This document shows positions 1-20,985 of a DNA stretch of 20,985 nt, in pieces. A program made the translations under genes and the position numbers. Below the pieces are notes generated by a model. That model was not told the origin of the DNA. It saw nothing but the letters and a program-made list of their open reading frames with translations, and searched no databases. Position 1 is the stretch's first letter. Each line of letters begins with the position of its first letter. This DNA is from a virus: the IMG/VR virus record IMGVR_UViG_3300038720_000007, positions 1 through 20,985 of that record; one strand, written 5' to 3'.

Positions 1-325
1 AAGTTACCCTGTGGAGACACTAGTAGAGGCTCCTGTAGAGGGCATGAGTAGCTTTTCTACCTAGTAGTTATATCAATGGTAGTGATTGTATCTATGGAGG
101 CTCTAGTAGATCTCCTAGTAGGAGTGCTCAGAGTAATACCTAACAGAGAACTAAGAGTAATACCTAACAGAGAACTAAGAGTACTACTACCTTTAGCTAT
201 ACCTATGGATACTCTACTAGTACTACTAAGAGAAGACTCAGTGCAGTGTTACTTATATTATGTCGGCAATAGTAAGTAGGAAACTGTGAGTACCTTCTTT
301 AAGATGTATCTTTAAGTCCTATCTA
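1..325. other. Non-coding genome-end region with short repeats
   Basis: No convincing gene is present on either strand. The region lies downstream of the last late gene (large terminase), of a terminator and of a phage promoter copy. It contains a perfect tandem 24-base duplication (131-178) and several copies of the 7-mer CTAGTAG (20-26, 61-67, 103-109, 115-121, and inverted at 214-220). In T7 the equivalent place, right of gene 19, holds the phiOR promoter, short repeats flanking the terminal repeat, and the terminal repeat itself. By analogy this stretch probably approaches or includes the terminal redundancy. The exact genome end cannot be set from one copy. Confidence 0.5.
131..178. repeat. 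Two tandem copies of a 24-base unit
   Basis: Bases 131-154 and 155-178 are identical 24-base units, each beginning GAGTAATACC and ending AGAACTAA. A partial third start (GAGTA) follows at 179-183. The unit lies in the non-coding genome-end region. Its role is unknown; it may belong to the short-repeat array that flanks the terminal repeat in T7-like phages, or be a slippage duplication. Confidence 0.9.
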
Positions 326-348
326 TCCTCCAAGACTGTGGGGAAATA
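326..348 (-). promoter_or_regulatory. T7-class phage RNA polymerase promoter, phiOR-like
   Basis: Read on the minus strand, the core CCCCACAGTCTTGGAG (343-328) is identical to the core upstream of the capsid gene. An AT-rich block precedes it. If +1 is the first G of GGAG (base 331), then C-A-C falls at -9 to -7, the invariant CAC of T7, T3, SP6 and K11 promoters, and transcription starts with GG. A further shared element, CTTAAAG, begins about 15 bases downstream. The site points leftward into DNA with no gene, just after the terminase terminator, which is the position of T7 phiOR (a replication-origin promoter). The origin role is inferred from position. Confidence 0.72.
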
Positions 349-351
349 AGC

Positions 352-383
352 AGCCCCCTAGAAATGCCACTCTAGAGGGGGCT
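352..383 (-). terminator. Intrinsic terminator after the large terminase
   Basis: An 8-base-pair perfect GC-rich stem, AGCCCCCT (352-359) with AGGGGGCT (376-383), can extend inward by AGA/TCT with a small bulge. It starts about ten bases past the terminase stop codon. On the minus strand it is followed by a modestly T-rich GCTTATTT. It would end the late transcript and insulate the promoter immediately downstream (326-348). Confidence 0.7.
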
Positions 384-393
384 AATTAAGCTA

Positions 394-2064
394 CTAGAAC
401 CAGGAGCTACTTTTAGGTGAATGACCTAATACTGACTCCTTGAACTTCTGTAGTTGTTTATCTTTTTGTTTCTCTGAATAATCAACAGCAGCTTTCTCTG
501 TGTCTCTCCCCATTTGTTCTACCCAGTAAGCTACAGCACCAGCTAAAGCATCTAACCTATCGTCATGTACCAAAGCTCCTCTCATAGCTGTTAAGCGTGT
601 GAGCTGGTAGAAGAGGCTATAGACAGGCTTCTCGGCTGTATCCAAGTCTTTCTTAATGAGAGCCTTGTTGATTACTAACCTATGTTGGTTCATAACAGGC
701 TCTAAGGTATCGATGATACGCTTCTCTTTCTGTATGGTGGCTCGTTTACCTTCTTCAAGTTTACAAGGGTGAACCTTCCTTAACCAAGGCTTGAAGAGTT
801 CATTAAACATCCCATCACCAAAGTTAGGCTCTGTCAGGACTACGTTAACTGAATGGTTCAAAGCTACTAGAGCTAAAGCTTTGAGAGTTGCATCAGCATA
901 ACCACCTTGGAAGCCTCCGACATCTACGAGGTACAACATACCGTGTAGCATCTTAACGACAGCATAGGATGTTTCATCTGAGCCTCTACCTGAGGGATCA
1001 ATGAAAAGAACTGAACCTGTGTACTCGGTCATCTCTTCAGATTTCCACATAGGGTAATAGTATTTATCACCAGCTAGTCCAACCACAGGGACATCATTAA
1101 CCACGTAGTCATGACCTGTAGACCAAGCTATTTTGACAGGGGCTACACGTGAATCGAGAGGCATGACTATAAGGTCTTCTAATCTAAGTGGAAACTTGTT
1201 CGCATCACTCAGAGAAGTATCTAACATGAACTGCAGGGCGAAGCCTGAGCGACCATAAGAAGCCTCTCGTTCACTTAAATCTTCATGAGTGAAACGTAAA
1301 GGGTCAGTAACAGTTCTAGCTTTAGCGCCGCGAGCCATCTTGTCTTGTATCATTGGGGCTAACTGACCTGAGTATCTTTCCGAGTCATCAGGGATTCGGG
1401 CTGTCCAGATACGCACATCATAGCCACGCTCTGGTAGTTTGTTATATAGAGACATCTCTGTTTGAGGTGTGCCTAGGTAGGTAATCTTCCCATTAGGTTT
1501 AATGATTGCATCAAACTCTTTGACTCGTTCTGCTAGTGAGTCACGCATGGTCTGAGTAATAGAGTTATTCAAAGACTCCACGTCATCCGCAATTATCTCA
1601 TCAGCACGACTACCTGTAAGCTGACCTGTGATACCAACAGCTTTAACTGAAGGTGAGTGTGAGATACCAGCAGGTGCAACATCAAACATTATATTAGAGT
1701 TACGTTGACCTTCTGTTGGTCTTAAGTGCATCAAGATAGGTAGCTCAAAGATTAACCGTTTGGTAAACATTGAGAATTGATCTGAGCGATCTTTAGAAGC
1801 TGACACCACCAAGAAGTTTAAGTTAGGGTTAATGAGTAACCTCCAACAAACATAAGTTGATGTTATCCAAGATTTACCTATACCTCGGAAGGCTTCTATT
1901 ACTTTACGTCTATCACCATGTTGCAAGTAATAAGCGATGTCATATTGTACTTCTGTAGGGTCAGGCTTGGCAGCAGTTATCGCCCCAGCTTCCCACAGAT
2001 ATTCCCAGACAAGATAGAGGAAGTTCCTAAAGTCTTGTAGGGCATGGTCTTTCGGTATGTCCAT
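394..2064 (-). CDS. Terminase large subunit (DNA maturase B, T7 gp19-like)
   Basis: This is the ATP-driven packaging motor and nuclease that cuts concatemers and pumps DNA through the portal. The 556-residue product is close to T7 gp19 in size. The ATPase domain shows a Walker A-type loop, RGIGKSW, at about residues 60-66, and Walker B with catalytic acid at about 155-163 (DEIIADDVE, preceded by the family-typical GSRA). A motif-III-like TYLGTP lies near 195-200. The C-terminal RNase H-like nuclease domain carries its acids in FIDPSG (D356), TEPNFGDG (E412) and HDDRLDA (D501, D502, D505). The ATG start has GGAG about eight bases upstream. It is the last gene of the late operon and is followed by a terminator. 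Confidence 0.96.
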   Translation of the reverse strand: MDIPKDHALQDFRNFLYLVWEYLWEAGAITAAKPDPTEVQYDIAYYLQHGDRRKVIEAFRGIGKSWITSTYVCWRLLINPNLNFLVVSASKDRSDQFSMFTKRLIFELPILMHLRPTEGQRNSNIMFDVAPAGISHSPSVKAVGITGQLTGSRADEIIADDVESLNNSITQTMRDSLAERVKEFDAIIKPNGKITYLGTPQTEMSLYNKLPERGYDVRIWTARIPDDSERYSGQLAPMIQDKMARGAKARTVTDPLRFTHEDLSEREASYGRSGFALQFMLDTSLSDANKFPLRLEDLIVMPLDSRVAPVKIAWSTGHDYVVNDVPVVGLAGDKYYYPMWKSEEMTEYTGSVLFIDPSGRGSDETSYAVVKMLHGMLYLVDVGGFQGGYADATLKALALVALNHSVNVVLTEPNFGDGMFNELFKPWLRKVHPCKLEEGKRATIQKEKRIIDTLEPVMNQHRLVINKALIKKDLDTAEKPVYSLFYQLTRLTAMRGALVHDDRLDALAGAVAYWVEQMGRDTEKAAVDYSEKQKDKQLQKFKESVLGHSPKSSSWF

Positions 2065-2180
2065 CTATACTCCTAGAAGCTCCTGTAAGCTCCACTACGG
2101 GTCTCTCTACTAGTAATACTTACGTATGCACCAGTGGATAGCGTGAGACGTGGTAGTGGGGCTTAGAGCACTTCAATTAG

Positions 2181-2414
2181 TTAATGTGAAAGGTGTGTAT
2201 CTTCATTTGTGAACGGAAGACGGTCTTTAAGAGCACCTTCAATTTGGGATAGGGCGTTGTCAGCAGTTGCTACCGCTTCAATACCGTTATCTGATAAGAA
2301 CTTAATTGCTTGAGCAAAGTCAGAGGCTTTAGCTTCCCCTGTCTCGATACGAGCTAAGAGTTCTTTCCCTACTATTTCGTGTAGTTGTTCTAATAGAGCA
2401 TTGGATGCTGCCAC
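2181..2414 (-). CDS. Terminase small subunit (DNA maturase A, T7 gp18-like)
   Basis: This 77-residue mostly helical protein contains LLEQLHEIVGKELL near the N-terminus and a DFAQAIKFLSDNGIEA segment (about residues 32-47), a pattern I associate with small terminases of marine T7-like phages. It should recognise concatemer DNA and recruit the large subunit. The start is GTG (2414-2412), supported by AAAGGAG just upstream. It sits directly before the large terminase, as in T7. The 116 bases between the two terminase genes hold no spanin-like ORF, unlike T7, where gene 18.5 lies there. Function rests on position and weak family pattern. Confidence 0.82.
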   Translation of the reverse strand: MAASNALLEQLHEIVGKELLARIETGEAKASDFAQAIKFLSDNGIEAVATADNALSQIEGALKDRLPFTNEDTHLSH

Positions 2415-2426
2415 TATTTAACTCCT

Positions 2427-2786
2427 TTAAGTTGCTGGAGGGATAGGAATACCCAACCAGTTTAGAACACCCGCTAATAAGCCGAATCCTGCTAACCATT
2501 TAACGAGTCTCCCGAGAGAAGAGCCGACCTTAACTACACCTTCAGCTGCACTCCAAGCCTCAACGAGTCCTTGTGTGCTTTCAGCTAATGCGTGGATAGC
2601 TGCGGTGTTCGCGTTTTGAGCACTCACCGTTAAGATACGACTCTCTATTGCGGCTTTCTCATGCTTCTCAAAATCCTCTTTATGCGCTCTAAAGTCTGCC
2701 TTAAGTCCTCTAAGGTTAGCGTGGAGGTCAGCATGAATCTTCGCTATATCTACCTTAAGGTCTTCACACTCTGCTGGTGTGGTCAT
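2427..2786 (-). CDS. Coiled-coil protein with one C-terminal TM segment, candidate holin
   Basis: The 119-residue protein has a charged helical N-terminal half (about 5-55, many Lys/Glu/His, likely coiled coil) and one hydrophobic segment near the C-terminus (about 94-113, LVKWLAGFGLLAGVLNWLG). It ends in a short Pro-rich tail. The layout recalls XhlA-type lysis-associated proteins. The gene occupies the T7 gene 17.5 (holin) position, just before the small terminase. Its ATG has AAGGAA upstream and overlaps the end of the second desaturase gene by 23 bases, so the two are probably translationally linked. The holin role is inferred from topology and synteny; no diagnostic holin motif is visible. 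Confidence 0.6.
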   Translation of the reverse strand: MTTPAECEDLKVDIAKIHADLHANLRGLKADFRAHKEDFEKHEKAAIESRILTVSAQNANTAAIHALAESTQGLVEAWSAAEGVVKVGSSLGRLVKWLAGFGLLAGVLNWLGIPIPPAT

Positions 2787-3543
2787 TTTTCGTATTCCTT
2801 CTGATTAATTTAATTAGCCAAGCATTAGGGTCAAGCTCCCACCACTTCTCTTGGTTAGACCACGCTCTTGGGTTGTGATGGTGGTTGTTATGCCAGCCCT
2901 CACCCAACGTGATTAAACTAGCTACCCAACTGTTGCGAGCCTCGTCAATACCTAAGTCATGTGTTTTATAGCCCTGCCTATGTGCAATCACAATAATAGC
3001 GCTAGAACTATGTAAACAAAGACAAGCAGGGATACAGTAGGCAAAGATGATTAGCATAGGATCTATCACAGCAAGCGCCACGCAATACACCAAGATGATC
3101 TCGAAGTAGTACTTATGCAACCTCTTTTGGAATTTGTCCTTTCTAATATCTTTACTTAAGTTTAAGTCTAAGTGTGTGATATTCCAGAAACCAAACCACG
3201 CCCTGAAGTTGCCCAGCAGATAGGGGCTATGAGGGTCAGCCGCTGTCTCGGTGGTCTTATGGTGCATCCGATGTAGAGTCACCCAAGCTAAAGGGCTTCC
3301 TACTGAAGTGATAACACCAATAACACTGAGTACTTTTTCTACAATAGGGTAGGTACTGAAGCTCCTATGTGCCAAGAGCCTGTGGTAGCCTATATTGATA
3401 CCTAAAACACCTAGACCCCAATAACTTAGCAACCCAACGAGAGCGTAACTGTACGCCCCCGTCATCACGACATAAGCGATACCCACTGCGAACAGTAAAT
3501 GATTAACAACCTGAAGCGCCCTTACTTTTATATTATGGGACAC
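2764..3543 (-). CDS. Membrane fatty-acid desaturase, canonical histidine boxes
   Basis: This is a di-iron, oxygen-dependent acyl desaturase of the membrane delta-9 (stearoyl-CoA desaturase/bacterial DesA-like) family. All three histidine boxes are present in 259 residues: HRLLAH at 54-59, HRMHH at 91-95 and HNNHH at 218-222, the last within GEGWHNNHHHNP. The extra conserved His of the family is at 188 (IAHRQGY). A C-terminal WWELDPNAWLIK (about 234-245) matches the typical tail of bacterial family members. Hydrophobic segments near 12-52, 70-90 and 147-185 fit a four-helix membrane enzyme. Electrons and oxygen would come from the host. The gene overlaps the preceding desaturase by 11 bases. 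Substrate and regiochemistry cannot be read from the sequence. Confidence 0.93.
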   Translation of the reverse strand: MSHNIKVRALQVVNHLLFAVGIAYVVMTGAYSYALVGLLSYWGLGVLGINIGYHRLLAHRSFSTYPIVEKVLSVIGVITSVGSPLAWVTLHRMHHKTTETAADPHSPYLLGNFRAWFGFWNITHLDLNLSKDIRKDKFQKRLHKYYFEIILVYCVALAVIDPMLIIFAYCIPACLCLHSSSAIIVIAHRQGYKTHDLGIDEARNSWVASLITLGEGWHNNHHHNPRAWSNQEKWWELDPNAWLIKLIRRNTKNDHTSRV

Positions 3544-4276
3544 TCTGTTCCTCCTTCTTAAAGATATAGGTGATTAAATACCCTGACACATCAAACAGCC
3601 CCGTAATAACTTGTCTAGGTCTATAATGATGTGTGTTCTGGTAGCTCTCACCAAAAGTGAATAGGTTCAGGAAATGGCAGTCCATACTTTTATCATCAGT
3701 AGGGTGTACTTGCTTGCCAATCATATGTCCAAACACACCTGTCATCTGGAGACTAAAGAAGGCCATAGCTGCAGGAACTGCCCACACCCACATGACTAAC
3801 TCAGGGTTGATTAAAGCTAAAGCCACAACATATCCTGCAATAACTTTAAAGTAGTTATCATGCAACCATTTGTGGTTCTTATCTCTAATCAAGTCCTTTA
3901 CCGTCATTGGAAGTATAGGTGAAGGCCATGGCCCTAGAACCCACGCTTTAAGGAACCCATTGTGTGGGTAATAAGGATCTGAACCTTCAACATCTGACTT
4001 ACTATGATGCTGCCTATGTTGACCCACCCAACTGATGGAGCTGCCTACACTGGCAAGCGTCCCCGCTATAAGAAGAAACCACCACCAGAATCTATTGGTC
4101 TTGTAAGACCTGTGTGCAAACAGTCTATGAAAACCAGCTGACAGCCCTACATTGACAACTACCCAAACAGCGAGGGCTGTAAACAACCCCCACCACGAGA
4201 AGAAGAAGAGTATCCCTGTAATACCGATTAGGTTTGTTAGGAATAGCATCGTCTTTACTTTGCGGAAGTAGCTCAC
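3533..4276 (-). CDS. Membrane fatty-acid desaturase paralogue with QxxHH third box
   Basis: This second, diverged member of the same family has 247 residues. Box 1 is HRLFAH (50-55), box 2 is HRQHH (87-91), and the extra family His is H184 (FGHMIG). Box 3 reads QNTHH (213-217) inside GESYQNTHHYRP, so Gln replaces the first His of the usual HxxHH. Gln at this place is known in front-end desaturases, so activity is possible, but regiochemistry may differ or the enzyme may be impaired. Hydrophobic stretches lie near 10-48, 62-82 and 145-183. The start is GTG at 4276, abutting the upstream stop codon; an in-frame ATG at 4249 (residue 10) is an alternative. The C-terminal WWE motif of its neighbour is absent. 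Confidence 0.9.
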   Translation of the reverse strand: MSYFRKVKTMLFLTNLIGITGILFFFSWWGLFTALAVWVVVNVGLSAGFHRLFAHRSYKTNRFWWWFLLIAGTLASVGSSISWVGQHRQHHSKSDVEGSDPYYPHNGFLKAWVLGPWPSPILPMTVKDLIRDKNHKWLHDNYFKVIAGYVVALALINPELVMWVWAVPAAMAFFSLQMTGVFGHMIGKQVHPTDDKSMDCHFLNLFTFGESYQNTHHYRPRQVITGLFDVSGYLITYIFKKEEQSVP

Positions 4277-4810
4277 CTAAGGACTCAACGTAGAGAACGT
4301 AGCGAATATAGCGGGGGTTGTCCCTGCCTGAACCGTTACAGTATCGACAGTCTCAAAGTGAATAACACTGTGCTTTTCATAAGTGATCCAATTTACAGTA
4401 ATACCATCCTCCGCTAGGAATAAACGCTTACCCATAACTCCAGTAAGGGTTTGGCTCTCATTAGGGGATAGCTGGGTTACTTCACCCTCCACCTCACCAC
4501 TGATGCAATAGTATTGCCCAGCTGCGGTTGCAACCATATTGATTGTCCGCTCACCTTCCGCAGTTAAAGGCTCGGTTTCACCTAATGGTGGCACTAAGAT
4601 TTTACCTTCCTCACGGCTCTGTTCTACCCTTAAGTCCATATTAGCGTCATAAGCATTTATAGCGCCTGAAGTTAAGAAGGTCACACCCCCCGTGGTAGTC
4701 TGGTCTATAGTAGTTGTCGTAAACATGTCACCTAACTTAAAGTCAGCCTTGATAACATTAAAGCCGTTCTCTTTGTTAGTGACTACTGTTTTAAATTTCC
4801 AGTTAGCCAT
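4277..4810 (-). CDS. Unknown protein of the tail-adhesin cluster
   Basis: I do not recognise this 177-residue protein. It is soluble-looking, with no signal peptide or membrane segment. It is rich in Thr, Val and Gly with alternating hydrophobic residues, suggesting mostly beta structure (for example TTTTIDQTTTGGVTFL near residues 32-47 and a Thr/Val-rich C-terminus). Its start shares a TAATG stop/start junction with the 89-residue gene upstream, and its stop abuts the GTG of the first desaturase. The position right after fibre and adhesin genes suggests an accessory tail or chaperone role, but this is a guess from context. Confidence 0.7.
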   Translation of the reverse strand: MANWKFKTVVTNKENGFNVIKADFKLGDMFTTTTIDQTTTGGVTFLTSGAINAYDANMDLRVEQSREEGKILVPPLGETEPLTAEGERTINMVATAAGQYYCISGEVEGEVTQLSPNESQTLTGVMGKRLFLAEDGITVNWITYEKHSVIHFETVDTVTVQAGTTPAIFATFSTLSP

Positions 4811-5079
4811 TACAAGACCACCTCACTTTGCCCTACATCACTCTGCTCCTCTGTAACTGCACCAGTAGCGCCCACCGAAGGGATGCTCAAGGTCTTTTCG
4901 ACCTCCACCCAGAGAGCTACTGGGGAATACTCCTTTATAACGGACTCAAGCTCTTGACCTTCAAAGGGTATTGGCATACTAGCTAAGACATCCTCACGCT
5001 CTGGCGAAGTATATTCAACCAGCATAGTCCTTGATTCTTCATCAACTTCTATAATTTTATATTCATATGTTATTTGCAT
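4810..5079 (-). CDS. Unknown small acidic protein of the tail-adhesin cluster
   Basis: This 89-residue product is strongly acidic and begins MQITYEYKIIEVDEESRTML, with beta-like alternation in the first half and a Ser/Gly/Val-rich C-terminal tail. No membrane segment or known motif is seen. The ATG has TAGGAAA about six bases upstream, formed in part by the stop codon of the preceding glycine-rich gene. The gene ends in a TAATG overlap with the next gene, so these two unknown proteins are likely made together. A fibre accessory or assembly protein is possible; I cannot support a specific function. Confidence 0.7.
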   Translation of the reverse strand: MQITYEYKIIEVDEESRTMLVEYTSPEREDVLASMPIPFEGQELESVIKEYSPVALWVEVEKTLSIPSVGATGAVTEEQSDVGQSEVVL

Positions 5080-5088
5080 TTTAATTTC

Positions 5089-5841
5089 CTATACGATTGT
5101 GCCTAAGCGGCTACCTGTAGCTATCCAAGTTATATTAGAGTCTCCATTTACAGCCTGTCCCGCAGCACCACTAGCACCAACAACACCAGCAGCACCTACG
5201 TCACCACCGCGTCCCCCTGCGTACAGACCCTGATTTTGCGTACCCCCAGCACCATAAGCGGCCAGTGTTCCTACACCACCATTAGCACCACCATTACCTC
5301 CTAAACCTGCTACAGAGTCGATGTTGCCTGAGCGACCGCCACCACCACCACCGAAGGCAGCTGATTTGTTAGCATTACCACCACAACCACCACCGCCACC
5401 CCCAGACCAAATGTTTCCTACGTTGTTAACAGAAGCGGGTACTGTCACCCTTAAGGCTCGACCTCCCGCACCACCTGCTTGACCTAACCCTGCACCAGTA
5501 GCAGCATTAGCACCCGCACCACCACGACCTCGTATATGTCCGTTGTTAATAAGGGTTACACCCTCAGGGAAAGAACCATCTATAGTCATAGCTGCTGTGC
5601 TATTACCAGCAGTATTACCTGAGATAACAACACCAGCGTTAATCGTACAAATTAAGAGAGAGCTTCCACCCCAACCCTCAGCTAACGCTAATGTGCGTAA
5701 GTTTGCGTTTGTCGTGTTTGTTGTGATGTTAAAAGTAAAGATGTTTTCATAAACAAGGTTAGCCCCTGCATAGACTTTTGCTATCTCAGTGCTTCCAAGA
5801 TATACGGTAGAGTTTTCTATTGCGCCTTTGAAGATGCCCAT
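5089..5841 (-). CDS. Glycine-rich tail protein, probable receptor-binding tip adhesin
   Basis: This 250-residue protein starts with a common phage-tail motif (VYLGSTEIAKVYAGANLVY, about 13-31). A Thr/Asn-rich beta region follows, then long glycine-rich blocks (about 104-128, 146-155, 163-172, 179-191, 197-230) and a conserved-looking end, ITWIATGSRLGTI (237-249). Alternating Gly blocks resemble the polyglycine-II sandwich of gp38-type adhesins (T4-like phage S16) and other glycine-rich tail tips. The gene follows the fibre gene through a TAATG overlap, which fits a protein that caps or extends the fibre and contacts the receptor. Assignment is from motif memory and context. Confidence 0.78.
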   Translation of the reverse strand: MGIFKGAIENSTVYLGSTEIAKVYAGANLVYENIFTFNITTNTTNANLRTLALAEGWGGSSLLICTINAGVVISGNTAGNSTAAMTIDGSFPEGVTLINNGHIRGRGGAGANAATGAGLGQAGGAGGRALRVTVPASVNNVGNIWSGGGGGGCGGNANKSAAFGGGGGGRSGNIDSVAGLGGNGGANGGVGTLAAYGAGGTQNQGLYAGGRGGDVGAAGVVGASGAAGQAVNGDSNITWIATGSRLGTIV

Positions 5842-6884
5842 TACTGGATGAAGTACAAGGTGGTAGATACAGGAGTCAAGGCATCATAAGCCACCTGTGT
5901 CCCTGTCCATAAATCAAGTATGCCACTTGCCGAGAAAACTGTAGTTGCATCATAAGCCTGTACAGATAGACCAATGTCTGCATCTTTAAGACCAGTAGTA
6001 TCCCAAGAGGGACTTGTACCATTCGTTGTTAGGACACCACCACCGAGGTCAGTTTGGGTGGGGAGAGCTTCCACTGAGGAGGCAGCTGCTACTGCGTTAA
6101 CCTCACTGGCAGCGGCAGCAACAGCACTCAGGTTTGCAGCGGTTGCATTTGCCGCCGTAGTAGTGGCATCGTTACCTGTAGTTACAACACTTGCAGCAGT
6201 AACCGAGGCGTTAGTGTTTGTTGTCACTACAGCTGCGTTAGTGATAACTACATTTGCGTTAGTGGTCGCTGCATCTGCATTAGTTATCACAAGATCACCC
6301 GCAGTAGAGTCAGCGTCTGCCGCAGCGTTTTGCTCACTTACTAAAGCAGCAGCAGCACTTGTAGCAGCCTCTCCCTGAGAAGCGGCTGAAGCTACAGCAG
6401 AAGTAGCGGCATCACCTGCACTTACTAAAGCTTGAGCAGCTGTTGCAGTTTGGCTAGTCTCTGCCCAATTCTTAGTGACCAAGTCGGTAGGAGAGGTGGG
6501 TTCTAAAAAGTTAGTAGCTTTTCTACCTTGTCCGTCCCACGAATCACCCAGAGGTGCTATTGATTCGCCAGCCCTATCATTAGCTTCTTGAGCAATATAC
6601 ATTACCTGAATAGCTGATAAGTCTAGGTTAGCCTCACTGAGGACACTACCATCTTGAAAATCAACTAAGCGGTTAATCTTCTCGGTGTCCCTATAGATCC
6701 GAACTAATGTTTCTAAAGCAGGGATAGTAGTGACCGTGACGGTGTTGTCACTAAGGAATGTATAAGGAACATCCACGGTGTCTACAGAGACCTTGATGTC
6801 TGCACTTGCGATGTATGGAAAGCTAAACGTGTAGTTAGCCTCTTCCGAAGAGACCTGTACATATTCAATATATGATAAAGGCAT
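5841..6884 (-). CDS. Tail fibre protein (T7 gp17 N-terminal type)
   Basis: Residues 1 to about 140 match the T7 gp17 tail-attachment domain (YTFSFPYIA, VRIYRDTEKINRLVDFQDGS, SEANLDLSAIQVMYIAQEAND). An Ala/Thr/Val/Asn-rich repetitive stalk follows (about 150-275), probably a trimeric coiled coil. The C-terminus carries the widespread tail motif WTGTQVAYDALTP...TLYFIQ (about 326-347). At 347 residues it is much shorter than T7 gp17 (about 550), with no large receptor-binding domain; that role is probably taken by the coupled glycine-rich gene downstream. The ATG is preceded by AGGAGAAA, a strong ribosome site, and the gene follows a hairpin at the end of the gp16-like gene. Confidence 0.93.
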   Translation of the reverse strand: MPLSYIEYVQVSSEEANYTFSFPYIASADIKVSVDTVDVPYTFLSDNTVTVTTIPALETLVRIYRDTEKINRLVDFQDGSVLSEANLDLSAIQVMYIAQEANDRAGESIAPLGDSWDGQGRKATNFLEPTSPTDLVTKNWAETSQTATAAQALVSAGDAATSAVASAASQGEAATSAAAALVSEQNAAADADSTAGDLVITNADAATTNANVVITNAAVVTTNTNASVTAASVVTTGNDATTTAANATAANLSAVAAAASEVNAVAAASSVEALPTQTDLGGGVLTTNGTSPSWDTTGLKDADIGLSVQAYDATTVFSASGILDLWTGTQVAYDALTPVSTTLYFIQ

Positions 6885-6901
6885 TGTTTCTCCTATTGTT
6901 T

Positions 6902-6932
6902 AAAATGAAAGGGAGAGCATGAAGCCTCTCCC
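6902..6932 (-). terminator. Hairpin/possible intrinsic terminator before the tail fibre gene
   Basis: A 7-base-pair stem, GGGAGAG (6911-6917) with CTCTCCC (6926-6932), and an 8-base loop are followed on the minus strand by TTTCATTTTA. The hairpin lies between the gp16-like stop codon and the fibre ribosome site. It may partly attenuate late transcription or protect a 3' end. The T-run is interrupted, so efficiency is uncertain. Confidence 0.5.
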
Positions 6933-6938
6933 GTATTG

Positions 6939-9900
6939 TTACTTATCCCAAGGTGCTGCAGGTGCGTTTATCTTTCGATTCGCATCGTAGCGACCTGCGC
7001 CAGACATAGTCTTTCTAAACCTAGACTCGTTAATCTTATCGAGTACGGGCTGCTCTTCCACCATCATCTTGGAGAAGGCTATGTTTCTAGCCTCTTCGAG
7101 ATGCCCCTGAATGAGGTCAACACGCGCTGCCTTATGTTTAAACGTACCATCTGGCAGTTCAGAACGGAGCATCCCAGCCAGAACCTCCATTTTGATAGCA
7201 GAGCTGTAGTATCGATTCCATTTATCGAAGAGTGTCTCATCGCCTTTACCTGTCGCCACAGTCCTAAAGTCCATATCACCTGTCCTACTATGGTTGTAGG
7301 GGACACGGATGATGTTGCCTGTAACCTCTTGTAGCCGAATCAACTCCTTATCGACATAGAGTTCAGTCTCAGATCTACCTTTCTCACGCTCTGTAACTGA
7401 GGCTGTTGAGTAGATGTTATGGAAAGCTCCATTATCAGTTACCGTCTTAACTCTACCCATGTGGTCATAAGCTTTAGAAGTCAGGAATACATCTTTGATT
7501 TGAAGCGGGTCAAGTATCTGAGTCTGTAGCATCTGAAGGATGTCAGCGGGTGCTTTCATCTCAGGGTTGTGGATACGGTCTACCTTTCTAAGCGTGTTAG
7601 GTACAAGCGTTCTCATCTTGTCACCTGTAAACCTTAACCAGAAACCTGTTCTATCTTCTGGGTTAACACCACTTTCAGCGGCATCAAAGAGATTAGAAGC
7701 ACCCGTTGCTAAGTTAGCATCCTTAATAGACTTAGCGAGTCCTAACGCAGCAGCAGATATAACAGCCCCTAACTTCTCAGTTTCAGAAGCACCTATAAAC
7801 TCACCTTGAGCTTCTCGTATTTTGAGTCTCTCCAGATGTTCTAGAGTGGATACAATTATCTTAAAGGGTGTAGCAATAGGGTCAGAGAAGCGGTAGCTCC
7901 ATGAAGAACCATCCTCCATCTCTATTGTGTAGTTATCTTTCTCAGCACTATCTCGTTGAAGCGCTTTCTGTCTCCAATCTTCGTTATGTCCACTTCCTGT
8001 TATACGACCTTCCCCATATAGAACCGCCACAGCTGAGACCATAGTGAAGGCTGCGAGTGACTCTGACTTAGCTCTAAGCTGTCTTTCAAACCCATTCTTA
8101 CCTCTTAAATCTGCTATAAAGTTAGGCGCTAAGTACTGCGCCACAGGGGTCATACGGATACCTTCCTCAAACACACGTATAGGTGTTCTAAAGAACAGCT
8201 GTCCTGACAACCACTTAAGCATGGGTGTCTTGTTCATGATGTTCTCATAAGAAGTTGCAGCACCTGAGGCTAGTCCTTCACCAGAGAATCTCTTCTTGTA
8301 GAGGACATCGCGCACATAGTCTAAGGCTTCTTCATTAGCGCCAGCTCGAAGTGCTTCAGGGTCTCTACCTATCTCAGCTTTAACATAGTCAGCCAGCTTC
8401 TCACCTGTGTATCCTAGATTCTTACCCTTATTAACAAGGGGCGTAATCAACTGGTCAGGGTCACTCTGGATGTAAGCTACCTTGAGAGCATCTTGTACTG
8501 CTTCCTCTAAGTAAGCTTTACGTTTAGCACCTTTAAGACCTAGACCTTCAGCTTTAACTGCAGCTGTATGGGCGGCTTTACCCGCTATAAAACTGTTGTA
8601 GTTAATCTGAGATAAGAACTCATCGGTAGTATTGGTAGCGCGAATGAAGACACGGAGGTAAGCGCCTTTCTGTCCTTTCACGGATAACCCTGATTCTAAG
8701 AAACGCTCAGGGTCTCTTGTGAGTAGGGCTTGTTCATAACGCCAACCTGCTAGTGAAGCTCTCCACGCCATTCCCATAGAAGATCGCATAGCACCATAAG
8801 ATGCGGAGACCTCTGCACGTGTAGCAGCTTCTAGTGGGTTATCCATCAAACCACGTATGGCAGGTAGAGCCAGCCCTTTAAGAGCTGAAGCGACTAAGTT
8901 AACCTGAATGGTTGTAACAGAGAAGACATTACCAATAGATACCTCAGAGAGTTTATGCCAGAAGGAAGCCTCCTCATTACCTAGACCATCTAAGGTCTCT
9001 AGTTCTGTCTTCTTCTTAGCTATCTCTTCAAGCGCACCTGCAGTATCTCCCACTGCCAGCTTCTCTGAAACACGTTTATCATAAGCAGCTTCTAGGGCTT
9101 TAAACTCCCGTGTCTCCCTAGCTTCTTGAAGCCTCTGCCCCTGTGTCTGTATGAGCATTTCTTCTGGGATACCCTCATCACGCAATGCTTCAAGAGTGTT
9201 CACATCCTTAAGAATGATGTTCTCTTGTCTCATACGTAGGTCGAAACCCGCATAGTATTTAATAGCTGAATCAGCTTTAGCGAGTTGGGCGAGTCTATCG
9301 TCAAGCTCTCTGTATCTAGCCAGAGCTGTAGGGTTTGAATCAGTAGCGAGGTTTTTACCTAAAGTTTCTAGTTCATCAGCTAATACTCCAGCTGCTCGTT
9401 GCACACTGACTGCTAATTGGGAGAACTGGTCTCTTGTATAAGAGCCTAACTCAAGCCGTTCTATGACAGCTTTACCATCATCTGCTGGGAGATCACTAAG
9501 TTGTTTAGCAAGATCACCCGCTAAGTCATTAAAAGCTTCAAGATTAGTCGTCGCCGCCATGTGACCCACAGCAGGTATTCTAATACCATTCACGGTCTCT
9601 ACTTCAGAAGTAACTTTAGGTGTGGCAACCGCCTCTTCAGGTGCTGGCGGTGTTGGTTTCGCTTTAGGTTTTTTCTTCAGGGCGGTTGTCGCTTCTAATT
9701 TAAGAACGTCCTCACCATCTGGAACCGCAGCTTTCAATCTAGCCCGTACTTTAGCACCCAGAGTGGCTATCTCTTTATCACTATAACCATGACTCTTAAG
9801 CCAGTTTCTATAGCGGTCATCTGCTTTAGACTTCTTAGCCTGAGAGGTGATGAATAGCGCCTTATCAATATCTGATTCAAACTCAATAGAAGAGGTCTTC

Positions 9901-10922
9901 CATCTAGGTTGAGCGCCTGACAAGTCTTTAGGAAGGGTAGTGCTTACCTCTACTTCTGGGATTACAGCTGTGGGCGTAACAACAGGTTCTACAGGTGTTA
10001 CCTCTGCTTCCACTTTAGGCGTAGCTTCAGGTGTCGCTTCAGGTGTCGTTTGGTTATCAACAATATCAGCGACATCGTCTGCTACTTTGGGGTCAACATC
10101 TGCATCAACTGAATCAGGCAGTTCACCTTTAGAGAACTTAGAACCTATCTTTGTTGCTAGAACATCTAGACCTACGCCTAGAGTAGCACCCGCTACTACG
10201 CCTAATCCTGTGGATTTAGCCAGCTCGATACCGTCTACTTCTTCCTTACGGCTGGCATCTACTTCAATGTCTTGACGGATGAGATTATCACCACCCGCAT
10301 AGATACCACCTTCAAGACCTGCTATGACACCTGTTCTTCCTAGGCTCTTCTTAAGCTGCATCTTCAGCGCTAACTTAGCGGCTTTACCACCTGATTGTTT
10401 AGCAATAGTCCCTAAGCCCAGCGTACCGATTCCTGCCAATGTGGTCGGGTCAGTCGCTAAAGCCCAAGCTGCATTACCCGTTCCTTGCCAAGACATATTC
10501 GTATTATCAAAAGTGTCCATCATGTAGAGGAAGCTTTCTTTAGTATCTTGGTCAGCATCTTTTAGGGCGTGAGCAATACGGCCTGTCGTAACAATATCGT
10601 AATTGAAGTTAGCCATGTAGCTGCGTGACCAATCACTCAACTCGTCTGGAGTCCCCTCAAAAGGTTTTTGTTCCCACATCTGGTAGTTGGTAGCTGCAGC
10701 TTGCATCCACGCTTGGTTGCTAACTAAGTCTTCAGGCTCTATCTCCTCAGGTACTTCAGCATAGCTTCGGTACTCAGTAGGCGCATCTATAGGCGCAGCA
10801 GTAGGTGTATTAAGCTTCTCCATGTCATAACCACTAGCTTCTAACTTCGCTGTTAGTTGTGCCCGTGTAGTCCCTTCAGGAACATTGGGGATGAGCGTAC
10901 CATCGGGTAATCTAACTTCCAT
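6939..10922 (-). CDS. Internal virion (ejection) protein, T7 gp16-like
   Basis: The largest gene (1327 residues) occupies the gp16 position and matches T7 gp16 in length (1318). In T7 this protein is ejected to help form the channel that carries DNA through the cell envelope. The N-terminus (MEVRLPDGTLIPNVPEG) is a short domain, and I see no lytic transglycosylase core where T7 gp16 has one. Gly/Ala hydrophobic stretches lie near 160-210 and 235-260. A Thr/Pro/Val/Glu-rich linker spans about 290-330, and a Lys/Pro-rich linker lies further on. The long C-terminal part is helical. The ATG overlaps the upstream gene by 11 bases, with GGAGC as ribosome site. Assignment rests on size and synteny. 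Confidence 0.85.
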   Translation of the reverse strand: MEVRLPDGTLIPNVPEGTTRAQLTAKLEASGYDMEKLNTPTAAPIDAPTEYRSYAEVPEEIEPEDLVSNQAWMQAAATNYQMWEQKPFEGTPDELSDWSRSYMANFNYDIVTTGRIAHALKDADQDTKESFLYMMDTFDNTNMSWQGTGNAAWALATDPTTLAGIGTLGLGTIAKQSGGKAAKLALKMQLKKSLGRTGVIAGLEGGIYAGGDNLIRQDIEVDASRKEEVDGIELAKSTGLGVVAGATLGVGLDVLATKIGSKFSKGELPDSVDADVDPKVADDVADIVDNQTTPEATPEATPKVEAEVTPVEPVVTPTAVIPEVEVSTTLPKDLSGAQPRWKTSSIEFESDIDKALFITSQAKKSKADDRYRNWLKSHGYSDKEIATLGAKVRARLKAAVPDGEDVLKLEATTALKKKPKAKPTPPAPEEAVATPKVTSEVETVNGIRIPAVGHMAATTNLEAFNDLAGDLAKQLSDLPADDGKAVIERLELGSYTRDQFSQLAVSVQRAAGVLADELETLGKNLATDSNPTALARYRELDDRLAQLAKADSAIKYYAGFDLRMRQENIILKDVNTLEALRDEGIPEEMLIQTQGQRLQEARETREFKALEAAYDKRVSEKLAVGDTAGALEEIAKKKTELETLDGLGNEEASFWHKLSEVSIGNVFSVTTIQVNLVASALKGLALPAIRGLMDNPLEAATRAEVSASYGAMRSSMGMAWRASLAGWRYEQALLTRDPERFLESGLSVKGQKGAYLRVFIRATNTTDEFLSQINYNSFIAGKAAHTAAVKAEGLGLKGAKRKAYLEEAVQDALKVAYIQSDPDQLITPLVNKGKNLGYTGEKLADYVKAEIGRDPEALRAGANEEALDYVRDVLYKKRFSGEGLASGAATSYENIMNKTPMLKWLSGQLFFRTPIRVFEEGIRMTPVAQYLAPNFIADLRGKNGFERQLRAKSESLAAFTMVSAVAVLYGEGRITGSGHNEDWRQKALQRDSAEKDNYTIEMEDGSSWSYRFSDPIATPFKIIVSTLEHLERLKIREAQGEFIGASETEKLGAVISAAALGLAKSIKDANLATGASNLFDAAESGVNPEDRTGFWLRFTGDKMRTLVPNTLRKVDRIHNPEMKAPADILQMLQTQILDPLQIKDVFLTSKAYDHMGRVKTVTDNGAFHNIYSTASVTEREKGRSETELYVDKELIRLQEVTGNIIRVPYNHSRTGDMDFRTVATGKGDETLFDKWNRYYSSAIKMEVLAGMLRSELPDGTFKHKAARVDLIQGHLEEARNIAFSKMMVEEQPVLDKINESRFRKTMSGAGRYDANRKINAPAAPWDK

Positions 10923-12573
10923 CGTCTAAGCTCCAATAGTCAATACGTTTAACGTCATTAGGAGGTGTGTCGGCTGTAGAAGGGCTGCCGTTACTGTAAG
11001 CCAAGGTTCTCTGTTCCATATAGGTAATAGCTTTAGCACTAGCGTCATCTATAAGAGCTTGTTTAGCCTGACCTCTCGCCCACGTACCTGTTTCGTCGTA
11101 ATAGTCAGCAAAGGCGTTCCTCAGACTATTCCTATAGCGCTGCGTTATCTGTGTTCGGAGATTGGTAGCGACTATATATTTAGACATCTCTGAATTAGGG
11201 TCTTTCATGAGGTCATCTATTGCAGGTTTAATAATGCTGTTCATCTCTTCCACGACCCTTGAGTCTTTCATAATCTCCATACCCTCAAGGATAGTAGTCA
11301 TCTTAGTGATAAGGGCTACTTTCTCTGGTTGGTTAATACCTTCGATAGACTCAACTAGAGAGTACATAGCATCTTCAGTAACCACACCCTGAAAACCAAA
11401 CTCCTCGAGGTTATTGACTTCTCCCGACATCACGCTGTTGATGATGGCTGACTCAAGTCGTCTAGCTGCAACCGCGCTTGATAGGGGAGGGGCTTTAGGT
11501 GTGTTCACCATTGTCTGACCAAAGGCCATCAGTTCAGGGTTATCTTTGAGAGCCATTAAATCTACTTCACCTGTATCGATGTACTCTTGAGCTATTTCTC
11601 TTTTCGCCTGTTTCGTATCCTGCCTCTCAGCTTCTTTTTGACGTGCTAGATTAGCTGCCCACTTAGAGTCAATAGAACCGTTGAGCTGCGTCCTAGTTAT
11701 CTTTACCTGACGCTTGAAGTCAGCATTAAGGAAAATGGTAGGGATTGTATCCAATACAGAAGGGTCGTTGGTAGCGATAGCATGGGAAATGTAAGCGTTA
11801 ACACCTACCTCTTTACGAACAAGCGGGTCTAAAGAACTTGTCTTATCATATTGAGTATCAACAGCAACAGGGTCACCACCAGATATGATTGCCTCAATAA
11901 TATGCTCACCCATAGCTTCTTTCTGAACATCATCATGGTAGGCAGCTGTCTTTGCTTGCCATTGAGATTCATGCTGGGCGAGCAAACCATCCATACCTTC
12001 AATGATCCCAGACTGGTAGAACGGGTCACTATTTTGTGATAGGAATTGTTGGCGCTTCTCTTCGATATAAGCTTTACGCCCTGCTGTATCATGCGTCAAA
12101 GTGTCATCAGCATTGATGGCATCTATTACAGCTTGGAAGTCTGTCTTACCTTGTTTCTTACCCATGGATTGAGTGATACGAGAGACAACGGCGTGGGAAG
12201 CTTCAGGGAGCATTTCCCCCACCTGAGTAGCTTTAACTGTACCGTCACCCATTTCTTTACGAATACGGTTCATGTGGTATTCAGCTTGTAGGAGGATATC
12301 GTCATCATCCTTTTTCTGGGTACGTTCCACGTGCTTCTCAAGCTCACCGCCCATAGAGGAGAGGGCTTTAATTAAGGAGGCTGAACCTGCTTCTCTCCCG
12401 CCTCCCTGAGCATCTACCGCAGTAGGTTTAATATAACTATCAGTTGCAGCCGCAGCTGGCGTTAAGGCTTTTGTAGCAGTCTGTTGGTAGGGCGTTGCTA
12501 CACGTCCTCGCTTCTGCTTACGGGTGTTGTTTTGGTTATCATTTACAGATCGCAATCCGCTAATTGTAGCCAT
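10912..12573 (-). CDS. Internal virion protein, T7 gp15-like
   Basis: This 553-residue, highly charged, mostly helical protein lies between the gp14- and gp16-like genes. In T7, gp15 is part of the internal core and is ejected with gp14 and gp16 to form the trans-envelope channel. Sequence identity is not obvious; the product is shorter than T7 gp15 (about 747). The first 60 residues are basic and Ala/Thr-rich, and long helical segments with many Lys, Glu and Gln follow. AAGGTAAA precedes the ATG. The 3' end overlaps the next gene by 11 bases. The call is by synteny and character. Confidence 0.8.
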   Translation of the reverse strand: MATISGLRSVNDNQNNTRKQKRGRVATPYQQTATKALTPAAAATDSYIKPTAVDAQGGGREAGSASLIKALSSMGGELEKHVERTQKKDDDDILLQAEYHMNRIRKEMGDGTVKATQVGEMLPEASHAVVSRITQSMGKKQGKTDFQAVIDAINADDTLTHDTAGRKAYIEEKRQQFLSQNSDPFYQSGIIEGMDGLLAQHESQWQAKTAAYHDDVQKEAMGEHIIEAIISGGDPVAVDTQYDKTSSLDPLVRKEVGVNAYISHAIATNDPSVLDTIPTIFLNADFKRQVKITRTQLNGSIDSKWAANLARQKEAERQDTKQAKREIAQEYIDTGEVDLMALKDNPELMAFGQTMVNTPKAPPLSSAVAARRLESAIINSVMSGEVNNLEEFGFQGVVTEDAMYSLVESIEGINQPEKVALITKMTTILEGMEIMKDSRVVEEMNSIIKPAIDDLMKDPNSEMSKYIVATNLRTQITQRYRNSLRNAFADYYDETGTWARGQAKQALIDDASAKAITYMEQRTLAYSNGSPSTADTPPNDVKRIDYWSLDDGS

Positions 12574-12610
12574 GTAGTTTTACCTTATCATTGTGGTTGG
12601 TTGGAAACCC

Positions 12611-13213
12611 TCATCGGATCTGTATCATTGAGTTAGGTTTATACTGCGTTGTTCCCGTAGTCTTGGGAGCGCTAGGGTTAGCTGTTTTATATTTGCTATA
12701 AGCCCCTGCAGCTGAAGAAGCTATTTGTAGTCCTGCTCCCCAATTACTAGGGGACGCAGCTGTCCCTCGACCTAATGAGTTCACTCTGTTGATGGAGTTC
12801 GTACGGATACCTGCAAGCTCAGTATCTAACTGGCCTAAGCGGTTCTCTCTGTTGGTTTCAATTGTCTGAAGGTCAGTAGCTGCCATCCCCGAAATGTCAC
12901 GGAGTATGGACTCAACTGAGAAGCCTGTAACACCTGCTTCCCCTGCGGCTACGTTTGTTGAGGCAAGGTCTTCACGCTCTTGACGGGCGCGTTCACGTGC
13001 TTCTTGTTCTGAAGCAGAGGTTTCTTGTTGCTGCCTTAGTTGTACGACCTTTGACTCTTCTACCCGCGCTGCATTAGCTTGCACAAGATTTGCTTGGAAC
13101 GCATCTTCTGCTGCTTTATTAGCCCAATCGACCTGCTGACTGGCTTGCTGTTGTTGATGAACAGTTGAAGCCACTGTTAAGGCCACCATTGTGATAGATG
13201 CTGGGTCACACAT
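12611..13213 (-). CDS. Internal virion protein, T7 gp14-like
   Basis: This 200-residue protein starts with a short hydrophobic helix (SITMVALTVASTV, residues 6-18), followed by a Gln/Ala/Glu-rich coiled coil (about 19-90). A Gly/Val region with VTGFSVESILRDI (about 94-106) comes next, then a Gly/Ala/Ser-rich segment (about 148-180). This is the layout of T7 gp14-type core proteins, which insert into the outer membrane on ejection. The gene starts two bases after the gp13-like stop codon, with GGGGG of that junction as the only purine-rich ribosome site. Confidence 0.85.
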   Translation of the reverse strand: MCDPASITMVALTVASTVHQQQQASQQVDWANKAAEDAFQANLVQANAARVEESKVVQLRQQQETSASEQEARERARQEREDLASTNVAAGEAGVTGFSVESILRDISGMAATDLQTIETNRENRLGQLDTELAGIRTNSINRVNSLGRGTAASPSNWGAGLQIASSAAGAYSKYKTANPSAPKTTGTTQYKPNSMIQIR

Positions 13214-13215
13214 TG

Positions 13216-13677
13216 TTAATCCCCCGTTGGTGTTAGTTTGGCAAATTCATAGAATGAGTTACCTTCGACTTTGAACTCTCTCAAGAAGGTGAACCCCGCC
13301 CAGCGAAGCCACCGTATGTGTACTGTGTTCTTGGCATAAACAGCATTAGTGAGTATTTTGTAGTGACCTCTCAGATTATCAATAACAGGTCGTGTGTCTC
13401 GTAATAGCTGAATCCAATAGGTCTTAAGCGCTGGGGAGGCCATCATCCAGATGAGACCCTTGAAGGGGACTTCTGTTTCCATAGTCCCGAAGATTACATG
13501 GGGTAACCCACTTTCAATATCAGCACAGACGTAGCAATCGCCTTCGCGAACCCCCAGTAATAGGGATTCTTCGGGGTCATGGTCTCCTGATGCTTGAAGC
13601 TCTTCGAGGTCAGCCTCGCGAAGTCGGGGTGCTAAACTTATTGCATCCGCTTCAGTTGCTCTCCTTATTTGATACAT
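13216..13677 (-). CDS. Internal virion protein, T7 gp13-like (GNAT-like fold)
   Basis: The product is 153 residues from the ATG at 13677, which shares its A with the tail tubular B stop codon (TAATG); a longer reading from 13716 would run 39 bases into that gene and is less likely. The N-terminus (YQIRRATEADAISLAPRLRE) has the acetyltransferase-like pattern seen in T7 gp13. The C-terminal HIRWLRWAGFTFLREF with its downstream F/Y resembles T7 gp13 (HIRFLKTIGAVF). In T7, gp13 is needed for virion morphogenesis and is lost from the mature particle. The canonical acetyl-CoA loop (Q/RxxGxG/A) is not visible, so catalysis is doubtful. Confidence 0.83.
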   Translation of the reverse strand: MYQIRRATEADAISLAPRLREADLEELQASGDHDPEESLLLGVREGDCYVCADIESGLPHVIFGTMETEVPFKGLIWMMASPALKTYWIQLLRDTRPVIDNLRGHYKILTNAVYAKNTVHIRWLRWAGFTFLREFKVEGNSFYEFAKLTPTGD

Positions 13678-16076
13678 TAAACTCTCTTTGATCTCAGATG
13701 GTAGTAACCTTCCCAATCAACACTCAATAGATGGCACTGTAGGTAGGAGTCATTGACGACTGCCATATCCACAAGGTCATTCTTGGAAGTGATAGGGAAC
13801 CTAAAAGACCCCTCTGAAAGTTGGATATCTCCTAGTAAGTTAGAGAGGACACCTACTTGTATCCCTGTGTACGGATAGCTAAATGTCCCACGTTGTGATG
13901 GTGTGACTTCAACTCTGAAGTACCCTGTTTTAGCGTACTGGATTGAAGCACCTCGTAGTTGTAATCGCCCTTGGCTTAACGAGCGTTGGCTCCCAGAAGC
14001 GTCGTTCTCTTTTATTAAGAAGGTAGAGAACTGGTATCTCATCTCATACTTCTTACCTAGGTAGAACGGTTGGTTGACTACGTTTTCAGGGACTATTAAC
14101 TTTGTAGTCTCCCCTGTGTTGTCATACGTGAAGTCTGTGAGTAACGTCCCCTTCTTGGAAGCACCATTCGGGGCATAGACAAGTTGGAGGTTATCGGCGG
14201 CTGTCACTGTATAAGGCAAGGTTACTTCGGTTGAAGAACCTCCTGAGCCTGAAGGGATGTCCGCACGTTCTACTAGCGGGAGGTCGGTACTATAGAGCTT
14301 ACTGTCGAGAAGAATAGGCATTTCCCAATCTGTTTCGACAATAGAGCCTTCAAGGTTAATAACCTCTAGGTGAATACCGTCCGCTCTCTCTATCATGATG
14401 TAGAGCTGCGACTCAATGAAGTCACAATTCAATACCTTATCGTCAGCGCCAAATTGCCACTTAGACCAGGATGCCTGAAGTTTGTCATCATTAGAGAAGT
14501 AGTACCTATAAATGTAGATAGTGTTTTGGTCTTCTTCAGTTAATACAGCAAGGGTATCTTCGTTAGAACTGGCAGCAATCTTATAAATAGTCCCTTTGAT
14601 ATAAGCAGGGACATGTGCTGTAACTTCGGCAGCTTCTTCTGACTCCGTATCTGCATCAACGTAGTACTCTCGGAGGCCTGAATAATCACCATGCTTCACA
14701 GCGAAATATACAAACTTACCAACACCTATAGGTTTAGCTATTAGCGAACATTCATACTCAGTAGTCTGGTTGATGTTGACTGTTTCAGGTGTGAGAAGTG
14801 TCGTAACCCCTAATTGAAACTGGGTTTGGTTAGAGAACATTAATAAGGTTTCATTGAAAGGAACAGCATGTTTCAATATGGACACTTTCACATGGCTGAT
14901 ACCGACATCAATGGGATCATCATCAAGTACAGCTGTAGCTGTTGCCCTAAACAAGGTGTAATATTCCCCCGCTTTGGAAAAGATGACATTCTCATCCGCA
15001 GTAATACCTAAGCGGTTTCTGTGGAAGAACAGGTCAGAGATCTTACGCCCAATGAAAGAGGGGAAGGGAGCGCTCTTCTCGTCACCAGATAAGCGGTCTT
15101 CCCATGTTAAAACCTTGAAGGTAAACGAACCATCAGCTTCTCTTACGAGAGCATGGGGAAGGGTAGAGGCTTCCATCCTGAAGGTTTCACCACCTTTAGC
15201 TGCCTCATTCCAAATACCATCTTGTGTGCCTGTTTGTGAGGTATCAAACTCAACGTAGAAGTTGTCAGCGGTTGAGCCACTATTCCCTGCTACTTCAACT
15301 TGGAAACCATGGACTGCACGTGTAGGTAGATTAGAGAAGCTCTGTACTTTGTCTTTGACAATCTCCATACCCCTATCACCTAGAGGAGATGTACCACCGA
15401 GTGTAAAGGCCGCACCATCTTTACGGCGTATCCAGATTGTGGAACCATACTGAGTAATGTCAAAAGTCGTTGAGAGTGCGCTATTAAGGTCATTCCTTAT
15501 CTGATTTGCAATCTGAGTTGTCTTCACAAGGGGAGAGTGAGAGGCGACACTCCCATTAGGCACTTGATAGGAAGCCACTTCCGTACCATCTATCTCAACT
15601 GTGTACACACCCCCATAAGTACCTTGTTTAATCCATACAAGGGCTTCGGGATCTCTAAGGGGAGAGAGCACCGTAGAAGCGGTAGTTACAACATCTTTAT
15701 TTAAAACGAAAGTGTAATCAGCTACTGTTACGGAAGTAAAACCAGAGCGTGGAGAACTAGAGACGAGATAAGACCCATCAGTTGTGTCGTTCACAACCTT
15801 CTGGTTTCCTAAGAAGTCATAAATCTTAATAACACCACCCTCGATGATGACACTATATTGCTCTGTATTGTCTCTGTTGATTGTGTGTAGGTAAGCGTTG
15901 CCTGTTATGCCTTCTAGTTTAGCGAGATGAACGGTAGGTGCTCGCTTGCTTAAACCATCGACGACTGAGGAACGGGCATTGATTTGCTCAACGCCTTGAG
16001 AGGATAAGCGTAGGTAGTCAGGTTGCTGACTTACCCCGTTTGCTATATTGGGAATTGATGAGGAGACTAAAGGCAT
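13677..16076 (-). CDS. Tail tubular protein B (nozzle, T7 gp12-like)
   Basis: The 799-residue protein matches T7 gp12 (794) in length. It opens with the family signature SIPNIANGVSQQPDYLRL (about 7-24), followed by QGVEQINARSSVVDGLSKR. The bulk is beta-rich, as expected of the nozzle that closes the tail and binds the fibres with gp11. A FIGRKISDLFFHRNRLGITAD segment near the middle is also typical of the family. It is coupled to the tail tubular A gene through TAATG at its start, and to the gp13-like gene through TAATG at its end. Confidence 0.95.
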   Translation of the reverse strand: MPLVSSSIPNIANGVSQQPDYLRLSSQGVEQINARSSVVDGLSKRAPTVHLAKLEGITGNAYLHTINRDNTEQYSVIIEGGVIKIYDFLGNQKVVNDTTDGSYLVSSSPRSGFTSVTVADYTFVLNKDVVTTASTVLSPLRDPEALVWIKQGTYGGVYTVEIDGTEVASYQVPNGSVASHSPLVKTTQIANQIRNDLNSALSTTFDITQYGSTIWIRRKDGAAFTLGGTSPLGDRGMEIVKDKVQSFSNLPTRAVHGFQVEVAGNSGSTADNFYVEFDTSQTGTQDGIWNEAAKGGETFRMEASTLPHALVREADGSFTFKVLTWEDRLSGDEKSAPFPSFIGRKISDLFFHRNRLGITADENVIFSKAGEYYTLFRATATAVLDDDPIDVGISHVKVSILKHAVPFNETLLMFSNQTQFQLGVTTLLTPETVNINQTTEYECSLIAKPIGVGKFVYFAVKHGDYSGLREYYVDADTESEEAAEVTAHVPAYIKGTIYKIAASSNEDTLAVLTEEDQNTIYIYRYYFSNDDKLQASWSKWQFGADDKVLNCDFIESQLYIMIERADGIHLEVINLEGSIVETDWEMPILLDSKLYSTDLPLVERADIPSGSGGSSTEVTLPYTVTAADNLQLVYAPNGASKKGTLLTDFTYDNTGETTKLIVPENVVNQPFYLGKKYEMRYQFSTFLIKENDASGSQRSLSQGRLQLRGASIQYAKTGYFRVEVTPSQRGTFSYPYTGIQVGVLSNLLGDIQLSEGSFRFPITSKNDLVDMAVVNDSYLQCHLLSVDWEGYYHLRSKRV

Positions 16077-16654
16077 TATCTAGCCAACACATTAGCCACT
16101 GAGCGTGTGCCTGTTAGGATGCTATAGTCAGCTGATTCACCATCAAACTGCTTGAGGACAATTAAGGACATCAGCTCTTCTCTCTCGCTGAAGGCCTCTA
16201 AGTCCAAAGAGCCTACTGTTTGTTGTTGGAAGATACGTGCGGCTTTGATTGTAATGTAATCCCTCGCTGCCTCAGGAAGCTCCTCGAAGTCTAGGAAAAG
16301 GATGAGGTCAACGTCAAGAGCCTCATCGAAGATATAGGTATGATCTGTATTGTTGTAGAGGCGTGTACCGCGCTGGACGACTGTGATCCCTATATCGCTC
16401 CCCACACTGTCAACCCCTAGAGTGTTGGCTGGGAGTACTATTTCTTTCTTAGGGAAAGTGGGTGTTAAGGTGAAGCTCTTCTCTAAGTTGAACTCCCACG
16501 CTTTAACTTGGACTCTCCTGCTTACATTGTGTAAGACCCTCTTTGCGATTGCCACGTCCACAACACCTGTATCTTCAAGTGTACTAACAGGGGTCTCACC
16601 AATAGTAGCAAGCATGGTGTTGATAGCTTCTAGCTTTGTTGTGAGTGTATTCAT
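16076..16654 (-). CDS. Tail tubular protein A (T7 gp11-like)
   Basis: This 192-residue adaptor forms the upper ring of the short tail beneath the portal; T7 gp11 has 196 residues. The start, TKLEAINTMLATIGETPVSTL, and the RVQVKAWEFNLEKSF segment (about 48-62) are characteristic of the family. AAGGAA lies about ten bases before the ATG. It is the first gene after the capsid terminator, so its expression depends on read-through. Its TAA overlaps the ATG of tail tubular protein B. Confidence 0.95.
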   Translation of the reverse strand: MNTLTTKLEAINTMLATIGETPVSTLEDTGVVDVAIAKRVLHNVSRRVQVKAWEFNLEKSFTLTPTFPKKEIVLPANTLGVDSVGSDIGITVVQRGTRLYNNTDHTYIFDEALDVDLILFLDFEELPEAARDYITIKAARIFQQQTVGSLDLEAFSEREELMSLIVLKQFDGESADYSILTGTRSVANVLAR

Positions 16655-16673
16655 TTATGAGTATTCCTTGAGG

Positions 16674-16708
16674 AAAAAAATAGGAGACCCAATTAAGGAT
16701 CTCCTATT
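16674..16708 (-). terminator. Strong intrinsic terminator after the major capsid gene
   Basis: A 12-base-pair stem, AATAGGAGATCC with GGGTCTCCTATT on the minus strand (16708-16697 with 16690-16679; one G-U pair), and a six-base loop are followed directly by a run of seven T. It starts about 15 bases past the capsid stop codon. T7 has its class III terminator Tphi at the same place, downstream of gene 10. Partial read-through would supply all downstream genes. Confidence 0.93.
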
Positions 16709-16723
16709 AGTGTTTACTACTAC

Positions 16724-17674
16724 TTAAACAGTAGCAGAAGTCAGCTCGACAGCGGCTTCAGGGCGTAAGATACCGTGACCTACAGCGTACTTGGCTACCA
16801 TAAGAGTGCCTTGACGTGAGAGTTGGTATTCTGATTCCATACCTAGGTCTAACAGTTTCACAGTACCTACTGCTGAAGGGTGCATAATCACACCTAGCGT
16901 AGCTGTAAAATCGCCTATGTACTTGTCGCCTGTACCAGCTTCAACTGTAGCTGTTGTAACATCAGCTGAAGGTAGGTTGTTCGTCTTAATGATAGTGATA
17001 CCCGCAACGCGAATAACATTACCACCTGCATATGAACCTTCACCGCCCCAATCTCTATTTAAGACTTTGGTAGATTGAGCCATAGCGTAGAACTCAGCTG
17101 GCTTAACGAAAAGGTAACGGTCATCTTCAGGAACATCTTTCTCATCTAAGACTTGAGCTGCAGCAAACATTGCTTCTGCTAGTTCATCGCCAGTAGTGCC
17201 TACACCGAGAATACGAGTACCGCCAAACTGGTCAGCATCATCGATAGTCTTAGTGGCACGTGAAGCTAAGATAGCTGTTTGTAAAACGTGTTTATCCATT
17301 TGATTCGATAAAGCATTACCCATCTCTGCTGAGTAGGTAGAACGCACGTCATAGTGGTTCATGGCTTCATCGATGTTAGCAATGAACTGTGGTGAGATTA
17401 ACAAGTCATCGATAGTGATAACTTTCTCTTGATGTTTAAGTGTGCCACCTAAGATTTCTGTACCAGCAGTATGATAAGAAGCCCCTGTGCGACCCATAAC
17501 TGGGAAGCTGGCGGATTTACCATTAGTGATAGTACGGACTTGGTGCTTGTCCATCATGACATTTTTCTTCTCGAATGAAGTTAAGACTTCACCTGCGAAT
17601 ACTTTAAGAAATAGAGCCTTAGCATCGCCAGCAGCGTTTGCTTGACCCAATCGTGAAACAATAGCATCAGCCAT
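16724..17674 (-). CDS. Major capsid protein (T7 gp10-like)
   Basis: The 316-residue protein builds the icosahedral head with an HK97-type fold. Family features include LKVFAGEVLTSFEKKNVM (about 22-39), the TNGKSASFPVMGRT stretch near 50-63, YHTAGTEILG, and the C-terminal MVAKYAVGHGILRPEAAVEL. The ATG is preceded by GAGG at about 11 bases. The gene stands alone between a phage promoter with a 300-base leader and a strong terminator, an arrangement suited to very high expression. No slippery site or C-terminal extension like T7 gp10B is visible. Confidence 0.95.
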   Translation of the reverse strand: MADAIVSRLGQANAAGDAKALFLKVFAGEVLTSFEKKNVMMDKHQVRTITNGKSASFPVMGRTGASYHTAGTEILGGTLKHQEKVITIDDLLISPQFIANIDEAMNHYDVRSTYSAEMGNALSNQMDKHVLQTAILASRATKTIDDADQFGGTRILGVGTTGDELAEAMFAAAQVLDEKDVPEDDRYLFVKPAEFYAMAQSTKVLNRDWGGEGSYAGGNVIRVAGITIIKTNNLPSADVTTATVEAGTGDKYIGDFTATLGVIMHPSAVGTVKLLDLGMESEYQLSRQGTLMVAKYAVGHGILRPEAAVELTSATV

Positions 17675-17994
17675 AGTTTTTATACCTCGTTAATTGAATG
17701 ATTTAGGTTTGCGTACCTAGCGTTCATCCATGCGTTAACTCAAGGTTGTTCCTTAGTCCCACCCGCAGGTGTTTCTGTAGAGCCGAGGTTGTGCGTGAAA
17801 TTCATGTAGTCGCATAGCCACCGACTTTGCTGTCAGTGTGACTGTGTTCTCTTTAAATCTAGAGGTGTTGAAAGGGGGTTGTAAAAGACCCTCCCCGTAA
17901 CCGAAGCAAGCGGGGGAGACCTTGTATTGAAATTCCTTGTCGGGAGTTTCAGGGAGTACTTAAAGAGGTTTCGTTCTCCAAGACTGTGGGGTAA
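17675..17994 (-). other. Long leader of the capsid transcript
   Basis: These 320 bases separate the membrane-protein gene from the capsid gene and form the 5' leader of transcripts from the promoter at 17974-17996. They contain a GC-rich hairpin near 17886-17918. A 21-codon minus-strand ORF (17805-17740, start ATG AAT TTC) has no clear ribosome site. No tRNA or full-size gene is seen. The leader ends with GAGG before the capsid ATG. Confidence 0.6.
17885..17918 (-). terminator. Leader hairpin with short T-run, function uncertain
   Basis: On the minus strand CTCCCCCG (17918-17911) pairs with CGGGGAG (17897-17891), leaving one bulged C. The loop is 13 bases, and GGTCTTTTAC follows. It lies about 60 bases downstream of the promoter start and 210 bases upstream of the capsid ATG. 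It may be a weak attenuator, or an RNA-processing or stability element as found at T7 RNase III sites. Confidence 0.35.
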
Positions 17995-17996
17995 TT
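17974..17996 (-). promoter_or_regulatory. T7-class phage promoter for the major capsid gene
   Basis: On the minus strand AATTACCCCACAGTCTT lies at -17 to -1 and GGAGAA at +1 to +6, with +1 at 17979. The pattern is close to the T3 promoter, which also begins AATTA and has a CCC block. The invariant CAC of the T7 promoter family falls at -9 to -7. Sixteen core bases are identical to the site at 328-343. It overlaps the stop codon of the membrane-protein gene and corresponds in place to T7 phi10. It implies a phage-encoded single-subunit RNA polymerase outside this window. Confidence 0.8.
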
Positions 17997-18357
17997 AATT
18001 AGGCGGTTGGCCTATCTTAAGATTCTGTTGTTTAAAGAACCACCTTAAGCCGAAACTTGCAGCCATGATCCCAAACATACCTATCTGATAGAACACGGGA
18101 AGTGCTCCAACAAACTGAACCCACGCAGTAGCTTTCACGGGATCGAACCACGCGATTACTAAAGGTGAGAACCATATGATGGTGATGATTTCATCCTTCC
18201 AGCTGAACTGAGACTGCCGCAGGGCGATGATGTCCCACGTAGCCTCTTGTTCAGATAGTTTAATTTGGAAGTTTGCTTCGGCTTGGTGTTTAGCTTTCTT
18301 CGAGTCCATCCATGAGGTGAATACCCCAGATAGACCTTGGATTACTAAACCCCACAT
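17995..18357 (-). CDS. Small membrane protein, holin-like, between scaffold and capsid
   Basis: The 120-residue protein has a short hydrophobic N-terminus (1-15), a charged helical section rich in Lys/Gln/Glu (18-50), then SWKDEIITIIWFSPLVIAW (52-70) and a second hydrophobic block (77-105), ending in a basic tail. The pattern of a charged WKDE just before two membrane helices is one I associate with small holin-like proteins of marine podophages and gene-transfer-agent-like holins. It is coupled to the scaffold gene by TAATG, and its stop codon overlaps the capsid promoter. T7 has no gene at this spot. A role in lysis or in membrane-linked head assembly is possible. Confidence 0.65.
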   Translation of the reverse strand: MWGLVIQGLSGVFTSWMDSKKAKHQAEANFQIKLSEQEATWDIIALRQSQFSWKDEIITIIWFSPLVIAWFDPVKATAWVQFVGALPVFYQIGMFGIMAASFGLRWFFKQQNLKIGQPPN

Positions 18358-19139
18358 TACATAATGTCAGAGTTAGCAAGACGCTTCTCTACGTCTGCGC
18401 GGTACGCTGGGTCTTTGTGATATTGTGGGTCTGCCATAGCTGCAGTAAGCTGCGCCACAGAGTTGAATGAAGTCCCTGTGCTGCCACCTTTAGTATCACC
18501 TAAGATTAGATTCGGTAACTTACCCTCGACTGCTTCGTAGCGGTAGTTCAAGAGCTGTACGGCACTCTTAATCTTCTCGAAGTCACCTGTAGCCATATCA
18601 TCGTTATATTGGACTAGTTCGGCTTGCGTTAAGCTGTCTTTAGCCCAACCCGTTAAGGCTTCATATTGTGCTTGACCGCCTACTTCATCGAAGACTTTGT
18701 TCTGCATTAACTCAGCTTGCGCTTCTTGACCCGTCATATAGTTTTCAACTACATCTCTGTCAAAGCCAGCAGCTTCTAGTGCTGCATACTGGTCAACAGA
18801 TAAGTCACCGTTAGCATCATAAGAGGCTGTCAGTTCTTCCATGTTTAGGCCAGCAGATTTAACCGCTTCATTAGCATCCTCTGGCGTACCAGTGTCTACT
18901 ACATCAGCTGTGTTGTCTTCTGTACCCTGTGATTGTTTAGTCTCCAGAGCTTTATAAGCTGCTTCAAAGTCTTCTTGTGTTTTGAATTTACCGAGGATAA
19001 GCTCAGGCTCAGGAGTGGCAACCTCTAAGGGCGCTACCTCTGCTACATTATCCACGGCTGCAAGCATTGCTGCATCATGACCAGCTGGCGCTAGACTCTC
19101 ACTAGCATTCTCAGTCGCAACATTTAAAATATCAGCCAT
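18357..19139 (-). CDS. Capsid assembly scaffolding protein (T7 gp9-like)
   Basis: This 260-residue, very acidic, Ala/Glu-rich and probably extended helical protein lies between the portal and capsid genes. The segment ILGKFKTQEDFEAAYKALE (about 48-66) is a recurring motif of podophage scaffold proteins, and the C-terminus has DPQYHKDPAYRADVEKRL, typical of the capsid-binding end. It guides procapsid assembly and is released before packaging. The ATG has GGAGAAA just upstream. Its stop codon overlaps the next start as TAATG. Confidence 0.92.
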   Translation of the reverse strand: MADILNVATENASESLAPAGHDAAMLAAVDNVAEVAPLEVATPEPELILGKFKTQEDFEAAYKALETKQSQGTEDNTADVVDTGTPEDANEAVKSAGLNMEELTASYDANGDLSVDQYAALEAAGFDRDVVENYMTGQEAQAELMQNKVFDEVGGQAQYEALTGWAKDSLTQAELVQYNDDMATGDFEKIKSAVQLLNYRYEAVEGKLPNLILGDTKGGSTGTSFNSVAQLTAAMADPQYHKDPAYRADVEKRLANSDIM

Positions 19140-19147
19140 AGTTTCTC

Positions 19148-19294
19148 CTAGCTCTCTACAATTACTAAACCATTAGGAAGCGTTGTGCTTTTAACACCGT
19201 TCTTAAGGGTTACTTTTGAAGCTACTAGTTGGTCTGGTACTTTATCAACTGCTTCTTTAGGCTTTACTGCAGCCTTGGGTTTACGTGCCGCCAT
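19148..19294 (-). CDS. Small basic protein between portal and scaffold genes
   Basis: A 48-residue ORF begins MAARKPKAAVKPKEAVDKVP and ends NGLVIVES. The N-terminal third is Lys/Ala/Pro-rich and basic; the rest looks beta-like. The ATG (19294-19292) lies inside the end of the portal gene (14-base overlap) and is preceded by AAGGA at a good distance. Its TAG is followed within eight bases by the scaffold ATG, using GGAGAAA. This tight fit supports a real gene. Function is unknown; a minor head or portal-associated protein is a guess. Confidence 0.72.
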   Translation of the reverse strand: MAARKPKAAVKPKEAVDKVPDQLVASKVTLKNGVKSTTLPNGLVIVES

Positions 19295-20840
19295 TTTGTT
19301 TCATTCCTTCTGTTATTGCTTGTTTAGTTACGTCGATGCCACCACTGGTAAGGGCTTCAGTCATTTGCTGACCTTGAGCTGCTTCCTGCTGGGCGGCTTC
19401 TTCTTCTTGAATTTCTTCTTCAGACCGTACAAGACCTTTCATGTCGATACCTAAAGCTGTTCCTCTACGTGTCATGTAATCACCTACATTCGCATAACGA
19501 GATAAGGCTTCCTGTCCGAATGTATCAACGACACCCCTGAATAAAACATCTAGTTTATTGAGGTCATGTCCACGTCCCAGAGCTTCTAAGCCTGTCGTGA
19601 TGGAGGGTTTAACCACACCACTTGGCAGCTTAGGTATACGCTTGGCACGTTCTAATTCATTCATCACTTGACGTACTAGAGGTAGCTGAAACTCTTGGCT
19701 CAGAATCGAATAGACTCCACCAATAGCATCTTCTAGTTCACCCGCCATGTAGCGGATCTCTTCAGCTGTTACTCGCTCTCCACCCCGTTGTACGGCAGTG
19801 TTTAATAAGAAAGCGAAAGAGAGTCTACTTGTTATAGACTCGATAGTTTGGAAGGCGATTCTAAAGTCATGGAACTTGTCTAACTGTAAGACTGAGACAT
19901 CCTCTCTAGACCCTGCGCGTACCGCACCGTTAGGGGCTTCTGCTATTGTCTTCTGCTCGGTCAACCCATTGGGATTAACGAGGATCAGTATTTTAGCAGC
20001 GGCTGCAGAACCTTCAACGATAGCTTTAGTAAGAGCTTCTAGTGACACTAAGTCACCATAGTATTCCTCAACATAGCCACGTCCGTAATCTTCTCCATCG
20101 ACCTTGATGAAGCGTAGCGGTATCCAAGGAGACTTATCTACTGGATAAGAACCTTCAGAACCTTCAATACGTTCACCTTTAGCTTCTTGGTATACCGTCC
20201 ATTTCTTATCTTCTAACTTGATATGAGTATAAAGCTCTACGGTCTTCGCATCCCCTGTCGCTTTCTCTTTAGTTTCGCCTTCTTTGACAACTGTGTAAGA
20301 GGGTAAAACAGCAGGAGACACTTCTTCCTTGGTGATAATCTCTAAGACATTACCCATAGGGTCACGCTTGACAACATATCTATCGATACGGAAAGCCCGT
20401 AGCGAACCTGTAGGAGGGACGAAGAGGAGGACATTACCTGCGATGACGAGCTGTTTCAAAGCTTCACCTACGGTTACCCGTGCAGCACGTGCTTCAATAT
20501 CTGTCTGCACTGCTCTTTCGATTTTACCTAGTGCTTCTTCAACTGTCGCTCTCATGCCCTCCTGTTGTGTCATTTCCTCGAGGGTGTAATCATCGATTAA
20601 CATCCTGAAGAAGGGAGAGTTGGGAGGCATTAACGCCAAGAGAAGTTTAGACGAAAGGTTGTTTACACCCCTTGCGCCTAATCCCTGAAAGGGTGTCTTA
20701 AACTCTGTTGAGCCAGAAGATCCTTCCTGCGGTAGTAATGACGGGATTGTCAGCTCTGCAGCTTTACGACCTCGAAATAAGTAGGGTTCACGGAATGTTA
20801 ATAACGCTTTATACCTACCTCCTGCTGTTTCTTTTTGCAT
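19281..20840 (-). CDS. Portal protein (head-to-tail connector, T7 gp8-like)
   Basis: The 519-residue protein is near the length of T7 gp8 (536). It forms the dodecameric ring at one vertex, through which DNA is packaged and ejected. Family features include the N-terminal RYKALLTFREPYLFRGRKAA, the GARGVNNLSSKLLLALMPP segment (about 54-72), and the long helical C-terminal part, with TAEEIRYMAGELEDAIGGVYS (about 354-374) and Gln/Glu-rich repeats near 465-500. AAGG precedes the ATG. It begins nine bases after the gp7.3-like stop codon and overlaps the small gene after it. Confidence 0.95.
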   Translation of the reverse strand: MQKETAGGRYKALLTFREPYLFRGRKAAELTIPSLLPQEGSSGSTEFKTPFQGLGARGVNNLSSKLLLALMPPNSPFFRMLIDDYTLEEMTQQEGMRATVEEALGKIERAVQTDIEARAARVTVGEALKQLVIAGNVLLFVPPTGSLRAFRIDRYVVKRDPMGNVLEIITKEEVSPAVLPSYTVVKEGETKEKATGDAKTVELYTHIKLEDKKWTVYQEAKGERIEGSEGSYPVDKSPWIPLRFIKVDGEDYGRGYVEEYYGDLVSLEALTKAIVEGSAAAAKILILVNPNGLTEQKTIAEAPNGAVRAGSREDVSVLQLDKFHDFRIAFQTIESITSRLSFAFLLNTAVQRGGERVTAEEIRYMAGELEDAIGGVYSILSQEFQLPLVRQVMNELERAKRIPKLPSGVVKPSITTGLEALGRGHDLNKLDVLFRGVVDTFGQEALSRYANVGDYMTRRGTALGIDMKGLVRSEEEIQEEEAAQQEAAQGQQMTEALTSGGIDVTKQAITEGMKQNGGT

Positions 20841-20849
20841 CTAAAATCC

Positions 20850-20985
20850 TTAGCTTACTGGTATATTTAACCCGTTACCTGCAGTTGTTCCAGCAGAGTT
20901 CAAGTCAATTCGTAAGCCACTACGACCCTTACGTCTACGAAGAGAGGCTCCTGCACCTGCTTCATTCCTCGCCTTAGTTCTAGGG
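20850..20985 (-). CDS. C-terminal part of a gp7.3-like tail assembly protein (partial)
   Basis: The gene continues beyond the right edge of the window; 44 codons and the stop (20852-20850) are visible. The end reads ASLRRRKGRSGLRIDLNS, followed by a Gly/Thr-rich stretch and GLNIPVS. A basic RRxKG stretch followed by a Gly-rich end with a terminal NI motif resembles the C-terminus of T7 gp7.3 (ending GGGINI), a small tail/adsorption protein encoded just before the portal. Position directly upstream of the portal gene supports this. The N-terminal part is not available. Confidence 0.7.
   Translation of the reverse strand, partial: PRTKARNEAGAGASLRRRKGRSGLRIDLNSAGTTAGNGLNIPVS

Follow-up and report, generated by a model that had tools for sequence, protein, structure and literature searches.

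Two putative membrane desaturases in the late region of a LUZ100-like phage and the adhesin-linked gene block that carries them

The IMG/VR record IMGVR_UViG_3300038720_000007 is a 21-kb viral fragment without the early region, and its whole length of 20,985 nucleotides is referred to here as the window. It encodes two adjacent desaturases, DesA and DesB, which lie among the following genes:

2427..2786, minus strand: g119, candidate holin by position, with no Pfam family
2764-3543, minus strand: DesA, 259 aa, GTG start, Pfam PF00487 (FA_desaturase)
3533-4276, minus strand: DesB, 247 aa, GTG start, Pfam PF00487 (FA_desaturase)
4277..4810, minus strand: g177, function not assigned, with no Pfam or PHROG family
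4810..5079, minus strand: g89, member of the block described below, with no Pfam or PHROG family
5089..5841, minus strand: Gp38-type tail fibre adhesin (PF05268, 2e-10)
17995-18357: g120, phrog_2524, between the scaffold and capsid genes

Both desaturase reading frames, on the minus strand, occur exactly where the original prediction had placed them, including their 11-nt overlap; at its end DesA extends 23 nt into g119, the start of DesB directly abuts g177, and no third desaturase copy is present in the record, which is the window itself. DesA (61.9 bits, 1e-16) and DesB (52.2 bits, 9e-14) both exceed the curated PF00487 cut-off of 29.7 bits and have a predicted SCD1-like fold, in agreement with their initial description as two diverged membrane di-iron desaturases. 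The clear histidine boxes also ascribed to the pair are found in DesA, which contains three canonical boxes (HRLLAH, HRMHH and HNNHH), but not throughout DesB (HRLFAH, HRQHH and QNTHH), where glutamine replaces the first histidine of box III. DesA has the HxxHH third box of SCD/DesC-type enzymes, to which the QNTHH of DesB is an exception. The two enzymes probably add double bonds to host membrane fats.

The genes on the minus strand, some of them named by position, run in the order portal, scaffold, g120, capsid, tubular proteins, gp13-like, gp14, gp15 and gp16, followed by tail fibre, Gp38-like adhesin, g89, g177, DesB, DesA, g119, TerS and TerL. This is the T7-type late gene set and order of the Autographiviridae, with the TerS, TerL, tail fibre N-terminus and T7 gp13-like families present. 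The nearest isolate, Pseudomonas phage LUZ100, shares the late gene order, and its capsid protein and TerL are 76% identical to those of the window; unlike the window, it has a class II holin at the place of the pair and carries no desaturase, g177 or Gp38-type adhesin there. A terminator-like hairpin (6932-6911, minus strand) is located in the gap between gp16 and the tail fibre gene, where LUZ100 has an annotated terminator, and suggests that the genes from fibre to terminase form one late unit, a consensus match of this kind being of weak evidential value. On gene content and order, the window is assigned to a LUZ100-like phage of the Autographiviridae, with the pair in its predicted last late unit. 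Two further features of the window may be recorded here: a GNAT-like gene (13216-13716) is found where T7 has its gene 13 and matches Phage_T7_Gp13 weakly (2e-4, below the cut-off), and after TerL, where the late region nears its end, a 24-bp tandem repeat (130-187; 2.4 copies at 97% match) possibly lies close to the genome end.

The pair had been described as sitting among tail, lysis and packaging genes; its late position is borne out, while genes for lysis can be named only tentatively in the window and become clear beside the pair in relatives. The lysis candidates of the window are g119 and g120. The former stands where LUZ100 has its class II holin, and a distant homologue of it in contig L001, behind an M15 peptidase gene, has one predicted membrane segment. 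Distant homologues of g120 occur directly in the lysis region after DesA in L004, L023 and L025, and g120 is a possible second holin that changed place. In relatives, the genes following DesA encode a GH108 endolysin (L004), an M15 peptidase (L001), or a class II holin and a phage lysozyme (L006), and in several of them the block lies directly before the lysis cassette. A late, membrane-directed role, as proposed at the outset, is the natural reading and fits this place before varied lysis cassettes.

The statement that known T7 relatives have nothing at this position is valid for isolates, as LUZ100 has its class II holin there and relatives of DesA or DesB are absent from every T7-like record in a set of 50,697 phage records, but not for uncultured T7-like contigs, which carry the pair. 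An assembly chimera with host DNA, named in the original prediction as what would refute it, is unlikely, as metagenomes of independent origin contain contigs with identical junctions, the frames adjoin or overlap those of the neighbouring phage genes, and the best prokaryote identity is about 35% among the matches listed.

The pair, a genuine and well-conserved feature, also occurs outside this phage, and belongs to a transferable, adhesin-linked block. The order adhesin, g89, g177, DesB, DesA is constant in contigs with enough sequence, and the C-terminal part of the adhesin is common to the other carriers of the block. A profile search with g177 detected 11 loci, all 11 with DesB adjoining, and no match among the 50,697 phage records. 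At least three kinds of phage are among the carriers. T7-like carriers comprise the window, L003 and L024 (with homologues of gp14, gp16 and the tail fibre) and L004 (with TerS and TerL); contractile-tailed carriers comprise a contig of 35,950 bases that encodes tail sheath, baseplate J-type and tape-measure proteins and cuts DesB off at its end, and L023, with a Mu-type gp48; a further group is represented by L019, which retains the end of DesA only and has a virion protein nearest to that of Vibrio phage vB_ValP_VA-RY-3. Other genes diverge strongly among the carriers: between L003 and the window, pieces of gp16 are 23-27% identical, while DesB and DesA are 75-77% identical. DesA, DesB, g177, g89 and the adhesin are absent from the available stretch of the 80 contigs with the nearest TerL among the matches listed, and DesA occurs nowhere in three longer records with a near TerL; the block was therefore acquired by exchange. 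At the nucleotide level, L001 and the window share 55-75% identity across g177 and DesB and 89-99% over about the last two-thirds of DesA, after which the identity drops again; for L001 and L004 the pattern is reversed. These switches point to crossovers inside DesA, and DesA and DesB stay together all the same. The block has been transferred as one unit to phages whose tails are quite unlike one another.

Since the enzymes are linked to a receptor-binding adhesin in a block that passes between unrelated phages, they may change the surface seen by the Gp38-type adhesin so that sibling virions cease to bind to infected cells or debris, which would serve superinfection exclusion or aid release. 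Such an envelope conversion is nevertheless improbable, as an acyl-chain change in the membrane is a weak way of hiding a surface receptor, and desaturases far from any adhesin are seen in T4-like, large and other phages.

All 22 full-length DesB loci, several of which derive from near-identical populations and are not independent, have a second desaturase adjoining, in tandem or divergent orientation, as do 27 of the 41 loci of the DesA clade. In the viral contigs L033-L037, DesA and DesB adjoin but are divergently oriented, and joint action is favoured because the pairing is kept even in this arrangement. DesA occurs alone, without a second DesA-like enzyme, in L008-L018, and so is not always in need of a partner. 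Polyyne-type clusters, which combine desaturases with an acyl carrier protein, were considered and rejected, as PP-binding domains occur in just 5 of 35 desaturase-bearing viral records, all at least 70 kb long, and in neither of the 2 block-bearing records among the 35. The five large phages concerned (L090, L094, L101, L102 and L112) have desaturase pairs together with acyl-carrier-protein-like PP-binding domains, within about 15 kb of the desaturases in four of them. A search confined to Fer2 ferredoxins detected none in the 35 records, and the activity would thus depend on the electron supply of the host. In the sequence CAKLQH020000002.1 (L030), labelled 'Acinetobacter phage MD-2021a', the desaturase is surrounded by trpC, btuB, baeS and baeR, which identify the record as part of a bacterial chromosome, and it was not counted among phage desaturases.

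Other phages contain arrays of two to five desaturases, and in one T4-like array phage the gp46-like protein shares 65% identity with its counterpart in Pelagibacter phage Mosig. Tandem runs of 3-5 genes, mostly with 4-nt overlaps, occur in L038-L044, L057-L069, L092 and L109, with a different third box in each gene (QNT, HKE, HNN, HKK, HKY and HNY across the arrays), and the arrays checked by Pfam are situated between uvsW-type and sigma-factor-like genes of T4-like phages.

The homology search and tree proposed with the original prediction place DesA and DesB in distinct viral lineages, and not as recent sister paralogues. In a tree of 121 rows, DesB forms one clade (SH-aLRT 100) that extends across T7-like, contractile and T4-like phages, DesA lies within a viral clade common to many other phage contigs, and the 32 bacterial rows form a single clade outside both. 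A 52-row bootstrap tree concurs (100/100 for B, 89/89 for A and 100/100 for the bacteria). Recent tandem duplication is ruled out by the separate clades and an identity of about 34% between DesA and DesB, and recent capture from a host is unsupported, the closest prokaryote identity being about 35% among the matches listed. As the sampled bacteria fall outside both clades, separate ancient captures and one ancient viral duplication are both possible origins. Ratios of dN/dS between 0.02 and 0.17, for pairs with unsaturated dS, indicate purifying selection. Neither a relative of DesB nor a QNxHH third box was found with the DesB profile in genome_contigs (84,980 prokaryote species), in a scan resting on two short patterns, and the best match in 386 Pseudomonadota genomes reached 130 bits, compared with about 500 for close family members. 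The third box is HNNHH in all 162 bacterial homologues collected, part of which were picked by a pattern that includes HNNHH. The Q-type DesB has so far been seen in viruses only.

AlphaFold models, likewise proposed earlier and built here on 56-58 viral and bacterial relatives, gave a mean pLDDT of 95 for both proteins and a stearoyl-CoA desaturase-like fold. The strong PDB matches of both models are SCD1 structures only (E = 1.5e-10 for DesA and 4e-9 for DesB), with TM scores of 0.77-0.81 to 4ymk, 4zyo and 6wf2, and predicted DesB superposes with Z 23 over 239 residues; identity in the structural alignment is just 20-28%. Of the nine histidine positions of SCD1, DesA keeps all nine and DesB eight. 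The A-R-D preceding box II of SCD1, where the R-D pair presumably holds CoA, is V-T-L and V-G-Q in the viral pair, and these residues differ from SCD1 in viral and bacterial sequences alike; the asparagine four residues before the H269 position of SCD1 is also missing from DesA and DesB. With the CoA-holding residues of SCD1 replaced, acyl-lipid, acyl-ACP and acyl-CoA substrates are equally plausible.

Across 58 aligned sequences, eight of the ligand histidines do not vary, while the ninth position, the first histidine of box III, is glutamine in all 13 DesB sequences (motif GESYQNxHH) and histidine in DesA and all 45 non-DesB sequences aligned. Together with the adjoining W-to-Y and G-to-S changes, this distribution favours the reading of DesB as a non-desaturating partner or an enzyme of other chemistry (hydroxylase, acetylenase or regulatory subunit) that has lost one iron-site histidine. 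The reading is given a low probability, as front-end desaturases with glutamine in the third box are active (PMC5785352) and DesB is under purifying selection. The glutamine of DesB (QNxHH, 13/13) is the front-end replacement of the first third-box histidine; DesB itself is not regarded as a front-end desaturase, as it has no fused cytochrome b5 and its 247 residues match PF00487 only. In DesB this ligand change may signify a different reaction or an enzyme of low activity, which speaks against the preferred account below.

In the preferred account, DesA and DesB are integral-membrane di-iron acyl desaturases with the SCD/DesC fold that come from two virus-specific lineages; they would be made late from the tail fibre-to-terminase unit, draw electrons from host carriers and remodel the acyl chains of the host membrane. 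The first double bond may be introduced by DesA, while DesB, whose iron site is altered, may carry out a second, or a shifted, modification of these chains or act as the partner of DesA. The envelope would be altered, probably becoming more fluid, during virion assembly and holin action, and the genes would be exchanged as one block, together with g89, g177 and the receptor-binding adhesin, between phages of different virions. What the analysis establishes of this account is the family homology, the predicted fold and ligand set, the late position, the pairing and linkage of the genes and the purifying selection on them; the purpose, the substrate, the electron donor and the order of the two reactions are inferred. 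The account as a whole has about an even chance of being correct; within it, both enzymes most likely act together, late, on host acyl chains.

A possible but less probable reading is that these are general membrane-fluidity or cold-tolerance genes, placed at the fibre-lysis junction by accident of where accessory genes are tolerated. It accords with the fluidity model published for the desaturases of Arctic brine viruses (PMC7300359) and with members of the same family elsewhere in other phages, such as beside uvsW in T4-like phages, and the crossovers inside DesA imply that the genes may also serve as homology for the exchange of neighbours; linkage to g177, g89 and the adhesin across virion types and strict pairing nonetheless exceed an accident of place. 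A bolder extension of the late-remodelling account, and a rather doubtful one, is that adhesin, g89, g177, DesB and DesA form one functional cassette joining host recognition to late envelope remodelling of the same host, in which a virus-only His-to-Gln class of possibly new chemistry would tune lysis or block re-adsorption.

Phage desaturases have earlier been viewed as cold-adaptation genes from hosts, whereas the lineages described here are viral and far from the prokaryote homologues found, occur in pairs or arrays, have tail and lysis genes as neighbours and are transferred with an adhesin. Two small genes make acyl-chain remodelling in lysis or superinfection directly testable, and provide compact desaturases for enzymology, one with an unusual ligand set. 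Among isolates, Pelagibacter phage Mosig EXVC030M (MT647606), a marine phage, also encodes a PF00487 protein, which differs in its 24-25% identity and in being a single gene in the metabolic region of a T4-like phage. The lipid desaturases of cyanophages (Roitman et al. 2018, ISME J), as described in citing works, are likewise phage-borne and thought to alter host lipids, and differ in their cyanophage carriers. According to Zhong et al. 2020 (PMC7300359), viral contigs from Arctic brine and sea ice encode vFAD, with five copies each in two viruses, and membrane modification by viral desaturases is already proposed there; several desaturases per virus and some clades without cellular members are shared with the present case. 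Zhong et al. report the conserved histidine motifs in 11 of 12 and, in the text covered, describe no Gln-type third box, adhesin-linked block or T7-like late operon, and no report of such a block or of the Q-type subfamily was found in the literature covered, which includes Roitman et al. through citations only. The multiplicity of viral desaturases is not new, as five per virus were already reported; more unusual are the Q-type DesB and the exchangeable adhesin-desaturase block.
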